Assembly: GCF_900107195.1 (NCBI RefSeq)
Contig: NZ_FNPB01000001.1
Coordinates: forward strand, 372,001-436,000
Direction of reading: 5' to 3'
Origin: Halobellus clavatus
GTDB lineage: Archaea; Halobacteriota; Halobacteria; Halobacteriales; Haloferacaceae
Length of the DNA: 64,000 bases
The position numbers were made by a program, and so were the translations under genes. A model generated the notes under the pieces. It did not search any database, was not told the origin of the DNA, and saw only the letters and a program-made list of their open reading frames with translations. Within the stretch, counting starts at the first letter, position 1, and each line of letters starts with the position of its first letter. Positions 1 through 64,000 of this stretch are shown here, one piece after another.

Positions 1-374
1 TCGTAATCCGCCCCGTGCAGCACCGTCTGGCCGCCGTACCGCGCCGTGGCCTCGACCTTCGAGATCGGCGCGTGTTCGGGCATAACGATCTTCGAGTCCA
101 CGCCCGCCCGGGTGGCCGCGAGCGCGACGCCTTGAGCGTGGTTGCCCGCACTCGCCGTGACGACGCCCGCGTCGCGCTCCGCATCGGAGAGCGTTGCGAT
201 CCGGTTCGTCGCCCCGCGAAGTTTGAACGCGCCGGTCCGCTGGAACGTCTCGAGTTTCAGATGGACGTCCGCGTCGGTCATCTCCGAGAACGCATACGAG
301 TACTCCAGCGGCGTGTGACGGACGACGTCGGCGATCCGATCGCGCGCCGCCTCGACGTCGGCGAGAGAGAGCAT
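1..374 (-). CDS. ilvA: Threonine dehydratase (N-terminal part, runs off left edge)
   Basis: PLP-dependent deaminase of threonine (isoleucine biosynthesis), fold-type II. The visible 124 residues begin MLSLADVEAAR and contain the LETFQRTGAFKLRGA motif; its lysine is the PLP Schiff-base residue of the family. An SAGNHAQG phosphate-binding loop follows. The C-terminal half lies outside the window, so catabolic and biosynthetic forms (with or without an ACT domain) cannot be separated. A TATA-like AGTATTAGA on the minus strand about 30 bp before the ATG supports this start and a leaderless transcript. Confidence 0.88.
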   Translation of the reverse strand, partial: MLSLADVEAARDRIADVVRHTPLEYSYAFSEMTDADVHLKLETFQRTGAFKLRGATNRIATLSDAERDAGVVTASAGNHAQGVALAATRAGVDSKIVMPEHAPISKVEATARYGGQTVLHGADY

Positions 375-889
375 CTCACCTATCGATTCCCGCCACCGGA
401 TCTAATACTGTCGGATAGTCGTCGGCGGGAGCGGAGACGACCGCTCGATCGGGTCCCGTCGGCCCGTTCGCTGCGGCGATCGAAGCAACGGTTCAGGAAG
501 TGACGTCACTCAGGGATGGAAAGGGAAAGGGGGGGAATGCACGCGTGTGACGTGCACTTGGGTATGTGCCCGGCAGGTACATAAACATCCCCCACGCGAG
601 GTGAAAGTAAAATCGCTCGACAGCGCCGGGGGAGTCGACGCCGTCTGACGGTTGTCGGGCAGACGTCTGCCGTCTGTCAGCGCGAGCGCGATCGCTGTGG
701 GTCTCAGTTCGGTCGTTCGCCCACGATCGCGGTCCCGGCTGGCAGACCAAACGCGAGCGAGACGGCTACGGGTCTGTCCGTGCCGAGCGCATCGTCGTTA
801 CAGGGCGAAAAAGACCGAAAACACGCGAGACGCGCGATCGGACTACCACCGGGGGCGGACCGACCCGCCGAACGCGGAGATCCCGACGG
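375..889. other. Intergenic region, no convincing gene
   Basis: This 515-bp gap between ilvA and the 3' end of citrate synthase holds only short, low-complexity reading frames rich in Arg/Ser/Pro that look like shadows. It contains the ilvA promoter next to position 400 and a purine-rich stretch near 515-540. I see no RNA gene or repeat. Confidence 0.5.
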
Positions 890-2029
890 TTACCGCTGTT
901 CGAGCGGCGGGAACTCCAGATCTTTGGGGCCGACGTAGCGGGCCCGAGGCCGGATCAGGCGGTTGTCCTCGTACTGTTCGAGGACGTGCGCGATCCACCC
1001 CGCAGCGCGGGACATCGCGAAGATCGGAGTGTAGATGTCGACGGGAATGCCCATCTGGTAGTAGGTCGACGCGGAGTAGAAGTCGACGTTCGGGGCCAGG
1101 CCCTTCTCCTCGGCGATGTACTCCTCGATCGCGACCGAGTAGTCGTACCACTTCGTTTCCCCTGCGGTCTCTGCGAGGGCCTTCGACTTCTCGCCGAGGA
1201 TCTTCGCACGGGGGTCTTTGACGTTGTAGACGCGGTGACCGAAGCCGGGGACGCGTCGGCCCTCATCGAGGGCGGTCTCGACCCATGCCGTCGGGTCGAG
1301 GTCGCTCTCGTCGACCTCCTTCAGCATCCGCATCACGTTGGCGTTTGCACCGCCGTGGAGCGATCCCGCGAGTGTCCCGATCGCGGCGGTGACGGCGCTG
1401 TGGAGGTCCGAGAGGGTCGAGGCGGTCACCATCGCTGAGAACGTCGAGGCGTTGAGCCCGTGGTCGGCGTGGAGGACGAGTGCCATATCGAACGTTTCCG
1501 CCAGGACGTCGTCGGGTTCCTCGTCGTTCAGCATATAGAGGAAGTTGGCGGCGTGACTCAGATCCTCTCGGGGTTCGACCGGCTCTTTGCCCTGACGGAG
1601 GCGCTCGAACGCCGCGAGCGCCGTCGGCATCTTGGCAGTGATCCGGCAGGCCATCCGGAGGTTCGACTCGAGGTCGTCGACGTCCTCGTGGTCGGCGTCC
1701 TCGTCGTACGCCGACAGCGAGGAGACGATGGTCCGGAGGGCTGCCATCGGCACCTCGTCGGCGTCGGCGAGCTTCCGGACCTGAGCGAGGACCTCGTCGT
1801 CGATGTCCCGGCGCTCGGCCATCCAGGATTCGAAGTCCGCAAGCTCCGCAGCGTCGGGGAGCTCGTCGTGCCACAGGAGGTAGACGACTTCCTCGTAAGA
1901 CGCCTCGCGGGCCAGGTCCTCGATCGGGTAGCCGCGGTAGACCAGTTTCCCGGCGTCGCCGTCGATGTGGCTCAGCTCCGACTCGGCGACGAGGACGCCT
2001 TCCAACCCGCGTTTCAGGTCGTCTGACAT
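890..2029 (-). CDS. gltA: Citrate synthase
   Basis: Condenses oxaloacetate and acetyl-CoA to citrate, the entry step of the TCA cycle (called citZ in several haloarchaea). The 379-residue protein shows the three catalytic regions of the family: LHADHGLNAS (first His), GFGHRVY (second His) and a DFYSA segment carrying the catalytic Asp. Length matches the short archaeal/Gram-positive type rather than the longer E. coli type. The start MSDDLKRGL is preferred over an in-frame start 21 bp upstream, because a T-rich TATA-like box (around 2052-2060, read on the minus strand) lies about 27 bp before it. It stands alone, with no TCA-cycle neighbours. Confidence 0.95.
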   Translation of the reverse strand: MSDDLKRGLEGVLVAESELSHIDGDAGKLVYRGYPIEDLAREASYEEVVYLLWHDELPDAAELADFESWMAERRDIDDEVLAQVRKLADADEVPMAALRTIVSSLSAYDEDADHEDVDDLESNLRMACRITAKMPTALAAFERLRQGKEPVEPREDLSHAANFLYMLNDEEPDDVLAETFDMALVLHADHGLNASTFSAMVTASTLSDLHSAVTAAIGTLAGSLHGGANANVMRMLKEVDESDLDPTAWVETALDEGRRVPGFGHRVYNVKDPRAKILGEKSKALAETAGETKWYDYSVAIEEYIAEEKGLAPNVDFYSASTYYQMGIPVDIYTPIFAMSRAAGWIAHVLEQYEDNRLIRPRARYVGPKDLEFPPLEQR

Positions 2030-2143
2030 ACCTACCCGATTCCCGTCCACGTGAAAAAAGCGTTACCGTTTACGGGTGTTGGATGTCACCCGGCCAGACG
2101 GTGACCACCAAGCGTTTTTGTCACCCGCCGCGAACGGCGAGGT

Positions 2144-3376
2144 ATGGACCCACAGGACGTCGAGTACGAACCGGTCAGCGTCAAGGAGGTGCTCGCGGAG
2201 ATGAAAGACACCGCCGAGCTCCTCATCGACCTCTCGTACTCGGCCGTCCTCAACGGCAGCGACGACATCGCCCGAGAGGTGCTCGAACTCGAGGGGCGAA
2301 TGGACATCCTCCAGCTCCAGGGCCGGATGAGCCTCCTGATGGCGTCCCGCAGTCCCGAGGACGCCGAACAGCTCGCGCCGGTGCTCGGCGTGATGGGTGC
2401 GGCCGAGAAGATCTCCAACGCTGCGGGCGACATTGCGAAGATCGTGATCGAGGACATCGGGATGCCCGACGCGATCCGGACCGCGCTCCCGGAGGCCGTA
2501 GAGGCACTGGTCCGCGCGACGGTCGACGAGGGATCTGCGTACGCCAATCGGACGCTGCTGGACATCAACATGGAAACCGAGACCGGGGTCCGCGTGATCG
2601 CCATCCGCCGTGAGTCTGCGACCGGGAAGCGTCGCTGGCTGACGAACCCGGGTCCGGACAACGAACTCCAGGCGGGCGACTCGCTGCTCCTCCGCGGCCC
2701 CCGAGACGGGGTTGCGACGGTCTACGAGGCGGCGACCGGCGACGCGTACGAGCCGACGGTGGCCGTCGATCCGCCGATCGAGGACCTAGAGCGCGCCGTC
2801 GACTCCATCACGCTGATGAAGGATATGAGCGAACTCGCCGTCGACCTCGCCTACGGCGCCGTCCTGTTCGACAGCGAGGGCGTCGCCGAGGAGGTGAAAC
2901 AACTCGAAGCCGAGGTCGACGCGCTGAAGTCGCGCTTCGAGGCGTGGACGCTCCGCGCCGCGAGTCGCGTCGAGGATCCCGTGCAGCTCCGCGGGCTCGT
3001 CCACCTCGCGTCGGCGACGGAGGTCATCTCCGATGCGGCCTTGGAGATCAGCGAGGGCGTCTATCGCGGAATCGACGCTCACCCCGTCGTCGCCGCCGCC
3101 GTCGAGGAGTCCGACGAGGTGATCGTCCGGCTCTCGGTCGCAGCAAACGCACCGCTGGCGGGCACGACGCTGGGTGAGGAGATGGTCAAGACACAGACCG
3201 GGATGCGGGTGATCGCGGTCCGTCGCGGGCGCGACGAAGACGGCGACGAGTGGGTCGTCCAGCCCGGCCCGGAGACGGAACTCCGCGGCGGCGACGTCAT
3301 CATCGCGAAGGGGACGCGGGCCGGGTCCGAGCGGCTCAGCGAACTCGTCGGCGACACGCGGGAGTTCGAGGCGTAA
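2144..3376 (+). CDS. Duplicated PhoU/TrkA-C (RCK_C) domain protein
   Basis: A 410-residue cytoplasmic protein made of two repeats of the same module: a PhoU-like helical segment (about 10-125 and 220-325) followed by a TrkA-C/RCK_C ligand-binding domain (about 130-205 and 330-405). The two RCK_C domains share the signatures TGVRVIAIRR and TGMRVIAVRR, each followed by a PGP(D/E) segment. RCK_C domains gate K+ channels or transporters by binding small ligands, so this is probably a regulator of ion transport, but no transporter is adjacent. A T-rich box about 28 bp upstream of the ATG supports the start. Convergent with the next gene, with 1 bp between them. Confidence 0.85.
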   Translation: MDPQDVEYEPVSVKEVLAEMKDTAELLIDLSYSAVLNGSDDIAREVLELEGRMDILQLQGRMSLLMASRSPEDAEQLAPVLGVMGAAEKISNAAGDIAKIVIEDIGMPDAIRTALPEAVEALVRATVDEGSAYANRTLLDINMETETGVRVIAIRRESATGKRRWLTNPGPDNELQAGDSLLLRGPRDGVATVYEAATGDAYEPTVAVDPPIEDLERAVDSITLMKDMSELAVDLAYGAVLFDSEGVAEEVKQLEAEVDALKSRFEAWTLRAASRVEDPVQLRGLVHLASATEVISDAALEISEGVYRGIDAHPVVAAAVEESDEVIVRLSVAANAPLAGTTLGEEMVKTQTGMRVIAVRRGRDEDGDEWVVQPGPETELRGGDVIIAKGTRAGSERLSELVGDTREFEA

Positions 3377-3377
3377 C

Positions 3378-3713
3378 TCACAGTTCGCGTGCTCGCCTGA
3401 CCGTCTCGACGACCGTCAGAATCGACGTGACCAACAGCGCCGTCGACGTCGCGAGCACGAACGCCAGGACGAGGAACCACGCCTCTGGACCCAAGACCGG
3501 ATACTCGCGCGTTCCCGCGAACGGCCCCAGGAGTTCGAGGACCCGCGCGAGATACGCCACGGCCGCGAGGGCGACCCCGACGCCGATGCCGATTGCGGCG
3601 TTTCGCGGCACTCGCAACGCCTGCACCAGCCCCGATTGCGGCGGCCGGTCCGGTACCTCGTCGCTCACAGGGGGAGATAGCCACTCTGTGGGCAAAGCGT
3701 CGTCGGTTTCCAC
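3378..3713 (-). CDS. Small haloarchaeal membrane protein, unknown function
   Basis: A 111-residue protein with a Pro/Asp-rich N-terminal tail (about 1-35) and two hydrophobic segments (about 38-60 and 75-98), ending in a short basic-acidic tail (VRRAREL). I do not recognise a functional family. Hydrophobicity pattern and codon use look genuine. It ends 1 bp from the stop of the PhoU/TrkA-C gene, so a small membrane partner is possible but unproven. Confidence 0.65.
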   Translation of the reverse strand: METDDALPTEWLSPPVSDEVPDRPPQSGLVQALRVPRNAAIGIGVGVALAAVAYLARVLELLGPFAGTREYPVLGPEAWFLVLAFVLATSTALLVTSILTVVETVRRAREL

Positions 3714-3916
3714 GCCGACGCTATGGCCCGTACGGGGCGAACAGTCGGCACAGAGCCCGCACAGCCGAATCCCACGCCGACGTGCCGAACGACCGCGACC
3801 CGGCGTGGGGCGTCACACAGCGCACGGGAGTGCTGGCCGCGCGATCCGATAAAAACGCTCGTCCGTGGAGCGGCCATACCGAACCCCTAAAGTCCGGTGC
3901 CTCCGACTGTCGGGTA

Positions 3917-4873
3917 ATGACGACACTCGGTACGGCGAGTGCAGGCCCGGGCGAGATGGACACGGGCCGGCTCGAGGTAGGCGAGACCCGCGACGGGACG
4001 ACCGTGGGCCTCCCCTGTGCAGTCATCGAAGGGGCATCTGACGGCGAAACCCTCTATCTGCAGGCGGCGTCAGACGGCGACGAACTGAACGGCGTCGGCG
4101 TCGTCAGTCGGGTCGTTCCCCGGCTCGACCCCGCGGAGCTCTCCGGGACAGTCCTCGTCGTCGGCATCGTCAACTACCACGCCTTCCAGGTCGCAGAGCA
4201 CCGCAATCCGATCGACGACACGAAGATGAACCGCGCGTACCCCGGCGACGACGGCGGGACCTCTTCGGAACGGATTGCCGCTACCACGTTCGACGCCGCC
4301 ACCCGCGCGGATCTGATCTTGGACCTCCACCAGGGGTCGACCTCCCAGATGATCGACGAGGTGCGCGTCCGCTGCGGTCGCCGACACCGACTGCACGACG
4401 AGTGTCTCGAACTGGCCAAGACATTTGGCTGCGGGTACGTCCTCGACCAGAAGGGGCCCGAGGGGCAACTCGCCCGCGCCGGCCCCGACGAGGGCATCCC
4501 GACGATCGACCCCGAACTCGGCGGCTGTGTCGGCTGGGACGACGACAGCATCGAGGCCGGCGTGACGGGCGTGTTCAACGTCCTCCGCGGTTACGGCTTT
4601 CTGCCCGGATCCCCCGGTCAGGAACCACAGACCCGCGCGAAGGGCTTCGATCAGTACGGCTCACCCGCGGGTGGCCTCGTCCGGTTCGAGGCCGACCTCG
4701 GCGACCGGGTGAGCGCCGGCGACCGCCTCTTCGAGGTGACGACGCCCTTCGGCGAACGCAAGGCTCGCGTCACCGCGAACAACGACGGCGTCTTCTGGCG
4801 CACTCGCCGACTCCCGCAGGTCGCGACCGGCGAGTACGTCTGTTCGGTCGGCACCAACGTCGACGCATACTGA
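3917..4873 (+). CDS. Succinylglutamate desuccinylase/aspartoacylase-family deacylase
   Basis: Zinc carboxypeptidase-fold deacylase (AstE/AspA family), 318 residues. Family features seen: MNRAYPGD, DLHQGST (the His of this motif is a zinc ligand in the family) and a late Glu/Pro-rich DPELGGC segment. The first metal motif, normally HGDE, reads SDGDELNG here, so the usual His is replaced by Asp while the Glu is kept. Substrate is unknown. Its stop is 1 bp from the start of the next gene, so the two are translationally coupled. CCTAAAG about 27 bp upstream supports the ATG chosen over longer in-frame starts. Confidence 0.82.
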   Translation: MTTLGTASAGPGEMDTGRLEVGETRDGTTVGLPCAVIEGASDGETLYLQAASDGDELNGVGVVSRVVPRLDPAELSGTVLVVGIVNYHAFQVAEHRNPIDDTKMNRAYPGDDGGTSSERIAATTFDAATRADLILDLHQGSTSQMIDEVRVRCGRRHRLHDECLELAKTFGCGYVLDQKGPEGQLARAGPDEGIPTIDPELGGCVGWDDDSIEAGVTGVFNVLRGYGFLPGSPGQEPQTRAKGFDQYGSPAGGLVRFEADLGDRVSAGDRLFEVTTPFGERKARVTANNDGVFWRTRRLPQVATGEYVCSVGTNVDAY

Positions 4874-4874
4874 G

Positions 4875-6017
4875 ATGACCGCAGACCCCACGTCGCTGCC
4901 GCCGTCGCTCGCGCTCGCCTGCAGTGCGTGCGATCGCACCTACGAGCAGTGGACGTGGCGCTGTGACTGCGGTGCGCCGCTGGATTTCGCGGCCGGGCCG
5001 ACCGAGCGGCCCGAGGAGTCGCTCCCGGCGGAGCCGCCGACTTCGTGGGGGGACGCCCGTGGCGGCCTGTGGGCGTTCGAACGGCTCCTCCCCGTCGACC
5101 GCCGCGTCTCGCTCGGTGAGGGCCGCACGCCGCTCGTCGACGCCGACGACTGGGACGCCGAGTTCAAACTCGAGTACGTCTTTCCGACGGGGTCGTTCAA
5201 GGACCGCGGCGCGACGGTGACGCTCTCGGTCGCCGACGCGCTCGGCGTCGACCGGGTCGTCGAGGACTCCTCGGGGAACGCGGGCGCGGCCATCGCCACC
5301 TACGCCGCCCGCGGCGGCATCGACGCCGAGATCTATGTTCCGGCCTCGGTCAAGCCAGCCAAACGGGACGCCATCGAGCGCGTCGGGGCGACGCCGGTGC
5401 CGGTCGAGGGGAGTCGTGAGGCCGTCACGGACGCCTGTCTCGAGGCCGTCGAAACAGCATCGGAAGATGGGGCGGCCGACACGTGGTACGCCTCCCACGC
5501 CTGGAACCCGGCGTTCTTCGCCGGGACGGCGACGTTCGCCTACGAGGTGTGCGCCCAGCGCGAGTGGGTCGCTCCCGACGCCGTCGTGACCCCACTGGGC
5601 CACGGCACGCTCTTTCTGGGGGCGTACCGCGGCTTCCGGGCGCTCGCGGACGCGGGGTGGATCGACGACGTCCCGCGGATGCTGGGTGCACAGGCCGCCG
5701 GATATGCGCCCGTCGCCGACGCTCTCCACGGCGAGTCAGACGCTCACAACGACGTCGCCGACGGGATCCAGATCCGGGACCCGGTCCGCGAGACACAGAT
5801 CCACGACGCCATCGACGACACCGACGGCGACGCTATCGCGATGTCGGCGGCGGCCGTCGAGCGCGAACTCGACGCGCTCCGGTCGCGGGGGTTCGACACC
5901 GAGCCGACCTGCGCGGTCGCGCCCGCCGCACTCGGCCGGTATCGCGAGCGTGGTGTCGTCGCGCCCGATGACGACGTCGTCGTCCCGCTCACCGGGAGCG
6001 GGCTGAAAATTCAGTGA
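4875..6017 (+). CDS. thrC: Threonine-synthase-like PLP enzyme with N-terminal zinc ribbon
   Basis: A 380-residue fold-type II PLP enzyme resembling archaeal threonine synthase, which turns O-phosphohomoserine into threonine. A CSAC...CDC zinc-ribbon-like start (about 15-35) is followed by GEGRTPLV, PTGSFKDRGA with the PLP lysine, the SSGNAGAA phosphate-binding loop, and a terminal LTGSGLK motif, all typical of ThrC. Haloarchaea often carry several ThrC paralogs, and the coupling to a deacylase gene leaves room for a different substrate. Confidence 0.82.
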   Translation: MTADPTSLPPSLALACSACDRTYEQWTWRCDCGAPLDFAAGPTERPEESLPAEPPTSWGDARGGLWAFERLLPVDRRVSLGEGRTPLVDADDWDAEFKLEYVFPTGSFKDRGATVTLSVADALGVDRVVEDSSGNAGAAIATYAARGGIDAEIYVPASVKPAKRDAIERVGATPVPVEGSREAVTDACLEAVETASEDGAADTWYASHAWNPAFFAGTATFAYEVCAQREWVAPDAVVTPLGHGTLFLGAYRGFRALADAGWIDDVPRMLGAQAAGYAPVADALHGESDAHNDVADGIQIRDPVRETQIHDAIDDTDGDAIAMSAAAVERELDALRSRGFDTEPTCAVAPAALGRYRERGVVAPDDDVVVPLTGSGLKIQ

Positions 6018-6024
6018 CGGAGGG

Positions 6025-6828
6025 CTACCGCCGTCGCAACTGCTCGTCCCAGTCGATCCACTCCTGTTCCCAGCCGGTTTTCGCGAAGTAACCCGGTTCT
6101 TCCTGCCGTTCGGTGTCCTCTCTGACCGTCCGGTTCCGCGCCGGCCGGCCGCGCTGCTCGCCGTCGACGAGCAGCGGCTTGAACGCCACCGGTCCGTGCC
6201 GATCGATCACGTCGCCGTCGTCGTCGACGGCCGTGAGCGTCTGCTCGGGGCCGCCGAGGGGGAGCACCAGACGGCCGCCGGGGGACAGTTGCTCGATCAG
6301 CGCGCGGGGGGGACTGATCGCTGCGGCCTCGACGAGGATTCGGTCGAACGGTGCGTATTCGGGGAGTCCACTCGCGCCGTCGCGGGCATCGACGAGAACG
6401 CCTCCGTAGCCCGCCGAATCGAGGTTCGATCGCGCCGCGTAGACGAGTCGTCGGTCGATGTCGACGGCGTGCACGTGCCGTTCGCCGAGGAGTTCCGCGA
6501 GCAGCGCGGCGGTGTAGCCGACGCCCGCGCCGACGACGAGGATGTCGCCGGTATCGTCGGCGGTCGTGGCATCGTCCCGTGGGTCGCCGTCGCGGTCCGT
6601 CGGCCCGCCGTCCGGGGAGTCGACGTCGAGGGCCGTCAGGAGGCGAGCGACCGTCTCGGGCGCGAGGACCGTCGTTCCCGCGGCCTCCTCGGCGCGGTTG
6701 CTGTACGGGGCATCGTCGACAAACTCCTGGCGGGGTACCGACCGCATCGCGAGCGCGACCGCTTCGTCGATCGACAGCTGTTCCTCGAGGCTGTCGACCA
6801 TCTCGCCGCGCAGATCCCCAGGGTCCAT
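6025..6828 (-). CDS. Divergent Pcm-like methyltransferase paralog
   Basis: A 267-residue protein homologous to protein-L-isoaspartate methyltransferase. It keeps the N-terminal SVPRQEFV region and a SAM-binding VVGAGVGYTAALLAE loop. The Pcm substrate motif (QTxSxP) is replaced by TTVLAPETVA, an acidic Asp-rich insert sits at about residues 78-100, and a Trp-rich C-terminal tail (GWEQEWIDWDEQLRRR) is added. It lies 51 bp downstream of the canonical pcm on the same strand. I infer a duplicated copy with changed substrate specificity. The start MDPGDLRGEM is preferred; a TATA-like TTGATTA lies about 27 bp upstream. Confidence 0.8.
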   Translation of the reverse strand: MDPGDLRGEMVDSLEEQLSIDEAVALAMRSVPRQEFVDDAPYSNRAEEAAGTTVLAPETVARLLTALDVDSPDGGPTDRDGDPRDDATTADDTGDILVVGAGVGYTAALLAELLGERHVHAVDIDRRLVYAARSNLDSAGYGGVLVDARDGASGLPEYAPFDRILVEAAAISPPRALIEQLSPGGRLVLPLGGPEQTLTAVDDDGDVIDRHGPVAFKPLLVDGEQRGRPARNRTVREDTERQEEPGYFAKTGWEQEWIDWDEQLRRR

Positions 6829-6879
6829 ACTACGCTCTCGGACGTGGGGCGTAATCAACTGCACGCTCTGTGGGGCGGC

Positions 6880-7518
6880 TCACCCGCGGATCCGGACGAA
6901 CCGCACGCCCCCGTGCTCCGAGCGCTCGACCGTCTCCGCGTCGTGCTTCTCCAGCCGGACCAGTTCCTGGTGGGTCTCGCCGACGGGAGCGACGATCCGC
7001 CCCCCGACGGCGACCTGGTTCAGGACGGCATCCGGGACAGAGGGCACGGCGCACGTCAGGTACGCGCCGTCGAAGGGCGCGTGCGCGTCCCAGCCCTCCC
7101 GCCCGTCGCCGACGCGGACGGAGACGCGGTCGCCGTACCCGAGCCGAGCCAGTCGCGCTTGCGCCTCGGCCGCGAGGTCGTCGTCGTACTCGACGGAGTA
7201 GACGTGCCCCTCGGGGACAGTCTCGGCTGTCACGGCCGCGTGGTAGCCGCACCCGGTCCCGACCTCCAGCACGCGGTCGTCGAGCGCGGGGTCGAGGAGT
7301 TCGGTCATCATACCGACCATATGCGGTGCGCTCACGGTCTGGTCGCTGCCGATCGACAGCGGTCGGTCGGCGTACGCGTTCGAGCGCTGGCCCTCGGGAA
7401 CGAACTCGTGGCGTGGGACGGATCGGAGGGCCTCGGCCACCCGATCGTCGTCGACGTACCCGCGGCGGCGGAGGCGTTCGACCATCGCCTCGCGGGCTTC
7501 GATGTGGGTAGTGTTCAC
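6880..7518 (-). CDS. pcm: Protein-L-isoaspartate O-methyltransferase
   Basis: Methylates isoaspartyl residues in aged proteins to start their repair. This 212-residue protein has the full family signature: SVPRHEFVP, SDQTVSAPHMV (substrate-binding QTxSxP loop) and the SAM motif VLEVGTGCGYHAAV. The reading frame opens at a GTG (VNTTHIEARE); the overlapping ATG is followed at once by TGA and is in another frame. MVERLRRRG, 11 codons further in, is an alternative start. Confidence 0.92.
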   Translation of the reverse strand: MNTTHIEAREAMVERLRRRGYVDDDRVAEALRSVPRHEFVPEGQRSNAYADRPLSIGSDQTVSAPHMVGMMTELLDPALDDRVLEVGTGCGYHAAVTAETVPEGHVYSVEYDDDLAAEAQARLARLGYGDRVSVRVGDGREGWDAHAPFDGAYLTCAVPSVPDAVLNQVAVGGRIVAPVGETHQELVRLEKHDAETVERSEHGGVRFVRIRG

Positions 7519-7600
7519 ATACGTCTCTTCACACTCCGAGGAATCGAATCTTTCCCCGCCGACAGCGGACGTCGATCCGAGAATCAGTGCTCGCGCGTCC

Positions 7601-8260
7601 TCACCACGCCGACCAGGCAGAGGTCGTCTGGTCGGTGCCGTAGAGCCGCTTGACGTCTTTCGCGTAGACCATATCGCCCTCGTGGTCGAGTTTGCCGTGC
7701 CGGTACTCCGGGGCGTCCTCGCGCACCTGGATCGCTTTGATCTCGAACTCCTCGTCGCCGAAGGCGGCGACGTCGCCGACGACGAACTCGTGGTCGCCGG
7801 GGAGTTTGAGGTCGAAGCTCCGGGTCGCTTCGCGGTCACCCGTCCCTTCCTTGGGGTTGACGGTCACTTTCACCGTCACGTTGTCCACCGCGCGGGTCCA
7901 GATGGTGTCGATGTCCTCGACTCGGGCTTCCTCGGTGCGCTGTTCGGGACCGATCTCGATCCCCGTAACCCTGACCAGCATGATGGCCGCCTCGCTGTCG
8001 ACGATGAACTCGTCGCCGGTGGCGATCGTCTCTGTCGGCGGCGCGTCGACGGTAGTCGCGAACGACTCGTCGTCCTGAGAGACGACGACGTCGCGTTCGA
8101 TCTCCGTCTCGGATTCGACCTGGACCTTGTGAACGTGGCTACACTCCGTACAGCGGACGGTGCGGTGACCGCCGCCGTCTTTCAGTACCTCGTGGACCGT
8201 CGATTCAGCGGGCGAACAGGAGGGACATTCGGCCGCGACGCGGTCCTGTGGCGTGCTCAT
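7601..8260 (-). CDS. HVO_0476-type zinc-finger protein
   Basis: A 219-residue soluble protein. Its N-terminus carries CPSCSPAESTVHEVL and, about 20 residues later, CTECSHVHKV, which together make a zinc-ribbon-like fold. The rest is beta-rich and acidic with no catalytic motif I can name. I recall this as a conserved haloarchaeal family named after a Haloferax member, found near pcm and the gap/pgk genes, matching this context. Function unknown; nucleic-acid binding is a guess from the ribbon. Confidence 0.8.
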   Translation of the reverse strand: MSTPQDRVAAECPSCSPAESTVHEVLKDGGGHRTVRCTECSHVHKVQVESETEIERDVVVSQDDESFATTVDAPPTETIATGDEFIVDSEAAIMLVRVTGIEIGPEQRTEEARVEDIDTIWTRAVDNVTVKVTVNPKEGTGDREATRSFDLKLPGDHEFVVGDVAAFGDEEFEIKAIQVREDAPEYRHGKLDHEGDMVYAKDVKRLYGTDQTTSAWSAW

Positions 8261-8401
8261 ACGGCGTCGTAGCCCGTCGGGCCGTAAAAGTCCGCCCTTC
8301 CGGCCGTCGCGTGCGGGACGCTGGCTCACGTCGCGGCGCGGATCGATCGCCGAGGGGGCCCCAACGGAAGGTTCCTATGTGCTGTCGGCGTACAGTTACC
8401 G

Positions 8402-9343
8402 ATGGCATCATCGTGGACTGTCGATCGAATGCCGGACTGTACGGACACAACTGTTCTCGTTACGGGGGCCAACAGCGGTCTGGGGTTCGAGGCGACGAAC
8501 GCCTTCGCAGCCAACGGGGCGACGGTGATTATGGCCTGCCGGAGCACCGATCGGGGGCAACAGGCGGCCGCGGAAATCCGTGACAGCGTCGGCGACACCG
8601 GAGCCACCCTGAACGTTCGGCAGTGTGACCTCGCGTCGCTCGACTCGATCGAGTCCTTCGCGAGCGGGGTCGAACAGGACTACGACACCGTCGACGTGCT
8701 CTGTAACAACGCCGGTGTGATGGCGATCCCCCGACAGGAGACAGAAGACGGGTTCGAGAAACAACTCGGGGTGAACCACCTCGGTCACTTCGCGCTCACC
8801 GGTCACGTGCTGGATCTGCTCCTCGCGAGCAATGGAGAGAGCCGAATCGTCACGCACTCCAGTGGCGCACACGAGTCCGGCGAGATCGACTTCGACGACC
8901 TGCACCACGAGCAGTCCTACGGGAAGTGGGAGGCCTACGGTCAGAGTAAACTGGCAAACCTCCTGTTCGCCTACGAACTGCAGCGTCGGCTGACGAAAGC
9001 CGAGGTCACCGACACGATCAGCGTCGCCTGCCACCCGGGGTACGCCGCGACGAATCTCCAGTACCGCGGGCCGAAGCAAGCGGGGTCGAAACTGCGGCTG
9101 GGACTGATGAAAGCCGCCAACGCGGTCGTGGGCCAGTCGGCGCAGAAGGGCGCGTTACCGCTGCTGTACGCGTCAGTCGCGCCCGACGTGGAGGGCGGGG
9201 ACTACTACGGTCCGGGCGGGTTGCTGAATATGCGTGGCGCACCCGAGAGGCAATCGTCCAGTGAGGCGTCCTACGACGAAGACGACGCGGCGCGCCTCTG
9301 GGCGAAGAGCGAGGAGTTGACCGGAGTCTCATACGAGTGGTGA
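8402..9343 (+). CDS. Short-chain dehydrogenase (retinol-dehydrogenase-like)
   Basis: An NAD(P)-dependent SDR oxidoreductase of 313 residues. Visible motifs: TGANSGLG (cofactor binding, about 21-28), NNAGVM, catalytic Ser in HSSGAHESG and the YGQSK catalytic Tyr/Lys pair. The N-terminal WTVDRMPD preceding the Rossmann start is common in this retinol-dehydrogenase-like subgroup, which favours this ATG over one nine codons later. Substrate unknown; monocistronic. Confidence 0.9.
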   Translation: MASSWTVDRMPDCTDTTVLVTGANSGLGFEATNAFAANGATVIMACRSTDRGQQAAAEIRDSVGDTGATLNVRQCDLASLDSIESFASGVEQDYDTVDVLCNNAGVMAIPRQETEDGFEKQLGVNHLGHFALTGHVLDLLLASNGESRIVTHSSGAHESGEIDFDDLHHEQSYGKWEAYGQSKLANLLFAYELQRRLTKAEVTDTISVACHPGYAATNLQYRGPKQAGSKLRLGLMKAANAVVGQSAQKGALPLLYASVAPDVEGGDYYGPGGLLNMRGAPERQSSSEASYDEDDAARLWAKSEELTGVSYEW

Positions 9344-9389
9344 AGCCGGCGGGCTATGGTGTCCCGGGCAGCCGTTCACCGTTCACCGT

Positions 9390-10340
9390 TCACTGCGGCA
9401 GGTCCACTTCATCCCCGTCGGCGAAGACGGTGGGTTCCCGGACGATTCCGTCGAGGTGCAGCGGTGCGTCGGTCTCGCCACCGATGCCGGCGTCGTCGCC
9501 GATCGCGATGTGGACGGTCCCGGCGGCCTTCTCGTCGAGGAGGACGGAGCCGACGAGTTCGGTCACACCGACGTTGGTTCCGATTCCCAGTTCCGCGAGG
9601 TTGTAGGCGTCGCGCCCCACTTCCTCGGCACCGGTCTCGATCTGTTCGCGGATCTCGTCGTCGGAAATCTCGGTCACGTAGCCGTCTTCCACCTCGAAGC
9701 GGAGCTGTTGCCCCTCCTCGAGCAGTCCGTGCGGGCGCATCGTCCCGTCGACGACGTAGGTCCCGTTCGCGTCCGTCGGCGAGACGAACACCTCACCCGC
9801 GGGGAGGTTCGAGAAGTCGCCCGGTTCGTGGACGATGCCGGTGTCGGCGTGCCACTCGCGGCCGCCGGGTTCGAAGGTGATGTCGGTTCCGGCCGGGGCC
9901 GTCACCCGTATCTCGTCGGCGTCTTCGACCTGCGCGAGGACGTCGCGACAGTGCGCGGCGATGGCGTCGTAGTCGGCGTCGAGCCCCGTGGTGAACACGT
10001 CCTCGGTGATTCCGGGCAGCGTCGCGCCGCGCGTGCCGGCGTCACAGGCGTCCCCTCGGGCGCGGGTGTGACTCACGCTCTTTGTCGTCGGTGCGAGGAA
10101 CACGTCCGCATCGGCCATCGCGGCCGGGACGGGCCTGGGCGGCTCCTCGCCGTGTTGGGTCCCTGGCGGGTACTGAAGCAGCACCGCGTCGTCGGTGATG
10201 CGGCTCGCCACGTCGTAGAGCGCCTCGCCGATCGGGCGTCGTTCGTCGTCGGTGACCACGACGCAGGACTCCGTCTCGTCGAGAGCCATACACTGCTCGA
10301 CCGCCGTCGTCGCAGCGGCTGCGAGTCCGTCGTTCGACAT
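9390..10340 (-). CDS. M29-type (leucyl) aminopeptidase
   Basis: A 316-residue metal-dependent aminopeptidase-like protein. Family features include THTRARGDACDAG near residue 105, a PAGTDITF segment, EWHADTG and GIGTNVGV, which in M29/AmpS enzymes surround the dinuclear metal site, plus HIAIGDD and HLDGIVREPTV near the end. Members remove N-terminal residues from peptides; some related enzymes are ring-opening dioxygenases, so the exact substrate is not certain. The start MSNDGL is chosen because the longer frame upstream is low-complexity. Three 7-bp repeats (CGTTCAC) lie over its stop at 9372-9394. Confidence 0.85.
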   Translation of the reverse strand: MSNDGLAAAATTAVEQCMALDETESCVVVTDDERRPIGEALYDVASRITDDAVLLQYPPGTQHGEEPPRPVPAAMADADVFLAPTTKSVSHTRARGDACDAGTRGATLPGITEDVFTTGLDADYDAIAAHCRDVLAQVEDADEIRVTAPAGTDITFEPGGREWHADTGIVHEPGDFSNLPAGEVFVSPTDANGTYVVDGTMRPHGLLEEGQQLRFEVEDGYVTEISDDEIREQIETGAEEVGRDAYNLAELGIGTNVGVTELVGSVLLDEKAAGTVHIAIGDDAGIGGETDAPLHLDGIVREPTVFADGDEVDLPQ

Positions 10341-10533
10341 ACGCCAGTGTCGGGACTCCGCGGAGTTAGGGGTTCGCATCCCGACGACCGCCGTGTGTGC
10401 TGGGGCTTTCCGCAAGTATTCCGTGGTGAGGTACTCGTCTCTGCGAAAATGCCCCGCGTTACTCGTGTAGGAGTTAATTGTTGCTGCTCCGGCTCCGAAA
10501 TAACTATGCGTGTGGTCGTCCGACTCTCCGGTA

Positions 10534-11604
10534 ATGATACGAGTGGGTGTCAACGGCTACGGGACGATCGGCAAACGCGTAGCCGACGCCGTCGAGGCCC
10601 AGCCCGATATGGAAGTCGCCGGCGTCGCCAAGACGCAGCCGAACTTCGAGGCCCACACCGCTGTCGAGCGCGGTTACCCGGTGTACGCGGCGATCCCGGA
10701 GCGCGCTCCGCTCTTCTCGGAGGCCGGGATCGAGACCGCCGGTGTCGTCGACGAACTGGTCGCCGACGCCGACGTGATGGTCGACGCCACGCCGTCAGGT
10801 ATCGGCGCGGAGAACAAGTCGCTGTACGCCTCGTATAATACGCCCGCGATCTTCCAGGGCGGCGAGGACGCCAGTGTCGCCGAGACGAGCTTCAACGCCC
10901 GCTCGAACTACGACGACGCCTGCGGTGCCGACTCCGTTCGAGTCGTCTCCTGTAACACGACCGGACTGTCGCGCGTCGTGGCTCCCCTAGAGGAGGAGTA
11001 CGGCGTCGAGAAGGTCCGAGCGACGCTGGTACGCCGCGGCGGCGACCCGAGTCAGAATACGCGCGGTCCGATCAACGATATCCTCCCGAATCCGATCGAG
11101 ATCCCGTCTCATCACGGCCCCGACGTCCAGACGATTTTCCCCGACCTGTCGATCGATACGATGGGGCTGAAAGTACCGGCGACGCTGATGCACGTCCACG
11201 CACTCAACGTCACACTGGAGACCGACGTGACGGCCGCGCACGTCCGGCAACTCCTCGACGACCAGTCTCGAATCTACGTGATTCCGGAGGGGATCGGTCT
11301 CGACGGGGCCGGCAAGCTCAAAGACTTCGCGCTGGACGCCGGGCGGCCGCGCGGCGACCTCTGGGAGAACTGCCTGTGGGGTGAGTCGGTCGCCACCGAG
11401 GGCCGCGACCTCTATCTCTTTCAGGCGATCCACCAGGAGTCCGACGTGGTCCCCGAGAACGTCGACGCGATCCGCGCAGTGACCGAGAGCGCTGACGCCG
11501 CCGAGAGCATCCGGCGCACGAACGAGACGCTGGGCGTCGGCCTCTCCGGCGACCCCTCCGGCTTCGGCGCCGATCAGGTCGAGGCCGGCACGGCCGACGA
11601 CTGA
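10534..11604 (+). CDS. gapII: Type II (archaeal) glyceraldehyde-3-phosphate dehydrogenase
   Basis: Phosphorylating GAPDH of the archaeal class, 356 residues. It shows the NAD(P)-binding start [16 protein letters not shown], a DATPSGIG segment and the catalytic cysteine in SCNTTGLSR. In Haloferax volcanii I recall that GapII works in gluconeogenesis while GapI serves sugar breakdown. Both genes are close together here with pgk between them, which suggests the same division of labour. The ATG follows a short in-frame extension (MWSSDSPV) that I judge untranslated. Confidence 0.93.
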
Positions 11605-11696
11605 CCCGTCGACGACGCAGCCGACACCGGTCGCCGGACGCGCTCGACGGCCGCGGCCGACCGACGTTTATCACTACCCCAGTCGTGGTCGGGAGT

Positions 11697-12311
11697 ATGA
11701 CCGACGATCGCTCGGCCGCCGCGGACGATTCTGAGGTGCGCATCGGGCCGGACGGGAGTGAGGGATCGACCGACGAGATGGAGCGACTGCTCGCGGAGTT
11801 CGACGCGCTCGCCGAAACCGTCGACTCCCCCGACGAACGCGAGCGCGTTCGCTCCGCCCGTCGCGCGGCCGTCGCAGCCGCCAACGAGACCGCCGTGTTC
11901 GGCCGCATCATCCACGGGTACGACCGCGGCGACCTCGCGGAGGCGTTCCTCGGGTCGGTGCTGTTCGGGGTTCCGATGTTCGTCGAGGGCGGCACGAACG
12001 AAGTCGGGCACTTTCTCGCCGCACATCCGGTCTCGCTCGTGGGGACGGTCATCGCCGCGATCGGCCTCGTGGTCGGCATCCTCTACGTCGCCGACATTCA
12101 GGACGTCCGCGTCCACGAACCGCTCTTCGGCGTCCTCCCGCGACGGCTCGTGGGCGTCCTCGGCGTCGCGTTTCTCACCGCGGCCGTGGTGATGACCGCG
12201 TGGGGCCGTGTCGACTGGGCGACGCCCGTCTTGGCGTTCGCGGACGTCGTCGTCGCGTTCGTGCCGATGAGCGTCGGCGGCGCGCTCGGCGACATCCTCC
12301 CGGGGTCGTGA
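11697..12311 (+). CDS. DUF2391-type integral membrane protein
   Basis: A 204-residue protein with an acidic, Asp/Glu-rich N-terminal 70 residues that is likely helical and cytoplasmic, then four hydrophobic segments (about 82-97, 105-125, 142-163 and 170-195). It resembles the DUF2391/TIGR02587 membrane proteins; no function is known. It follows gapII by 92 bp on the same strand. Start MTDDRSA is preferred to MVGS four codons earlier. Confidence 0.75.
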   Translation: MTDDRSAAADDSEVRIGPDGSEGSTDEMERLLAEFDALAETVDSPDERERVRSARRAAVAAANETAVFGRIIHGYDRGDLAEAFLGSVLFGVPMFVEGGTNEVGHFLAAHPVSLVGTVIAAIGLVVGILYVADIQDVRVHEPLFGVLPRRLVGVLGVAFLTAAVVMTAWGRVDWATPVLAFADVVVAFVPMSVGGALGDILPGS

Positions 12312-12323
12312 ATCGCCGCGCCG

Positions 12324-12818
12324 TTAGCCCGAGAGATCGACGAATTCGACGGTCTCGGCGTCCGTATCGAGGATCGCGACGTGGTACGCGTCGTCCGCCC
12401 CGGGGAAGGGGAGGCCACCGGGGTTGAGGTGGACGGTCCCGTCGCGCTCCTCGTGGGTCCGCTCGTGAGTGTGGCCGCGGACGACGTAGTCGTACGCGCC
12501 CGACGCGAGGAGGGCGTCGACGAGCTGTTCGCTCGTCCCGTGGTAGACCCCGACGTCGACGCCGTCGAACGTCAGGTGTGCACTCTCGCCGTGATGCGTA
12601 CCGAACGCCTCGATGGTCTCCGCTAGCGCCCACTCACCGTCGTTGTTCCCGCGGACGGCGTGGAATGCGAAGTCGGCGTCGAAGACCGAGGCGGTGAACG
12701 GCGCGACCACGTCGCCGCAGTGGATCACCGCGTCGACGCCCCGGTCTTCGAAGGTCTCGACCGCGGATCGTGCCAGATCGAGGTTGTCGTGGGTGTCAGA
12801 ACAGCAACCGACGAGCAT
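12324..12818 (-). CDS. YfcE/MJ0936-type metallophosphoesterase
   Basis: A 164-residue calcineurin-like phosphodiesterase. The metal-binding series is complete: SDTHDN, HCGDVV, RGNNDGEW, VYHG and RGHTHE. Small archaeal members of this group hydrolyse phosphodiesters in vitro with Mn or Ni; the physiological substrate is unknown. It lies 67 bp after pgk on the same strand and could be co-transcribed with it. Confidence 0.9.
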   Translation of the reverse strand: MLVGCCSDTHDNLDLARSAVETFEDRGVDAVIHCGDVVAPFTASVFDADFAFHAVRGNNDGEWALAETIEAFGTHHGESAHLTFDGVDVGVYHGTSEQLVDALLASGAYDYVVRGHTHERTHEERDGTVHLNPGGLPFPGADDAYHVAILDTDAETVEFVDLSG

Positions 12819-12885
12819 AGCGTCGAATTCGGCGGGCGGCCGCTTCAGGTCTTCGACAGAGCAGCCGACGTGACTGATCGGCGAC

Positions 12886-14109
12886 TCAGGAGCGCTTCAA
12901 CGCCTCGACGCCGGCGAGCGGCTGACCGGTCAGCGCCCTGATGTACGCGCCGCCGGCGATCGAGACGTGATCGAAGTCGGCTTCGTCCATCCCGTACATC
13001 TCGATGGCGCGCGAGGTGTCGCCGCCGCCGACGACCGAGAAGCAGTCCGTCTCGGCGATGGCTTCCAGCACGCGGACGGTCCCGACCGAGAACGGTTCCT
13101 CCTCGAAGACACCGAGTGCGCCCTTCACGAAGACGGCCTCGGAGTCGCGAACGACCTCGGCGTAGGACTCGGCGGTATCGGTGCCGACGTCGAGGTAGGA
13201 GACGGTCTTCTCGTCGATGTCGGCGACAGATTCCTCGGCGCGCTCGCCGTCGTCGTCGGACGCCAGGTCGGTCGCCAGCGTGATCTGCTCGCGACGCTCG
13301 TCGAGCATCTCCTCGATGAGTTCGTGGTTGGCCTCCCACTGAGAGTCATAGAGATCCTGTTCGGGGTCGAGATCGAAGCCGACCGGCGCGCCGTCAGCCC
13401 GGAGGAACAGTTCGCCGGCGATGCCGCCGAGGAGGAAGTCGTCGACCGTCTCTCCGAGGGTGTTCATCACGTCGATCACGTCGGTCGCCTTGGTGCCGCC
13501 GACGACCATCGTCACCCGGCCGTCGAACGACTTGTTCGCGATGGCGGTGTTGGCCTCGTACTCGGTCTCCATCACGCGGCCGGCGTACGCGGGGACGACG
13601 AGCGGGAACCCGACGAGCGAGGCGTGCGAGCGGTGTGCGGCCGAGTACGCGTCGTTCACGTAGGCGTCGAAGTGCGGCGCGAGCGACTGGACGAACTCGG
13701 TTTCGGCCTTGGTTTCGGGCGCTTCCTCGGGCAGTTCGTCGTCGCACATCCGCGTGTTCTCTAAGAGGAGCACCTCGCCCGCGTCGAGCGCTTCGATGGC
13801 GTCGGTGGCCGTCTCGCCATAGATATCCTCGACGAAGACGACGTCGTGATCCAGGTAAGAAGCGAGGATTTCCGCGTGGCCGGCGAGTGAGGTGAAGTCC
13901 TCCCGTCCGGGGCGTCCCTGGTGTGCGAGGAGGGCGATTCGGTGGCCGGCGTCGGCGAGTTCGCGAACGGTCTGGGCGTGTCGCTCGAAGCGGCGGTTGT
14001 CCTGCGGTTCGCCGTCCTCGATCGGAGAGTTCAGATCGAGGCGGACGAGGACGCGCTGGCCGTCGTCGAGGTCGTCGAGCGTGTCGAACGTGGCTGTTGA
14101 CGTGGACAT
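12886..14109 (-). CDS. pgk: Phosphoglycerate kinase
   Basis: Transfers phosphate between 1,3-bisphosphoglycerate and ADP, shared by glycolysis and gluconeogenesis. The 407-residue protein shows the N-terminal VRLDLNSP motif, ENTRMCDDE, VGGTKATDV and the C-terminal nucleotide-binding VVGGGDTSRAIE. It has an acidic insertion around residues 275-295 (SDDDGERAEESVADID), usual for halophiles. Start MSTSTATFD is used. It sits between the two GAPDH genes and is on the same strand as gapI. Confidence 0.95.
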   Translation of the reverse strand: MSTSTATFDTLDDLDDGQRVLVRLDLNSPIEDGEPQDNRRFERHAQTVRELADAGHRIALLAHQGRPGREDFTSLAGHAEILASYLDHDVVFVEDIYGETATDAIEALDAGEVLLLENTRMCDDELPEEAPETKAETEFVQSLAPHFDAYVNDAYSAAHRSHASLVGFPLVVPAYAGRVMETEYEANTAIANKSFDGRVTMVVGGTKATDVIDVMNTLGETVDDFLLGGIAGELFLRADGAPVGFDLDPEQDLYDSQWEANHELIEEMLDERREQITLATDLASDDDGERAEESVADIDEKTVSYLDVGTDTAESYAEVVRDSEAVFVKGALGVFEEEPFSVGTVRVLEAIAETDCFSVVGGGDTSRAIEMYGMDEADFDHVSIAGGAYIRALTGQPLAGVEALKRS

Positions 14110-14284
14110 TGGGGTTCGTGTGGAGAGTCGTGTGGGCGTCACTTAGTGGTGGTCGAGTCGGGTCGGAGCGGGTAAAGTCGAACTGGGGCGGGGCGGATCG
14201 GATCGAACGGGGCAAACCGGCTCGGGCCGCGGTCAGACCGGACCGGGTCGGGGCCCCATGGGATCCGGTCGAATCCCACGTGGC

Positions 14285-15331
14285 TCAGCCGTACGTGAGG
14301 AAGTGGGCGACGTCGAGCATCCGATTCGAGAAGCCGTACTCGTTGTCGTACCACGTCAGGATCTTGTAGAGACCGCCGTCGTTGACCTGGTTCGTGGAGT
14401 TGAGATCGACCATCGAGGAGAACGGCAGCCCAAGGATGTCAGAGGAGACGACTTCGTCGTCGGTGTAGCCGAGGACGCCCGCGAGCGGGCCCGAGTCGGC
14501 GGCGTCGCGGAAGGCGGCGTTGAGCTGCTCGACCGAGGGCGCCGCCTCGAGGTCGACGACCAGTTCGGTGATCGATCCGTTCGGGACCGGGACGCGGATG
14601 GCCATCCCGTCGAGTTTACCCGCCAGTTGGGGGAGGATCTGGGTGGTCGCCTTCGCCGCGCCGGTGGAGGTCGGCACGATGTTCTCGGCAGCGCCGCGAC
14701 CCCGGCGCGTCTTCGCCATCGGGCCGTCGACGAGGTTCTGACTGCCGGTGTAGGCGTGGACCGTGGTGAGGAGGCCGCTCTCGATGCCGAACTCCTCGTC
14801 GAGGACCTTCGCGACGGGGCTCACCGAGTTCGTGGTACAGGAGGCGTTCGAGACGACGTCCTCGCCGTCGTACTCGTCGTGATTGACGCCGTAGACCAGT
14901 TGCTTCACCGGCTTGTCGCCTTTCGGTGGGGCGGAGATGACGACCTTCTCCGCGCCCGCTTCGAGATGAGCGGCGGCGTCGTCGTACGTGCGGAAGATAC
15001 CGGTACACTCGAGCGTGACGTCGACGTCGAGGTCGTCCCAGGGGAGTTCAGTGGGGTTCTGGACGTTGAACAGCGGCACAGAACTGTCGCCGACGAGCAG
15101 CGTGTCGCCGTCGCGGCCGATGCCGTCCAGGCGGCCCATCACCGTGTCGTACTTCGCGAGATACGCCATATCCTCGAAGTCCATCACGTCGTTGATACCC
15201 ACCAGTTCGACCCGGGGGTCCTCGCGGACGGCACGGAGGACGTTGCGCCCGATCCGCCCGAACCCGTTCAGGGCCACGCGTACCGGCGCGTCCACCGCCG
15301 CCCCGGCGTTCGTCTCGGATTTTTCACTCAT
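14285..15331 (-). CDS. gapI: Type I glyceraldehyde-3-phosphate dehydrogenase
   Basis: Bacterial-type GAPDH of 348 residues. Seen: VALNGFGRIGRNVLRA (NAD-binding), the active-site SNASCTTNSV with its catalytic Cys, HAYTGSQ, RRGRGAAENI and a C-terminal WYDNEYGFSNR. The Asn in GINDV at the end of the second strand favours NAD specificity. In Haloferax volcanii this class is the one I recall as used in sugar catabolism. It lies 175 bp upstream of pgk on the same strand, with a G-rich, repeat-like spacer between them. Confidence 0.94.
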   Translation of the reverse strand: MSEKSETNAGAAVDAPVRVALNGFGRIGRNVLRAVREDPRVELVGINDVMDFEDMAYLAKYDTVMGRLDGIGRDGDTLLVGDSSVPLFNVQNPTELPWDDLDVDVTLECTGIFRTYDDAAAHLEAGAEKVVISAPPKGDKPVKQLVYGVNHDEYDGEDVVSNASCTTNSVSPVAKVLDEEFGIESGLLTTVHAYTGSQNLVDGPMAKTRRGRGAAENIVPTSTGAAKATTQILPQLAGKLDGMAIRVPVPNGSITELVVDLEAAPSVEQLNAAFRDAADSGPLAGVLGYTDDEVVSSDILGLPFSSMVDLNSTNQVNDGGLYKILTWYDNEYGFSNRMLDVAHFLTYG

Positions 15332-15765
15332 ATCCGAGTTCACTCGCTCCTGCTACTTCAAACCCTATGTCCCGCTGTGGGCCGTGAATCGGCCGAAGTG
15401 TGGATAAAGAAGTCCTGAGACACCCGACTCTCCGAAGTCGAGAGCGGGAGCGTTCGCGGGGCGATCGATCAGCTTCGATCACTCCGGACCATCGACGCAC
15501 ACTGGGACGCGACACACACTGGGACGCAATACAGACCGGGACGCGGCACATACTGGGACGCGGCACATACTGGGACGCGGCACATACTGGGACGCGGCAC
15601 ATACTGGGACGCGACGCACACCGAAGCGGGACGGCCCGAGACGCGACACAGACCGGGACGCGGCACACACCGAGACGGGCGGTCCCCCACTCGCGTACAG
15701 CCGTCGGCCGGCCGATCCCGCCGCGGGGAGAAGGCTTTTCATCGGAACCGCCCAACTAGCGTGTG
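15332..15765. other. Divergent intergenic region of gapI and hsp20
   Basis: A 434-bp gene-free gap that carries the promoters of gapI (minus) and hsp20 (plus). Its middle is a 17-bp minisatellite (separate entry). Apparent reading frames through the array are 17-residue repeats caused by the 51-bp triple period, are open in several frames and on both strands, and are not genes. Confidence 0.7.
15504..15622. repeat. 17-bp tandem repeat (minisatellite)
   Basis: Seven contiguous 17-bp units related to GGGACGCGGCACATACT. Units 3 to 6 (15538-15605) are identical; units 1, 2 and 7 vary at a few positions, for example CACACACT or CAATACAGACC. Further degenerate units continue to about 15680 (GGGACGCGGCACACACC). 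The unit length is not a multiple of three. The array fills most of the spacer between divergent gapI and hsp20. Confidence 0.92.
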
Positions 15766-16128
15766 ATGAGAGACGACCGTGACGACCCGTTTGACGACTT
15801 TTTCGACGGGATCGAACGGATGATGGACGAAATGACCGGTAGCGATGCCAGCGGCTTCGCCTCCGAGACCCACGTCGACATCTACGACGAGGGCGATGAA
15901 CTCCGACTGGTCGCCGATCTCCCGGGCGTCTCGAAAGACGCCGTCGAACTCCAGTGCGACGGCGAAGTACTTACGATCTCTGCCGGCGGCCCGCGCCGCG
16001 AGTACGACGAGCGGATCCGCCTCCCGACCCGCGTCGACGAACACAGCGCCAGCGCCTCGTTCAACAACGGGATCCTGCAGGTCACCCTCGAGAAACTCGA
16101 CGAGTCGGCGTCGATCGACCTGGACTGA
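15766..16128 (+). CDS. hsp20: Hsp20/alpha-crystallin small heat-shock protein
   Basis: ATP-independent chaperone of 120 residues. A short acidic N-terminus (DDPFDDFFDGIERMMDEM) precedes a beta-sandwich alpha-crystallin domain (about 35-115) containing VADLPGV and FNNGILQVTLEK. A GTG lies directly before the chosen ATG. The long inverted repeat at 16128-16209 begins at its stop codon and may end transcription. Confidence 0.9.
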   Translation: MRDDRDDPFDDFFDGIERMMDEMTGSDASGFASETHVDIYDEGDELRLVADLPGVSKDAVELQCDGEVLTISAGGPRREYDERIRLPTRVDEHSASASFNNGILQVTLEKLDESASIDLD

Positions 16129-16209
16129 TATCGATTACTCTCGTCTCGTACCACCGAGCGCCGTCAACAGGGGTGGCTCTCGGCGGTAAAAAGTGAGAGT
16201 AATCGATAT
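16128..16209. terminator. Long nested inverted repeat between convergent genes
   Basis: Perfect 15-bp arms, ATATCGATTACTCTC at 16128-16142 and its reverse complement at 16195-16209. Inside is a second pair, TACCACCGAG and CTCGGCGGTA (one mismatch). It lies exactly between hsp20 and the ATP-grasp gene, which point toward each other. A bidirectional terminator is the simplest reading; a MITE-like remnant is the alternative. Confidence 0.6.
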
Positions 16210-16218
16210 GACTCGTCG

Positions 16219-17085
16219 TCACGCGGTTTCCTCGCTCGTTCGTCTGATCAGGTCCGCCAGTCGGTCCCAGAAGTCGGCGTCGTACTTTCCGTCGTCGACA
16301 GTGGGGCGCGCGTTGGTCTCTGAGACGACTGCACGCCCGTCAGCGACGAGCACGTCGACGCCGAGATACGCGATGTCGAGCACGTTTGCAGCCTCGACGG
16401 CCACCGTCCGGAGCTCCGCCGGTACGTCGACACCCACCGCCTCCGCTCCCCGGTGGACGTTGTGTTTCCAGCGTCCCGCTTCGCGTGCGTCGTCCGGGAG
16501 GCGGCGCTCGACAGCGCCGACGACGGCGCCGTCGAGGACCATTATCCGGTAGTCGCTGGCGGCGGGGAGGTACTCCTGCAGCAGGTACGACTTGTCGCCG
16601 GTCGCGCGGTAGTCGTGGACGAGGTTCAGGTAGTCGACGATCCCGAGGAGCGAGTCGAGATCGGTAGCCTTCGCGACGCCGATGCCCCGGGTCGTCGAGT
16701 TCGGTTTGACCACGAGCGGGAAGCCGATGTCGTCCGCCGCCGCGGCGACGGCGTCGTCGTCGACCGGATTCGAGACGACGTGTGTGTCGGGAACGGGGAC
16801 ACCCGCACGAGCGAGCGCAGCGATGACGCCGGCCTTGTTTCGAGAGGTCGCGACGGCGGCGCGGCCGTTGACCCACGGGATCCCGTGCCGGCCGTCGACG
16901 ACGCCGCCCGCCATCAGCCGGCTCGGATAGACGAACCCGACGTCGAAGCGGCGCGCGGGCGGTTCGGTGAGGTCGAGGGCGCGTTCGTCCGCTTGCAGGT
17001 GTTCGACGGCGATGTCGCGGGCCGCGAGCGGATCGCGGAGCCGCTCGAACGTCTCCGCGGCCGTCGTCACGGCGAGTCTGAGCAT
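16219..17085 (-). CDS. RimK-family ATP-grasp ligase
   Basis: A 288-residue ATP-grasp protein. Features: a preATP domain to about residue 95, NKAGVIAALARAGVPVPDT, PLVVKPNSTTRGIGV (ATP-binding loop), LLQEYL, a DYRIMVLDGAVVGAVERR strand pair and the Mg-binding end VVSETNARPTVDD. RimK-type enzymes attach amino acids to proteins (ribosomal S6) or to small molecules; MptN-like glutamate ligases are also close. Being next to the uL16 gene hints at ribosomal protein modification, but this is inference. Confidence 0.85.
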   Translation of the reverse strand: MLRLAVTTAAETFERLRDPLAARDIAVEHLQADERALDLTEPPARRFDVGFVYPSRLMAGGVVDGRHGIPWVNGRAAVATSRNKAGVIAALARAGVPVPDTHVVSNPVDDDAVAAAADDIGFPLVVKPNSTTRGIGVAKATDLDSLLGIVDYLNLVHDYRATGDKSYLLQEYLPAASDYRIMVLDGAVVGAVERRLPDDAREAGRWKHNVHRGAEAVGVDVPAELRTVAVEAANVLDIAYLGVDVLVADGRAVVSETNARPTVDDGKYDADFWDRLADLIRRTSEETA

Positions 17086-17150
17086 CGGCTACGGGAAGGG
17101 ACCGGCGGCGCAAAAAGCGTGGGTGTTGGGCCGTCGCGACGGCCAGGCGC

Positions 17151-17681
17151 TTACGAGATGAGGAGCTTCTCGCCCTTCTCGACTTCGACGCGGCACGGCG
17201 GCGACATCTTGTTGTACGCACGGCGCAGTGCGTCCTTCGCGACGTCGGCGTCTTCGGGGTCGCAGTAGATGGTGAACACGCGCTCGTTCGCCTGGACCCG
17301 CGCGGCGGTGCCGACCGGTTTGCCGAACGCCTGGCGCATCCCGTCGGAGACACGGTCCGCGCCCGCCCCGGTCGCCTGCTTGTTCTCGCGCAGGACCTGG
17401 TGGGGGAACTTCCGGAGGACCATCTTGTAGTTCTCCTGCCCGACCTCTTTGAGCATCACGCGGTTCGCCGACAGCCGCGCGGACTCCAGCGAACCGTGCC
17501 GGACCTGACACTCTTCTTCGAGGCGGAGGCTGATCTGGACCGGGTAGTCCTGGGGACCGGTCTGGAGGTTACCCATATTGTGCTGTGCGATCTTCGAACC
17601 GGGGATTCCCGTGATGTACTCCCGTCGCGTGTAGGACGGTTTCGACAGTTCCCGGTACATTGAGGCGGGTTTGTCGGACAT
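17151..17681 (-). CDS. rpl10e: Large-subunit ribosomal protein uL16 (L10e)
   Basis: Component of the 50S subunit near the central protuberance and tRNA-binding path. The 176-residue archaeal L10e form starts [22 protein letters not shown] and includes [16 protein letters not shown], the [18 protein letters not shown] loop that reaches toward the peptidyl-transferase region, and [16 protein letters not shown]. It lies 65 bp upstream of the ATP-grasp gene on the same strand, so they may share a transcript. Confidence 0.96.
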
Positions 17682-17740
17682 AGTTACTTGTGAAACAGAA
17701 CGCCCATACGACCTAAAAGCGCTTCGAACTGTCCGCCGAC

Positions 17741-18514
17741 TTACTCCGGTTCGGCGTCGTCACCGGAGCCCACATCGGAATCGCCCTCCGACACCCCGTC
17801 GCCGACTGGGTCGAGCGCGACGAATTCGAGACCCCGTTCGTCCAGCATCGCCGCCGTCCGGTCGGTCACGGACGGCGCGACGAGGATGCCGCGAACCCCC
17901 TCCTCGGGGAACTCTTCGTCGACGGCAGCGACGTACCGGGTGAGTTGGCTCGCCGCCGACGGCCCGACGCGGCGACGCTTCAATTCGACGACGACCGGCC
18001 GGTCCGCGGCGTCGGAGCCGAACAGATCCACCGGGCCGGCGGCGGTCTCGCGCTCTGTCGCCGTCGGCTCGAACCCGGCTTCCACCAGACTCGGGTCCTC
18101 GAGGATTCGCTGTCTAAGGTCCTCCTCGCTCCCGGTCAGGGTCAGATCGCTCCGGTCTGTTACCTCGTACGCCGACACCTGCTCGAGCCGCTCGAAGGCG
18201 ACGTCGAGCCGTTCGTCCGGGGACGTGCGCTCGCTTCGGATCCGGAGCCGACCGTCGCGGACGCTCGCCTGATGGGTACACCCGGGCGGCTGCCAGTTCA
18301 CCGGCTTGCGATTCTCGTCGGTGTGGACCAGGATCGTTCCGTCGGGCTTGCAGACGACGAGGCGGTCGCCGGGGCCGAGGCTCGACGACGCACGCCCGTC
18401 GTACTCGACGCGACACCGACCGAACACCGTCACCATCCGGCCGTCGCCGAACGCGGATTCCAGCAGGCCGAGCGCGTCACGGTGCGCCGGCCGGTGGAGC
18501 GTCGTCACCGACAT
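17741..18514 (-). CDS. nucS: NucS/EndoMS endonuclease
   Basis: Archaeal mismatch-specific endonuclease that cuts both strands at mismatches and acts with PCNA. The 257-residue protein has an N-terminal beta-sandwich DNA-binding domain (about 1-120, with [10 protein letters not shown] and GRCRVEY) and a C-terminal RecB-like nuclease domain with [22 protein letters not shown], containing the D...ExK catalytic set, and QLTRYV. The acidic C-terminal tail may interact with partners. Start [11 protein letters not shown] is chosen over a longer, low-complexity extension. Confidence 0.92.
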
Positions 18515-18569
18515 CTCTCGTCGCTTCCCGTTCGGCGGGTAAAAACTGCGCGTCCGGCAGGCGGGTCGC

Positions 18570-18992
18570 TCATCGCTTGCGGGGTCGCCTGCGGCGGAAC
18601 GAATCGGTAGCGCGTCGCCACGCGGCACCGAGACCGGCACCGACCGCGTTCACGACGGCGTCGCCGACGCTGGCGGTCCGCGCCGGGATCGTGGCCTGCA
18701 TCGCCTCGACCGTGAGTCCGACGACCGAGGCGACGGCGACGGCGAGTCCGAGCGTCCACACGTCGTCGGCGTCGGTGGCGGTCGCGACGAGCCACGCGAG
18801 GACGGCGTACGCGCCCAGATGGAGCCACACGGTGACGTGGAGGCCGAGCGGTGGCCCGCCGCCGAGGACGGGCACCGCTCCGGCGGTGTCGGCGGCGCCC
18901 GAAGGATCGACGGCGGACGCGACGACGACGGCGACTGTCCAGCCAGCGACGAGAAGCCACGCAGCGTCGACGCGCTCGGTCAGTAGGACCAT
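18570..18992 (-). CDS. VanZ-like membrane protein
   Basis: A 140-residue protein with four hydrophobic segments (about 8-28, 45-70, 78-100 and 110-125). The third-to-fourth loop reads VEAMQATIPARTASVGDAVVNAVGAGLG, matching the conserved E/R...D...N..GA.lG pattern of VanZ-family proteins. Bacterial VanZ gives teicoplanin resistance, but the role of the family in archaea, which lack murein, is unknown. A basic tail (FRRRRPRKR) follows. Confidence 0.8.
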   Translation of the reverse strand: MVLLTERVDAAWLLVAGWTVAVVVASAVDPSGAADTAGAVPVLGGGPPLGLHVTVWLHLGAYAVLAWLVATATDADDVWTLGLAVAVASVVGLTVEAMQATIPARTASVGDAVVNAVGAGLGAAWRRATDSFRRRRPRKR

Positions 18993-19002
18993 TCCGCGGC
19001 CG

Positions 19003-19839
19003 TCAGGATCGGAGTTCGCTCACCATTCCGTCGAGCATCGCCGCCCCCGATTTGAGCAGCGACGGCTTGGTGAGGGCATCGACTTCGGCGCTGGTGAGCT
19101 TGAAATCGAAGATCTCGAGGTTCTGTTCGAGGTGCGTCGGATCGGCAGATTTGGGGATGACCACGACGTTGCGATGCTGGGTCGCCCAGCGCAGGGCCAC
19201 CTGTGCCGGCGTCCGGTCGTACGACTCGGCGATCCGCTGGACATCGGCGTCGTCGAAGACGGTCCCGCGGGCCAGGGGACTGTAGCCGGTGAGGAGCATC
19301 CCCTCCTCCTGACAGTGGCCGAGCATCCCACGCTGTGGCTTGTACGGGTGAAACTGAACCTGATTCGTCAGCACGTCCGCGTCGGCGGCGTCGCGCGCTC
19401 GTTCGAGGAGGATCTGCGGGAAGTTGCTGACGCCGATGTTCGCGACGCGGCCGTCCTCGACGAGGCGGTCCATCGCGTCCATCGTATCCCCGATCGACAC
19501 CAGCGGGTTCGGCCAGTGGAGGAGCAGGAGATCGACGTAGTCGGTCCCGAGTCGATCGAGGCTCGCCTCGGTGGAATCGAGGACGTCGTCGTAGCGGGCG
19601 TTCCCCGGCTTCAGTTTGGTCGTCACGAACAACTCCTCGCGGTCCACGTCGGCGTCCGCGACGGCGCGGCCGACCTCGGCCTCGTTCTCGTACAACTGGG
19701 CGGTGTCGATGTGGCGATATCCCAACTCCAGTGCGGTCGAGACCGCCTCGTAACACGCCTCGCCGGTGAGTTGCCACGTGCCGAGTCCGATCTTCGGCAC
19801 GCGGGTCCCATACGCCTCGGCGTACTCCATTTCGGCCAT
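19003..19839 (-). CDS. Aldo/keto reductase
   Basis: NADPH-dependent reductase of 278 residues with the TIM-barrel AKR signatures: GLGTWQ, GYRHIDTAQLYENE (catalytic Asp and Tyr), VTTKLKP (catalytic Lys), LLLLHWP (catalytic His), NIGVSNF and VVIPKSADPTH near the end for cofactor binding. Its substrate cannot be told from sequence. It overlaps no neighbour and starts 11 bp from the VanZ-like gene. Confidence 0.92.
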   Translation of the reverse strand: MAEMEYAEAYGTRVPKIGLGTWQLTGEACYEAVSTALELGYRHIDTAQLYENEAEVGRAVADADVDREELFVTTKLKPGNARYDDVLDSTEASLDRLGTDYVDLLLLHWPNPLVSIGDTMDAMDRLVEDGRVANIGVSNFPQILLERARDAADADVLTNQVQFHPYKPQRGMLGHCQEEGMLLTGYSPLARGTVFDDADVQRIAESYDRTPAQVALRWATQHRNVVVIPKSADPTHLEQNLEIFDFKLTSAEVDALTKPSLLKSGAAMLDGMVSELRS

Positions 19840-19923
19840 ATCCGCTTTTGCGTCGCCGCCGACGAGAATATGTCGGCAGGGAGGCCGGTTCTGACGCCGC
19901 CGCCCGGCGGTCGCACCCGGCCG

Positions 19924-21411
19924 CTACAGTTCGTAGAGGTCGCCGAACTTCGTCTCGACGTAGTCGACGAAGTAGTCCGCCGTGAACGCCTCGCCCGTCG
20001 CTTTGCGGATCAGTTCCGGAGTCGTGTACCGCTGGCCGTGCTGGTAGACCTGCTCGGTGAGCCAATCGTGCAGCGGGTCGAAGTCGCCCTCGCGGATCTG
20101 TCCCTCGAGGCCGTCGAGTGCCGATTCGGCAGTGGCGTAGAGCTGGGCTGCGAGAACGCTCCCCAGCGAGTACGTCGGGAAGTACCCGAAGTAGCCGTGG
20201 CTCCAGTGGATGTCCTGCAGACAGCCTTCCGCGTCGTTCTCGGGGCGCACGCCGAGATACGACTCCATCTTGTCGTTCCAGACCTCGGGCACGTCCTCGA
20301 CGTCGAGATCGCCGCGGATGAGGTCGCGCTCGATCTCGAACCGGAGGATGATGTGCATATGGTAGGTCAGCTCGTCGGCCTCGACGCGGATGCGGTTGTC
20401 CGGGTAGATCTGGTTTGCGGCCTCGAAGCCGGCCCGAGCGTCGCCGTCGACGCCGAGGTGCTCTTGGACGTGCGGCCAGATCAGGTCCCAGAACGCCTGC
20501 GATCGACCGACGTGGTTCTCCCACAGCCGGGATTGTGACTCGTGGACTGCCAGATCGCGATCCTGGCCGAGCGGCGTCCCGTAGTCTTCCTTGGGCAACC
20601 CGAGGTTGTACGTCGCGTGACCGAACTCGTGGATCGTCGAACTCAACGCGTCCAGCGGATCAGACTCGTCGAACCGGGTCGTGATCCGGCAGTCGAACTG
20701 CGTGCCGAGCGTGAAGGGGTGCGAGGACGTGTCGAGCCGCCCGCGGTCCCAGTCGTAGCCGAGCGAGTCGAGCACCGCCCGGTTCAGTTCCTCCTGCGCC
20801 GTCTCCTCGTAGGTCCCGTCGAAGGGCTGTGCGAGATCGACGTCGCTGGCTTCGATCTCCTCGATCAGCGGGACCAGTTCGTCGCGGAGTCGTTCGAGGA
20901 TCTGCTCGGTGGTGTCGATGCCGAGATACGGCTCGTACTCCTCGAAGAGCACCTCGTAGGGGTCGCGGTCGGGGTCGATCTGGCGGGCGTACTCCCGCTT
21001 GAGTTCCACCAGCCGTTCGAGCGTCGGCGCGAAAGCGTCGAAGTCGCTCTCGGCCTTGGCGTCCTCCCACGTGGCCAGGGCGTTCGACGTCGTCTCCGAG
21101 ATGTCCTCGACGAGGTCGTTCGAGACCCGCACGGCGCGCCGCTGCTTGCGCCTGATCTCGCGGACGACGGCTTCCTGTTCGGGGTCGAGGTCGTCCCCCT
21201 CGGCGTCGTCGAGGTACGCCGCGAGCGCGTCGTCGGTGAGCAGTTCGTGTTCGAGCGACGACAGCGTCGACTGCTGCTTCGAGCGGGCCGGCTGCCCGCC
21301 GGCCGGCATCATCACCTGCTGGTCCCACGACAGCATCTCCTCGACGTTCCCGACGTTCGTCAGCCGGCGGACGTGGCCGAGGAAGTCGTCGTAGGTGTCG
21401 ATCGTACTCAT
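19924..21411 (-). CDS. M32 metallocarboxypeptidase (Taq-type)
   Basis: Zinc or cobalt carboxypeptidase of 495 residues, similar to the Thermus and Pyrococcus enzymes. The HExxH motif is HEFGH at residues 261-265 and the third ligand is in HESQSRLWEN (Glu291). Other family marks are LSWDQQVMMP near the N-terminus, DCRITTRFDESD and HWSHGYFGYFPTYSLG. Long, helical and acidic, with no signal peptide, so it is cytoplasmic and acts on peptides. Confidence 0.94.
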   Translation of the reverse strand: MSTIDTYDDFLGHVRRLTNVGNVEEMLSWDQQVMMPAGGQPARSKQQSTLSSLEHELLTDDALAAYLDDAEGDDLDPEQEAVVREIRRKQRRAVRVSNDLVEDISETTSNALATWEDAKAESDFDAFAPTLERLVELKREYARQIDPDRDPYEVLFEEYEPYLGIDTTEQILERLRDELVPLIEEIEASDVDLAQPFDGTYEETAQEELNRAVLDSLGYDWDRGRLDTSSHPFTLGTQFDCRITTRFDESDPLDALSSTIHEFGHATYNLGLPKEDYGTPLGQDRDLAVHESQSRLWENHVGRSQAFWDLIWPHVQEHLGVDGDARAGFEAANQIYPDNRIRVEADELTYHMHIILRFEIERDLIRGDLDVEDVPEVWNDKMESYLGVRPENDAEGCLQDIHWSHGYFGYFPTYSLGSVLAAQLYATAESALDGLEGQIREGDFDPLHDWLTEQVYQHGQRYTTPELIRKATGEAFTADYFVDYVETKFGDLYEL

Positions 21412-21692
21412 ACGTCGTCCGGTTGGACCTCGAACTACTATACCGTTCGTATTCGCTCAGTGACCGTCGACGGGAGAGGGGGCCCGTCTCGCGATTCGAC
21501 CGGTCACACCGTTTATATCGATGGGCCAAGAACGGCTCGACAGCCGACGCCGAGGCCAGCAGCCCGAACGCCGTCGACGACGCGGCTCGCTGCGATCGGG
21601 CACGGCGCGGAGTTCACAGATATGAGAGGACGCCACGGGGCACCGGGGAGCGGGATGTGGCGGGCGGCCCGTTCGGCGGGAGGGGTGTCGCG

Positions 21693-22619
21693 ATGAAAGA
21701 CGAACTGGACCACAGCATCGACCCGACCGACCGAGTAGGGATGAGCGACGACGACCCCTGGGCCATCTCGCTCGAGGATTCGACCGTTCAGGAGTCGCTC
21801 ACCGAGACCCGCCGAATCATCAATCGCCAACTCGACATCGCGGAGAACATCAACGACGAGTCGTTCAAGATGATTCGGTTGAATCTCGTCTTTCTCGGCG
21901 GGATTGCGACGGTCATCTTCTCCGCACGGGAGCTGTTCGTCAGCGCGATTCTGTTCGTCTCCATCGGGATGGGGTTCATTTCGGTCTCGCTACTCCTGTC
22001 GTCGTACACCTACGGCAGTATGGCGCTCTACGGCGGGTTCGGGGACTCCCCCGCGCTCGACTTCGAGAAGCTCTCGGGCGTCAATATGATGAGTAGTTAC
22101 GAGACGGTCCTCGGAGAGTACGATCAGATCCGCCGGGAACTCCCGTCCTCGGACGAGTTCCGCGCCATCCTCCTCTCGGATCACGAGAAGGGCGTCCTCC
22201 ACAACAACGTCGAGATCAAGTCGTGTTGGTCGATCCTCCGTCACGGCTCGGTCCTGCTCTACATCGGCATCATCGCCATCGCGATCGGCGTCGGGACCGA
22301 GTTCATTGACCCATCGAGAGCCTGGCGGTCCGTCCTGCGCGGTGTCGGGGGGCTCATCATCGTCATCGGGGTCACGTCGACGCTCAAGTCGATCTCCGTC
22401 GTCAGTGCACACATGAACCGCCTGCGGGACGAAGAGCGGTTCGACTACGACTACTACGGTCACGACTTCTTCCAGGACGCGCCGCTGTTCCTCGCGAAGT
22501 ACTACCTCGTCCTGTACAACTGGCTGTTCTCCAGGAGCGACGACGAGGACGGAGACGACGGAGACGAGGGCGACGACGAGGCGGACCCAGACGGGCGAGG
22601 AAACGGAGATCGAGCGTAA
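21693..22619 (+). CDS. Unknown membrane protein with acidic C-tail
   Basis: A 308-residue protein with hydrophobic segments at about 65-80, 85-110, 190-210 and 220-240 and a C-terminal tail of nearly continuous Asp/Glu (about 283-308). Residues 25-55 look helical (TETRRIINRQLDIAENIND). I recognise no family. The start is placed at MKDELDHS because GGAGGGG lies just upstream; MSDDDPW, 16 codons later, is the alternative. It is convergent with the methyltransferase gene of the putative borosin locus, so it is probably not part of it. Confidence 0.7.
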   Translation: MKDELDHSIDPTDRVGMSDDDPWAISLEDSTVQESLTETRRIINRQLDIAENINDESFKMIRLNLVFLGGIATVIFSARELFVSAILFVSIGMGFISVSLLLSSYTYGSMALYGGFGDSPALDFEKLSGVNMMSSYETVLGEYDQIRRELPSSDEFRAILLSDHEKGVLHNNVEIKSCWSILRHGSVLLYIGIIAIAIGVGTEFIDPSRAWRSVLRGVGGLIIVIGVTSTLKSISVVSAHMNRLRDEERFDYDYYGHDFFQDAPLFLAKYYLVLYNWLFSRSDDEDGDDGDEGDDEADPDGRGNGDRA

Positions 22620-22655
22620 CCGCGGCGCAGGCGACTGGCGATCCCGGAACGAGCG

Positions 22656-23444
22656 TCACTCCGGACGCGCGATCAGACAGATACTCCGGGTGTCGAGATC
22701 GTACTCCGAGCCGCGCAGGTCCCCGTAGAGGTGCGCGATCTGCAGGCCGTTGCGTTCTAACACGGCGCTGATCTCGGTGACGTTGTAGAGGCGGAGGAAG
22801 TACTGGAAGTCCACCCGCTCGCCGTCGCGCCAGAGGAACCGGTCGGTGATCTGTCGGCCGGTTTCCGGCTCGAACGTCAGTTCGTCGGCGACGACGAGGT
22901 CCTCGTCCGCGTACACGCGACTCCCGGAGAGGTTCCGGACGACGAAGTCGCGGTCGACGATTTCCATCAGCACCCGTCCGTCGTCCTTCACGGCGCGAGC
23001 GATCTCCGAGAGCACCTGCTCGTTCTCCTCGTCGCTGAAGTAGCCGAAGCTGTTGAAGATGTTGTACACGGCGTCGAACCGGTCGGCTTCGTACGGTAGC
23101 CGTCGCATATCGCCCTGGACGTATGCGGGTCCTTCGGGAGTGGTCGCCTCCTCGCGGGCGACGTCCAGGAGGCCGCGGGACGCGTCCAGCCCGTGGACGT
23201 CGTAGCCCGCCTCGTCTAAGATGTTCGCGACGCGACCGTGTCCGCACGCGAGGTCGAGGATGCGGTCGTCCCCCGAGAGGTCGAGGAGTTCGGCGATATG
23301 CTCGGCGTCGGCTCTGGAGTTACTCAGCGTTCCCGCCGCGGAGGCGGTCAGTTCGTAGACGCCGTCTTCGTACAGCGGGAGGTAGTTGTCGGGGTCGAAC
23401 GTTCGCTCGAAATCGAACGCCGGCGTCTCGTCGTCAGCAGTCAT
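22656..23444 (-). CDS. Class I SAM-dependent methyltransferase
   Basis: A 262-residue Rossmann-fold methyltransferase. Motif I is ILDLACGHGRVANIL, followed by VHGLDAS (SAM ribose binding), YVQGDMRRLPY and FDAVYNIFNSFGYF. The C-terminal half is a beta-rich region, LWRDGERVDFQYFLRLYNV, ending in ICLIARPE. The substrate is unknown. It begins 29 bp after the stop of the borosin-type methylase on the same strand, so the two are likely co-transcribed and it is a candidate tailoring enzyme; a coincidental neighbour is also possible. Confidence 0.87.
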   Translation of the reverse strand: MTADDETPAFDFERTFDPDNYLPLYEDGVYELTASAAGTLSNSRADAEHIAELLDLSGDDRILDLACGHGRVANILDEAGYDVHGLDASRGLLDVAREEATTPEGPAYVQGDMRRLPYEADRFDAVYNIFNSFGYFSDEENEQVLSEIARAVKDDGRVLMEIVDRDFVVRNLSGSRVYADEDLVVADELTFEPETGRQITDRFLWRDGERVDFQYFLRLYNVTEISAVLERNGLQIAHLYGDLRGSEYDLDTRSICLIARPE

Positions 23445-23472
23445 CCGTGGTGAGACGAATCCAATCCATCAC

Positions 23473-24297
23473 TCAGTTCCCCTCGTCGGTGATCCGGTCT
23501 AAGTGGTCTTCGGCGGTGGCCGCCGCCAGCAGCGTCTCGTTCGCGGGCGGTTTCGCCCCGATCGGCGGAACGTACAGCGAGTCCAGCGTGGTGACGGTGT
23601 CGGCGACCGATTCGATCGCGCCCAGTTCGATGCGCCGGAGGTTCGGTTCGCCGAAGGGCTGCGTCGCCGAGCGGACGAACACGACCTCGTGGTCCGAGCC
23701 GTAGGAGTCTTGGAGATACGTTCGCAGCCGTTCGAACCGCTTCGGGTCGCTGTCCTTGGAGGTCTGTAGTCGCGTCTCGACGACGCCGACCTGATAGAGC
23801 AACAGCGGGACGTGTTCGTCGATCTCGTACTCGTGGATGAGGAGGTTCGTGGCCTCGTGGAGCTGGAGCCCGTCGAGCGGGTCGATGCCGAGATCGACAA
23901 AGAGCGTCCCCAGCGACGAGACGCCGGGGATGGTCTCGACGGTCATCTCGCGCTCGGCCGCTTTCTGCGTCAGCAGTGACCCGGCGCTCGAACCGACCGA
24001 GGGGTGGCCGTAGACCGCCAGCGCGACGGGAGCGTCGCTCGAGGCCGCCCTGTCGAGTACCGTGTCGGCGATCCGGTCGTAGATCTCGATTCGCTCTTCG
24101 CCCTCGCGGTACAGCGTTTCCACGGAGTGCACGTCGCCGTCGAGTTGCTCCCGAAAGTACTCGATGACCAGTTCGTTCGGGTTCTGGACGTACACGGCCG
24201 CAGCGCGTTCGAGCGCCGTCCACGCCTCCCGGGTGAGTTGTTGCGTCCCGACCATTCCGGTCCCGATCCGATACACGTCGGCGGCGTCTACGCCCAT
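23473..24297 (-). CDS. Borosin-type peptide backbone N-methyltransferase (split form)
   Basis: A 274-residue tetrapyrrole-methylase-fold SAM enzyme. N-terminal YRIGTGMVGTQQLT (about 9-22) is the first TP-methylase motif. Y63-x5-R69-x3-Y73 (LYREGEERIEIY) matches the spacing of the catalytic Y66, R72 and Y76 I recall for fungal OphMA. Residues 96-99 are YGHP, followed by IPGVSSLGTLFVDLGIDP and QLHEATNLL, the pattern that separates borosin methylases from cobalamin or diphthamide enzymes. No precursor is fused to it; a separate candidate precursor is encoded divergently 241 bp away. GAAGGAG precedes the start, and a GTG three codons upstream is an alternative. A TATA-like TAATAAAT lies at 24348-24355. 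Confidence 0.85.
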   Translation of the reverse strand: MGVDAADVYRIGTGMVGTQQLTREAWTALERAAAVYVQNPNELVIEYFREQLDGDVHSVETLYREGEERIEIYDRIADTVLDRAASSDAPVALAVYGHPSVGSSAGSLLTQKAAEREMTVETIPGVSSLGTLFVDLGIDPLDGLQLHEATNLLIHEYEIDEHVPLLLYQVGVVETRLQTSKDSDPKRFERLRTYLQDSYGSDHEVVFVRSATQPFGEPNLRRIELGAIESVADTVTTLDSLYVPPIGAKPPANETLLAAATAEDHLDRITDEGN

Positions 24298-24500
24298 CTC
24301 CCACACTCCTTCGGCCAAGGCATCGGTGATGCGTTCCGGAGGGCGAGTAATAAATCTCGCGTCGAAGCGGATGAGTACCGTTCCGGCACGGACCGGCCAC
24401 CGACCGACAGCGGGGGACGCGCCCACCGAAGCAAGCGGGGGTCCACGGACCAGCGACGGGGCGACCCCGCCGAGGAGTCGTGTACATTCGCCCGGTTCGC

Positions 24501-24538
24501 CGAAAACGCTTAAGTGGTGTGACCCGCCACCACTTGGT
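24501..24538 (+). promoter_or_regulatory. Promoter and operator-like inverted repeat of the borosin precursor
   Basis: CGAAAAC (BRE-like) runs into GCTTAAG (TATA-like, about 24508-24514), 28 bp from the ATG at 24539, so a leaderless transcript is expected. A perfect inverted repeat, AAGTGGTG (24512-24519) and CACCACTT (24528-24535), spans from the TATA element to just before the start codon, where a bound protein would block transcription. Confidence 0.6.
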
Positions 24539-24892
24539 ATGTCTGGACTGACAGAACTGATGCGCCAGGTCGTCCGCGACGACGAACTGCGTGTCGAACT
24601 GGAAGCTAATCCCGAATCCGTGTTCGACGAGTACGAACTGAACGACGCGGAGCGGGAGGCCGTTCGCCGCGGGGACGACGAGCGAATCAGTTCTCTCGTC
24701 GACGCTAACGCCGACGACAACATCGGTTACACCGGCGACTCCGACGACAACATCGGTTATACTGGCGACTCCGACGATAACATCGGCTACACCGGCGACT
24801 CAGACGACAACATCGGCTACACTGGCGACTCCGACGACAACATCGGCTACACCGGCGACTCAGACGACAACATCGGCTACACCGGCGACTAA
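24539..24892 (+). CDS. Putative borosin precursor peptide with six core repeats
   Basis: A 117-residue acidic peptide. Residues 1-55 form a helical leader (MSGLTELMRQVV, DELRVELEANPESVFDEYEL, AEREAVRRGD) that resembles the LigA-like borosin-binding domain of split-borosin precursors such as Shewanella SonA, as I recall it. Residues 59-117 are six tandem copies of DDNIGYTGDS, the last ending at GYTGD. All base differences among the 30-bp units are synonymous. No signal peptide, membrane segment or cysteine. I infer that the methylase at 23473-24297 alpha-N-methylates the repeated core. Alternative: a repetitive acidic protein unrelated to RiPPs, which the adjacent methylase makes unlikely. Confidence 0.82.
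   Translation: MSGLTELMRQVVRDDELRVELEANPESVFDEYELNDAEREAVRRGDDERISSLVDANADDNIGYTGDSDDNIGYTGDSDDNIGYTGDSDDNIGYTGDSDDNIGYTGDSDDNIGYTGD
24713..24889 (+). repeat. 30-bp in-frame coding repeat, six copies
   Basis: Units start at 24713, 24743, 24773, 24803, 24833 and 24863; the sixth is cut to 27 bp by the stop codon. Changes between units (GGT/GGC, TAC/TAT, ACC/ACT, GAC/GAT, TCC/TCA) are all at third positions, so the peptide DDNIGYTGDS is invariant. Confidence 0.97.
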
Positions 24893-24938
24893 ACGTCGCT
24901 GTCGTCGACCCGATCGATACGCAGATACAGTGGAGCCA

Positions 24939-24980
24939 GCCTCCCTGACTATTTCTTAGCGTTCCAGTGAGTAGGGAGGC
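24939..24980. terminator. Hairpin between precursor and M24 gene
   Basis: GCCTCCCT (24939-24946) and AGGGAGGC (24973-24980) form a perfect 8-bp stem, extendable with a bulge. It lies 47 bp after the precursor stop and just upstream of the M24 promoter. It could end the precursor transcript or act as an operator for the next gene. Confidence 0.45.
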
Positions 24981-24990
24981 GAACCAGTCG

Positions 24991-24997
24991 ATTTATT
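24991..24997 (+). promoter_or_regulatory. TATA-like element of the M24-family gene
   Basis: ATTTATT lies 25-31 bp before the GTG at 25022, the spacing expected for a leaderless haloarchaeal transcript. It supports the GTG start and shows that this gene need not depend on the precursor promoter. Confidence 0.5.
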
Positions 24998-25021
24998 GTG
25001 AATTGCCCCTCTGGATTCACC

Positions 25022-26182
25022 GTGACAACGAAGGTCCCCGAACGGGAGTTTGCGCTACGGATCCAGCAGGTCAGGGACTACCTCGCTGAGCAAGAGGCCG
25101 ACGCCGCCGTCTGGTTCGACGCGACCAGTATCGAGTACGTAAGCGGCTTCCACCACGTCCAGACTGAACGCCCGGTCGTCCTCGCGCTGACCGACGAGCG
25201 GATCGAGATCACCGTTCCGCGACTGGAGGTCGAGCGAGTCGAGGAGAACACCCGAATCGACGCGGTGCACAGCTACTTTGATTACCCCGGCGGAGCGCCG
25301 ATCTCGACGGCCGCCGAGATGCTGGACGGCCTCGGCGTCGAGTCCGTGCTGGCGGATGCCGACGGCGCACCGGGCGTGATGGGCTACGAGGGTCCGCCGC
25401 TCAGCGACTTCGTCGACGTCGACGACCAGGACTGGGTCGGCGAGATGCGAGAGGCCAAGAGCGACGTCGAGATCGACCTGATTCGCGAGTCTGCGAAGTG
25501 GTCGAACCTCGCTCACCGGTATCTCGCCGACTACACGGAGCCGGGTGCACATCCGATTACGGTGAGCCAGCGGGCGTCGACCGACGCCTCCCGGGCGATG
25601 CTGGATGCGCTGGGCTCGGAGTACGCGGTGCGGATGCGCGGTGAGGGACCCGTCCACGCCGGGTACATCAGCGCCGAGGAGACGGCACTTCCGCACGGGC
25701 ACTCCCCCAACGCCCGCCTGGAACGGGGCGACGTCCTGATTACGGGTGCGACCGCGAACCTCGACGGCTACTACTCCGAGTTGGAACGGACGATGTTCGT
25801 GAGCGAGGTCAGCGACGAACAGGAGCACTACTTCGAGATTATGCTCGAATCCCAGGAGGTCGCCTTCGACGCGATGGGGCCGGGAGTCCCGCTCAGCCAC
25901 GTCGATCAGGCCGTCTGGGACTACTTCGAAGAGCAGGGCGTCACCGACCTCGCGCGCCACCACGTCGGCCACAACATCGGCCTCGGGGGGCACGAGCCGC
26001 CGTACATCGACCGGGGCGCTGATGGCGAGATGAAGCCCGGCCACGTGTACACGATCGAGCCCGGGATCTACACCGAGACCGAGGGCTATCGGCACTCCGA
26101 CACGGTCGCGATCACCGAAGACGGTCTCGACTTCCTCACCTTCTATCCGCGGGACTTAGAATCGAACGTCATCCGGGAGTAG
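25022..26182 (+). CDS. Creatinase-like M24 (pita-bread) family protein
   Basis: A 386-residue two-domain protein: a creatinase-N domain (about 1-135) and a pita-bread domain (about 145-380). It has HHVGHNIGLGGHE and IEPGIY, as in aminopeptidase P. The two metal-binding Asp residues of the DxG...SD motif are replaced (GATANLDGYYSELERT), and the last Glu motif reads GYRHSDT. Creatinase, which needs no metal, also shows an LERT version. It may therefore hydrolyse a C-N bond without metal. It follows the borosin precursor and could process it, but similar genes occur widely in haloarchaea. Confidence 0.82.
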   Translation: MTTKVPEREFALRIQQVRDYLAEQEADAAVWFDATSIEYVSGFHHVQTERPVVLALTDERIEITVPRLEVERVEENTRIDAVHSYFDYPGGAPISTAAEMLDGLGVESVLADADGAPGVMGYEGPPLSDFVDVDDQDWVGEMREAKSDVEIDLIRESAKWSNLAHRYLADYTEPGAHPITVSQRASTDASRAMLDALGSEYAVRMRGEGPVHAGYISAEETALPHGHSPNARLERGDVLITGATANLDGYYSELERTMFVSEVSDEQEHYFEIMLESQEVAFDAMGPGVPLSHVDQAVWDYFEEQGVTDLARHHVGHNIGLGGHEPPYIDRGADGEMKPGHVYTIEPGIYTETEGYRHSDTVAITEDGLDFLTFYPRDLESNVIRE

Positions 26183-26304
26183 CGGGGACGTCACCGACGC
26201 GGCCCACGTTGCCGCTGCTGTGTGTCGGAGTGAGTCGGGTACGAATTCCGCTCCGCCGGGATGTCGACTCGGCGGCCCATTCGTCCGCCACGGAGCCCGC
26301 ACGA

Positions 26305-26367
26305 TCCGCGGCTGCCGCTACTACCACACGAATATTGCACGGTCCGCGGCTGCCGCTACTACCACAC
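26305..26367. repeat. 25-bp direct repeat, two copies
   Basis: The same 25 bp, beginning TCCGCGGCTGCCGCTACT, occurs at 26305-26329 and 26343-26367, separated by 13 bp containing AATATT. The second copy touches the stop codon of the photolyase gene. It lies in the spacer between convergent M24 and phr genes. Confidence 0.85.
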
Positions 26368-27737
26368 TACCGTTTCCCGAGCGCACGCTCGAAGGCCTGC
26401 TGTGCCCGTTCGTACCCCTCGTTACGGTCCACGATGGGGTGCGCATACTCGGGCGCCAGCCGCTCCCGTTCCGCCTCGGAGAGCGTCGGCCAGTCGACGA
26501 TTTTATGCGCCGGCACGTCGCGCAGCTCGGGGACGTACTCCGTGACGTAGGTCGCGTCGTCGTCGTACTTCGACATCTGGGAGACGGGGTCGAAGATCCG
26601 AACGTCGACGCTGTCGGTGCCGGTCGAAGCGATCCACTGCCAGTTGCCGTAGTTGTTCGCCGGATCGTGGTCGATGAGCTGTCGATGGAAGTAGCGCGCT
26701 CCCTTCCGCCAGTCGAGTAACAGGTGTTTGGTCAGGAACGAGGCGACGACCTGACGCGGTCGGTTGTGGACGTAACCCTCTTGATTCAGTTGTCGCATCC
26801 CCGCGTCGACGAAGGGATAGCCGGTCTCGCCGCGCGTCCAGGCCGCGAACGCCTCGTCGTCGGTCCGCCAGGGAATCTCGTTGGGGAACGACTTGTAGTT
26901 CTTCGTGAGCAGCGTCGGATTGTGGTACAGCAGGTGGTAGTTCTGTTCCCGCCAGGAGAGTTCGTACCGGAATTTGTCGATATGCGTCCGTGCGCTGCCG
27001 CGGGCAGCGTCCCACCGCTCGCTCGCGTCGGCCCAGACCTCGCGGATCCCGAGCATTCCCCCTGCGAGATACGGCGAGAGTCGCGACACGGCACCGACCG
27101 GTCGTTCGACGCCCCGGCGCATATCGTCGCGAGTGTCGTTGTAGGTCTCGATACCGGCGGTCAGGAACTGATCGTACCGATCCCGCGCTGCCGGGTAGCC
27201 CGCCGGTGGTAGCTCGATATCGGCCGAGACAGCCGGCGGGTCGGCGTCGTCGTCGAGTGCGACCAGTTGCTCCGAATCGGGGGCGTCGAACGGCGTCAGC
27301 TTGTGCTCGTCCTGCCAGTCGTCGTAGAACTGACCGTGACTTGAGTATCGATCGTCCAGCCGCTCCGGATCGACCAACACCAGATCGGTGACGGCGTCCG
27401 TCGGGACCGCGTCGTCGACCGCCCGCTGGCGGTTCCGGCGCGCCGGACGGTAGTGGCGGTTGTAGTACACCCGATCGGCGTCGTACGCCGAGACCAGCGT
27501 TTCGAGCACCTCGGCCGGCGTTCCGGCACGGACGAGGAGATCCGATCCGAGTTCGCGGTACCGCCGTTTCAGGCTCCGAACGCCGTCCAGCAGAAAGGCG
27601 CGTTGTCGCGTGCCGATCTGCGTCAACAGGTCGGTGTCGACGACGTAGACTGGCAGCGTCGGGCCGTGCTTCGCCGCGAGGGCGAGTCCCCTGTTGTCCG
27701 GGATTCGCAGGTCGCGCTGGTGCCAGAAGAAATGCAT
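26367..27737 (-). CDS. phr: Deoxyribodipyrimidine photolyase
   Basis: Light-driven repair of UV pyrimidine dimers using FAD, 456 residues. The N-terminal photolyase domain begins MHFFWHQRDLRIPDNRGL. The C-terminal FAD-binding region contains YPFVDAGMRQLNQEGYVHNRPRQ in consecutive conserved blocks, LLLDWRKGARYF and NNYGNWQWIASTGTDS, diagnostic of class I CPD photolyases. It is closer to photolyases than to cryptochromes because the Trp-rich DNA-binding segment is intact. Start at MHFFWHQ is clear; a longer frame upstream is noise. Confidence 0.94.
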   Translation of the reverse strand: MHFFWHQRDLRIPDNRGLALAAKHGPTLPVYVVDTDLLTQIGTRQRAFLLDGVRSLKRRYRELGSDLLVRAGTPAEVLETLVSAYDADRVYYNRHYRPARRNRQRAVDDAVPTDAVTDLVLVDPERLDDRYSSHGQFYDDWQDEHKLTPFDAPDSEQLVALDDDADPPAVSADIELPPAGYPAARDRYDQFLTAGIETYNDTRDDMRRGVERPVGAVSRLSPYLAGGMLGIREVWADASERWDAARGSARTHIDKFRYELSWREQNYHLLYHNPTLLTKNYKSFPNEIPWRTDDEAFAAWTRGETGYPFVDAGMRQLNQEGYVHNRPRQVVASFLTKHLLLDWRKGARYFHRQLIDHDPANNYGNWQWIASTGTDSVDVRIFDPVSQMSKYDDDATYVTEYVPELRDVPAHKIVDWPTLSEAERERLAPEYAHPIVDRNEGYERAQQAFERALGKR

Positions 27738-28084
27738 ATCGACCCTTGGGCTGGACTGGAATGAGTCTGTCCGTCTGTTCGACGGAGACGCGAACAAGGG
27801 GACCCGCTGCGTCTCGATCACCCGGTACACGTCCCCCGCCGCGGGGAGAACCGGCGTCGCCGCCGGAGAGACCCCGTCGCTCGAACGGTGGAGCACAGTC
27901 CTCCAGTACCGTGAGATACTGCGTAGCAAGTAGCTCCCGAAAGCCGCCACCGGGCACCGCGCACCGACTGGCGTACCGGACCGGCCGGTGTGTGGGGACG
28001 GTCGCCGAGTGACTGCGGCGATGGAGTCGTCTGCCGCGGGTCCTATCCGCGCGACACCACGGGCGTCAGCACACGCGGCTTCAG
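27738..28084. other. Intergenic region upstream of phr
   Basis: A 347-bp spacer between phr and the TBP-lobe protein gene, both on the minus strand. No credible reading frame, RNA or repeat; it presumably holds the phr promoter and the 3' end of the upstream transcript. Confidence 0.5.
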
Positions 28085-28603
28085 TCACTCGGTTCGAAGG
28101 CCAATTCCACACGACGGACAGTAGCGTTCGGTTCCGCGTAACACCCGATCACAGTCGGGACACCACGCCCTGTCGACGTCCATCTGGCCGGCGGCGAACG
28201 CCGACTCGTCCCATTTGCCGTGGTCTCCGTCGACGAGCGGGATGACGCTGATGTCGACCGATTGCGGCTCGACAAACGATCCGACCAACTGGTCGATCGT
28301 GGCCTCGATGGCGTCAGCGGCACGCTCTCGTGGGGCGTCAGCACAGACGAATATCCCGCGATCGAAGACGAACACGGTCCCGTCGACACCCGTCGGTTGG
28401 TATCGTATCGCCGGGAACTCGTCCCACTCGTACCGGGTGCGTGCGTCCTCGAGGGACCAGCTCGCTCGCCGGAGATCGAACCGCTCCTCGACCTGCGCAT
28501 AAACGAACGCGTCGCCGTACTCGAGCTCGGGCACTGACTCCGATTGCCCTCGAATTTGGAGGCGTTCAAGACATTCGACGACCCGCTCCCGAGTTCGGTT
28601 CAT
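28085..28603 (-). CDS. Single TBP-like lobe with C-terminal zinc ribbon
   Basis: A 172-residue protein not assigned to a named family by me. Residues about 41-108 match one TBP half-repeat: FDLRRASWSLEDARTRYEW, then DEFPAIRY (TBP: FPGLIYR), FVFDRGIFVCADA (TBP: iFssGKvvctGA) and a closing helix. Residues 148-165 hold CPDC and CPSC, a zinc ribbon. TBP normally has two lobes; only one is seen. A transcription-related role is inferred. TBP-lobe folds also occur in some DNA-repair proteins, and the gene lies 347 bp upstream of phr. Confidence 0.7.
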   Translation of the reverse strand: MNRTRERVVECLERLQIRGQSESVPELEYGDAFVYAQVEERFDLRRASWSLEDARTRYEWDEFPAIRYQPTGVDGTVFVFDRGIFVCADAPRERAADAIEATIDQLVGSFVEPQSVDISVIPLVDGDHGKWDESAFAAGQMDVDRAWCPDCDRVLRGTERYCPSCGIGLRTE

Positions 28604-28929
28604 ACAGGACGCTCGACACGACTCCCTGTAAAATCACCTCTCAGGGGCGAACTGTCGATCTGCGCTGTCACTGCTCTATCGCTTGGAGGCGGGAGACGTA
28701 TCGCAGAACACTGGTCGTGATGGGGTCCCCCGGTGACCGGTTGAATTTGCACGATGAACACGGGGACTGCAGGACGACGTCGACATTCTCGAATCTCTCC
28801 GACCGGCGGGAGGGTGCCGCCTCTCGGAAGGTGAACTCCGTCCAGAGATGTTCGCTTCGCTCGTCTTTCTGGCCTCGGTCAAATCGTACTCGGGAGCATT
28901 TCCACTGCTCACTTCGGTCGCAGGAAAAT
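28604..28929. other. Intergenic region beside tRNA-Phe
   Basis: A 326-bp gap between the TBP-lobe gene and tRNA-Phe. Base composition is slightly lower in GC than the flanks. No gene is supported; a 13-bp stretch at 28816-28828 resembles the 3' end of the tRNA with one mismatch but is too short to call an att site. Confidence 0.45.
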
Positions 28930-29002
28930 GCCGCCTCCCGGATTTGAACCGGGGACAGCTCGATCTTCAGTCGAGTGCTCTCCCAGTCTGAGCTAAGGCG
29001 GC
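28930..29002 (-). tRNA. tRNA-Phe (GAA)
   Basis: A 73-nt cloverleaf on the minus strand. Acceptor GCCGCCT pairs with AGGCGGC, the anticodon stem CTCGA/TCGAG encloses CTGAAGA with anticodon GAA, and the T-arm is CCCGG TTCAAAT CCGGG. No intron and no encoded CCA. Confidence 0.97.
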
Positions 29003-29087
29003 GCGCAGTTCGTCCGAAGCCCAGTATATAAAAAAGGGTTTCGGATCGCTCGCCTCCCGGCGCCGTCCGGCAACACTGCCGTCCTGT

Positions 29088-29261
29088 TCAGGGGGGCAGA
29101 TCGTCGCGGACTCGACCCGCCAAGTATCCCGTCGCGCCGCCGAACCCGGCCCCGATTCCCGCGCCGAACGGGCCGAGCGGGCTGCCGAGTGCTGCACCGA
29201 CCGCAGCGCCGGTTGTTGCTCCGCGCTCCGCGTGCGACTTCTTCTTGCCACAGCAAACCAT
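29088..29261 (-). CDS. 57-residue glycine-zipper micro-protein
   Basis: MVCCGKKKSHAERGATTG leads into a Gly/Ala-rich segment with repeated GxxxG spacing (AAVGAALGSPLG, AGIGAGFGGATG), ending VRDDLPP. The segment could form a membrane-inserting glycine zipper, while the N-terminal VCCGKKK is Cys/Lys-rich. No named family. The start at MVCC is chosen because upstream codons look non-coding. Confidence 0.65.
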   Translation of the reverse strand: MVCCGKKKSHAERGATTGAAVGAALGSPLGPFGAGIGAGFGGATGYLAGRVRDDLPP

Positions 29262-29415
29262 ACCAAGATAACCTACGGCTACACGGACAAAAACTAACTG
29301 CCGGGTGACGGTGGGATCCGTCGGCAGCGACACCGACACGTGGACCCGTGCGAGACAGGCCCGAGCCGCGATCAAGAGCGGCATCCTTTTTTATTTCCGT
29401 TCGGTCATTCCGCCG

Positions 29416-31236
29416 ATGAGTAACCCGGATCGGGGATCGGCCGAGAGCCACGGAGACCGTTCCGAGAGCGGCGTCCCGACGTCCGGGGAGGTCGTGCCCG
29501 ACCGGTTCTCCTCCGACGAGGTGTTCCAGCGGATCGTCGCCGACGCGGACCACGAGATCACCTCCGACGCCCGCGAGCTCTTCTTCAGCGCGCTGGCCGG
29601 TGGACTCGCGATCACGATCACGTTCCTGCTGTACGCCTCGATGTCCGCACAGACGGACAGCAGCGTCGTCGCATCGCTGCTGTACCCGCTGGGGTTCGTG
29701 TACATCATCATCGGCGGCTATCAGCTCTACACCGAGAACACGCTCCCGCCGGTGGCGCTCACGCTGGAACGGCTGGCGTCGATTCCGGCGCTGCTCCGCC
29801 ACTGGCTGATCGTGCTGGCTGGCAACTTCGCCGGCGGCGGGATCGGAGCCATCGTTCTCGCGTTCGGCGGCGTTCTCGACCCCGACGCGATGGTAGTGGC
29901 CGTCGACATCGCCGAGAAGGGAGTTGCGACGCCGCCCGCGGCGCTCTTTTTCAAGGCCGTCTTTGCTGGGCTGATCGTCGCCGGCGTCGTCTGGATGAAC
30001 TTCGCCGCGCGGGATACGATCTCGCGGCTCGTCATCGTCTACCTCGCGTTTCTCGCGATCCCGCTCGGCAACCTCTATCACTCGGTCGTCTCGTTCACGG
30101 AGGTCGTCTTTCTGCTGCTCGTCGGCGACGTGAGCCTCGCGGCTGGCCTCGGCGGCTTCGTCGTCCCAGTACTCGTGGGTAACACCGTCGGCGGCGTGGT
30201 GCTCGTCACGATCGTCAACTACTACCAGACGAGCGAGCGCCGCCTGGAGATCGATCGGTTCGAACAGATGCGTCGGCTCTCCTCGCGGGAATGGATCCTC
30301 GGGTCGCTGGCGGGCCGTTCGTACGTTCCGATCGCCGACACCGTCGAAGACATCGTCCGAGATCCGGACTCCTATCGGGTCCTCGTTCCGATCGCGAACC
30401 CCCGAACGGAGTCGCAGTTGATCGATCTGGGGTGCAGGCTCGCGGCCGGAGAGGAGCAGGGGGTCGTCCACGCCGTCCACATCGTCCAGACGCCCGACGG
30501 GCTCACCGATAGCCAGCGCGTCCGCCAGATCAACCGCGAGTCCGAACGGCTCCTCGCGGACCTCGATCACGTCGCCGAGGGCTACGACGTCGCGTTCGAG
30601 AGTTCGACCATCGTCTCCTCGCGATCGTTCGAGGAGGTCTTCGACCGGGCGCGGCGGACGCGCCCGGACCTCGTCGTGATGGGCTGGGGCGAGGATCGGT
30701 TCTGGAAGTCCGCCCGCGCCGAGCGTCCGCTCGACGAACTGACCAACAAGCTTCCGTGCGACTTCCTCGTGGTCAAGGACCGCGGCCTCGACTGCTCGAA
30801 GATCCTCCTCCCGGTCGCACGGGGGGCCGATTCCGAACTCGGCGGGGAAGTGGCGAGGACGCTGCAGGCCGTCGCAGGTGCGGAGGTGGAACTGCTCCAC
30901 GTCGTCGACGACGAGGCCGAGCGCGACATCGGCGAGTCGTTCCTCGACGCGTGGGCCGACGAGCAAGGTTTCGGCGCGGACGTGAGACGCACGCTCGACA
31001 CCTCCGGCGACGTCGAAGCGGCCATCGAAGAGCGCGCGACGGAGAGCACGATGCTCATTCTCGGCGCGACGGACCGCGGGCTGCTCTTCCGCCTGGTGAC
31101 CGACTCGCTCCACTTCTCGGTGGCCCATCACGTCGACGCGTCGGTGCTCCTCGCGGAGCGCCCGTCCGACCGGTCGCTCCGCGATCGGCTGTTCAGCCGG
31201 GGGCGGAGATCCGAAGGCGAAACCGAGGCCGACTGA
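29416..31236 (+). CDS. Formate/nitrite-transporter-type channel fused to two Usp domains
   Basis: A 606-residue fusion. Residues about 45-285 hold six or seven hydrophobic segments with the FNT-like AGNFAGGGIGAI and GNTVGGVVLVTIVNYY motifs, the half-helix asparagine/glycine signatures of FocA/NirC channels. Residues about 320-460 and 465-590 are two universal-stress-protein-like domains (VLVPIANP...VMGWGEDRF and ILLPVARG...LILGATDRG). Usp domains bind nucleotides and could gate the channel by energy state. The N-terminal 40 residues are acidic and disordered. The transported anion is unknown. Confidence 0.85.
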   Translation: MSNPDRGSAESHGDRSESGVPTSGEVVPDRFSSDEVFQRIVADADHEITSDARELFFSALAGGLAITITFLLYASMSAQTDSSVVASLLYPLGFVYIIIGGYQLYTENTLPPVALTLERLASIPALLRHWLIVLAGNFAGGGIGAIVLAFGGVLDPDAMVVAVDIAEKGVATPPAALFFKAVFAGLIVAGVVWMNFAARDTISRLVIVYLAFLAIPLGNLYHSVVSFTEVVFLLLVGDVSLAAGLGGFVVPVLVGNTVGGVVLVTIVNYYQTSERRLEIDRFEQMRRLSSREWILGSLAGRSYVPIADTVEDIVRDPDSYRVLVPIANPRTESQLIDLGCRLAAGEEQGVVHAVHIVQTPDGLTDSQRVRQINRESERLLADLDHVAEGYDVAFESSTIVSSRSFEEVFDRARRTRPDLVVMGWGEDRFWKSARAERPLDELTNKLPCDFLVVKDRGLDCSKILLPVARGADSELGGEVARTLQAVAGAEVELLHVVDDEAERDIGESFLDAWADEQGFGADVRRTLDTSGDVEAAIEERATESTMLILGATDRGLLFRLVTDSLHFSVAHHVDASVLLAERPSDRSLRDRLFSRGRRSEGETEAD

Positions 31237-31323
31237 CGCTTCGGGCCTCAGTTGGTGGGTCGCTGTCGACCGCGCTCCCACGGCGAGTCGCGGGCCGATC
31301 TACGGGGTCGGTAGGCACGCGGT

Positions 31324-31500
31324 TCAGTCGGAGGCGTGGCGCTCGGCGAGCCGCGTCAACAGTTCCTCTTCGAGGGCTCGTTTCAACGCGATCTCTTTCG
31401 GGCTGACCTGACCGTTGTGCGATTCGACGGCTCGAAACCAGACGACGGACTCGTACTCCTCGAGCAACGCCTCGTCGGACATCGCCGCGATGTCGGTCAT
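31324..31500 (-). CDS. 58-residue conserved-looking acidic protein
   Basis: A small gene reading MTDIAAMSDEALLEEYES, then VVWFRAVESHNGQVSPKE and a helical IALKRALEEELLTRLAERH, ending ASD. Two amphipathic helices separated by a Gly-containing loop are expected. The acidic, haloarchaeal-like composition and clean frame support it as a real gene. Function unknown; no zinc motif or membrane segment. It lies 88 bp downstream of, and convergent with, the FNT-Usp gene. Confidence 0.65.
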   Translation of the reverse strand: MTDIAAMSDEALLEEYESVVWFRAVESHNGQVSPKEIALKRALEEELLTRLAERHASD

Positions 31501-31728
31501 ACCGCGTCTTCGACCGGAGGCATTGTGGATATTCGGTCTGGAGTGCTCTGTCGGTAGGGCGGTGCGCTCTGAGATCGGATCCGTCGCCCTCTCGTCAACT
31601 ATCCCCGTTCACTGTCGCTCGTGATGCTCGTCGTCAGTTCGAACCACGGTCGCTCACTCCGTTCGCTCTCTGATTCGAATCCGCTCTCGGAAAACCGAAC
31701 ACGACTCGCTTCGCTCGTCGGGTCGAGT

Positions 31729-31800
31729 GGGCTCGGGCGGATTCGAACCACCGGTCTCTTCCTTGTAAGGGAAGCGTCATAACCACTAGACCACGAGCCC
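31729..31800 (-). tRNA. tRNA-Val (TAC)
   Basis: A 72-nt cloverleaf on the minus strand. Acceptor GGGCTCG pairs with CGAGCCC, the anticodon stem CTTCC/GGAAG encloses CTTACAA with anticodon TAC, and the T-arm is GGTGG TTCGAAT CCGCC. No intron; CCA not encoded. Confidence 0.96.
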
Positions 31801-31887
31801 GCAGCCGAAACGAATCCGCACACGTGTATAACCGTTTCCAATCCCGTGCGGCCGAACGCTTACGGCCGTACGCCCGAATCGCCGAAT

Positions 31888-32409
31888 ATGCCTGCTCGGC
31901 GGACGATCGTCACGCTCGCGCTCGCTGGTGCCGTCCTCCTCGCGGCCGGCATCGTCGTGGTCGCGAGCAGTCCGGGCCTCCTTCCGACCGGCGAGTACGA
32001 GCGCACGACTGTCACCGTCACCGACGAGGCGACCGGCGAGACGCTCGCAGCGGTGAACGCCCGGATCGCCGACACGCCACCGAAGCGCTATACCGGCCTC
32101 AGCGACACCGACTCGCTCGGTTCGGACGAGGGGATGCTCTTCGTCCACGACACCGAGGAGCGGCAGGCGTACGTGATGCGGGAGATGGCGTTCCCCCTGG
32201 ACATCGTCTTCGTCGGCGCGGACGGGACGATCACGCGGATCCATCACGCCGAGCGGCCGCCAGAAGGGACCGCGAACACGGAGTTGACCCGCTACACCGG
32301 CCGGGCGCAGTACGTGCTGGAGGTGCCGTACAACTACACCGTGGACCACGGGATCGACGCTGGCGACCGCGTCGCGGTGGCGGGACGCTGGGGGCCGGAG
32401 GATGCGTGA
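31888..32409 (+). CDS. DUF192 family protein, membrane-anchored
   Basis: A 173-residue protein with an N-terminal hydrophobic segment (about 6-30, after a basic MPARR), probably a signal anchor, then a DUF192 beta-barrel (about 55-170). Family marks are RYTGLSD, EGMLFVHD, YVMREMAFPLDIVFV and YVLEVP. DUF192 proteins are conserved in bacteria and archaea without a settled function; the domain here would face outside the cell. Confidence 0.88.
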   Translation: MPARRTIVTLALAGAVLLAAGIVVVASSPGLLPTGEYERTTVTVTDEATGETLAAVNARIADTPPKRYTGLSDTDSLGSDEGMLFVHDTEERQAYVMREMAFPLDIVFVGADGTITRIHHAERPPEGTANTELTRYTGRAQYVLEVPYNYTVDHGIDAGDRVAVAGRWGPEDA

Positions 32410-32478
32410 ATAGACCCGGCGCTCCGGCGGCGAACAGCAAAGCGAAAGGCCGAGGCTTCGAGAGTCCGTAGTCGTAGT

Positions 32479-32754
32479 ATGAGCGACGACGAGCAGATCG
32501 ACGCACTCGGCGACCTCGACGGCTGGCAGACCGAAGGATACGCCGCGCGAGTCCACTACCGCGGGGAGGACGACCGCTACAGCGTCGAGTTCTACGCACC
32601 CTCGGCGTGCGTCCTGTACTGGAAGGTCAAGGGCGACGGCGAGACGGCCGTGCCGGTCGGTCGCAGCACCGTTCCGGAGCCGCTCCGCGAGCGCATCCGC
32701 GGCGATCTCGAGACGGCGGGAATCGACGCCGCGCTCGAGAGGCGGTCGCTGTAA
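32479..32754 (+). CDS. Small haloarchaeal protein, unknown
   Basis: A 91-residue acidic protein. Middle strands VHYRGEDDRYSVEFYAPS and VLYWKVKGDGET suggest a small beta-sheet followed by a helix (PEPLRERIRGDLETAGI). No motif for metal or nucleotide binding. It follows the DUF192 gene by 69 bp in the same direction, so they may be co-transcribed. Confidence 0.7.
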   Translation: MSDDEQIDALGDLDGWQTEGYAARVHYRGEDDRYSVEFYAPSACVLYWKVKGDGETAVPVGRSTVPEPLRERIRGDLETAGIDAALERRSL

Positions 32755-32854
32755 GATCGGCAGCCCCCTGAGGCGGCTGTGACGGGAGCCGTGAGCGCCG
32801 GGGAATTCGGCTCCATTCAAACCCTTTAGTACCGCTGAACCCTGAGAAACGACG

Positions 32855-34795
32855 ATGGCCGCCTCCCTCGACGACGACGATCCCTTCGAGCGTCAGCGCG
32901 AGCGGACGGAGAACCCGATGCGACGGCTCTTCGCCGAGTACGGCCGTGACAACCTCGGCGCGTTCGTCGTGGGGTTCGTCTCGAGTATCATCGCTCGGGT
33001 GCTCGATCTGCTGCCGCCGATCCTCCTGGCAGTCGCCGTCGACTCCATCTTCGCCGACACGCGCCCGTTTTCGCTGTGGCTCGTTCCCGACGGGTGGCTC
33101 CCGACGACCCAGACCGGACAGCTCTATCTCTCTATCGTGCTCATCGCCGGTTCGTTCCTCGGCGCCGCGGGGTTCCACTGGACCCGAAACTGGGGCTGGA
33201 ACTCCTTCGCCCAGCACATCCAGCACGCGGTCCGGACCGACACCTACGACAAGATGCAGCGGCTGAACATGGACTTCTTCGCCGACAAGCAGACCGGCGA
33301 GATGATGTCGATCCTCTCGAACGACGTCAACCGGCTGGAGCGCTTCCTCAACGACGGGATGAACTCCGCGTTCCGCATCGGCGTGATGGTGCTGGGCATC
33401 GCGGGGATCCTGCTCTACTGGAACTGGCAACTGGCGCTGATCACGCTCACGGTCGTGCCGCTGATCGGTTACTTCACCTACCGGTTCGTCAATACGATCC
33501 AGCCGAAGTACGCGGAGGTCCGCTCGTCGGTCGGCCAACTGAACTCCCGCCTGGAGAACAACCTCGGCGGGATCCAGGTGATCAAGTCCTCGAACACCGA
33601 GGGGTTCGAGTCCGACCGCGTCGACGACGTCTCCCAGGAGTACTTCGACGCCAACTGGGACGCCATCGGAACCCGCATCAAGTTCTTCCCCAGCCTGCGG
33701 GTCCTCTCGGGGATCGGCTTCGTCCTCACGTTCCTCCTGGGCGGGATCTGGGTGCTCACCTACCAGCGGACCGGCAGCGCCCCGTTCATCTTCACCGGAT
33801 CGCTCACCCCCGGGGAGTTCGTCGGGTTCATCCTCTTCACCCAGCGGTTCATCTGGCCGATGGCCCAGTTCGGACAGATCATCAATATGTACCAGCGCGC
33901 CTACGCCTCCGCCGCGCGCATCTTCGGGCTGATGGACGAACCCGCCCGGATCGACGAGGCCCCCGGCGCCGAGCGTCTAGAGGTCGAAGACGGACGCGTC
34001 GTCTACGACGACGTCTCCTTCGGATACGACACCGAGGAGACCATCATCGAGGACATCTCCTTCGAGGTCGGCGGCGGGGAGACGCTCGCGCTCGTCGGGC
34101 CGACCGGCGCCGGGAAATCCACGGTACTGAAACTCCTTCTCCGGATGTACGACGTCGACGAGGGCGCAGTCGAGATCGACGGGACCGACCTCCGCGACGT
34201 GACGATCCAGAGCCTCCGTCGATCGATCGGGTACGTCAGCCAGGACACGTTCATGTTCTACGGAACCGTCGCAGAGAACATCCGCTATGGGACCTTCGGC
34301 GCGACCCACGACGAGGTCGTCGAGGCGGCGAAGGCCGCCGAGGCCCACGAGTTCATCCAGAACCTCCCGGACGGCTACGACACCGAGATCGGCGAGCGCG
34401 GCGTGAAGCTCTCCGGCGGACAGCGACAGCGGCTCTCGATCGCGCGGGCGGTGCTTCGCGACCCCGAGATCCTCGTCCTCGACGAGGCGACCTCCGACGT
34501 CGATACCGAGACCGAGATGCTGATCCAGCGGTCGCTCGATCGACTCACCGCGGACCGGACGACCTTCAGCATCGCACACCGCCTCTCGACGATCAAGGAC
34601 GCCGATACCATCGTGGTTCTTGACGACGGACAGATCGTCGAGCGCGGGAGCCACGAGGAGTTGTTGGCCAACGACGGCCTCTACGCGCACCTCTGGGGCG
34701 TGCAGGCGGGCGAGATCGACGAACTGCCCGAGGAGTTCATCGAGCGAGCGACGCGTCGAGCCTCGCGGACGATCGAGCCGGACGCCGACGACTGA
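32855..34795 (+). CDS. ABC-type exporter, permease fused to ATPase
   Basis: A 646-residue half-transporter of the MsbA/multidrug type. The N-terminal permease (about 35-345) has about six membrane spans, with cytoplasmic coupling segments such as MQRLNMDFFADKQTGEMM. The ATPase (about 370-610) shows Walker A GPTGAGKST, Q-loop YVSQDTFMF, signature LSGGQRQR, Walker B ILVLDEATSDVD and H-loop IAHRLST. It works as a dimer to push lipid-like or hydrophobic compounds out; its substrate is not evident. TTTAGT about 30 bp upstream is a possible TATA box. Confidence 0.92.
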   Translation: MAASLDDDDPFERQRERTENPMRRLFAEYGRDNLGAFVVGFVSSIIARVLDLLPPILLAVAVDSIFADTRPFSLWLVPDGWLPTTQTGQLYLSIVLIAGSFLGAAGFHWTRNWGWNSFAQHIQHAVRTDTYDKMQRLNMDFFADKQTGEMMSILSNDVNRLERFLNDGMNSAFRIGVMVLGIAGILLYWNWQLALITLTVVPLIGYFTYRFVNTIQPKYAEVRSSVGQLNSRLENNLGGIQVIKSSNTEGFESDRVDDVSQEYFDANWDAIGTRIKFFPSLRVLSGIGFVLTFLLGGIWVLTYQRTGSAPFIFTGSLTPGEFVGFILFTQRFIWPMAQFGQIINMYQRAYASAARIFGLMDEPARIDEAPGAERLEVEDGRVVYDDVSFGYDTEETIIEDISFEVGGGETLALVGPTGAGKSTVLKLLLRMYDVDEGAVEIDGTDLRDVTIQSLRRSIGYVSQDTFMFYGTVAENIRYGTFGATHDEVVEAAKAAEAHEFIQNLPDGYDTEIGERGVKLSGGQRQRLSIARAVLRDPEILVLDEATSDVDTETEMLIQRSLDRLTADRTTFSIAHRLSTIKDADTIVVLDDGQIVERGSHEELLANDGLYAHLWGVQAGEIDELPEEFIERATRRASRTIEPDADD

Positions 34796-34880
34796 GTCGC
34801 ACGTCGAAGAGAGCCGTTGTTTTCGAAGTCGAAATTCGGGCCCGAACGTTGATGACGCGGCGGTCGCGTCTGTCAGTACG

Positions 34881-35369
34881 ATGCCCTCCATCCGGCCCGC
34901 TGACCGTGCTGTCTCGCCAGTCATCGGGGTCGCCCTGATGCTCGTGATCGTCGTCGCCACCGCGGCGGTCGTTGGCGGATTGCTGCTCGGCATCGAGCTG
35001 CCCAACGATCCCGCGCCCCAGTACCGCTACCAGACGGACTACGTCGCCGACGGCGCGGGGAACACGAACGACCGGCCGTACGTGAACATCACGCTGACCG
35101 GTGGGCGGATCGAACCCGGCGAGGACTTCTACGTCGTCGACAGCGACGGCAACGCGGTCAGATGGGACGCCGTCTGGACGACCGCCGGTCCGCTCACCGC
35201 CGGCGACTACGCCCATATCGACGGATACGGGAGCGACAGCGCACTCAATCACGCCTGCGAGGACGAGGTCTACCGGCTGGTCCATCGGCCGGGGGACGGG
35301 GAGTCGGCGACGCTGCTCAGCGTCGAAATATCGACTCCCGCAGTCGGAAACGCCACGAGTCACTGCTGA
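34881..35369 (+). CDS. Type IV pilin-like secreted protein
   Basis: A 162-residue protein with a class III signal peptide: RAVSPVIGVALMLVIVV, where the PibD peptidase is expected to cut before the hydrophobic stretch, leaving a pilin-like N-terminal helix. The rest (about 40-162) is a beta-rich, Asp-rich extracellular domain with DRPYVNITLTGG and PGEDFYVVDSDG, plus two cysteines near the C-terminal part. Adhesion or surface-structure roles are typical. It stands alone, without pilus assembly genes. Confidence 0.88.
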   Translation: MPSIRPADRAVSPVIGVALMLVIVVATAAVVGGLLLGIELPNDPAPQYRYQTDYVADGAGNTNDRPYVNITLTGGRIEPGEDFYVVDSDGNAVRWDAVWTTAGPLTAGDYAHIDGYGSDSALNHACEDEVYRLVHRPGDGESATLLSVEISTPAVGNATSHC

Positions 35370-35379
35370 GGCCGCGCGC

Positions 35380-36186
35380 TCACCCGAGTTCAGCCCGCAG
35401 CGCTTCGTTCATCGCCTCGACCGGCGCGTCACGGCCGGTCCATCGCTCGAACGCCTCGACGCCCTGGAACAACAGCATCCACGCCCCGTCGATCGTCGTC
35501 GCACCGGCCTGCGCCGCCTCCCGGCGGAGCCGGGTTTCGATCGGCGCGTACACCGCATCGAGGACGGCGAGGTCGCCGTGCAGGTGATCTGCGGGGACCG
35601 GTGTCTGGTCGTCGTCGGGTTCCATCCCGACGCTCGTAGCGTTGACGAGGAGTTCCGCGTCGGCGATCCGATTGAGCGTATCGAGGCCGCCAGCCGTCGC
35701 GCCGGGGACGTCCGCCGCCAGCGACTCCGCCCGCTCGACGGTCCGGTTGGCCACGTGGACGCTCGCCCCGGCGTCAGCGAGCGCGAAGGCGACCGCCCGA
35801 CCGGCACCGCCGGCGCCGACGACCACTGCGTCGCGCCCGTCGATCGGCACGTCGTGGTGGGCGAACGATCGCTCGACGCCGGCGACGTCGGTGTTGTGTC
35901 CGGTCGGAGTCCCGCCCGAGAAGTCGATCGTATTCACCGCGCCGACGCGCCGAGCGACGTCGTCGGGCTCGACGGCGTCCAACACGTCCTGTTTGAACGG
36001 AATCGTGACGTTCAGGCCCGCGATCCCGAGCGTCGCGGCGCTCTCGACGGCGGTTGCGGCCGCGTCGCGATCTGGCTCGAAGGTCACGTAGCGCGCGTCC
36101 AGTCCCAGTTCGTCGTACGCCGCCTCGTGCATCGGGGGCGACAGCGAGTGCTCGACGGGGTTGCCGAGGAGTCCGAAGACCTGCAT
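35380..36186 (-). CDS. aroE: Shikimate dehydrogenase
   Basis: NADPH-dependent reduction of 3-dehydroshikimate in the shikimate pathway, 268 residues. Motifs: [17 protein letters not shown] (shikimate binding), NVTIPFK with the catalytic Lys, [22 protein letters not shown] (NADP binding), NATSVGM and a C-terminal [17 protein letters not shown]-like ATTAAAT at 36211-36217, about 28 bp upstream, supports the ATG. No other aro genes are adjacent. Confidence 0.95.
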
Positions 36187-36223
36187 AGCGAAGCCTGCGC
36201 CGGCGAGCGAATTAAATGGTGGC

Positions 36224-36326
36224 TCGACGGCCAGTCTCGCATCGTTGCGTCGGCAGCCAGTGTAGCATTGTTGCCTCGCGGCCCGTCTGGCATTGTTGCC
36301 TCGACGGCCCGTCTCACACTGTTGCG
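36224..36326. repeat. Degenerate 25-26-bp tandem repeat, four copies
   Basis: Units begin near 36224, 36250, 36276 and 36301 and each contains a TCG(A)CGGCCCGTCT-like block followed by GCATTGTTGCC or a close variant. The array sits between divergent aroE and the exchanger gene, immediately behind the aroE TATA box. Confidence 0.75.
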
Positions 36327-36396
36327 GCGGGAGTCCTGCGGCGCTACGCGTGCAGAACCACAAGAAATAGGCACCGGAGGGGCGGTGTCTGGAGTA

Positions 36397-37719
36397 ATGA
36401 CCTCGCGCTTGCGCCACCCGCTCACCGCGCTGGGCGGCGCGGTCGTACTGACGCTTCCGTGGGTCCTCTCCTGGGGGATTGGCTTCGCCGAGGGGTTCGC
36501 GCCCCTGACGACTGTCGGCGTCAGCGGGCTGGCGGTCCTGGGCGCCTCGTTCCTCCTGGCGTGGGGAGCCGAGACGGCCGAGAAGGACGTCCCGCGGGCG
36601 TTCGCACTCGCCGTGCTGGCCGTCCTCGCCGTCGCGCCCGAGTACGCCGTCGACGCGCTGTACGCCTGGCAAGCCGCGACAGACCCCTCGAAGGCCAACC
36701 TCGCGGTGGCGAATATGACCGGCGCGAACCGCATCCTCATCGGCCTCGGCTGGTCGGGGATCGCGCTGTTCTCGATCTACAAGGCGACCGCGGGCGGCCG
36801 GGGCGACGACAGCGTCGTCAACCGCGAGGGGACGCTTCGCGACGCCGTGAAACTCGATCCCAGCATCTCCACAGAGATTCTCTTTCTCTTCTTAGCGACG
36901 GTCTTCGCCTTCTTCGTGCCGCTCAACGGGGGGATCGGCGCAATCGACACGATCGTGCTCGTGGGCCTCTACGTCACTTACATCGGGATCATCGTCCGCG
37001 GCGACGTCGACGACCACGACGACCAGATCGGCGTCCCCGCGTACTTCCAGGCGAGACCCCGGGGGGTCCGCATACCGGTCATTCTCACGCTGTTCGTGTA
37101 CTCCGGCTTCCTGATTCTCACCGCGGTCGAACCGTTCGCTCACGGGCTGGAGGAGCTCGGCCTCCAGTACGGGATCCCCGAGTTCTTTATGATCCAGTGG
37201 ATCGCGCCGCTGGCGTCTGAGAGTCCCGAACTCATCGTCACCGCCTACCTCGTGAACAAGGCCCGCGCGACCGCGGCGTTCAACGCCTTGATCTCCTCGA
37301 AGCTGAATCAGTGGACGCTGCTCATCGGGACGCTCGCAGTGGTGTACAGCCTCTCGCTCGGTGCCATTGGGGTCCTTCCGTTCGACTTCAAGCAGACGGC
37401 CGAGATCTGGCTCACCGCCGCCCAGAGCTTCTTCGCGCTGGCGATTCTCGTGAACTTCCGGATCAGCGTCCGCGAGGCCGTGACACTGCTCGTGCTCTTC
37501 GTTTCACAGGTGGGTATCGAGTTCGCGATCATCCAGACGTATCCGGAGGCCCTCGCGGAGACGTACTCGATCTACGTGCTGCTCGCGTACACTGTCGTCT
37601 ACGTCCTGCTCGGGATCGGACTGCTCGCCACTCGACAGGAGGAACTCAGACGGCTCGCCAAGCGGACTGTCGCGAACGTCCGCGGCACGCCGATGCCGGA
37701 GCCGGAACACGCGGACTGA
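36397..37719 (+). CDS. Sodium/calcium exchanger-family membrane protein
   Basis: A 440-residue cation antiporter-like protein of the CaCA superfamily with about ten to eleven membrane spans. The two inverted halves each carry an alpha-repeat: [12 protein letters not shown] in the first half and the clear [13 protein letters not shown] in the second, whose acidic residues bind the cation in relatives. A cytoplasmic loop (about 110-150 and 200-225) contains charged residues. Substrate (Ca2+ or another ion) is not certain. A GGAG lies just before the ATG. Confidence 0.85.
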
Positions 37720-37763
37720 GCCGGCGTCGTCGCGGCGCGCGGTGACACTGCCGTCTCCGTGCG

Positions 37764-37771
37764 TTTTTATA
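37764..37771 (+). promoter_or_regulatory. TATA-like element of dtdA
   Basis: TTTTTATA lies about 24-31 bp before the GTG at 37795, supporting that GTG as the start of a leaderless mRNA. Confidence 0.5.
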
Positions 37772-37794
37772 CGAGCGGGCGGCCACTCCCGAGC

Positions 37795-39225
37795 GTGATC
37801 GGTCTCGTAGTGAGTCGGGCGGACGACGCGTCGGTCGCGATCGGTGAGGCGCTCCGCTCGCTGGTCGACTGGGAGGAACTGACCGACGATACCCGGAGCG
37901 ACGCCGACGGTGGCGGGACGTACTACCGCCACGGCGACTTCGAACTCCGGACGTTCGACGCCTGGCACCTCGAACTCGCGGACGTCGCCGACGCGTTTTC
38001 CGCCGCCCCCGAGTTCGTCGCGTTCCTCTCGCGACACTCGGGCGACACCGGCCCGCTCCTGACGGCGCACTTCACCGGGAATTTCGGGCCCGCGGAATAC
38101 GGGGGCGAACCGGGCGAACTCGCGCGGACCTGTCCGAACGTCCAGCGCGAAGCGCTGTCCGCCTTCGACCGTCACGCTCCGGAGGGCTACGAGGTCGGCG
38201 TCGAGTGCACTCATCACGGCCCGACCGACGTCGGCGCGCCGTCGCTGTTCGTCGAACTCGGCAGCAGCGAGTCGGAGTGGAGCGACCCCGAGGGCGCGCG
38301 GGCCGTCGCGCGCTCGGTGCTCGAACTCTCTGGGGTCGACGCGGACGCGGGCCCCGGCGGCGACGCGCCGGGGGAGAACCGCCAGATCGTCGGCTTCGGC
38401 GGCGGGCACTACGCCCCCCAGGTCGAGCGGCTCCTCCGAGAGACCGACTGGCGGGTCGGCCACGTGGCGGCCGACTGGGTCCGGAAGTCGATGGGGGCAC
38501 CCGCGGCCAACGCGGCCGTGATCGAGCGGGCGTTCGAGCAGTCAGCGGCGACACGTGCCCTCGTCGCCGGCGACGACCCCGACCTCGAAGCCGTCCTCGA
38601 CGACCTCGGCTATCGCGTCGTCGACGAGACGTGGCTGCAGGTCACGAGCGGCGTGCCGCTCGACCTCGTCGACGCGCTCGAAGGCGCACTCGGGCCCATC
38701 GACGACGGGGTCCGACTCGGTGACCCGGCAGCGCGCGCCTCGGAGGCGGCCATCGATCCCGACTTCGCGGTGGTCTCGCTCCCGGACGACCTGCTCGGGG
38801 CGGCCTCGGGGATCGACCGCGACGCGACGTTCGACGCCGTGGCGGCGCACGCGCTCGCGTTCGAGACCGTCGAGGGCGGCACGAAGCCGCGTGGTCGCGC
38901 GGCCGTGGCTGAGGAGGCGGCCGTCGACGACCTCGTCGACGCGCTCTGTTCGGTCCTCGAATCGAAGTACGACGCCGTCGAGCGATCGGGCGACGACGTC
39001 GTCGCGACGCGGGAGACGTTCGACCCCGCGGCAGCTGCGGAGGCGGGCGTCCCGGAGGGGCCGGCGTTCGGGCGGTTGTCCGCCGGCGAGTCGGTCGAGG
39101 TTGCGGACCGGACCGTCCGCCCCGAAGACGTCCGAACGACAGAACAGGTGACCCTCGCCGCGGCCGTTCCAGTTATCGACGTTGATCTCGGATCGGAACG
39201 GGATTCGAGGGCCGATTCGGCGTAA
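37795..39225 (+). CDS. dtdA: D-aminoacyl-tRNA deacylase (archaeal DtdA type)
   Basis: Removes D-amino acids from mischarged tRNAs. This archaeal form (DTD2 fold) is extended to 476 residues. The N-terminal catalytic part (1 to about 265) has LLTAHFTGN, GVECTHHGPTDVGAPSLFVELGS in consecutive blocks, and GFGGGHYAPQ, all characteristic; the His-rich and Gly-rich stretches bind metal and substrate. The C-terminal 200 residues are a haloarchaeal extension of unknown role. Start is GTG (VIGLVVSRADD). Confidence 0.92.
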   Translation: MIGLVVSRADDASVAIGEALRSLVDWEELTDDTRSDADGGGTYYRHGDFELRTFDAWHLELADVADAFSAAPEFVAFLSRHSGDTGPLLTAHFTGNFGPAEYGGEPGELARTCPNVQREALSAFDRHAPEGYEVGVECTHHGPTDVGAPSLFVELGSSESEWSDPEGARAVARSVLELSGVDADAGPGGDAPGENRQIVGFGGGHYAPQVERLLRETDWRVGHVAADWVRKSMGAPAANAAVIERAFEQSAATRALVAGDDPDLEAVLDDLGYRVVDETWLQVTSGVPLDLVDALEGALGPIDDGVRLGDPAARASEAAIDPDFAVVSLPDDLLGAASGIDRDATFDAVAAHALAFETVEGGTKPRGRAAVAEEAAVDDLVDALCSVLESKYDAVERSGDDVVATRETFDPAAAAEAGVPEGPAFGRLSAGESVEVADRTVRPEDVRTTEQVTLAAAVPVIDVDLGSERDSRADSA

Positions 39226-39289
39226 TCGGCGCAAATGCCCGTGTCGGCCCGCGTCAGCGTCAGACGCGCGTCCGACGAAAGGGGGAAAG

Positions 39290-39298
39290 ATAATTAAG
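39290..39298 (+). promoter_or_regulatory. TATA-like element of ftsZ1
   Basis: ATAATTAAG lies about 27-35 bp before the ATG at 39325 and favours that start over one eight codons upstream. Confidence 0.5.
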
Positions 39299-39324
39299 CT
39301 GTGTTCGGTACGAACGGGCATACT

Positions 39325-40500
39325 ATGGACTCCATCGTCGACGATGCGATAGACGAGGCCGAGGAGACGGGGGATGGGAACGCCGTCGACGCCAGCGCAG
39401 ACGAACCGCCACAGACAGGAACGATGACCGACGAGGAACTCGAGGAAGTCCTCGTCGACCTCCAGACCGATATCACGGTCGTCGGCTGCGGGGGCGCCGG
39501 CGGCAACACCGTCAACCGGATGCACGAGGAGGGTATCGAGGGTGCGACGCTCGTCGCCGCCAACACCGACGTCCAACACCTCGTCGAGATCGAGGCCGAC
39601 ACCAAGATCCTGATGGGCGAACAGAAGACGCAGGGTCGCGGCGCGGGATCGCTCCCGCAGGTCGGCGAAGAAGCGGCGCTGGAGTCCCAAGACGAGATTT
39701 ACGAGGCGATCGACGGGTCCGATATGGTCTTCGTGACGGCGGGCCTCGGCGGCGGCACCGGCACCGGCTCGGCGCCGGTCGTCGCGAAGGCCGCCCGCGA
39801 ATCCGGCGCGCTCACGATCGCCATCGTCACGACCCCGTTCACGGCCGAGGGCGAGGTCCGCCGCACCAACGCGGAGGCGGGGCTCGAACGCCTCCGCGAC
39901 GTTGCGGACACGGTCATCGTCGTCCCCAACGACCGGCTGCTCGACGCCGTCGGCAAGCTCCCGGTCCGGCAGGCCTTCAAGGTGTCCGACGAGGTCCTGA
40001 TGCGCTCGGTCAAAGGCATCACTGAGCTCATCACGAAGCCGGGGCTCGTCAACCTCGACTTCGCCGACGTGAAGACTGTGATGGAGCGCGGCGGCGTCGC
40101 GATGATCGGTCTCGGCGAGTCCGATTCAGAGTCGAAAGCGCAAGATTCCGTCAAGAGCGCGCTCCGCTCGCCGCTGCTCGACGTCGACATCTCGGGTGCG
40201 AACTCCGCGCTGGTGAACGTCACCGGCGGGTCGGACATGAGCATCGAGGAGGCAGAGGGCGTCGTCGAAGAGATCTACGACCGGATCGACCCCGACGCCC
40301 GCATCATTTGGGGCACGTCCGTCGACGAAGAGATCGACGGCACGATGCGGACGATGATCGTCGTCACCGGCGTCGAGTCGCCGCAGATCTACGGGCGGAG
40401 CGAGGAGGAAGACGTCGATCCCCAGCCGTCAGCGCCCCCGAAGGGCCAGCAGGGCGGGACGAGCGGCGAACCGGGCACCGAGATCGACTACGTCGAGTAG
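39325..40500 (+). CDS. ftsZ1: Cell-division GTPase FtsZ1
   Basis: Tubulin-like GTPase of the division ring, 391 residues. Seen: [13 protein letters not shown] (nucleotide binding), AANTDVQHL, the tubulin signature [21 protein letters not shown] and PNDRLL, with [11 protein letters not shown] leading to the T7 loop. Haloarchaea carry FtsZ1 and FtsZ2. The genes secE and spt5 downstream identify the ftsZ1-secE-spt5 cluster, as in Haloferax. The C-terminal tail is Pro/Gly/Gln-rich, as expected for a partner-binding peptide. Confidence 0.96.
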
Positions 40501-40577
40501 CGCGCCCCCTCGCCGGCCCGTCGCCGCCCCGACGCATCAATAGATAGAAAAAGCCTGACGCGTTACGACGTAGTAAG

Positions 40578-40751
40578 ATGGACGTCAAGTACGACCTGAC
40601 CAGCTACGTACGGGTGCTGAAGCTGGCCAGCACTCCGTCGTGGGAGGAGTTCTCACAGATCGGCCTCATAGCCGGTGCCGGCATCGTTCTCGTCGGGTTT
40701 ATGGGCTTTCTCATTTACGCGGTGATGACCTTCCTCCCGGGGGGTGTGTGA
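40578..40751 (+). CDS. secE: Preprotein translocase subunit SecE
   Basis: A 57-residue single-span membrane protein. [20 protein letters not shown] is an amphipathic helix lying along the membrane, followed by a hydrophobic span (about 27-52, [19 protein letters not shown]). It clamps SecY in the translocon. It is 1 bp from spt5 and downstream of ftsZ1. Confidence 0.93.
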
Positions 40752-40752
40752 C

Positions 40753-41205
40753 GTGCCGATCTACTCGGTCAAGACCACCGCCAGCCAGGAGCGCACCGTC
40801 GCCGATATGATCGCCAACCGCGAAGCCGACGAGATCCACGCCGTGCTGGCACCCGACTCGCTGACGAGTTACGTGATGGTCGAAGCCGACGACGACGGGA
40901 TCATCACGCGGGTCCTAGAAGAGATCCCCCACGCCCGCGGGCTCGTCAAGAGCGGCGGCGAAGCCGGCCGGTCGTCGATGGCCGAGGTCGAACACTTCCT
41001 CTCGCCGACGCCCGACGTCGAGGGCATCGCCGAGGGCGACATCGTCGAACTGATCGCCGGCCCGTTCAAGGGCGAGAAGGCCCGCGTGCAGCGGATCGAC
41101 GAGACCAAAGATCAGGTGACCGTCGAACTCTACGAGGCGACGGTGCCGATCCCGGTCACCGTCCGCGGCGACCAGATCCGCGTCCTCGACAGCGACGAGC
41201 GCTGA
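40753..41205 (+). CDS. spt5: Transcription elongation factor Spt5 (NusG)
   Basis: A 150-residue NusG/Spt5 homolog that binds the RNA polymerase clamp and aids elongation. An NGN domain (1 to about 85: [27 protein letters not shown]) is followed by a KOW domain (about 92-145) with [18 protein letters not shown]. The start is a GTG (VPIYSVK) 1 bp after the secE stop, so translation is coupled. Confidence 0.94.
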
Positions 41206-41329
41206 GCGTCGCTCCGGTCTGTTATTCATCTCGCAGTATCGTCGACGTCACTGACCGCAACCGACGGGAGCGCGTGGAGGGCTCTCGGGGCCCGTCGGCT
41301 GGCGTCGATGGCGTTCGCTCTCCCGGCGG

Positions 41330-41632
41330 CTACAGTGCGTCCCGACGCTTGAGTTCCTCGACGACCCCACGGAGGTCGGCCTCGTCTTCGATGTCTGCTT
41401 TGACGTCTTCACGGATGCGAACGGCCGTCGAGTCGGCGTCGTACGCACGGACGTACTCCGCGCGGGAGTGTTCCTCGAAGGCGTGCCGGATCGCGAAGTA
41501 GCCGTCGGGGACGACGCTGCCGCAGACCGCACACTTGTGGCGGTCGTGTTCCACCGTCTGGTGGATAATGGCGGACTCGGCGTCCTCGAAGCGCTCCGGG
41601 CAGCCGCCGATGCCGCACTTCCACAGGGACAT
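41330..41632 (-). CDS. Zinc-finger protein with two C/H sets
   Basis: A 100-residue protein starting MSLWKCGIGGCPERFEDAES with HQTVEHDRHKCAVCGSVV and HAFEEHSRAEY: the first Cys pair with the HxxxxH and a second CxxC with the next HxxxxH resemble two C2H2-like fingers. The C-terminal part is an acidic helix (VRIREDVKADIEDEADLRG). It may bind nucleic acid or protein; the exact family is not known to me. Confidence 0.78.
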   Translation of the reverse strand: MSLWKCGIGGCPERFEDAESAIIHQTVEHDRHKCAVCGSVVPDGYFAIRHAFEEHSRAEYVRAYDADSTAVRIREDVKADIEDEADLRGVVEELKRRDAL

Positions 41633-41721
41633 ACCGGAACGCACGGCGAGGGGCGACAAAATCGTTCCGCAGTCGGCGGGGAATAGAAATCCATAACCCG
41701 AACCCGATCGGATCGACAGAC

Positions 41722-42561
41722 GTGACCGACACGGCCGCTTCCGACGGGGAGCCCTCGGCCCGCGAGCGAACGGACGCGACGGCGTCCGGTAACGCGGGCG
41801 TCGACGCAGCGACGGCCCGCGTCGACCCCCACGTGAAGGTGTTAGACGAGGACGTCGTCGCCCGCGCGAAGGCCCGCGGCCTCGACGTCGTCGTGTACGC
41901 CCCACACTTCACGCGGCTCCCCGAGATCCGCGAGCGGGCCGCGCGCTTCTCCGACGACGACCTCCTCGTCGTGCCCGGGCGGGAGGTGTTCACCGGCAAC
42001 TGGCGGCACCGTCGACACATCCTCGCGATCGGCCTCACCGACCCGGTCCCGGACTTCATCACCCTCGACGGGGCGCTCGCGGCCTTCGCAGCGCAGGAGG
42101 CGGCGGTGCTCGTTCCGCACCCCGAGTTTCTCAACGTCAGCCTCACCGCCGAGGAGATCGCCGCCAACCGCGACCGGATTCACGCCGTCGAGACGCACAA
42201 TTTCAAAGCGTTACCGCGACAGAACCGCCGAGCGCGATCGGTCGTCGTCGACTCCGACCTTCCGGCGTTCGGCTCCTCGTATGCGCATCTCCGCGGGAGC
42301 GTCGGCGAGGTCTGGACGACGTTCGACCGGCGGATCGAGAGCGAGTCCGACCTGGTGGACGCCCTGCGCGATGGGGCACCGCGTCGCGTCTATCACCGTG
42401 GCGGTGCCGCCCATCGCACTCGCGGCCTCGCGGAGTTCGCCCACCTGGGGTACGAGAACTCGTGGAAGAAGATCGATCGGCTGTTCCTCTCGGGAACTGA
42501 ACCGACACATCCCGACCACGTGGCGTACGGCGGCGAGTTCGACGCCGTCAGCGAGTACTGA
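41722..42561 (+). CDS. PHP-type phosphoesterase-like protein
   Basis: A 279-residue protein whose core (about 35-240) looks like a PHP-domain protein: DPHVKVLDEDVV, VVYAPHFTRLPEIRE, VPGREVFTG, RRHILAIGL, VLVPHPEF and AVETHNFK form metal-ligand-bearing strand ends. PHP proteins hydrolyse phosphate esters with a trinuclear metal site. The usual first HxH motif is DPHVKV, so one ligand is missing. The start is a GTG; the N-terminal 30 residues are acidic linker. Confidence 0.78.
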   Translation: MTDTAASDGEPSARERTDATASGNAGVDAATARVDPHVKVLDEDVVARAKARGLDVVVYAPHFTRLPEIRERAARFSDDDLLVVPGREVFTGNWRHRRHILAIGLTDPVPDFITLDGALAAFAAQEAAVLVPHPEFLNVSLTAEEIAANRDRIHAVETHNFKALPRQNRRARSVVVDSDLPAFGSSYAHLRGSVGEVWTTFDRRIESESDLVDALRDGAPRRVYHRGGAAHRTRGLAEFAHLGYENSWKKIDRLFLSGTEPTHPDHVAYGGEFDAVSEY

Positions 42562-42567
42562 GACGGT

Positions 42568-42634
42568 CGGACAGAAGTTCGTGAATCAGTTTGGCACCCA
42601 CGAGGTGCCGATAATTTTCACATAGTTCTGTCCG
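42568..42634. terminator. 67-bp imperfect palindrome between convergent genes
   Basis: Outer arms CGGACAGAA (42568-42576) and TTCTGTCCG (42626-42634), inner arms GGCACC (42593-42598) and GGTGCC (42604-42609) around a 5-nt loop CACGA. About 22 of 31 positions pair along the whole length. It lies 7 bp past the PHP gene and before the convergent YdjM-like gene; a bidirectional terminator or a MITE-like remnant. Confidence 0.55.
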
Positions 42635-42693
42635 GCAGTATGAGTCACCGAGTCGAGATCGGTGACAGCGGGCCCCCACCCGCGGCCTCCGTC

Positions 42694-43257
42694 TCAGACT
42701 CCGAGCGTCGCGCCGATGAGGTTCGCCGCCTCGACCAGCGAGGTGTCGAGCGCGAACACGTAGTTGTGGACGAGCGCGAGGACCACGAGTTCGACGGCCG
42801 TCACGGCGACCGTCACGCGGGTCGCCCACGCGCTCGACGTCGCGACGCCGGTCGGAAAGCCGTACTCCGCGCTCTCGAACGGGTAGAAGAGCGCGATCCC
42901 GCGTTTCGAGCCGAGGACGTCGAGTACGTAGTGGGTCGCGACGCCGATCCAGACGAACTGGAGGTTCCCGAACAGATAGGGGAACGCGAGAAATATCGCG
43001 AGGATCGGTAGATTGTGCAGCGTCTTCCGGTGCCGACCGAAGGCGGTGTCGACGTCGGGGAAGAGCGCGCCGAGCGTGATCGGCAGCGACAGTTCGAGAA
43101 TCTTCACGACGGCGTCGCCGAGTGCCGACGCGAGTGCGGCGGGGGTCACCCCGGCTTCGCCACCGACGAGCGGTCCGGCCGTCGGATCGAGCGTGATGAT
43201 GAATCCCAAGCCGATCGCCAGAAGTGCCCCGTTCAGCACGTGTCCCTCTTTGTTCAT
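42694..43257 (-). CDS. YdjM/LexA-binding-type membrane metal-dependent hydrolase
   Basis: A 187-residue membrane protein with about four hydrophobic spans. It begins MNKEGHVLNGALL and contains LGALFPDVDTAFGRHRKTLHN, with the GH, PDxD and H residues of the YdjM (DUF457) family, and THYVLDVLG. Family members are called metal-dependent hydrolases because these His/Asp residues resemble a membrane phosphatase site, but the substrate is unknown. Confidence 0.85.
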   Translation of the reverse strand: MNKEGHVLNGALLAIGLGFIITLDPTAGPLVGGEAGVTPAALASALGDAVVKILELSLPITLGALFPDVDTAFGRHRKTLHNLPILAIFLAFPYLFGNLQFVWIGVATHYVLDVLGSKRGIALFYPFESAEYGFPTGVATSSAWATRVTVAVTAVELVVLALVHNYVFALDTSLVEAANLIGATLGV

Positions 43258-43318
43258 CGGCTGTGTCTGTGTTGGCGGCCCCTACAAACGTTGCGTCTCC
43301 CGCCCCGTCGTGGACTTT

Positions 43319-43882
43319 TCACGCGCGTCGCTGGTCGTCCCCCTCGGGGCCCGGGTCGTCGGCATCGCTGTCCGCAGTAACCGTCTCGTGGAGCAGCGAG
43401 AGCGCCCGCCTGGCAATCTGCTCTTTGATCTGCGTCCGGGAGCCGTCGAACTCGAACCGCGCGACGCGGGTGTATGAGTCACCGGTTCCCCACTCGCCGC
43501 GGGAGGCGAGGCCGATGTAGACCGTCCCGACGGGTTTCTCGGGCGTACCGCCGTCGGGACCGGCGATTCCCGTGGTCGCGAGTCCCCAGTCGGTGCCGGA
43601 GCCGTCCCGGACGCCCGCGGCCATCTCGGCAGCGACGGGCTCTGAGACCGCCCCCTGGTCGTCGAGTGACTCGCGAGTGACCCCGAGTTCGGTCAGTTTC
43701 GCGTCGTAGGAGTACGTCACGAGCGAGCGATCGAAGTAGTCCGAGGAACCGGGGACGTCGGTGAGGAGCGATCCGATCAGTCCGCCGGTACACGACTCGG
43801 CGACGGCGACGGTCGCGCCCGCCTCGCGCAGGGCGTCGCCGACGCGCGCTTCGATCGGCGGATCGGAAGCGAACTCGCGCAT
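43319..43882 (-). CDS. pncC: Nicotinamide-nucleotide amidase (CinA C-terminal type)
   Basis: Hydrolyses nicotinamide mononucleotide in NAD recycling, 187 residues. AESCTGGLIGSLLTDVPGSS carries the active-site Ser region, followed by YSYDAK, GAVSEPVAAEMA, GIAGPDGGTPEKPVGTVYIG. It is a stand-alone C-terminal CinA domain, lacking the N-terminal MoaB-like half of full CinA. It is divergent from the aminotransferase gene. Start MREFASDPP is chosen. Confidence 0.92.
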   Translation of the reverse strand: MREFASDPPIEARVGDALREAGATVAVAESCTGGLIGSLLTDVPGSSDYFDRSLVTYSYDAKLTELGVTRESLDDQGAVSEPVAAEMAAGVRDGSGTDWGLATTGIAGPDGGTPEKPVGTVYIGLASRGEWGTGDSYTRVARFEFDGSRTQIKEQIARRALSLLHETVTADSDADDPGPEGDDQRRA

Positions 43883-44018
43883 ATCGATCCCGACGGCGCG
43901 GATCGGTATAGTACGTATGGGGCGCGGTCGGTCAGTGCGGGGGGATCGGCCCAGTGTGAGTTCGCCTGCGATCCGGGCGACGAAAGACACACTTGCTCGG
44001 CCGTCGTGGCCCGAGACG

Positions 44019-45140
44019 ATGACAGAGACGGACGAGGCGTACGACGAACCGCTCTTTTTCCGCGTCATCCAGTACGCCGAGAACGCCGACCGCGACGTCG
44101 TCGATATGGTCTCGGGCAACCCCGACTGGGAACCGCCGGCCGCGCTCCGTGACGGATTGAGGGACTACGCCGGGGCCGATCCGCCCGAGTTCCAGTACCA
44201 GGCGAGCGAGGGACTCGGCGAACTCCGCGAGGAGATCGCCGCGCGGCGGAACGTCGATAGCTCGCGCCTCGTCGCCACCAACGGGGCGGGCGAGGCCAAC
44301 TACCTCGCGATGGCGGCGGCCATGGAACGCGGAGCGGGAACGGAGTTTCTGCTCACCGACCCCGTGTACCCGTATTACCCGGGCAAGGCGACGATGCTCG
44401 GCGGGAGCGTCACGCGCGTTCCCGTTCACGAAGACGGCCACGTCGACGTCGCGGGGATGCGAGCGGCCGCATCCGAGGACACTGGAGCGATCGTCCTCAA
44501 TACGCCGAACAACCCCACGGGAGCCGTGTACGACATCGACGCGGTCGCGGCGCTCGCGGACGTCGCTGCCGAGGTGGACGCCTTGCTCGTCGTCGACGAG
44601 GTGTACGACCACTTCGACTTCACCGGGCGATTCGAGAGCGCGCTCACGCTCGATCGCGACCACGTCGTCGTCACCTCGTCGTTCTCGAAGTCGATGGGAA
44701 TCACCGGATTTCGGGTCGGCTATGCTGTCTTCCCGGACGACCTGGTCGACGCGGCGCGCACCCGACATATGCTCGTCAACGTGACCGGAAGCCGTCCGGC
44801 GCAGACCGCCGTCGCGCACGCGCTGCGGGAGACGCCCCCGTCGTACTACGAGTCGATTCGCGACACGATCCGCGAGCGGATCGACGCGCTCACGGCGGCA
44901 CTCGATGCCATCGGAGCGGACTACACCACCCCCGAGGGAGCCTTCTACGTGCTCGCGCGCTTCGCGGACTTCCCCGGGACGATGGCGAACGCCGAGCGAC
45001 TGATCGACGAGGCGGGTGTCGCAGGGATGCCCGGTGAGACCTTCGGCGACGCGTACGACGACTGGATCCGGTTCTCGCTCTGTACCGACCGCGTCGACGA
45101 GGCGGCCGCCCGGCTGACGGCGTACTTCGAGGGGTCCTAA
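44019..45140 (+). CDS. Class I/II aminotransferase (PLP)
   Basis: A 373-residue fold-type I aminotransferase. TNGAGEANYLAM, LTDPVYPYY, NTPNNPTGAVYD, VVDEVYDHFDF and the PLP-lysine motif SSFSKSMGITGFRVGY are present. It probably transfers amino groups between an amino acid and 2-oxoglutarate; aromatic or aspartate-type substrates are possible and no pathway neighbour settles it. Start MTETDEAYDEP follows the divergent pncC promoter region. Confidence 0.9.
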   Translation: MTETDEAYDEPLFFRVIQYAENADRDVVDMVSGNPDWEPPAALRDGLRDYAGADPPEFQYQASEGLGELREEIAARRNVDSSRLVATNGAGEANYLAMAAAMERGAGTEFLLTDPVYPYYPGKATMLGGSVTRVPVHEDGHVDVAGMRAAASEDTGAIVLNTPNNPTGAVYDIDAVAALADVAAEVDALLVVDEVYDHFDFTGRFESALTLDRDHVVVTSSFSKSMGITGFRVGYAVFPDDLVDAARTRHMLVNVTGSRPAQTAVAHALRETPPSYYESIRDTIRERIDALTAALDAIGADYTTPEGAFYVLARFADFPGTMANAERLIDEAGVAGMPGETFGDAYDDWIRFSLCTDRVDEAAARLTAYFEGS

Positions 45141-45427
45141 GGCCGTCGACGCGGCGAACACGGGCGTGCGAACTGTTCTCGACTAGCGCGGAGTTTATGT
45201 GTGTCAGCGGTCAAACGGAGTGTGGGTACCGATACCGTACCCATCCGGTCACACTGGACGCTGACCACGTCCGACACCGCCGGATCCTGACCACGGTCGG
45301 GGGCGGCGTGTTGTCTCCAGACCACTCGCGGTGAAGGCTCGTCCCCGACCGACCGCAACGACCCCAGAGCGACTGCGCTCTCCTGCCGACCGGGAAGTAC
45401 ACAAGTCCCCGACGCGTCGTGCCGCGT
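45141..45427. other. Intergenic region upstream of Get3-like gene
   Basis: A 287-bp gap between the aminotransferase and Get3-like genes on the same strand. No coding frame with haloarchaeal composition and no RNA seen; it presumably carries the Get3-like gene promoter. Confidence 0.45.
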
Positions 45428-46672
45428 ATGTCGAGTATCGACGTCGACGCGGTCGACGAAGCCGAGAGTGACGACGAGTCCGATGGCAGCAGCGAGAGCC
45501 ACGATCACACCGTCGACGTCGAGGCGGTCGATCGGGTCGAGACGGACGACGTCGCGGGACTGCCCGACGAGATCGACGCCCCCGAGTACATCCTCTACGG
45601 CGGGAAGGGTGGCGTTGGGAAGACGACGATGGCGGCCGCGACGGGGCTGGCGTCCGCGGCGGCCGGGACCGCAACGCTCGTCGTGTCCACCGACCCGGCG
45701 CACTCGCTGTCGGATACCCTCGACGTGGACGTGCCTGCCGAACCGACGCGCATCCGCGAAGACGTCCCCCTGTACGCGGCCGAGATCGATCCGGACTCGG
45801 TCGTCGCCGGCCCGTTCGGGGGTGACAGCCCCGCCGCCGGCTCCGCGGGTGGCGGGGACCCCGGGGCGAGCGGCTTCGAGGAGGATGCAGCCGTCGAGGA
45901 CAACCCCTTCACCGGGGACGACGCGGTGGGGGCCGCGGGCCCGGGCGCGGCGGGCGAGTCGCCGTTCGGCGACCTCGGCGGGATGGAGGACCTCCTCGGC
46001 GGTGCGATGGGTCCCGGTTCGATGCCCGGGGCTGACGAGGCCGCGGCGATGCAGCAACTGCTCGAATATCTCGACGACCCGCGCTTCGACCGGGTCGTCG
46101 TCGACACGGCCCCGACGGGACACACGCTCAGGCTGTTGGAACTCCCCGAGATGATGGACTCGATGCTCGGGCGCATCGCGAAGATGCGACAGCAGTTCTC
46201 GGGGATGATGGAGGGCGTCAAGGGGATGTTCGGGATGGGATCGGACGATCCGACGCCGGATATCGACCTCGACGAACTCCGCGAACGGATCGAGCGCCTG
46301 CGGGCGGTGCTCAGAGACCCCACGAAGACCGACTTCCGCGTCGTGATGATCCCCGAGGAGATGAGCGTCGTCGAGACGGAACGGCTCGTCGACCGTCTCG
46401 ACGGCTACGGGATTCCGGTCCAGACGCTCGTCGTCAACCGCGTGATGCAGGACCTCGCCGACGTGACGAGCGCCGACGTCGACGAACGCTGGGTCGTCGC
46501 CCCCGATTTAGAGCACTGTGAGTTCTGCCAGCGCCGCTGGCAGGTCCAGCAGGACGCGATCCAGCGCGCGACCGACCTCTTCCGGGGACGGTCGGTAAAG
46601 CGCGTGCCGCTGCTCGCCGAGGAGGTCCGCGGGGAGCAGGCGCTCCGCGTCGTTGCCAACTGTCTGGGGTAG
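45428..46672 (+). CDS. ArsA/Get3-type ATPase
   Basis: A 414-residue P-loop ATPase of the ArsA/Get3 family. GGKGGVGKTT is the deviant Walker A, STDPAHSLSDTLD the switch I region, DTAPTGHTLR switch II, and CEFC near residue 360 is the zinc pair used by Get3 dimers for membrane-protein targeting. A Gly/Asp/Pro-rich, low-complexity insert at about residues 130-195 is a halophile feature. A Met-rich stretch follows (MMDSMLGRIAKMRQQF), as in Get3 client-binding regions. Tail-anchored-protein delivery is more likely than arsenic export. Confidence 0.9.
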   Translation: MSSIDVDAVDEAESDDESDGSSESHDHTVDVEAVDRVETDDVAGLPDEIDAPEYILYGGKGGVGKTTMAAATGLASAAAGTATLVVSTDPAHSLSDTLDVDVPAEPTRIREDVPLYAAEIDPDSVVAGPFGGDSPAAGSAGGGDPGASGFEEDAAVEDNPFTGDDAVGAAGPGAAGESPFGDLGGMEDLLGGAMGPGSMPGADEAAAMQQLLEYLDDPRFDRVVVDTAPTGHTLRLLELPEMMDSMLGRIAKMRQQFSGMMEGVKGMFGMGSDDPTPDIDLDELRERIERLRAVLRDPTKTDFRVVMIPEEMSVVETERLVDRLDGYGIPVQTLVVNRVMQDLADVTSADVDERWVVAPDLEHCEFCQRRWQVQQDAIQRATDLFRGRSVKRVPLLAEEVRGEQALRVVANCLG

Positions 46673-46705
46673 GCGTCCCGACCGCCGGAAGGAACTCGGC
46701 CTCGC

Positions 46706-47569
46706 TCAGAGTTTCCGAAGGTACCGGTAGGCCGTGTCGAACCACCGGGCCGGGAGGTGCCGTGCCAGTGTCGCGATCCGCGCGGCCGTCCCGGGCTGGT
46801 AACGCGCCCGCGGCTTCGTCGAGGAGGCGGCGTCGACGATGTCCTCGGCGACGCGCTCGGGCGGGATCGCTCCGAGGCCGTCGCCGCCGATCAGTTGGGT
46901 GTCGTCGAACAGTTCGTAGAACGACTCGTACGCGCCGGAACGCTCGACGCCGGTGAACTGAGAGCCGTCTCCGTCGTCGCCGCCCTCGTCGCCGTGGACC
47001 TCGCGGTCGACGCGATCGGAGAAGTTCGTCTCGACGGGGCCGGGCTCGATCACGGCGACGTCGATGCCGTACTCGTCGACCTCGTTGCGGAGCGCGTCGC
47101 TCATCGCCTCGAGCGCGAACTTCGAGCCGGCGTAGACGCCGCCGCCGGGGAAGGAGATCCGCCCGGCCGCACTGGAGACGTTCACGATGGTCCCGTCCTC
47201 CTGCTCACGTATGTGTGGCAGGACGGCGCGGATCAGCCGGTGCGGGCCGTAGACGTTCACGTCGAACTGCCGGTGGACCTTGTCGGTCGGCACGTCTTCG
47301 AGCGGGCCCATCTGTCCGAACCCGGCGTTGTTGACCAGACAGGAGATGTGCCCCTCCTCGTCGATGATTCGGTCGACCACGCGGTCGACGTCGTCCTGAT
47401 CGGTGACGTCGAGCGTCGCGATGCGACAGCCCTTCTCGCCGAGCGTCTCGATGTCTGCGGGGTTGCGCGCCGTCGCGTACACGGACCAATCTTCCTCGAG
47501 GAACTCGAGTGCCGCGGCGCGACCGATCCCGGACGAACAGCCGGTGATGAGGACCGTCTTCGGATGCAC
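46706..47569 (-). CDS. Short-chain dehydrogenase/reductase
   Basis: A 287-residue SDR. TGCSSGIG (cofactor loop), NNAGFGQ, SSAAGR with the catalytic Ser, YAGSK with the catalytic Tyr/Lys, then EPGPVETNF. The ATARNP segment following the second strand favours NADP. The C-terminal extension (about 230-287) includes a basic membrane-surface-like end (RYLRKL). Substrate unknown. Convergent with the Get3-like gene, divergent from malQ. Confidence 0.9.
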   Translation of the reverse strand: MHPKTVLITGCSSGIGRAAALEFLEEDWSVYATARNPADIETLGEKGCRIATLDVTDQDDVDRVVDRIIDEEGHISCLVNNAGFGQMGPLEDVPTDKVHRQFDVNVYGPHRLIRAVLPHIREQEDGTIVNVSSAAGRISFPGGGVYAGSKFALEAMSDALRNEVDEYGIDVAVIEPGPVETNFSDRVDREVHGDEGGDDGDGSQFTGVERSGAYESFYELFDDTQLIGGDGLGAIPPERVAEDIVDAASSTKPRARYQPGTAARIATLARHLPARWFDTAYRYLRKL

Positions 47570-47678
47570 GCCCGGAGTGACGACCCACGCGGAGGTAAAT
47601 CCCCGGTTCGTCGCCGCCGTGGGGAGAACTGTTCCCCTGCGGCCACACGCTTAACTTTCTGCCCGGGTAGGTCGGAGT

Positions 47679-49169
47679 ATGCAGTTCGACCGACGTGCCG
47701 GTGTTTTTCTCCACGTGACGTCGCTTCCCGGCCCGCACGGGATCGGCGATCTGGGGCAGAACGCGCGGCGCTTTCTCGACTGGCTCGCCGACGCGGAGCA
47801 GTCGTACTGGCAGTTCTGCCCACTCGGGCCGACGGCCCCGGTTCACGGCGATTCACCGTATCAGGCCTACTCCGCGTTCGCGGGAAACCCGCTGCTGGTG
47901 AATCTCGAGCGACTCGTCGATGCCGGGTATCTCGACCGCGAGGACCTCGAACCGATTCCCGACTTCTCCGACCACGACGTCGAGTACGATCGGGTCCGCG
48001 AGTACAAGACCGAGCGCCTCCGGACGGCGGCCGAGCGGTTCCACGCCGACGCCGACACGGCCGAGCGGGACGCGTTCGAGGCCTTCCGTGAACGCGAGTC
48101 GACGTGGCTCGACGACTACGCGCTGTTTATGGCGCTGCGGACGCGCTACGACGGCGCCTGGACCGACTGGCCCGAACCGGTTCGGACACGCGACCCCGAC
48201 GCCATCGCGGAGCACCGCGAGTCCCTCGCTGACGAGATTGCCTACCGGACGTTCGTCCAGTTCGTCTTCGATCGGCAGTGGCGCGCCGTCCGCGAGTACG
48301 CCCACGAGCGCGGGATCGACCTCGTCGGCGACCTCCCGATCTACGTCGCGCTCGACAGCGCCGACGTGTGGGCGAACCCCGAGGCGTTCGACCTGACCGA
48401 CGACGGACGGCCCGCGACCGTCGCCGGCGTTCCACCGAACCCGGGTGACGACGGCCAGCGCTGGGGGAACCCGGTCTACGACTGGGAGTCACTCCGCGCC
48501 GACGACTACGGCTGGTGGGTCGCGCGGCTGGAGCGGCTGTTCGACCTCGCCGACGTCACGCGGATCGACCACTTCAAAGGCTTCGACGAGTTCTGGGCAA
48601 TCCCCACCGACGCGGACGCGCCGGCCGAGGGCGAGTGGCGCGACGCGCCCGGTCACGACTTCTTCGAGACGCTGGCGGGCCGGTTCGGCGACCTCCCCTT
48701 CATCGTCGAAGACCTCGGCTTCGTGGACCAGGGGCTCGTCGACCTCCGTGATCGGTTCGGCTTCCCATCGATGCGTGTGCCCCACTACGCCGATTGGTGT
48801 CAGCAGGGGGATATGTACCAGCCGATGCACTACCCCGACAACAGCGTCGGCTACACCGCCACCCACGATACGGACACGGTCGTCGGGTACTACGAGTCGC
48901 TCTCGGCCGAGCAGCGGAGTTGTCTGGAGTACAACATCGGCGCGGACGGCTCGGAGATCAACTGGTCGCTGATCGAGGCGGTCTGGCGCTCTGACGCCGT
49001 CCTCGCGTTCACGACGCTGCAGGACGTCCTGGGGCTCGATAGTCACGCCCGATTCAACGAGCCCGGGACCACCCACGGCAACTGGACGTGGCGCGCCACC
49101 GCCGCGGCGTTCGACGACGACCTCGCCGACCGACTCGCCCGAGTCACCGACGAACACATCCGGAACTGA
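47679..49169 (+). CDS. malQ: 4-alpha-glucanotransferase (amylomaltase)
   Basis: GH77 enzyme of 496 residues moving glucan chains between maltodextrins. RRAGVFLHVTSLPGPHGIGD opens the family signature; DSPYQAYSAFAGNP follows. Catalytic residues appear as RIDHFKG (nucleophile Asp), FIVEDLG (acid/base Glu) and HDTDT (transition-state Asp), with EPGTTHGNWTWR near the end. No other glycan genes are nearby. Confidence 0.94.
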   Translation: MQFDRRAGVFLHVTSLPGPHGIGDLGQNARRFLDWLADAEQSYWQFCPLGPTAPVHGDSPYQAYSAFAGNPLLVNLERLVDAGYLDREDLEPIPDFSDHDVEYDRVREYKTERLRTAAERFHADADTAERDAFEAFRERESTWLDDYALFMALRTRYDGAWTDWPEPVRTRDPDAIAEHRESLADEIAYRTFVQFVFDRQWRAVREYAHERGIDLVGDLPIYVALDSADVWANPEAFDLTDDGRPATVAGVPPNPGDDGQRWGNPVYDWESLRADDYGWWVARLERLFDLADVTRIDHFKGFDEFWAIPTDADAPAEGEWRDAPGHDFFETLAGRFGDLPFIVEDLGFVDQGLVDLRDRFGFPSMRVPHYADWCQQGDMYQPMHYPDNSVGYTATHDTDTVVGYYESLSAEQRSCLEYNIGADGSEINWSLIEAVWRSDAVLAFTTLQDVLGLDSHARFNEPGTTHGNWTWRATAAAFDDDLADRLARVTDEHIRN

Positions 49170-49414
49170 CGGCGATCGATCGCTGGCGGACAGTCGGCAC
49201 TCTCGACCTGCGACCGCTTCCCGCGTCGACGTGCCGAACAACCGCGGACGACGCGGGGGCAACGCTCAGCGCATACCGCGGCTGGCCGCGGCATCTGTGA
49301 TAAACCTTCGTCAGTCGGTACGGTTCTACCGCCTTGATCTTGGTCCGACGTTGCTCCGATAGCCGCCGGGCCAGCATCGAAACCCCGATACGCACCGCTT
49401 CCCTTCCTCCGTCG

Positions 49415-50350
49415 ATGACCGATCCGTCGACGACGTTCGAGTCCGGTGCGCTTCCGCTCTCGGAGATCCCCGGGCCGTTCGATCTGCAGGCGACGCTGGA
49501 GAGCGGACAGTCGTACCTCTGGGACCGTGCCGACGACCGGATGTACGAGTCGATGGACGTCCACGGCGGCGACGCGTGGTACGAGACGGTCGTGCCGCCG
49601 ATCGAGGGCGTCACCGACGAGGACGTCGTCGTCCGCGTCCGCCAGCGCGACGGCGCCATCGAGTGGGAGGCGACGACCGATCCGGTCCCGCTCCTGACGC
49701 ATCTGCTCCGACTGGACGACGACCTCGACGCGATCTACGAAGCGACGCCCGACGACGACCTCATCGAGCGGGCCTACGACGCCTACCGCGGAATGCGACT
49801 GGTCCGCGACCCGCCGTTCCCGTGTCTCGTCTCGTTCATCTGCTCGGCGCAGATGCGCGTCTCCCGCATCCACGGGATGCAACTCGCACTCGCGCGGGAG
49901 TTCGGCACGGCCTACACCGTCGGCGGCGAGACGTTCCGGGCGTTTCCCCGCCCGGACCAACTGGCCGCCCGGACCGAGGGCGAGCTCCGAGAGCTCAAAC
50001 TCGGGTACCGGGCGCCGTACGTCCAGCGGACCGCCGAGATGGTCGCCGACGGCGAAGCCCACCCGCGCGAGGCAGTCGGCCTGCCGTACGAGGAGGCCCG
50101 CGAGTCGCTGACGCGGTTCGTCGGCGTCGGCGACAAGGTGGCGGACTGCGTCCTCCTGTTCTCGCTCGGCTACCTCCAGGCGGTGCCGCTCGACACCTGG
50201 ATCCGGAGTGCGATCGCCGAGCACTACCCCGAGTGCGATCGCGGCAACTACGCGAAGACGTCCCGGGCACTCCGCGAGCGACTCGGCGGCGAGTACGCCG
50301 GCTACGCTCAGACGTACCTTTTCTATTACCTCCGAGCACGCGGCGAATAG
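49415..50350 (+). CDS. ogg: 8-oxoguanine DNA glycosylase/AP lyase (OGG type)
   Basis: Base-excision repair enzyme of 311 residues. It has an N-terminal OGG-type domain (FDLQATLESGQSYLW), then a helix-hairpin-helix GVGDKVADCVLLFSLG with the catalytic Lys, and AVPLDTWIRS with the catalytic Asp. The DKVADC...VPLD arrangement matches human OGG1 better than AlkA. A CSAQMRVSRI segment provides a DNA-contact helix. Start MTDPSTTFES is chosen; the upstream extension looks non-coding. Confidence 0.9.
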   Translation: MTDPSTTFESGALPLSEIPGPFDLQATLESGQSYLWDRADDRMYESMDVHGGDAWYETVVPPIEGVTDEDVVVRVRQRDGAIEWEATTDPVPLLTHLLRLDDDLDAIYEATPDDDLIERAYDAYRGMRLVRDPPFPCLVSFICSAQMRVSRIHGMQLALAREFGTAYTVGGETFRAFPRPDQLAARTEGELRELKLGYRAPYVQRTAEMVADGEAHPREAVGLPYEEARESLTRFVGVGDKVADCVLLFSLGYLQAVPLDTWIRSAIAEHYPECDRGNYAKTSRALRERLGGEYAGYAQTYLFYYLRARGE

Positions 50351-50409
50351 CGCCGAGTGCCCCTCACAGCGGCGAACCTTTGATGCCGCCGGCGATGCTA
50401 CTGTCTAGT

Positions 50410-50877
50410 ATGGACTGCAGAGTCGTCGTCGAGGCCGCCATCCCGGTGTACGACGTGACGACGCCCGACGAGGCGATCCGCATCGCCATCTCGAAGACGG
50501 GCGAGATGCTGAACCCCGATCTGAGTTACGTCGAGATTTCGATGGGGTCGCGGACGTCGCCCGCCGGTGAAGAACTCCCACCGGCGTTCATCGCCGCCGA
50601 CGAGGCGCTCGTCGCCCTCGAACTGGAGATGACGGTCTTCAACGTGGAGCAACAGGAGCACGCCACTCGCATCGCTCGCAAAGAGATCGGCCAGCGCCTC
50701 GAGAACGTCCCGCTGAAGGTCCTGACCGTCGAGGAGATCGACGAAGACGACGACACCGAGTCGGACGCCGAGGACGACACGTCGACCCAGGCCGAGGACG
50801 ACACGGACGCCGACGCGGACGACAGGTCAGACGACGACCTCATCCCGGAGTTCGACGACCTTGTCGAAGACGGATAG
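50410..50877 (+). CDS. DUF555/UPF0212 family protein
   Basis: A 155-residue protein. The core (1 to about 118) begins MDCRVVVEAAIPVYDVTTPDEA and contains VEISMGSR, FIAADEALVALELEMTVFNV and EIGQRLENVPLKV, as in archaeal UPF0212 proteins. The last 40 residues are almost all Asp, Glu, Thr and Ser. No biochemical role is known. It follows ogg by 59 bp and could be co-transcribed. Confidence 0.88.
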   Translation: MDCRVVVEAAIPVYDVTTPDEAIRIAISKTGEMLNPDLSYVEISMGSRTSPAGEELPPAFIAADEALVALELEMTVFNVEQQEHATRIARKEIGQRLENVPLKVLTVEEIDEDDDTESDAEDDTSTQAEDDTDADADDRSDDDLIPEFDDLVEDG

Positions 50878-51023
50878 ACGGGACGCGACTGCGCTCGCGG
50901 CCCTCACGCTCACGGGCGGCCAGTGGACAGACATTTTCTTTTGTGCACTTATCCGCACGATCCGGATCTAAAATCGCGAAGTGAACCGATACAATGGTGT
51001 ATCAGGAGCCGACAGGTGTCGGT

Positions 51024-51398
51024 ATGTCCCAATCGACGCTGTACGAGCGGCTTGGTGGACACGACGGGATCCGTGCGGTTGTCGACGACTTCTACGACCG
51101 ACTGCTCGAAGACGACTTGGTGGGTCCGCTGTTCGAGGACGCCGACCTCGAGCGCCTCAGAAAGACGCAGACGGACTTCCTGTGCGAGGCGGCCGGTGGG
51201 CCCGAAACCTACGATGCGGCCCCCGTCGAAGAGGCACACAGCCACGTCCCGTTCACCGAAGCGCACATCGAGCGCGCGGTCGAGCACCTGCAGGACAGTC
51301 TCGACGCGTACGACGTCCCCGAGTCGGACGCGCAGGCTGTCGTCGGGGCCGTCGCGTCGTATCGCGCGGAGTTACTCGCGAACGGAGACGACGACTGA
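51024..51398 (+). CDS. Truncated hemoglobin (group I-like)
   Basis: A 124-residue 2-over-2 globin. SQSTLYERLGGHDGIRAVVDDFYDRLLEDD is the N-terminal region with the B10 Tyr of DFYDRLL, and EEAHSHVPFTEAHIERAVEHL carries the proximal heme His. It binds O2 or NO; detoxification or oxygen sensing is usual. A GTATG start at MSQSTL is used; MVYQEP, ten codons earlier, is the alternative. Confidence 0.88.
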   Translation: MSQSTLYERLGGHDGIRAVVDDFYDRLLEDDLVGPLFEDADLERLRKTQTDFLCEAAGGPETYDAAPVEEAHSHVPFTEAHIERAVEHLQDSLDAYDVPESDAQAVVGAVASYRAELLANGDDD

Positions 51399-51520
51399 CC
51401 GGCGGCGCGCCGGGAGAGACACGATCAGCGCCGGGCGGCGAGGGCGCGGCCGCACGGGGTGTCGACGGCGCTGTCGCTCGGACGAGAGAGAGTGATAGAG
51501 AAGTGGCGAAGCCGTCGGAA

Positions 51521-51757
51521 TCAGTCGGCAGCGGCAGCGACGCGGTCCTGTTCGACTTCGTCCATCGAGGACGTGATTCCTTTGACCAGTTTAAAAACCG
51601 CAGCCTTGTGATCTGTCTTCGACTTGTGAATCGATGTCGGTCGGACGCCGAGTTCGTTGTATGCTTCGAGCGAGACTTCTTCGTCTTCCCACGATTCGAC
51701 CTGGGTATGTACCTCTGCAAGCAGGCCGTGAAGGTGGATGAGCTCCTGCTTCTTCAT
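51521..51757 (-). CDS. UPF0058 family small protein
   Basis: A 78-residue helical protein that begins MKKQELIHLHGLLAEV and contains SLEAYNELGVRPTSIHKSK and HKAAVFKLVKGITSS, typical of the archaeal UPF0058 family, which has no established function. An AT-rich palindromic block overlaps its promoter (separate entry). Confidence 0.88.
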   Translation of the reverse strand: MKKQELIHLHGLLAEVHTQVESWEDEEVSLEAYNELGVRPTSIHKSKTDHKAAVFKLVKGITSSMDEVEQDRVAAAAD

Positions 51758-51781
51758 GAGCAACCAAGGCTTGAGACCGGA

Positions 51782-51799
51782 AGGATATATTATTATCCT
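51782..51799 (-). promoter_or_regulatory. Palindrome overlapping the UPF0058 promoter
   Basis: AGGATA (51782-51787) and TATCCT (51794-51799) flank TATTAT about 25-42 bp upstream of the start of the UPF0058 gene. The block includes the TATA element, so a dimeric regulator bound here would compete with TBP. Confidence 0.45.
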
Positions 51800-51961
51800 G
51801 AGTCTCGTTAACATACTACTGTGCGATTCGGGGCCGAAAGGGCCGCATTCGGCCGATTTACTGTTTTCAATGATGAAGGATGTACGCCGTCCGCGATGTT
51901 TACCCACGGGGCGCTCGCGAGTATATGAACGCTTTACATCACGCATCCCCTTGCCTCGAAT

Positions 51962-52369
51962 ATGGACTACCAGGACCAACTCGATCGAGCACTCGAGCAG
52001 TCCCCGGACATCGCGGAGGGTGGCGAACGGTTCGAGGTCCCGGATCCCGACGTCCGGCCCGAGGGTAACGTCACCGTCTGGGAGAACTTCGAGGCGACCT
52101 ACGACCGACTCGCGCGTGACCCGGATCATCTGGTCCGATTTATGCAGTCTGAACTCGGCACGAGCGCGCAGATCGACGACCGCGGCCGCGCGCGATTCAC
52201 TGGCGATTTCAAACAGCGGCGCGTCGAAAGCGCGCTCGAGACCTACGTCGACGACTTCGTCACCTGCAGCGAGTGCGCTTCGCCGGACACGCGGCTCGTC
52301 GAGGAGCGGGGAACGACCGTTCTGAAGTGCGACGCCTGCGGCGCGCTCTCGTCGGTCCCGGATCTCTGA
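51962..52369 (+). CDS. eif2b: Translation initiation factor aIF2 subunit beta
   Basis: A 135-residue subunit of the aIF2 trimer that delivers initiator tRNA. TVWENFEATYDRLARDPDHLVRF is in the core alpha-beta domain, followed by FKQRRVESALETYVDDFVTC and a zinc ribbon, CSEC and CDAC, with LVEERGTTVLKC between them. It follows the short archaeal form, with no fused domain. A GTATG-like ATG with a leaderless promoter is likely. Confidence 0.95.
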   Translation: MDYQDQLDRALEQSPDIAEGGERFEVPDPDVRPEGNVTVWENFEATYDRLARDPDHLVRFMQSELGTSAQIDDRGRARFTGDFKQRRVESALETYVDDFVTCSECASPDTRLVEERGTTVLKCDACGALSSVPDL

Positions 52370-52444
52370 GACCGTTTCGGCTCTCCGAACTGTCCGCTCG
52401 AATCAGTGAGAGAGGCATCCGCACGAGAAACAACGGCGGTGTCG

Positions 52445-52624
52445 CTACTCGAACTGCTTGACTGCGTCGAGGTCGCGTTCAGTCCGCATAAATTCCGCGA
52501 GCCGGCGGGTCGCCCCACAGGCGGAGCACGTGAAGTTCTCGCGGTGGCCGGGCAGCGCAGTCGGTTGCGCCTCCCAGTCTTTGCCACATTCAGGACACAG
52601 TAGCCGCACAAACGCTTCGACCAT
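52445..52624 (-). CDS. Small CPxCG zinc-finger protein (59 residues)
   Basis: Reads MVEAFVRLLCPECGKDWEAQ, then ENFTCSACGATRRLAEF and TERDLDAVKQFE. Two CxxCG knuckles (CPECG and CSACG) should bind one zinc ion. The proteins are abundant in haloarchaea and several are linked to motility or biofilm changes, though this one is unassigned. It lies between the convergent eif2b gene and tfb. Confidence 0.82.
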   Translation of the reverse strand: MVEAFVRLLCPECGKDWEAQPTALPGHRENFTCSACGATRRLAEFMRTERDLDAVKQFE

Positions 52625-52705
52625 AGCCGAGCAGACTCTCGGTACGTCAATAAAGGTTGGTGAGTGGACGACGGCACCCGCTCGGTCCCCTCCCAGAAAA
52701 CCGAG

Positions 52706-53716
52706 TTACGCGACCGCGCCGGCCTCGTCAGGATCTTCGACTTCGAGCAGTTCCTTGTATCGGTTCCGGATGGTGACTTCCGAGACGTCGGCCACCTCGC
52801 TCACCTCGCTCTGGGTCACCTTCTCGTTGGTGAGCAGCGCCGCCGCGTAGACCGCGGCCGCGGCGAGGCCGACCGGCGACTTCCCGGAGTGGATGGCCGC
52901 GCGCTTGGCCTTCCGGAGCAGTTCGCGAGCCGTCCGCTCGGCCTCGTCGGAGAGGTCGAGATCGGACGCAAACCGCGGCACGTACTGCTCGGGGTCCGCG
53001 GGCTCGACCTCCAGTTTGAGTTCGCGAACGACGTAGCGGTACGTCCGGGTCAGTTCCATCTTGTCGACGCGGGAGACGCGCTCGATCTCGTCGAGCGAGC
53101 GCGGGGTCCCCGCCTGGCGTGCGGCCGCGTACAGCGACGCGGTCGCGACGCCCTCGATAGAGCGGCCGGGGAGCAGGTCCTCGTCGAGCGCGCGGCGGTA
53201 GATGACCGAGGCGGTCTCGCGGACGTTCTCCGGGAGGCCGAGGGCCGAGGCCATCCGGTCGATCTCCCCGAGCGCCTGCTTGAGGTTTCGCTCCTTCGAG
53301 TCGCGGGTGCGGAAGCGCTCGTTCCAGGTCCGCAGCCGCTGCATCTGCTCTCGCTGCCGCGACGAGAGGGAGTTGCCGTAGGCGTCTTTGTTCTGCCAAC
53401 CGATGTTGGTCGACAGCCCCTTGTCGTGCATCAGGTTCGTCGTCGGCGCGCCGACGCGGGATTTGCGGTCCCGCTCGGCGCTGTCGAAGGCGCGCCACTC
53501 GGGGCCACGGTCGATCGAGTCCTCGTCGACGACCAGCCCACAGTCCGCACAGACCGTCTCGCCGCGGGCCTCGTCGCTGATGAGCGGGCCGCTGCACTCG
53601 GGACAGACCTGTTGCTCGTCCTCAGTTTGCTCGGAGGCTCGCTCGTCCGTCTGTTGGTTCTCCGGTTGGGATTCGGTGCGTTCTGCTACGTGGTCTCGGG
53701 TGCGTGTGTCACTCAT
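52706..53716 (-). CDS. tfb: Transcription initiation factor TFB
   Basis: TFIIB homolog of 336 residues that bridges TBP-DNA and RNA polymerase. A Gln/Glu-rich N-terminal tail, the zinc ribbon CPEC...CADCG (about 38-60), the B-finger/reader VGAPTTNLMHDKGLSTNI, and two cyclin folds (about 140-235 and 240-330) including SIEGVATASLYAAARQ and KSPVGLAAAAVYAAALL. Haloarchaea encode several TFBs, so this need not be the housekeeping one. The nearest TATA-like element is near 53800-53808, giving an unusually long leader. Confidence 0.95.
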   Translation of the reverse strand: MSDTRTRDHVAERTESQPENQQTDERASEQTEDEQQVCPECSGPLISDEARGETVCADCGLVVDEDSIDRGPEWRAFDSAERDRKSRVGAPTTNLMHDKGLSTNIGWQNKDAYGNSLSSRQREQMQRLRTWNERFRTRDSKERNLKQALGEIDRMASALGLPENVRETASVIYRRALDEDLLPGRSIEGVATASLYAAARQAGTPRSLDEIERVSRVDKMELTRTYRYVVRELKLEVEPADPEQYVPRFASDLDLSDEAERTARELLRKAKRAAIHSGKSPVGLAAAAVYAAALLTNEKVTQSEVSEVADVSEVTIRNRYKELLEVEDPDEAGAVA

Positions 53717-53799
53717 AACTGGGAGGGGTTCGTCCGTAACCGGGAGCAGAAAGAGAGAGCCCGGCCCGAACTGACCTTACTACGTGTAAGGACCTCGCA

Positions 53800-53914
53800 T
53801 ATTTAAACGTTTTGTTCGGCTAAAGTGCCGTCATACACGATCTTTACCGCTATATGCGGCTGTATCGCGCTATCGCTGTCGGGTGTCGAGCGAGTTTCGT
53901 ACGTATATATACGT
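53800..53914 (-). promoter_or_regulatory. AT-rich upstream region of tfb with a palindrome
   Basis: On the minus strand TTTAAATAT near 53800-53808 is about 85-90 bp before the tfb ATG, so the transcript would have a leader of around 60 nt. Further upstream ACGTATATATACGT (53901-53914) is a perfect 14-bp palindrome. Either could serve tfb regulation; this is inference. Confidence 0.4.
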
Positions 53915-53979
53915 TCCGTACAGAATCGGCCGTGCAAACGAGCCACGAGGTCGCGAATCGGCCCCCGTCTCCGAGCGGC

Positions 53980-54714
53980 CTATTCCTCGGTGTCGAACAG
54001 GTCCCACCGGTCGACGATCAGGCCGTCGACGCCGGCCGCGACGAGGTCTGTCGCGACGCCTGCGTCGGCGATGGTCCAGACGTTGACTTCGAGGCCAGCG
54101 GCGTGCGCCGCATCGACGATGTCGGTACTGAAGACCAGACGGGCCGCCGGATGAACCGCCCCACAGCCCAGATTCGTCGCGATCGACACTGCGAGGTCGG
54201 GTTCGTCGAAGAAGAGGTATCCCAGTTCCGCCGTCGGAATCGGGGCTCGGAGTTCGCGAAGCGCGTCGACGTCGAACGACGAGAACAGCAGGTCGTTTTC
54301 GACCCTCTCGACCGTCGAGGCGAGTTCGGCGGCCATCCCGTCGTGCTTGAGTTCGACGTTGACCGCGGTGTCGTCGGGAACGGCGTCCAGGAACGGCCCG
54401 AGTTGCGGGATCGGCTCCCCGGAGTCGCCGACTGTCAGCGTCCGCAGCGTCGCCCAGTCCGTCTCGGTGACCGGGCCGGAGGCGTCCGTCAGCCGGTTGA
54501 GGTCGTCGTCGTGAAAGACGACGAGTTCCCCCGACCCGCACCGCTGGACGTCGATCTCGATCATCTCGACGTGCGGTGCGGCGCGGGTCGCCGACAGCAC
54601 CGTGTTCTCGGGATACTGCGCGGCACAGCCGCGGTGGGCGATCAGCGTGACATCGCCGGCGGCAGGGTCGTCCGTCACCGCGTCCTCGGTCGGCGATCCG
54701 TCGGTCGTGCCCAT
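53980..54714 (-). CDS. ugpQ: Glycerophosphodiester phosphodiesterase
   Basis: Hydrolyses glycerophosphodiesters to glycerol-3-phosphate and an alcohol; 244 residues. IAHRGCAAQYPENTVLSA (catalytic His region), EIDVQ, VVFHDDDLNRLTD (second His), NVELKHDG and VNVWTIAD are GDPD-family marks. It is the last gene of the uptake operon, 4 bp after the ATPase gene, and supplies the pathway with glycerol-3-phosphate inside the cell. Confidence 0.93.
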   Translation of the reverse strand: MGTTDGSPTEDAVTDDPAAGDVTLIAHRGCAAQYPENTVLSATRAAPHVEMIEIDVQRCGSGELVVFHDDDLNRLTDASGPVTETDWATLRTLTVGDSGEPIPQLGPFLDAVPDDTAVNVELKHDGMAAELASTVERVENDLLFSSFDVDALRELRAPIPTAELGYLFFDEPDLAVSIATNLGCGAVHPAARLVFSTDIVDAAHAAGLEVNVWTIADAGVATDLVAAGVDGLIVDRWDLFDTEE

Positions 54715-54718
54715 CTGT

Positions 54719-55918
54719 TCACCCCGTTGGCTCGGCTTCGGGAGCGAGCCCTTCGGAACTGGCGGGCTCGTGCGACTGTTCCGCCCGACCGTTCGGGTCG
54801 GCCTTCGGCCGTGCCGAGTGATACAGCGTCTCGCCAGTATCGGCAGCGAACAGGTGGAGCCGCTCCCGATCGAATCCGAGCGTCACCGACTCACCGACGG
54901 CGACCTGGCTTCGGGGTTCGACTTTCACCTGGATCTCTGCGCTGCCGACGCGGCAGTGCAGCAACAACTGTTCGCCGAGTGGTTCGGTCACGGTCACTTC
55001 GGCCGTGAACGTCGCTGCACCGTCGGGGAGCGACGACGCGAGCGCGATGTCTTCCGGACGGACCCCGAAAGAGACCGTCCGATCGTCGGCTCCGAGCGCC
55101 GCTCTATCGGTCGTCCCAGGGAGTTCGACGGTGAACCCTTCGTGGGCGGCGGTGAGCCCGTGGCCGGTCGCGCGCAGTTCCACCGGGAGGACGTTCATCG
55201 CCGGTTCGCCGATGAACTCGGCGACGAAGCGGTTTTCCGGGAAGTCATACAGTTCCTGCGGCGAGGCGACCTGCTGGAGTTGTCCGTCGTTCAGTACCGC
55301 GACGCGGTCGCCGAGCGTCATCGCCTCCGTCTGGTCGTGGGTCACGTAGACCGTCGTGGTCTCGAGTTGCCGGTGCAGTTTGAGCAGTTCCGCGCGCATC
55401 TGTACCCGGAGTTTCGCGTCGAGGTTCGACAGCGGTTCGTCTAACAGGAACACCTGCGGTTCGCGGACGAGTGCTCGACCGATGGCGACGCGCTGGCGCT
55501 CGCCGCCGGAGAGTTCTTTTGGCTTCCGTTCGAGCAACTCCTCGATACCGAGCGTCTCGGCGGCGTCGGCGACGCGCCGTTCGATCTCCTCGGCCGAGAA
55601 GTCGCTCACCGAACGCATCCCGAACGACATATTCTCCGCGGCGGTCATATGCGGGTAGAGCGCGTAGTTCTGGAACACCATCGCGATCTCCCGGTTCTTC
55701 GGAGAGACGTCGTTCACGACGCTGTCACCGATCTCGATCGTCCCGTCGGTGGCGTCTTCGAGGCCGGCGATCGTCCGGAGCGTCGTCGACTTCCCGCAGC
55801 CGGATGGACCGACTAAGACGAGGAACTCGCCGTCGTGAATCCGGAGATCGATCCCGTCCACCGCGAGAACGTCGTCGGTGTATCGCTTCGTCAGGTCTCG
55901 GAGCTGTATGTCGGCCAT
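54719..55918 (-). CDS. ugpC: ABC transporter ATPase, UgpC/MalK type
   Basis: A 399-residue ATPase of carbohydrate-type importers. Walker A GPSGCGKST, Q-loop MVFQNYALYPHMT, signature LSGGERQRVAIGRALV, Walker B FLLDEPLSNLDA and H-loop VTHDQTEAM in the first 240 residues; then a C-terminal OB-like regulatory domain (about 245-375) with GVRPEDI. The last 25 residues are Glu/Pro-rich. It energises the permeases encoded just upstream. Confidence 0.95.
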   Translation of the reverse strand: MADIQLRDLTKRYTDDVLAVDGIDLRIHDGEFLVLVGPSGCGKSTTLRTIAGLEDATDGTIEIGDSVVNDVSPKNREIAMVFQNYALYPHMTAAENMSFGMRSVSDFSAEEIERRVADAAETLGIEELLERKPKELSGGERQRVAIGRALVREPQVFLLDEPLSNLDAKLRVQMRAELLKLHRQLETTTVYVTHDQTEAMTLGDRVAVLNDGQLQQVASPQELYDFPENRFVAEFIGEPAMNVLPVELRATGHGLTAAHEGFTVELPGTTDRAALGADDRTVSFGVRPEDIALASSLPDGAATFTAEVTVTEPLGEQLLLHCRVGSAEIQVKVEPRSQVAVGESVTLGFDRERLHLFAADTGETLYHSARPKADPNGRAEQSHEPASSEGLAPEAEPTG

Positions 55919-55922
55919 AGTG

Positions 55923-56798
55923 TCACTTCTGTTGGATCGCGAACGTCTTCAGCAGGGGACGGTGCAACGCAACGAGGACGAGAAGCGGCGGCAGCAATGC
56001 GATGATCGCGGCCGCCATAATCAGGCCCCAGCGGGTCAGCCCCGCCTGTGCGGAGCCCTGGATGTAGCGGATCCCGACCTGGACCACCTGGCTGCTCTTG
56101 TCGGTGACAGCCACGAGCGGCCAGAGGAACTGGTTCCACGCGTAGATGTACGTGATCACGCAGACGCCGGCGATCATCCCGCGCGACATCGGGATCAGCA
56201 CGCGGAACAGGAATCGGAGCGGCCCGACCCCATCGAGCCGTGCAGTCTCGACGAGCGACGCCGGGATCGACATAAAGTGCTGTCGGAGGAGGAACACGGC
56301 CGTCGCACTGGCGATGTACGGCCCCGTGAGCGCGAGTAGCGTGTTCGTCCACCCGAGGTCGGCCAGCAACTGAAACAGCGGCACGATCCGAACGGGGACC
56401 GGTAGCAGGAGCGTGAGGAGAATGAACATAAAGATTCCCCGTTCGTAGGGCAGTTCGTAGTAGACGAGTGCCAGCGCCGCGAGCAGCGACAGCGACACTT
56501 TCCCGACGACGATCACGAGGCTCATCGCCGCCGAGTTGAACAGGTAGGTGGCAAAGTTGTACTCCGTCAGCGCGGTCCAGTAGTTCGCGAGGCCCTGACT
56601 CCCGATGCCGAGATTCGTCACCTCGTAGACCTCCGAGGTCGTCTGCGTGCTCATAATCATCGCCAGGAGGAGCGGCATCGCCATCAGGAAGATCGACCCG
56701 ACGAGCGCGGCGTGGACCCAGAGGTCTTCGGGGAGCCACCGGGTGGGGCGAAGCGTTTCGGTCGTGGTCGTCGTCGAGGTGTCTGTTTGCGTGGCCAT
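55923..56798 (-). CDS. ugpE: ABC transporter permease, UgpE type
   Basis: A 291-residue membrane protein with six spans (about 28-50, 80-100 and others). The EAA loop, ETARLDGVGPLRFLFRVLIPM, contacts the ATPase. Family length is normal. An N-terminal Thr-rich cytoplasmic tail (TDTSTTTTTETLRPTR) precedes the first span. It is 1 bp from the UgpA gene and 4 bp upstream of ugpC. Confidence 0.93.
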   Translation of the reverse strand: MATQTDTSTTTTTETLRPTRWLPEDLWVHAALVGSIFLMAMPLLLAMIMSTQTTSEVYEVTNLGIGSQGLANYWTALTEYNFATYLFNSAAMSLVIVVGKVSLSLLAALALVYYELPYERGIFMFILLTLLLPVPVRIVPLFQLLADLGWTNTLLALTGPYIASATAVFLLRQHFMSIPASLVETARLDGVGPLRFLFRVLIPMSRGMIAGVCVITYIYAWNQFLWPLVAVTDKSSQVVQVGIRYIQGSAQAGLTRWGLIMAAAIIALLPPLLVLVALHRPLLKTFAIQQK

Positions 56799-56799
56799 C

Positions 56800-57693
56800 T
56801 TAGGCTCCGTACTGAGCGTATCCGTCGGTGACCCTGATCTGGACGTACATCAGCACCGCGACGAGCACGAACAGGACGACCGACTGCGCCGAGGCCGACC
56901 CGAGGTTGCTGAACTCGAACGCGTCGCGGTACAGTTTGAAGATCAGGAGGTTCGTCCACCCGCTGGGACCGCCGCTGGTCAGCAGGTCGACGAGCGGGAA
57001 CGTCGAGAAGAACGCGTAGATCGTGTTCATCACGACTAAGAACAGGAGCGTCGGCGAGATCAGCGGCACGTACACTCGCCAGAGCATCCGGAGTCGCCCG
57101 ACGCCGTCGAGTCGCGCGTTCTCGGTCAGCGTCTGCGGGATGTTGTTCAGCGCCGCGACGACGAAGATGATGTTGTACCCGAGTTGCTTCCAGACCGCGA
57201 TGATGGCGAGCACTGCGAGCGCCTGGGGGCCGTCGTTGAACCAATCCAGCGTCCAGGGCGTCACCAGTTCGAGGTAGTGGGTGACGATGCCGAGGTTGGG
57301 GTGTAAGAGGAAACTCAGGAGGATCGCCGCCACCGCCGGCGGCAGGGCGTACGGCCAGATGGCCGCGACCAGATACAGCGAAGAGCGCGTCCCGACGTCG
57401 AAGAGGAGGTAGCCGATCAGCAACGAGACGAGCAGCGTCCCGAGAACGACGACGGCCGCGAAGACGACCGAGAGCACGAAGCTGTTGCGGTACGCCGGCG
57501 ACGTCGCGAGCGCGACGAAGTTCCCGAGCCCGTTCCAGGCAGTCTGCTGGCCGAGGAACAGCGTCTCATAGAGGCTGAGCCGGAACGTCGCCAGTCCCGG
57601 ATAGTACAGGAACGCCGTGAGAACGACGAACGTCGGCAACAGCAGTAGGGCGGCCTGCAGACGGGAGTCGTAGAGTTTGCGTTGGGATGCCAT
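56800..57693 (-). CDS. ugpA: ABC transporter permease, UgpA type
   Basis: A 297-residue membrane protein with six spans; EAA loop ENARLDGVGRLRMLWRVYVPL. The N-terminus begins MASQRKLYDSRLQAALLLL. It pairs with UgpE to form the translocation channel. It lies 23 bp after the gene for the binding protein. Start at MASQRKL rather than a longer, Arg-rich extension. Confidence 0.93.
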   Translation of the reverse strand: MASQRKLYDSRLQAALLLLPTFVVLTAFLYYPGLATFRLSLYETLFLGQQTAWNGLGNFVALATSPAYRNSFVLSVVFAAVVVLGTLLVSLLIGYLLFDVGTRSSLYLVAAIWPYALPPAVAAILLSFLLHPNLGIVTHYLELVTPWTLDWFNDGPQALAVLAIIAVWKQLGYNIIFVVAALNNIPQTLTENARLDGVGRLRMLWRVYVPLISPTLLFLVVMNTIYAFFSTFPLVDLLTSGGPSGWTNLLIFKLYRDAFEFSNLGSASAQSVVLFVLVAVLMYVQIRVTDGYAQYGA

Positions 57694-57716
57694 AGGCACG
57701 CAGAGGGTCGGGGCGA

Positions 57717-59156
57717 TCAGGATTCGCTGTTGCCGCTGTAGTTCCCGCTGTAACTGTCGAGTGCGTCGCCGACTTGCGAGTCCATCCGTGAGAGTCCCTC
57801 CTCGATACCGACGTTGCCGTTGATGATGCTGACCGAGACCTCCTCGTTGATCGAGCGGGCCTCGGGGAAGACGCCCATCACGGCGCCGCGGGTCGCGGGC
57901 GTGTCCTCGGTATCCTGCAACTGCTCGAAGGCCGTGCTGAAGTTGGGATTCTCCTCGAACCAGCCGTCGGATTGGAGCTGGTCGATCGCGCTCTGTCTGA
58001 CCGGGAAGTAGCCGCTGTTGCGGTGCCACCGCGTCTGTTGTTCGGTCTGGGTGAGGTACGCGAGGAACCGGCCCGCTGCATCCTTCTTTTCGTCCGATAG
58101 CGCCGACGGGACCCACAGCGACCCCCCGCCGATGACGACGCCAGTGTTGTCGCCGTCGGGCGTCGGCAGGTACGCCGAGCCGAGTTCGAAGCCGTTCTCC
58201 TGTGCGCCGGCCTGCATCGAGACGATGTTCGACGTCGAGTCCCACAGCATCGGGACCTTCTGGGTGAGGAACGCCTGTCGCGCCTCACTCCAGGCCTCGA
58301 TGCCCGGATTCAGGTAGAGTCCCTCTTCGGCCATCTGCTGCCACCAGGTGTAGATGTTGCGCCCCGCTTCGCTGTTGAAGAACGTCGAGTCGGGTCGGCC
58401 TGCACGGCCGTTCTCGTTGTTGACGAGCACCTGGTCCTGCTTGGCGAACTGCTGTTCGATCTGCATCCAGGTGTGGTTCGGCCAGGTGATGCCCTGCTCC
58501 ATATCGGTCTCGTCGACGATCGTCTGGGCGGCGTCGCGGACGCCCGAGAGGCTTCGCGGCGGGCTCTCGGGATCGAGTCCCGCCTCCTCGAACGCCGTCT
58601 TGTTGTAGAGCATAATCGTGTTCGAGGAGTTGAACGGCATCGAGTTCAGCTCGCCGTCGATCCGGTAGTAGTTGAGCACCGACGGGAGGAAGTCGTCGAG
58701 GTTCATTTCCGCTTCGGGGAGGATCTGTGTGACCGGGGTGAACGCTCCGCTGTCGAGTGCGAGTCGCGTCCCGATCTCGAAGATCTGTGCGATTCCCGGC
58801 GGGTCGCCGGCGCGGGAGGCCTGCAGGGACTGATTGAGGTTCTGCCGATAGCCGCCGTTGTTGACCGCCGACACCGACACGCCGTCGGTCTGCTCTGAGA
58901 ACTCCGTGGCGAACTGCTCCAGCGTCGAGCCGAGTTCGCCACCGAAGATGTGCCAGAACTCGATCGACACCGTGTTGCTCCCGGTACTGCCGACAGTCGT
59001 TCCGGTATCGGAGTCGCCGCCGTCGCCGTCGATTTCGTTGTTTCCGCTGCCACCGGAACTGCACCCGGCGAGCGCTGTGACGCCGGCCGCACCCGACGAG
59101 ACGATGAGTTTCCGACGCGATACACGAGTGGGTTCTGTGTCCGATCGTCCGGCCAT
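57717..59156 (-). CDS. ugpB: Substrate-binding lipoprotein, UgpB type (glycerol-3-phosphate-like)
   Basis: A 479-residue extracellular binding protein. The N-terminus, RVSRRKLIVSSGAAGVTALAGCSSG, carries a twin-Arg signal (SRRKL) and a lipobox (LAGC), so it is Tat-exported and lipid-anchored. After a Gly/Asp/Ser-rich linker (about 35-65), IEFWHIFGGELGSTLEQF is characteristic of UgpB; WWQQMAEEGLY and IGGGSLWVPS follow. With the permeases, ATPase and phosphodiesterase it forms a glycerol-3-phosphate or glycerophosphodiester uptake system; a sugar substrate is possible. Confidence 0.93.
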   Translation of the reverse strand: MAGRSDTEPTRVSRRKLIVSSGAAGVTALAGCSSGGSGNNEIDGDGGDSDTGTTVGSTGSNTVSIEFWHIFGGELGSTLEQFATEFSEQTDGVSVSAVNNGGYRQNLNQSLQASRAGDPPGIAQIFEIGTRLALDSGAFTPVTQILPEAEMNLDDFLPSVLNYYRIDGELNSMPFNSSNTIMLYNKTAFEEAGLDPESPPRSLSGVRDAAQTIVDETDMEQGITWPNHTWMQIEQQFAKQDQVLVNNENGRAGRPDSTFFNSEAGRNIYTWWQQMAEEGLYLNPGIEAWSEARQAFLTQKVPMLWDSTSNIVSMQAGAQENGFELGSAYLPTPDGDNTGVVIGGGSLWVPSALSDEKKDAAGRFLAYLTQTEQQTRWHRNSGYFPVRQSAIDQLQSDGWFEENPNFSTAFEQLQDTEDTPATRGAVMGVFPEARSINEEVSVSIINGNVGIEEGLSRMDSQVGDALDSYSGNYSGNSES

Positions 59157-59169
59157 CACCCGAAGTGGG

Positions 59170-59215
59170 AGTCGGTGAACCCATAAATCATAATATTTTT
59201 TATATTTATAGCTCC
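59170..59215 (-). promoter_or_regulatory. Very AT-rich promoter of the ugp operon
   Basis: Positions about 59180-59215 are almost entirely A/T (ATAATATTTTTTATATTTAT). On the minus strand TATA-like ATGATTTATG falls about 27-35 bp before the ugpB ATG. Such a region stands out in GC-rich DNA and probably contains the operon promoter and perhaps a regulator site. Confidence 0.55.
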
Positions 59216-59342
59216 GTTCGAGACGTACCGCTCGAAGGCGGAACGTACCGGACAGAGGACTATATAGCGGTCGGACGGGGACCGAGCGTCGGCGGTCGTG
59301 ACGCGGCGGGACGGCGGCCGCGGACGGGGCCGGCCGTCGGTA

Positions 59343-60341
59343 TCAGATCCACCCTTCGGTCCTGAAGTAGACGAGCAGGATGCCGGTGACGAGCGCCATC
59401 CCGACGACGACGGCGGGGTAGGCGTAGGGCCACGTCAGTTCCGGAAGATTGGTCGCGTGGTCCCCGAAGTTCATCCCGTAGACGCCGACGACGAAGGTCA
59501 GCGGGATGAAGATCGTCGCGACGACTGTGAGGCGTTTCATCACCTCGTTTGTCGACTGAGAGACCACGTTGAGGTAGATGTCTCGCGTCCCCCGCGTGAG
59601 GTCGCGGTAGGTCTCAGTGAGGTCGACGATCTCGACCAGATGGTCGTAGACGTCGCGGTAGTACTTCTCAGTCGTCTCGCGCACGCCCTCGGCGTCCCCG
59701 CGGGCGAGCGTCCCGACCGCTTCCCGCATCGGCCAGACGACCTTCCGGAAGGAGAGCAGATCTCGGCGGACGGCGTTGAGGTCCTCAATGAGCGTCTCGT
59801 CGGGCGTCGAGAGGATCAGTTCCTCGATCTCTTCGATGGTGTCGCCGACGGTGTCCAAGAGAGCGAAATACTCCGAGACGACACGGTCGATCACGCGGTA
59901 CGCCGCGAAGTCGGGCCCCTGTTTCAGCGTCCGGCCCTCCTGGTTCTCGACGGACTGCCAGACGTCCGAGACCGCTGGGATTCGCTCGTCTTCGATTGAG
60001 ACCGTCACGAGCCAGTCATCACCGACGAAGAGCCCAACGGGCTGGGTCCGTACCTCCTCCTCGAAGGTCGTCTCGCCGCGCTCTAACGCGACGGTCTTCA
60101 CGAGGACGAACGTGTGTCCGTCGAACTCCTCGGTCTTCGGTCGGACGTCGTCGCGGATGTCCTCCAGTTCGAGCGGGTGGAGTCCGAACGCGTCGGCGAT
60201 CTGTCGCTGTTCGTCGAGCGTGGGCGCACTCACCCGGACCCAGGTCGTGCCGGGGGCCTCCCGGGCCGCGGTGAGATCGGCCTCGCTGTCGATCGTGAAG
60301 TGCTCGACGTGACCAACGTCGTAGACGATCGCAGAGATCAC
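59343..60341 (-). CDS. corA: CorA-type magnesium transporter
   Basis: A 332-residue divalent-cation channel. A soluble funnel domain (1 to about 265) includes the long helical PDETLIEDLNAVRRDLLSFR. Two C-terminal spans follow, with the selectivity motif YGMNFG (GMN) between them (about 288-291) and a short end TEGWI. Start is GTG (VISAIVYDV), overlapping the stop of a tiny upstream gene by GTGA, so its translation is coupled to that gene. Confidence 0.93.
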   Translation of the reverse strand: MISAIVYDVGHVEHFTIDSEADLTAAREAPGTTWVRVSAPTLDEQRQIADAFGLHPLELEDIRDDVRPKTEEFDGHTFVLVKTVALERGETTFEEEVRTQPVGLFVGDDWLVTVSIEDERIPAVSDVWQSVENQEGRTLKQGPDFAAYRVIDRVVSEYFALLDTVGDTIEEIEELILSTPDETLIEDLNAVRRDLLSFRKVVWPMREAVGTLARGDAEGVRETTEKYYRDVYDHLVEIVDLTETYRDLTRGTRDIYLNVVSQSTNEVMKRLTVVATIFIPLTFVVGVYGMNFGDHATNLPELTWPYAYPAVVVGMALVTGILLVYFRTEGWI

Positions 60342-60502
60342 GTCGACTCACCCCCGCCGTACCCGATCGCATACAGCGTCACGCCGACCATCACGCCGAC
60401 GATCGTACTCGATCGGCCAGGATACGGGGCGGCGATGCCGATCGCGTAGCCGACGACGGCGAGGGCGGTCAGCGCGACCCCGACGAGCCGGGTTCGTGGC
60501 AT
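60338..60502 (-). CDS. 54-residue two-span membrane micro-protein coupled to CorA
   Basis: MPRTRLVGVALTALAVVGYA (span one, about 6-26), a short loop APYPGRSS, and span two (about 32-49, STIVGVMVGVTLYAIGY), ending GGGEST. Its TGA overlaps the corA start codon in the tetramer GTGA, a pattern of translational coupling. A partner or regulator of CorA is possible. Too short for default annotation but the frame, composition and overlap support it. Confidence 0.68.
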   Translation of the reverse strand: MPRTRLVGVALTALAVVGYAIGIAAPYPGRSSTIVGVMVGVTLYAIGYGGGEST

Positions 60503-60586
60503 ACCGCACACTCACCGAGTGAACACAAAAGCGTTGTTCGCACTGCGGGCCCCGGGCCAGCGAAGCGAGCCGTGCCTCGCGGGCGT

Positions 60587-61249
60587 TCAGACGGACTCCG
60601 CCTCGACGGGGTGCTCGATCGCGCGCAGCATCGCGAGGACGTGCTCCTCCTCACCGTCGAGTCGCTGCGGGTACACGCCCACACCGAGGATGTAGTCGTC
60701 GCCGTTGCGGTACTTCGTCACGTGGACGTACACGTCGATCTCCTGACCCTGGATCGTCGCCGTGCCGCTGAACTTCGTCACACGCGTCTCGGTCCCCTGC
60801 ACGGTGATGTTCTGTGCGCTGACGCGCTCGAGGTCGTTCAGATCGGAGTACTGCTGCTGGACGAACTGGACCAGCCGCTCGTTGGAGAACTGTCCGATCG
60901 GGTTGAGCGTCTGTCCGGCGACGTCGGCCGCGGGCGTCGAGACGACGGTGAAGAGGCCGACGTCGGTCTCACCGAGCGCTCCGACCTCCATACTCTTCGT
61001 GTACGGCGTGACGTAGTTCGTCGCTTCGACGCGACGCTCCTGGCCGGCGACCTCGACGGTGCGGTTGAACGCGAGTGGCTGCGTTCCGTTCGTGGTGTAC
61101 CCCGCGTCCTGTGCGGTCGAGTCGGCGACGGCGGCCGGTTCGGCGGTGAGCGTGAGCGGTTCGTCGCCGGTGACGAAACCCAGGCAACCGCTCATCAGCA
61201 ACAGGAGTGCGAGCGCGACGGTGGCCAGCGTGCGACGGTCAGAGAACAT
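60587..61249 (-). CDS. DUF6517-type lipoprotein
   Basis: A 220-residue protein with a signal peptide ending in the lipobox LLMSGCLG, so it should be lipid-anchored outside the membrane. The acidic domain (about 30-220) includes VEVAGQERRVEATNYVTPY, VVSTPAADVAGQTLNPIG and FSGTATIQGQEIDVYVHVTKY. The fold resembles haloarchaeal DUF6517 proteins; function unknown. It is 84 bp upstream of the micro-protein/corA pair in the same direction. Confidence 0.78.
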   Translation of the reverse strand: MFSDRRTLATVALALLLLMSGCLGFVTGDEPLTLTAEPAAVADSTAQDAGYTTNGTQPLAFNRTVEVAGQERRVEATNYVTPYTKSMEVGALGETDVGLFTVVSTPAADVAGQTLNPIGQFSNERLVQFVQQQYSDLNDLERVSAQNITVQGTETRVTKFSGTATIQGQEIDVYVHVTKYRNGDDYILGVGVYPQRLDGEEEHVLAMLRAIEHPVEAESV

Positions 61250-61303
61250 AGTCGGACGGTCTTTTCTCCAGGGCCGCTTAAAGCCCGGGGCCGGGGCGGC
61301 TCG

Positions 61304-61822
61304 CTAGGAGAGGTACGATACCGTGATCGTGTGCGGCCCCGTCTCGGTCGGGATCGTGACCGAATCGACCAGCCGTTCGCGGACCGCCTCGCGCCACGCT
61401 TCGACGGCTTCGCGGTGCCGGTTCTGGTGTCGCTCACGGGTGTACGTCGTCGCCGACGCTCGCAGTTCGTCTTCCGTCTCGTCGACAGTCGGGTACGCCG
61501 GCGGCGCGTCGACGAATCGCTCCGGCGGGAGAGAGAGGGGACTCGCAGCCGAATGGCCGGCGTCGTGGTCGGCGCCCGCTTCGGTATCGGCTTCGTCGAC
61601 GACGCCCGCATCGTGGATTCTGGCTCGCATCCGCCCGGAGAACGGCGGCGTCACCCGAAGGACGATCCGTCGCTGTCGGCGGACTCGCGCTTCCAGGGCG
61701 TCCACGACGTCAGTGGTCGTCACTGCCAGCGACCTGATGCGAGTCGGACTCGTCGCGTCCGCGTCGGGGCGCTCGTCCTTCTCGGGCGTCGAATCCGCGC
61801 CCCCGTTGTCGCCCGCGACCAT
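61304..61822 (-). CDS. Haloarchaeal protein of unknown function
   Basis: A 172-residue protein: a disordered, acidic first 25 residues; a segment with ALEARVRRQRRIVLRVTPPFSGRMRARIH; an Asp/Ala-rich linker; ERFVDAPPAYPTVDETED; and a helical RHREAVEAWREAVRERLVDS ending in a beta strand (HTITVSYLS). No metal or catalytic motif is clear. It starts 1 bp after the small zinc-ribbon gene and is likely co-translated with it. Confidence 0.72.
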   Translation of the reverse strand: MVAGDNGGADSTPEKDERPDADATSPTRIRSLAVTTTDVVDALEARVRRQRRIVLRVTPPFSGRMRARIHDAGVVDEADTEAGADHDAGHSAASPLSLPPERFVDAPPAYPTVDETEDELRASATTYTRERHQNRHREAVEAWREAVRERLVDSVTIPTETGPHTITVSYLS

Positions 61823-61823
61823 C

Positions 61824-61955
61824 TCACTCGGCGTATTCGGTGGCTGTCGTGACGGGGCCGAGTTCGCCGTCGCACTCGGGACACCTCGCACGGAAAGATC
61901 CGGGAGACACACGGGAACCGCACTCCTGACAGACGAAGGACCGTCGACTGCTCAT
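61824..61955 (-). CDS. 43-residue rubredoxin-like zinc-ribbon micro-protein
   Basis: MSSRRSFVCQECGSRVSPGS leads to a second knuckle, CPECDGELGP, and ends TATEYAE. CxxCG and CPEC with about 12 residues between them form a rubredoxin/rubrerythrin-like zinc or iron site. It precedes the unknown gene with a 1-bp gap, suggesting an operon. Confidence 0.75.
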   Translation of the reverse strand: MSSRRSFVCQECGSRVSPGSFRARCPECDGELGPVTTATEYAE

Positions 61956-62216
61956 CACGTCTCTCGTATGTGGTGAAGTGTGTTAACTTTTATCGTGGAT
62001 GCGGGGCCAGCGTGCACAGTTGCGGCGCCAGCTCGGATCGAATCCGACGGTCGTCGATCCCACCGCCGGCATCGGGTTTCAGTAGTTCAGGTGGCGGACG
62101 GGCAGTCGCGGAACGCGCCACGGCGCTGAGAGGCGTCGCCGTCCGAACCGGTGCCTCCGTCGCGACGAGGCCGCGTTCAGGCCGGTCCAGCCTCGGAACC
62201 CGCCCCCTGCCGCCGG

Positions 62217-62627
62217 TCAGAAGTCGATCCGGCTACCCGAGGAGAGGTCGCGCTCCGCCGAGAGGCCCGGCTCGGCGCTGTCCCAGTCGTCGTCGGTGAG
62301 GTACACCGCCCCGTCTTCGACGGTCACCTCGAAGGTATCGAGGACGGCCCCTTCGCAAGGCCCGAAGTTGCAGCGGCCGCCGGTCTTCTCGAACGTCGCA
62401 CCGTGTTTCCCGCAGACGAGTTCGCCGTTTCTGACGAGCGCACCCGACCCTTTGTCGAAGCGGACGTCCCGCCAGTGTGGGCAGTAGTTCGTGTACGCGA
62501 CGACCGCGCCGTCGTCGTCTCGCGTGAGAATCCCTTCGGTGGTCTCGAACCCCCGCTCGGCGGTGAACACGAACGTCTCGTCGGCGGCGACTGCATCGGC
62601 GGCGGCGATACGTCGATCCTCGTCCAT
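62217..62627 (-). CDS. Rieske 2Fe-2S protein
   Basis: A 136-residue ferredoxin-type Rieske protein. CPHWRDVRFDKGSG and CGKHGATFEKTGGRC carry the CxH...CxxH cluster ligands. No membrane anchor or signal peptide, so it is a soluble electron carrier, perhaps for an oxygenase or nitrite-reductase-like partner, neither of which is adjacent. The cluster loop WRDV differs from the classical CPHRG pattern of some oxygenases. Confidence 0.9.
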   Translation of the reverse strand: MDEDRRIAAADAVAADETFVFTAERGFETTEGILTRDDDGAVVAYTNYCPHWRDVRFDKGSGALVRNGELVCGKHGATFEKTGGRCNFGPCEGAVLDTFEVTVEDGAVYLTDDDWDSAEPGLSAERDLSSGSRIDF

Positions 62628-62709
62628 ATCGGCGCTGAGGACCAGTGCGGTTCAAGCGTAACGGTTCGAGCCGGACGCCACGGGCAGGTCTCGGTCCCTC
62701 GTTCCCGAT

Positions 62710-63642
62710 TCAGGCGGTGTCGTCCTCGTCCGCGGCTCCGGCCCGCTCGCCGTCGTCGGAGAGCCGTTCGCCGTCGTAGAACTCGCGTTCGACACGTGCG
62801 TCGTAGACGCGCTGAAACAGCGTCGTGAGCGGACCGCCCCCGACGTCGATCCCGTCGACGCTTTCCACGGGACGGACCTCCCAGGTCGTGTTCGTGACGA
62901 ACGCCTCTTCTGCGCCCCGGAGGTCGTCCAGCGTGAACGAGCCCTCGTTGACCGGAATCCCCTCCTCGCCGGCGATGTCGATGACCTCCTCGCGAGTGAT
63001 TCCCGGAAGGACGGGGCCGTCGAGACTCGGGGTACAGAGTGCCTCGCCGTCGACGAAGAAGAGGTTGCTCGTCGCGCCCTCGGCGAGGTGCCCGTCGCCG
63101 TCGAGCATCACTGCCTCGTCGGCGTCGGAGACCCGGAGTTCGAGACGGGCGAGGATCCCGTTGAGGTAGTTGTGCGTCTTCGCGCGAGACGGGAGCGCGG
63201 CGTCGGGAATCCGGCGCGTCTTCACCGTCTGGAGCGTCGCCGGGGCGTCCCAGATCGGGTCGGCCGCGACGCCGCCGCGCGGAAGCGGTTTCACCTGGAT
63301 CACGACAGTCGGATCGACGTCGGTCCCCGGCGTGAGTTTGCCCGGCTGGACGCCGCGCGTGATCGAGAGTTTCACGTAGGCGTCCCGGAGGTCGTTCGCG
63401 CGGAGCGTCTCCGCGATCCGCCGCTGTAACTCGTCGTGCGTGAGCCCGTGATCGAGCGAAATCGCCGCTGCGGAGTTGGCGAGGCGCTCGGCGTGGGCCG
63501 CCCAGCGGAATACCTCGCCGCCGTACGCCCGGAGCGTCTCGAAGACCGCGTCGCCGTACATAAATCCCCGATCACGGACGCTCACGGTCGCCTCGTCGAC
63601 GGGGACGAGGTCGCCGTCGACGTGGTACTGACGGTCGGACAT
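62710..63642 (-). CDS. pabC: Class IV aminotransferase (PabC/IlvE-like)
   Basis: A 310-residue fold-type IV PLP enzyme. RDRGFMYGDAVFETLRAYGG opens the family; the catalytic Lys is in SRAKTHNYLN, followed by EGATSNLFFV and LPGITREEVI. It could release pyruvate from aminodeoxychorismate (PabC, folate/aromatic pathway), lyase branched-chain or D-amino acids (IlvE). The FETLRAYGG segment and length are nearer PabC, but pabA/pabB would have to lie outside the window to settle it. Confidence 0.82.
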   Translation of the reverse strand: MSDRQYHVDGDLVPVDEATVSVRDRGFMYGDAVFETLRAYGGEVFRWAAHAERLANSAAAISLDHGLTHDELQRRIAETLRANDLRDAYVKLSITRGVQPGKLTPGTDVDPTVVIQVKPLPRGGVAADPIWDAPATLQTVKTRRIPDAALPSRAKTHNYLNGILARLELRVSDADEAVMLDGDGHLAEGATSNLFFVDGEALCTPSLDGPVLPGITREEVIDIAGEEGIPVNEGSFTLDDLRGAEEAFVTNTTWEVRPVESVDGIDVGGGPLTTLFQRVYDARVEREFYDGERLSDDGERAGAADEDDTA

Positions 63643-63660
63643 ATGGTGGAAACCGTGGCC

Positions 63661-64000
63661 TCAGGACTGCTCGTTCGCGCGCTCGATCCAGGTCCCGACG
63701 CGCGACTCTGAGACGTTGATTCCCTCGGAGACGTCGGCGGCGTCGGCGGCCGCCAGGTCGGCGACCGTCTCGATGCCGATGCCCGCGAGGCGTTCGCCGT
63801 AGGCCGGACCGATTCCCTTGACCGTCTCGACGGACTCGGAGCCGGGGCCCTCAGCGGATTCGTCGGACTCGTCGGCGGCTTCGTCTGTTTCGGGAGCCTC
63901 CGGTTGCGCGACGGTCTCGCCGGGCTCTTTCCCGGTTTCCTCGTCGACGAGCGTCTCCGTCGATGCCGACGCGTCGCTTCCGGCGGCGACCGCGTCGTCT
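63661..64000 (-). CDS. Helix-hairpin-helix protein (C-terminal part, runs off right edge)
   Basis: The visible 112 residues end the protein at 63661 (stop). Residues from the C-terminus are SVETVKGIGPAYGERLAGIG, a helix-hairpin-helix (GxGxxxAxxL) motif binding DNA non-specifically, then ADLAAADAADVSEGI and WIERANEQS. The preceding stretch is Glu/Asp/Ser/Thr-rich disorder. The start lies outside the window. It is directly upstream of pabC by 18 bp, on the same strand, and probably shares its transcript. Confidence 0.82.
   Translation of the reverse strand, partial: DDAVAAGSDASASTETLVDEETGKEPGETVAQPEAPETDEAADESDESAEGPGSESVETVKGIGPAYGERLAGIGIETVADLAAADAADVSEGINVSESRVGTWIERANEQS

Follow-up and report, generated by a model that had tools for sequence, protein, structure and literature searches.

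Split borosins are defined by a separately encoded enzyme and precursor (PMC8429565), and the SonM/SonA pair of Shewanella oneidensis, classified as type IV, is such a system. The leader of SonA, known as the borosin-binding domain, folds into a bundle of five helices and has been co-crystallised with SonM (PMC8429565). The catalytic residues of SonM are Y58, R67, Y71, and Y93, and point mutants lowered kcat/KM with the peptide by ~14- to 98-fold, Y93F by just 1.6-fold (PMC8429565). In the fungal enzymes OphMA and dbOphMA the precursor is fused to the enzyme; the catalytic residues of OphMA are Y66, R72, Y76, and Y98, its variants R72A, R72K, Y76F, Y98F, and Y98A carried no methylation on purification, and the residues that it methylates include Gly, Ile, and Thr (PMC6108569). 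Some Asp residues are methylated by KchMA. OphP, which macrocyclises omphalotin, belongs to the prolyl oligopeptidases (PMC12235650), and RiPP precursors with several cores are exemplified by the microviridin precursor AMdnA, which has three (PMC5934393).

The window analyzed here (64,000 nucleotides from Halobellus clavatus, contig NZ_FNPB01000001.1) contains two divergent genes whose start codons lie 241 bp apart, one for a borosin-type alpha-N-methyltransferase of 274 aa (23473–24297, minus strand) and one for a putative precursor peptide of 117 aa (24539–24892, plus strand). We read this pair as a split (type IV-like) borosin pathway with a probability of roughly 80%, in which leader binding, methylation, methylated sites, cleavage, product, and biological role are all inferred; the reading is supported at the level of sequence and predicted fold, while methylation itself has not been shown. 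With SonM/SonA the pair shares the separation of enzyme and precursor genes, a homologous enzyme of similar size with the same catalytic residues, and a homologous five-helix leader starting with MSGL (PMC8429565). It differs in its archaeal host, in the divergent orientation of the genes, in a 59-aa core built of six acidic decapeptide repeats where SonA has a single core of ~10 aa, and in the side-clamp loop of the enzyme, which is three residues shorter than in SonM, as it is in OphMA. We class the locus as a variant of the split borosins because its host is an archaeon and its core is acidic and perfectly repeated, a core that no other sampled genome has; the non-hydrophobic core is no bar to membership, since the definition rests on a separately encoded enzyme and precursor (PMC8429565). 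The type of system is known, and the locus departs from it in its host domain, its perfect acidic decapeptide repeat, and a linked membrane protein. Points against the borosin reading include the polar acidic core, as opposed to the mostly hydrophobic cores characterised so far, and the lack of biochemical data.

The sequence-only reading had described a tetrapyrrole-methylase-fold gene divergent from the peptide, and both the 274-aa frame (24297–23473, minus strand) and the motifs named for it, Y63-x5-R69-x3-Y73, YGHP (residues 96–99), DLGIDP, and QLHEATNLL, were recovered. Its further statement that these features define borosin enzymes stood only for the Y-R-Y plus Y-GHP set, as DLGIDP and QLHEATNLL are non-diagnostic (YabN has QIDP). 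Judged from the sequences, borosin enzymes are told from their relatives by two things combined, the Y-R-Y plus Y-GHP residues and an adjacent borosin-binding-domain peptide. Searched against the PDB with phmmer, the window methylase matched dbOphMA (1.5e−20), SonM (1.4e−18), and OphMA (8e−18). Y63, R69, Y73, and Y96 were all present when it was aligned with SonM and dbOphMA, and they were invariant across nine haloarchaeal homologues; the fold as well as the spacing of the Y-R-Y (Y66/R72/Y76 in OphMA) and Y-GHP motifs are the same as in OphMA/dbOphMA (PMC6108569), where, differently from the separate window precursor, the substrate is part of the enzyme. The AlphaFold model of the methylase (pLDDT 87.6) was used as a Foldseek query, and 50 of the 50 matches listed were borosin methylases (E 8e−22 to 2e−18).

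Domain profiles leave some room for a small-molecule methylase akin to the tetrapyrrole, YabN, or diphthine enzymes, in which case the repeat protein would be unrelated: Pfam assigned the enzyme to the TP_methylase superfamily only, and the top curated NCBIfam profile was YabN, though at 92.9 bits, far under its cut-off of 525 (CbiL scored 30 vs. 235 bits). This alternative is nevertheless barely tenable, as YabN of B. subtilis lacks both the arginine equivalent to R69 and Y96 (PGHP replaces YGHP in the alignment), the seven other tetrapyrrole-type methylases of the same genome lack the catalytic set, cobalamin-type paralogues being without all four residues, no MazG domain was found in the window methylase, and methylase and leader peptides are exactly paired across genomes. 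Clustering with cobalamin or diphthine enzymes had been set beforehand as an outcome that would refute the borosin reading, and it was not seen: a branch with support of 95/99 parted all seven own-genome paralogues from the window enzyme and the known borosins. YabN, which is not a borosin enzyme, was placed on a long branch in the same half of the tree as the window enzyme, and because of the long branches the position of the two relative to each other is unresolved, as is the order among the window enzyme, YabN, the enzymes of two congeners, and the known borosins; the window enzyme also had no firm place inside the haloarchaeal group. On the residues and the tree taken together, a tetrapyrrole, YabN, or diphthine identity was rejected.

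The acidic 117-residue peptide with six repeat units was likewise found where it had been reported. Its predicted leader (residues 1–58; 24539–24712, plus strand) is followed by a core of six tandem DDNIGYTGD(S) units (24713–24889, plus strand; 59 aa, 31% acidic), with S after the first five. Tandem Repeats Finder gave 6.0 copies of a 30-bp unit at 24711–24890 (score 304), the top-scoring array of the window, and no other window ORF of at least 60 aa had at least three perfect tandem copies of a unit of 9–12 residues. Longer mechanical ORFs exist (416 aa on the minus and 242 aa on the plus strand), but they overlap the partner gene and homologues favour the shorter starts. The units are identical as protein, while their DNA differs at five columns, all of them synonymous third codon positions, where ~20% of random single-nucleotide changes would be expected to be synonymous. 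The purely synonymous differences suggest that the peptide is translated and that selection acts on its sequence, but recent copying among the units keeps this from being a formal test.

That the peptide has a helical leader, as the sequence-only reading proposed, was supported at the level of homology and predicted fold. Residues 1–54 matched SonA with phmmer (E 2.8e−4); a leader profile built from SonA and other haloarchaeal and bacterial leaders, with the window's own leader left out, matched this ORF alone among the 493 ORFs of the window (E 3.4e−12); and the predicted structure had five helices (residues 3–13, 15–23, 25–29, 36–44, and 47–60; mean pLDDT of 79–93 per ten-residue block), resembling the borosin-binding domain, and a disordered repeat region. 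The best PDB fold matches of the leader were SonA chains (Foldseek probability 1.00, target-normalised TM 0.73, rmsd 2.1), with weak E-values (0.07 at best). Contact of this leader with the enzyme is inferred only indirectly, from its homology and predicted likeness to the SonA leader seen with SonM in crystals (PMC8429565). With the enzyme at ~1e−20 to borosin methylases and the leader profile unique at 3.4e−12, a chance match of the locus to borosins can be set aside. The short hydrophobic C-terminal core of SonA is missing: the window core is long (59 aa), repeated six times, polar, acidic, and only 20% hydrophobic, while most other haloarchaeal cores in the sample are hydrophobic and end, e.g., in STVVIIVVV, AAAVLVVVVNN, or TVYTITITYVSRKRD.

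Upstream of the precursor start, a TATA-like TTAAG ~27 nt before the ATG is followed by a perfect 8-bp inverted repeat, AAGTGGTG-N8-CACCACTT (24512–24535), which is unique in the window and had no counterpart in 100 shuffles. From the sequence, the region 24510–24535 (plus strand) is the probable promoter of the precursor, a role that is inferred, and the inverted repeat is a possible operator. A scan for sigma-70 promoters and terminators returned nothing, as expected for an archaeon.

In a sample of 392 haloarchaeal genomes, the methylase was detected in nine, from 6 of 86 genera (E ≤ 1e−10), and the leader profile (E ≤ 1e−4) found leaders in the same nine genomes and in no others. The leader gene adjoins the methylase in all nine, the window included, so that enzyme and precursor are separate neighbours in eight other haloarchaeal genomes as well, one genome having two leaders. 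Some of these haloarchaeal genomes had themselves contributed to the profile, alongside bacterial leaders, while two of the nine had not. A separate scan of genome contigs with the haloarchaeal alignment returned bacteria only, with 14 relatives, most of which also have an adjacent leader. Their cores are of low complexity, Thr-rich or Pro-rich, and repetitive cores as such are therefore not unique to the window; the bacterial split borosins at loci L019, L020, L022, L023, and L027 resemble it in having a methylase that adjoins a leader peptide with a low-complexity core, but these cores are homopolymer-like, while that of the window is a perfect acidic decapeptide repeat. A pattern search for DDNIGYTGD(S) in the 392 genomes found no haloarchaeon besides the window with the repeat, and a search of plasmid sequences gave one weak match (E 0.08). 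The label of haloarchaeon, given earlier without knowledge of the source, is supported by an order-level relative (L009), whose methylase has an identical counterpart on a Haloarcula plasmid. A viral origin was considered and rejected, as neither the enzyme alignment nor the precursor found a relative when used to scan viral contigs; a DNA pattern scan of viral contigs matched once per contig in 18 contigs and never as a repeat array.

The singular core could also mean that a borosin-family enzyme acts on some other real substrate, with the repeat protein as a bystander or decoy that, e.g., binds metal. Such a reading would account for a repeat that differs from the mostly hydrophobic cores of the other haloarchaeal precursors and is in no other sampled genome. 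We regard it as unlikely, since the repeat protein has the only borosin-binding-like leader detectable in its genome (a whole-genome search with the leader found no second precursor of this kind) and adjoins the enzyme as leader genes do in every other genome.

The likeliest dedicated partner of the borosin pair is a neighbouring membrane protein (21693–22619, plus strand), whose gene is convergent with the methylase side. It is a multi-pass protein with four hydrophobic segments, probably serving the cluster in immunity, as a receptor, or in export, and its closest relatives, at 33% identity, are encoded next to the borosin methylase in the two congeners that have one. Within the genus (17 genomes) it was found in 3/3 genomes with the borosin enzyme and in 0/14 of the others, none of which reached 1e−6; the alignment used as query had itself been built from those three genomes. 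More distant relatives are scattered in the class, and no borosin gene was near any of the 27 loci checked. Besides the window copy, the family includes L012:6877–7662 and L016:6783–7565 and has a weak match to DUF4231, and an intermediate relative at L086 lies directly before a class I methyltransferase gene.

A class I SAM methyltransferase (22656–23444, minus strand; Methyltransf_25, 3e−20) begins 28 bp after the stop of the borosin enzyme and is probably co-transcribed with it, although its link to the pathway is positional and unproven; it was absent from the 16 other genomes of the genus at E ≤ 1e−20. The same protein matches the PADLOC profile mad2 (E 6e−19), probably through the shared methyltransferase fold only. 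Downstream of the precursor and on the same strand, an Xaa-Pro peptidase-like M24 metallopeptidase (25022–26182, plus strand; Peptidase_M24, 1.4e−40) is a candidate for precursor maturation on position alone, likewise unproven, and it was absent from 16 congeners at E ≤ 1e−60. Neither a dedicated exporter nor a prolyl oligopeptidase was found beside the window pair. The lack of a full biosynthetic cluster in the window and the patchy distribution of the methylase would suit a decayed or non-expressed remnant, an explanation that we consider very unlikely in view of the intact reading frames, the presence of all catalytic residues, the purely synonymous variation among the six repeat units, and the plausible promoter with its palindrome.

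Under the split borosin reading, the helical leader of the 117-aa peptide would dock on a dimeric tetrapyrrole-methylase-fold enzyme, and the acidic C-terminal repeats would be threaded through the active site, where Y63, R69, and Y73 would polarise and anchor successive backbone amides of the core and Y96 would help to place SAM. SAM would methylate the amides one after the other from the N- to the C-terminus, as assumed by homology. Methylation would most likely fall around the I-G-Y stretch of each unit (on I, G, or Y), and a peptidase could then free one or several copies of the N-methylated peptide. One possible elaboration, which we put forward tentatively, is an archaeal multi-core borosin: six identical acidic decapeptides, all served by a single leader, would be methylated on the backbone and yield copies of a polar N-methylated peptide (e.g., a signal or a metal-binding compound). 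The dedicated membrane protein would then act as receptor, in immunity, or in export, and the co-transcribed class I methyltransferase might add a second modification. Service of several tandem cores by one leader is also seen in AMdnA (PMC5934393), where enzyme class and chemistry are different.

If methylation, which has not been shown, takes place, backbone N-methylated ribosomal peptides would extend to the third domain of life. No paper linking borosins to archaea was found, but the largest borosin surveys lay outside our search and an earlier mention is possible; borosins are not named in the text of a survey that ran antiSMASH on 11,644 archaeal genomes (PMC12144867). The haloarchaeal loci are several and spread over different genera, and among them are plasmid-borne clusters that also encode a transporter and a macrocyclase-family peptidase; salt-adapted enzymes working on acidic repeats could be useful for exploring core-sequence tolerance and for making N-methylated peptides.

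Such a plasmid-borne cluster is present in Haloarcula sp. CBA1115 (NZ_CP010533.1), where, as at the Haloarcula loci L017 and L018, the genes for leader peptide, methylase, and prolyl oligopeptidase follow one another and ABC transporter genes lie next to them. These three loci share with the window a leader peptide and a ~38% identical enzyme, but differ from it in their single short hydrophobic core and in being same-strand operons that include a prolyl oligopeptidase, with the ABC transporter encoded on the opposite side. The clusters at L017, L018, and L068 (Haloarcula) look complete, with ABC ATPase, permease, leader peptide, methylase, and prolyl oligopeptidase; an HTH regulator is also encoded at L017 and L018. 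L068 is a plasmid-borne copy that shares an identical methylase, peptidase, and transporter with L017. At L015:8343–8908, two borosin-leader peptides with different hydrophobic cores precede one methylase, with ABC transporter genes upstream. Elsewhere in the window, ~10 imperfect copies of an intergenic 17-bp unit (CACACTGGGACGCGGCA) lie at 15498–15670, upstream of a gene at 15763, and a 26-bp repeat occurs in four imperfect copies at 36223–36325.
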